DNA from: Opitutaceae bacterium
GTDB lineage: Bacteria > Verrucomicrobiota > Verrucomicrobiae > Opitutales > Opitutaceae
DNA length: 5,964 bases
Direction of reading: 5' to 3'
Assembly (NCBI GenBank): GCA_031266495.1
Contig: JAISAX010000345.1
Span: forward strand, 1 to 5,964
Each line of letters starts with the position of its first letter. Within the stretch, counting starts at the first letter, position 1. The notes beneath the pieces were generated by a model. That model had not been told where the DNA came from, made no database searches, and worked only from the letters and a program-made list of their open reading frames with translations. Shown here piece after piece: positions 1-5,964 of the stretch. The position numbers were made by a program, and so were the translations under genes.

Positions 1-2
1 CC

Positions 3-2096
3 CCCCCCCCCGCCGCCGCCAAACGCCTCGTCCTCTCCGCCGGTCCCGACTGGCGACCCCTCGCCTTCGAACACGACGTCGAACCCGGCGGCATCCTCGA
101 TTTTTCCCGCCTCCTCGACGCCCCCGCCGGCAAACATGGCCCCGTCGTCATCCGCGACGGCCATTTTTATTTTGAAAACCAGCCCGGCCAACGCGTCCGC
201 TTCTTCGGCGCCAACCTGAATTTCCAGACCAACTACATCAATCGCGACCTTGCCGACCGCCTCGCCCTCCGCCTTGCCCGTCTGGGTTACAACGCCGTTC
301 GTATCCATCACTTCGATGCACTCCTCCTCAAGCCCGACGCTGCCAGCAGTCACGACATCGATCCGGAAAAACTCGACCGCCTCGACTACCTCGCCTCCCG
401 CCTCAAAGCCGCCGGCATCTATATCAACATCGACCTCTTCAGCACCCGCTTCTTCCCTGCGGGCGAAATCAACGAACTCGCCACCCGTACCCGCAACGGT
501 ATCAAGCCCGCCGTCGCCGTCTCCCCCTCAGCGCAACGCGCATGGGAACACTTCGCCCGGAAACTCCTCACCCACCGCAACCCTCATACCGGCCTCACCT
601 GGGCCAAAGACCCGGCGCTCGTCGGCATCTGTCCCGTCAACGAAAACGTTCTCTCCGCCACCTGGGCCTCCGACGCCTCCATCGCCCAACTCTACCAGCA
701 ACGCTTCGCCGCCTGGCTTGCGGCGCAGGGCTCCGGCAAACTCTCCGAACGCGACCGTTCCCTCGCCTTCGCCCGCTTCCTCTCCGAACGCCAGCTCTCC
801 TCTCGGGCCTCCCTCGCCCGTTTTCTCAAAAACGACATCGGCACCCGCGTCCCGCTTACCGATATCAATCACCGCGACTACAAACCCCTCGCCCTCGTCC
901 GCGACCATCTCGACTACGTGGACGTGCACCGCTACTGGGACCACCCCCGCTTCGTCGGCGACTTGTGGGACCTCCCCTACCTCCACCTCGACGAACCCGC
1001 CCTGGGCAGGGACGCCGAGCTGCCGCGCCAGCTTTTCCCGACACGCATCGCCGGACTTCCCTACACGGTAACGGAATTCAACTACACTTTCCCCAATCGC
1101 TACCGCGCCGAAGCCGGACCGCTCTTCGGAGCCTATGCCGCGTTTCAGGATTGGGACGGCATCTGGCGGTTCGCCTACAACGGCGGCCTGGTGAACCATC
1201 TCACCGAGCCCTCGCCCATCGTCAGCTTCAACAGCTCCAACGACCCCGTCGCCACGCTCGCCGACCGTCTCATCGCCCTGCTATTCCTTCGCGGCGATGT
1301 CCGCCCCTCGGAAAACCTCATCGCCTTCGAGATCAATCCCTCCACCGCCTTCTCCTCCCCCGAAGCACTCGGCTCGTATTCCGACGATTTTTCCCGACTC
1401 GGTCTCGTCACCGGCCTCGGCACGGTCGTCACCGGCAACTATCGCGACACCGGACGCACGCTCCTTGCCACTGTCACCGAACCCGGCGGACACGGCACCC
1501 TCGGCGTTCCCTCCTTCGAGGAAACCCCGCGACTCCCGCAACAGATCCTCGCCGCCGACATCCTCCCGTCCGGCCGCTTCAACCCCGCCGCCCGCCGCTA
1601 CCGCAGCGACACCGGCGAACTCGACCTCGACGTCACTGCCGGCCGCTTCTCTGTCGTCACCCCGCGCACCGAAGCCTTCATGCTCACCCGCTCCGGCGAA
1701 GCCGGCGGCACAGTCCTCCACGTTTGCACCGACGGCCCCGCCATGGTCTCCGTTTCCGCCATGGACGACCAACCGCTCGCCACCAGTCGCCGTCTGCTGC
1801 TCCTGCACCTCACCGACGTGCAAAACACCGGAGCCCGTTTCCGCACCCCCGAACGCAAGATCCTTGAAGACCCGGGTTCCGTTCCGCTCCTCGTCCGCCA
1901 AGGTTCCGCCGACGTTACCCTTGCTCTTGCCGCACCCGCGAACGCCTCCGTCGCGATGCATGCCCTCTCCACCGGCGGCAAACGACTTTACACTCTCCCC
2001 GTCACTCACGCGGATACCGCCCTGACCTTCGCGCTCCAGACCTCGCAAGGCGGCCATCCGTCCGTACTCGCCTACGAACTCGAAATCACTCAATAG
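3..2096 (+). CDS. 5'-truncated clan GH-A glycoside hydrolase (GH5/cellulase-like), C-terminal 697 residues
   Basis: The reading frame is open from the first bases to the TAG at 2094-2096, and the start lies outside the window. The visible part begins with a short strand-rich lead (GHFYFEN, then FFGAN at residues 67-71) that usually precedes a (beta/alpha)8 barrel. RIHHFD at 100-105 fits the beta3 region. NEN at 213-215 looks like the acid/base site, with E214 as candidate proton donor. HRYW at 309-312 resembles the beta6 His-x-Tyr. VTEFN around 356-360 resembles the beta7 nucleophile, with E358 the candidate. Two glutamates on beta4 and beta7 are the signature of retaining clan GH-A enzymes. 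Residues from about 430 to 697 look like all-beta accessory domains. The role is probably hydrolysis of a beta-linked polysaccharide or oligosaccharide; the substrate cannot be told. Any signal peptide is lost with the N-terminus. An IclR-type regulator follows 102 bp downstream. The exact GH family is uncertain. Confidence 0.82.
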   Translation, partial: PPPAAAKRLVLSAGPDWRPLAFEHDVEPGGILDFSRLLDAPAGKHGPVVIRDGHFYFENQPGQRVRFFGANLNFQTNYINRDLADRLALRLARLGYNAVRIHHFDALLLKPDAASSHDIDPEKLDRLDYLASRLKAAGIYINIDLFSTRFFPAGEINELATRTRNGIKPAVAVSPSAQRAWEHFARKLLTHRNPHTGLTWAKDPALVGICPVNENVLSATWASDASIAQLYQQRFAAWLAAQGSGKLSERDRSLAFARFLSERQLSSRASLARFLKNDIGTRVPLTDINHRDYKPLALVRDHLDYVDVHRYWDHPRFVGDLWDLPYLHLDEPALGRDAELPRQLFPTRIAGLPYTVTEFNYTFPNRYRAEAGPLFGAYAAFQDWDGIWRFAYNGGLVNHLTEPSPIVSFNSSNDPVATLADRLIALLFLRGDVRPSENLIAFEINPSTAFSSPEALGSYSDDFSRLGLVTGLGTVVTGNYRDTGRTLLATVTEPGGHGTLGVPSFEETPRLPQQILAADILPSGRFNPAARRYRSDTGELDLDVTAGRFSVVTPRTEAFMLTRSGEAGGTVLHVCTDGPAMVSVSAMDDQPLATSRRLLLLHLTDVQNTGARFRTPERKILEDPGSVPLLVRQGSADVTLALAAPANASVAMHALSTGGKRLYTLPVTHADTALTFALQTSQGGHPSVLAYELEITQ

Positions 2097-2155
2097 GCAG
2101 ACGCGAACACCTCATTACACAGGGACAAAGCTCGACGCTCCCCATTCATTTAGAT

Positions 2156-2187
2156 TTCAGCCTTTCAGCCATTCAGTCCTTCAGGCT
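2156..2187 (+). repeat. Four tandem TTCAG octamers upstream of the IclR gene
   Basis: Four 8-bp units start at 2156, 2164, 2172 and 2180: TTCAGCCT, TTCAGCCA, TTCAGTCC and TTCAGGCT. The first five bases are identical in all units and the last three vary. The block ends 11 bp before the ATG at 2199, where a ribosome binding site would normally sit, and no purine-rich Shine-Dalgarno sequence is present. It could be a repeat-containing 5' leader, an operator or a slippage product. The periodicity is seen directly; any function is inference. Confidence 0.6.
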
Positions 2188-2198
2188 TTTCTTTGCGT

Positions 2199-3032
2199 AT
2201 GCCCGTCGTCCTCACCCTCGACAAAAGTCTCAACCTTCTTGAAGCCGTCCTTCGCGCCGAGGCCGGCATCGGCACGCGCGCCCTCGCCCAGCAACTCTGC
2301 ATCAACGTTGCCACCGCACACAACATCGCCATGACCTTCGTCGCGCGCGGTTATCTCCGACAGGACGAAACCACGCGCCTCTTTTACCCGGGCATGCGCC
2401 TCATGCACCTGGGCAACCACCCCACCTACCATCAGTTCCTCTCGACGGCCTCCTGCGGCGTCGTCCAGCGTCTTGCCGACGAACTCAACGAAACCGTGCA
2501 ACTCGTGGTCAACGACCAGGGCCGCTTCCTCAATCTCGCCTACGTCGCCGGCCAGCAGGCTCTCGCGGTCAACGACCTCAACGAAATCAAGCTCCGCAAC
2601 GCCCACGCCACCGCCTACGGCAAGATGCTCCTCGCCCACGCCGCTCCCGCCGCCCTCGAAAGCTATCTCACCCACTACGGACTCACCCCACATACCCCTT
2701 ACACGATTACCGAGCCCGCCACCTTCGCCGAAGAACTCTCAAGAATCCGCGCCCGAGGCTTCAGCCGCACCACCGATGAATTCAGTGAAGGCGTCAGCGC
2801 CGTCGCCGTCCCCGCACACGACGCCTGGGGCAATGTCTTCGCCGCCCTCGGAGCCAGCGCACCTACCATGCGTATCAGCAAGCCCGGCTACGCCGACACC
2901 ATCCTCGCCGCGCTTCGCCGTGCCGTCGTCGAAATCGAAAAGCTCTGGGCTCACGGCTCGCAACTTCCCGCCAATGGTGCTCCCCCTGGCAACCGCCGCG
3001 GACGACCGCGAAAAAACGCAGCCAGTCACTGA
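2199..3032 (+). CDS. IclR-family transcriptional regulator with AT-hook-like C-terminal tail
   Basis: This is a 277-residue DNA-binding regulator, near the usual IclR length of 240-280. Residues 5-60 form the winged helix-turn-helix: LDKSLNLLEAV is the first helix, and about 25-50 gives the HTH with recognition helix near NVATAHNIAMTFV. Residues from about 75 to 250 are the ligand-binding effector domain, marked by HATAYGKMLLA at 136-146, GFSRTTDEFSEGVSAVAVP at 187-205 and the strand FAALGASAPTMRI ending at 226. IclR proteins usually act as dimers or tetramers that sense a small metabolite, often an aromatic or sugar-derived acid. A basic tail, RRGRPRK at 266-272, follows and is not part of the standard family fold. 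I chose ATG 2199 over the in-frame TTG at 2193, which adds only two residues; neither has a clear Shine-Dalgarno. It follows the glycoside hydrolase on the same strand, so it may control that locus; the ligand is unknown. Confidence 0.9.
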   Translation: MPVVLTLDKSLNLLEAVLRAEAGIGTRALAQQLCINVATAHNIAMTFVARGYLRQDETTRLFYPGMRLMHLGNHPTYHQFLSTASCGVVQRLADELNETVQLVVNDQGRFLNLAYVAGQQALAVNDLNEIKLRNAHATAYGKMLLAHAAPAALESYLTHYGLTPHTPYTITEPATFAEELSRIRARGFSRTTDEFSEGVSAVAVPAHDAWGNVFAALGASAPTMRISKPGYADTILAALRRAVVEIEKLWAHGSQLPANGAPPGNRRGRPRKNAASH

Positions 3033-3071
3033 AACCGGTACTGCCCCCGCCTCTCCCCTGCAACTTCGGCC

Positions 3072-3091
3072 GCGGACGCGAAATCGTCCGC
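3072..3091 (+). other. Strong GC hairpin between the IclR gene and the glycoside hydrolase remnant
   Basis: GCGGACG at 3072-3078 pairs perfectly with CGTCCGC at 3085-3091 around the six-base loop CGAAAT. It lies 39 bp after the IclR stop and has no T-tract, so it is not a typical intrinsic terminator. A GGAGG follows at 3093-3097 and may be the old ribosome binding site of the broken gene downstream. The hairpin could be an end-of-transcript structure for the IclR gene or part of the leader of the lost gene. Confidence 0.45.
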
Positions 3092-3112
3092 CGGAGGCAT
3101 CAGAATACGGAC

Positions 3113-3223
3113 GGGCATCCCCTTGCCATCACCATGTGGGATTTTTCCTGGCTCGAACGCCGCTGGCCCGGCGCCGGCTACGAAGACCGGGACAAGACTG
3201 GTCTTCCTGCCGATCCGTCTTGA
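3113..3223 (+). pseudogene. Remnant of the 5' end of a cellulase-like glycoside hydrolase
   Basis: The frame through 3134 reads GHPLAIT followed by MWDFSWLERRWPGAGYED (ATG at 3134). From memory this closely matches the N-terminus of 'cellulase-like' glycoside hydrolases (Pfam Cellulase-like), where it continues into a WD..LDEL.ERGYDAVRID segment that starts the barrel. Here the match ends at about 3193 and the frame closes at the TGA at 3221-3223 after unrelated residues, giving only 29 codons from the ATG. Intact members run to several hundred residues, so this is a stump rather than a small gene. A GGAGG at 3093-3097 could be its former ribosome binding site. The junction lies at or in an inverted repeat (3182-3206). 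It sits beside another glycoside hydrolase and a regulator, as expected for a decayed carbohydrate-use locus. The family match is recalled, not computed. Confidence 0.55.
3182..3206 (+). repeat. Inverted repeat at the break point of the glycoside hydrolase remnant
   Basis: GAAGACC at 3182-3188 and GGTCTTC at 3200-3206 are a perfect 7-bp inverted repeat around 11 bases. A nested pair, AAGAC at 3194-3198 and GTCTT at 3201-3205, shares the right arm. The remnant's likely homology ends inside this element, so it may mark the deletion junction. A regulator operator is possible, but it does not match a known IclR site that I can recall. Confidence 0.4.
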
Positions 3224-3246
3224 AACGCGTCCCGGGCATCGGCACG

Positions 3247-3266
3247 TTTGATCCCTTTTAGTCAAA
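3247..3266 (+). promoter_or_regulatory. Small AT-richer inverted repeat in the typA leader
   Basis: TTTGA at 3247-3251 and TCAAA at 3262-3266 are inverted around ten bases that include CTTTTAG. This is the most AT-rich patch between 3224 and the typA start, so it is the likeliest place for the typA promoter or a small hairpin. I cannot fit convincing -35 and -10 boxes. No Shine-Dalgarno precedes the ATG at 3295. Confidence 0.2.
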
Positions 3267-3294
3267 AACACTGCCACGCCCTGTCGTTGCGCCT

Positions 3295-5115
<1,821 letters not shown>

Positions 5116-5149
5116 GGCGGGCACGTCCCGGGCCAGCGCCCTTTGCAAA

Positions 5150-5181
5150 GGAGGCAAGGACCCTCGACTCGCCTCCATTTT
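5150..5181 (+). terminator. Possible weak terminator after typA
   Basis: GGAGGC at 5150-5155 and GCCTCC at 5171-5176 form a 6-bp stem with a 15-base loop, followed by A and four Ts (5178-5181), 35 bp after the typA stop. The loop is long and the T-tract short, so this is a weak candidate. A 12-bp perfect palindrome, CCTTTGCAAAGG, at 5140-5151 overlaps its left edge and could form a competing structure. Confidence 0.3.
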
Positions 5182-5228
5182 CAGTTGTAAGGAACCGTAA
5201 GGAAACAAACGGAGCGAAGATGCGCGCA

Positions 5229-5259
5229 CGCAGCCACACGCCTCCGTGCGTGTGGGGCG
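5229..5259. repeat. Interrupted hairpin with 8-bp inner stem
   Basis: CCACACGC at 5234-5241 pairs perfectly with GCGTGTGG at 5248-5255 around a six-base loop. After a small bulge, CGC at 5229-5231 can pair with GCG at 5257-5259. No T-tract follows. It is probably part of the same repeat element as the hairpins 60 bp downstream, but this is inference. Confidence 0.45.
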
Positions 5260-5317
5260 TTGCCTCACCGCGCTCACCGCGACATCCGATCCGTATTCAC
5301 GGAGCGGAGAGGCAACG

Positions 5318-5358
5318 GGTTTTGGCGAGACGCCAAAACCGGCACGCGAGACGCGTGC
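5318..5358. repeat. Twin perfect hairpins with identical AGA loops
   Basis: The first hairpin has GGTTTTGGCG at 5318-5327, loop AGA and CGCCAAAACC at 5331-5340, a perfect 10-bp stem. One base later the second has GCACGCG at 5342-5348, loop AGA and CGCGTGC at 5352-5358, a perfect 7-bp stem. Both tips read GCG-AGA-CGC although the outer stems differ. The paired layout resembles REP/BIME-type dispersed palindromes. Only one pair lies in this window, so dispersal cannot be shown here. Confidence 0.55.
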
Positions 5359-5471
5359 GCTCCCCGGACCTTCCCGATCCCCGTACACCTGTTACCCATA
5401 TCCCCGGACAGAACACCGATCCCGGGACCCTCCCTGGCGACGCCAAACGCTTGCTCCCAAAAAATCCGGCT

Positions 5472-5704
5472 CTTCCCCCGCAGGGGAAGGGTCGGGCTGG
5501 ACGCAATCGGGGTTTTCCCCCGCGGGGGAAACGGCAAACCGGTCGCCGGGCAGGCTTTCCCCTGCGGGGGAAAGTTCAAACGGGCGGCCAGACAAGGTTT
5601 CCCCCCGAGGGGAAAGTCCAAACCGGACGCCGGGCAGGGTTTCCCCCGCGGGGGAAACCCCAGACGGGCGGCTGGACAGGTTTTCCCCCGGGGGGGGGGG
5701 GAAA
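5472..5704. repeat. Array of six 18-bp palindromes with an exact 42-bp period
   Basis: Six copies start at 5472, 5514, 5556, 5598, 5640 and 5682, always 42 bp apart. Copies 2 and 5 are the perfect palindrome TTTCCCCCGCGGGGGAAA. All copies keep pairing 7-bp arms: TTTCCCC/GGGGAAA in copies 2-6 and CTTCCCC/GGGGAAG in copy 1, where both partners of the outer pair changed together. The central bases vary: CGCA, CGCG, TGCG, CCGA, CGCG and, in copy 6, C plus an expanded G run (12 Gs at 5690-5701; 5 extra bases). The five 24-bp spacers are related, sharing a CAAACxGG...GGxCAGG theme, so the whole 42-bp unit is repeated. Related spacers, a short repeat and no cas genes argue against CRISPR. It could be a protein-binding array, a multi-hairpin RNA or a minisatellite. 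I see no mobile-element gene beside it. Confidence 0.9.
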
Positions 5705-5964
5705 GGGCAAAATGGACTGGACGTGAATCGGCATGGGCGGGAGCAGACAAACGCGTCACGAGGACGCATCCCGGCCACTTTGGCGGGTGGGGCTTGCGGG
5801 GTATCCCGGAAGCGTCCCACCGGCTGCGGTGGCGCGATAATCCTCGCTAACCCGGCTTCCGCTACTGGAGGCATGTAGCGCCGCAAGTCGTTGATCCATC
5901 GTGCAACCTCCGCCGAAGGTCGGGACTACAGGGCACCGGAGGCCCCGGAGCGGATTCGCGGGGG
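5705..5964. other. Unassigned end region, no convincing gene
   Basis: I see no supported gene apart from the doubtful minus-strand frame at 5756-5899. CTGGACGTGAATCGG at 5717-5731 resembles CTGGACGCAATCGG at 5497-5510 inside the first array spacer, so unit-like sequence runs past the last palindrome. A 6-bp hairpin, CCACCG at 5817-5822 and CGGTGG at 5827-5832 with loop GCTG, is present without a T-tract. I found no tRNA-like fold. Confidence 0.4.
5756..5899 (-). CDS. Doubtful 47-residue open frame with a good ribosome binding site
   Basis: On the minus strand an ATG (5897-5899) follows GGAGG (5907-5911) at a 7-base spacing, the best-placed Shine-Dalgarno in the window. The 47-residue product starts MDQRLAALHA, then becomes rich in Ser, Gly, Ala and Arg, and ends at a TGA (5756-5758). 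I recognise no family, signal peptide or membrane segment. All frames are open here because of high GC, so the site may be chance. It points into the palindrome array. Confidence 0.15.
   Translation of the reverse strand: MDQRLAALHASSSGSRVSEDYRATAAGGTLPGYPASPTRQSGRDASS

Follow-up and report, generated by a model that had tools for sequence, protein, structure and literature searches.

Organisation of the array downstream of typA

The window, meaning the whole 5,964-bp stretch of DNA that was analysed, carries typA/bipA and, downstream of it, a tandem array of six palindromes lying between two interspersed repeats. The features of the locus are as follows.

3295–5115, + strand: typA/bipA; the array begins 357 bp past its last base
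5311–5370: repeat A, an interspersed Opitutaceae element with two hairpins, some 100 bp ahead of the array
5472–5489: copy 1 palindrome, CTTCCCC-CGCA-GGGGAAG, outer pair C-G
5490–5513: spacer 1, the most diverged, 10–11 of 24 positions identical to spacers 2–5
5514–5531: copy 2 palindrome, perfect, 18 bp
5532–5555: spacer 2, nearest to spacer 4 (19 of 24)
5556–5573: copy 3 palindrome, centre TGCG, 16-nt core the exact reverse complement of the copy 1 core
5574–5597: spacer 3
5598–5615: copy 4 palindrome, centre CCGA
5616–5639: spacer 4
5640–5657: copy 5 palindrome, perfect, 18 bp
5658–5681: spacer 5
5682–5704: copy 6 palindrome, 23 bp, arms TTTCCCC/GGGGAAA intact, 9-nt centre in a G12 run
5514–5696: 84-bp higher-order repeat, 2.2 copies, TRF score 245
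5846–5930: interspersed repeat B, after the array

The typA of the host shares 83% identity with its counterparts in Geminisphaera colitermitum TAV2 and in an Ereboglobus. The IclR-type gene upstream of typA has an 89% identical homologue in the TAV2 genome, where it does not lie beside typA, its position being incompatible with the typA contig. By these comparisons the host of the array is a member of the Opitutaceae. A 697-aa open frame at 3–2096 gave no Pfam match.

The six dyads start at 5472, 5514, 5556, 5598, 5640 and 5682, a step of 42 bp that is exact all five times. Copies 1–5 span 18 bp each, with 7-bp arms around a 4-bp centre, and over the six dyads all 42 of 42 arm pairs are Watson-Crick. 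The outer arm pair is C-G in copy 1 against T-A in copies 2–6, and the eighth pair, which falls within the centre, is non-Watson-Crick in three of the five full copies. Within copies 2–5 variation was present in none of the 14 arm columns, all four columns of the centre and 12 of the 24 spacer columns (arms versus spacers, Fisher p = 0.0011, an approximate value as one duplication history is common to all columns). When the arm mask was rotated through the 42 registers, zero variable columns were found in the true register only. Dyads with 7-bp arms and a 4-nt centre numbered five in 5116–5964, while 500 mononucleotide shuffles gave 0.086 on average and never more than 2; one more such dyad is located inside typA, at position 3532. 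The initial annotation, made from the window alone, had described six palindromes at 42-bp steps, arms of 7 bp that pair in every copy, a T-A to C-G change of the outer pair in copy 1, and changes confined to the centre and spacers, all of which were borne out. The twelve-G run of copy 6 (5690–5701) may reflect slippage or an assembly error.

The spacers repeat together with the palindromes

Spacers 2–5 are identical to one another at 14–19 of 24 positions, and the units, spacers included, are homologous head to tail. Tandem Repeats Finder (TRF) reported both a 42-bp period (score 196) and an 84-bp period (score 245). Given that the spacers are homologous and that the longer period scores higher, the array is a minisatellite built on a palindromic unit, grown in at least two steps. 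The initial annotation had therefore captured the repetition of the palindromes while underplaying the homology of the spacers between them. Spacer 1 slightly resembles the sequence after copy 6, with a score matched by a fraction of 0.006 of 2000 shuffles. A CRISPR array was rejected, as the spacers are homologous rather than unique and no cas domain was found among the eight window ORFs scanned.

The exact 42-bp phase over six dyads, together with the constant arms of copies 2–5, would suit a row of putative sites for a dimeric DNA-binding protein aligned on one face of the helix, with a role in partition, nucleoid structure or replication, as had been proposed from the window alone. However, because the spacers repeat too, duplication of units would normally yield a constant 42-bp phase by itself, with no need of helical constraint or selection.

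The 42-bp unit also corresponds to 14 codons, and three forward and two reverse frames are open through the array, as a coding repeat would require. Against this, the 16 variable columns are spread evenly over the codon positions (6, 4 and 6), neither of the two open frames searched had a homolog at E <= 0.01, and none of the five open frames had a Pfam match. A coding repeat is hardly conceivable on this evidence and was rejected.

Interspersed repeats flank the array

Repeat A has the sequence TTTTGGCG-AGA-CGCCAAAA, followed by GCACGCG-AGA-CGCGTGC. Many Opitutaceae genomes contain it in several copies; one example, in G224, the MAG Opitutaceae bacterium Nm470_bin120, is 96% identical over 51 bp. 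Repeat B gave matches of 73–80% identity in six Opitutaceae genomes. When the whole region 5116–5964 was searched against 120 genomes of the family, with at most four candidates scored per genome, 26 contained matches, and those listed fell mostly within repeat A and some within repeat B.

The presence of these repeats on both sides of the array and elsewhere in relatives raises the prospect that the array derives from a mobile palindromic element of the REP or MITE kind, as its remnant or an offshoot, and was amplified where it stood, next to repeat A. In another genome, G124, a 32-bp palindromic tandem array of 3.8 copies (L093:1538–1658) is joined directly to a copy of repeat A, indicating that palindromic arrays do arise next to such elements, and a related 42-bp array occurs at another locus in G224 (below). 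The unit was nevertheless not seen interspersed, with one array in 252 genomes, and the flanks of the window array (5380–5471 and 5705–5845) share no exact direct or inverted stretch of at least 8 bp, so that terminal inverted repeats of a MITE are absent at that length. Aligned to repeat A, the window array scored no better than shuffled sequence (227 of 500 shuffles as good) and the G224 array weakly better (12 of 500). Derivation of the window array from repeat A is thus unsupported, its alignment not going beyond chance, and origin from a mobile element is considered unlikely.

Tandem repeats of other kinds were observed just behind typA in two further loci: a palindrome-rich 150-bp tandem duplication (L020:1958–2252), in the same MAG as the related 42-bp array, and a 66-bp tandem repeat with a 6-bp palindrome (L065:7850–7977). 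Both differ in sequence from the window array, and palindromic arrays behind typA as a rule were discounted. In TAV2 the short typA flank (L001, about 4290–4370) consists of AGTAGTCAGTAG-type repeats in an inverted run, followed by an ORF that we take to be M50-like.

Distribution among relatives and viral contigs

The array is not conserved at typA or in the relatives searched. The single palindrome TTCCCC-N4-GGGGAA was present in 0 of 80 typA loci, and a conserved 3’ element of typA was rejected on this basis. Neither TTTCCCC-N4-GGGGAAA nor TTTCCCCNNNNGGGGAAA was found in six whole genomes of relatives, and paired palindromes 11–41 bp apart were absent from 252 genomes of the TAV2 family and from 384 genomes of its class, two sets that overlap in part.

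BLAST of the array against the 252 family genomes, with three candidates scored per genome, gave some match at E <= 0.1 in 89 of them, nearly all short. A spacer pattern allowing up to three mismatches matched in all 12 genomes searched, on both strands and in several near the level of the reversed-pattern control; among the matches listed, a tandem run was present only in G224. A viral or phage source was also considered and rejected: a phage search gave no match, and the paired pattern, which was found in five viral contigs, belongs there to another element (below). The palindrome-plus-spacer pattern had no match in the viral search. The spacer pattern by itself matched 103 viral stretches, which were taken as chance; each of the 80 listed holds a single match, so there is no array among these.

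A related 42-bp array lies behind a different gene

One diverged array exists elsewhere. The best BLAST match to the window array was L106 in G224, at 68% identity over 123 bp (E = 6.8e-6 per genome, or about 0.002 over the 252), which proved to be a 42-bp tandem array of three units. It begins right after the stop of an ORF that, from its sequence, is presumably of adenylate-cyclase type, a different gene from the typA that precedes the window array. The G224 consensus unit is identical to the consensus of window copies 2–5 at 31 of 42 positions, whereas none of 20,000 shuffles, with every rotation tried on both strands, exceeded 26; because this comparison was selected out of a large search, the E-value from BLAST gives the fairer estimate. 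On these similarities we take the two arrays to be related.

Compared with window copies 2–5, the G224 units are identical at 12–19 of 24 spacer positions (17–19 for copies 2 and 4, 12–16 for copies 3 and 5) and at 8–13 of 18 palindrome positions; against window copy 1 the values are 10–11 of 24 and 7–10 of 18. The palindrome therefore differs between the two arrays as much as or more than the spacer does, which argues against sites kept for a dimeric protein. Relative to the window, the G224 dyads have T-A in place of C-G at pair 4 and G-C in place of C-G at pair 6, while pair 5 is an A-G mismatch in both inner dyads. Out of 9 pairs, 7 and 8 remain in these inner dyads, compared with 3 and 4 at the two edge junctions.

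A covariance model trained on both arrays gave some match at E <= 0.05 in 92 of the 252 genomes, mostly weak, and yielded no third array among the 20 loci examined by TRF (L191–L210), of which 11 (L192–L202) were also read. The only 42-bp array among the TRF-checked loci was L191, the G224 array on which the model had been trained.

Pairing is kept more than sequence

Six rows from the two arrays, leaving out the first edge unit of G224, were aligned. Pairing was retained in 92.9% of cells compared with 84.2% in shuffles, and 8 cells were changed on both sides compared with 2.5 (0 of 500 shuffles as high in either case); further pair types were no more numerous than expected, 340 of 500 shuffles reaching at least the same count. 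The rows are few and overlapping, so the eight cells amount to three independent paired changes in the arms: pair 1 in the window and pairs 4 and 6 in G224. Arm constancy within the window is thus accompanied by paired change. On the covariation check suggested in the initial annotation, three paired changes count for covariation, and one mismatched pair and two poorly paired edge junctions count against it. Similarly, the dyad symmetry it regarded as kept holds within the window array and is weaker in G224, where two paired changes are accompanied by the mismatch and the poor edges.

Judged from this alignment, the array keeps pairing more than sequence. Such a pattern argues against a conserved site for a dimeric protein and is open to two readings, selection on a hairpin or a form of mutation that restores pairing. 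Sequence conservation in relatives, which a binding-site array would display, was not found: the palindrome is absent from all six relatives’ genomes, and paired sites are absent from the 252 and 384 genomes of the wider searches. With the divergent palindrome of G224 and the repeating spacers, this leaves the proposed partition, iteron or nucleoid sites unsupported, and such an array of dimer sites is regarded as improbable.

RNA folding and stem content

Selection on pairing could act on RNA: once transcribed, the palindromes would form a chain of 7-bp hairpins, within a 3’ region or a small RNA, serving to protect the transcript or to process it. The paired changes on both sides of the arms are in keeping with this, and region 5462–5715 as RNA folds more stably than any of 200 shuffles, whichever strand is taken (z = −6.15 and −5.60). 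However, the best fold of the + strand consists of long-range pairing among copies, not of six hairpins, and any palindromic repeat set would score in this manner. Stems of at least 7 bp are also in excess behind typA, with 74 in 75 flanks of 400 bp against 17 in shuffled flanks; the mean was 0.30 per bin for 2223 bins of 400 bp from the same typA loci, and we take the excess to be a general trait of intergenic DNA. Single flanks among the 75 contained at most four such stems, and 5451–5850, an interval chosen on the array, contains six.

Further points count against a hairpin chain in RNA. The array begins 357 bp past typA, and the palindrome is missing from the 80 typA loci; no terminator-like or promoter-like site was detected in 5000–5964, and no Rfam match was obtained at gathering scores. 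A chain of terminators was rejected separately, given that 5000–5964 contains no stem followed by a T run and that the arms, with T outside on the 5’ side and A outside on the 3’ side, have the arrangement of a terminator reversed. Taken together, an RNA hairpin chain is considered rather unlikely.

A proposed origin by slippage and self-templating hairpins

We consider it somewhat probable that the array is a local intergenic minisatellite grown by slippage, in which the dyads are kept by hairpin template switching. The 42-bp unit, an 18-bp palindrome plus a 24-bp spacer, would have been amplified stepwise by replication slippage or unequal exchange, with an 84-bp duplication among the steps. 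In single-stranded DNA the palindrome would fold back on itself and favour duplication, and one arm would serve as the template for the other, so that changes in the arms could come in pairs and preserve complementarity, with the centre and spacers left to drift. The slippage, the template switching and the lack of any dedicated function are what we infer here. The template-switching reading suits the array because it needs no function, the array being absent from the relatives searched and its place not conserved. The divergence of spacer 1 at the edge (10–11 of 24, compared with 14–19 of 24 among spacers 2–5) favours a minisatellite, and the position of the related array at another gene is as would be expected of drifting repeat DNA.

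Template switching between the arms of an inverted repeat reportedly homogenises the arms, inverts loops and produces compensatory changes in one event (PMC8794818, PMC8604942), and quasipalindromes have been described as its sites in E. coli (PMC7202029). The reverse-complementary cores of copies 1 and 3 are as loop inversion would leave them; inversion is not proven by them, as the centres CGCA and TGCG each lie one CpG transition from CGCG.

Folded as single-stranded DNA, the window dyads reached −5.3 to −7.2 kcal/mol, energies that 50 of 200 shuffles matched for copies 2 and 5 and 199 of 200 for copy 6, and the G224 dyads reached −1.3 kcal/mol at best. These modest values count against hairpin template switching. 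The imperfect dyads of G224 count against strict maintenance of pairing, whether by template switching or by selection, and constant arms beside diverged spacers are equally expected from selection on a hairpin or dyad. Such selection would act, on pairing rather than on sequence, if the 42-bp unit were a dispersible hairpin module of the Opitutaceae, forming phased arrays as a putative structural hairpin or cruciform on DNA or in 3’ RNA. It is quite unlikely that the unit is of this kind; if it were, phased arrays would have been set down behind different genes.

Under the favoured reading of slippage and self-templating hairpins, kept base pairing could arise from mutation instead of selection. 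As covariation is often read as functional structure, arrays of this type would be useful cautionary test cases.

Comparison with described repeats

The array is a real and well-formed palindromic minisatellite, new in sequence and ordinary in kind. By behaviour the closest described kind is the STAR element of Staphylococcus. STAR elements are likewise intergenic arrays in which a short GC-rich motif alternates with recurring spacers, the last of them distinct, in tandem with a period of about 50 nt and variable copy number, and they have no known function; their motif is a 14-bp direct repeat found at many loci per genome, in contrast to the 18-bp palindrome here (PMC3532100). Among the 252 genomes of relatives searched, one array was found, in G224. 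The minisatellite internal to a MITE of Porphyromonas gingivalis is similar as a bacterial minisatellite tied to a repeat element, and the window array differs from it in having no terminal inverted repeats of at least 8 bp (PMC4596501). REP and REPIN sequences are also short extragenic palindromes; they are dispersed in many copies, whereas the window array is tandem and absent from the relatives searched (PMC3116915, PMC3733652). Literature on palindromic tandem repeats and on Opitutaceae palindromes, screened by title or start of abstract, contained no description of this array.

The five viral contigs with the paired pattern (L081–L085) contain a dispersed palindrome, CACCTTCCCC-N4-GGGGAAGG, that resembles the window array in its paired TTCCCC-N4-GGGGAA dyads. 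We assume these contigs to derive from viruses of gut Firmicutes. The flanks (CCTCATCCG in most) and the spacers are different, and by eye only the dyad is alike. In L083 the dyads are in tandem with a 54-bp period (L083:1477–1642), the palindrome there being CCTTCCCCTCGAGGGGAAGG, similar to the paired palindromes of L081, L082, L084 and L085.
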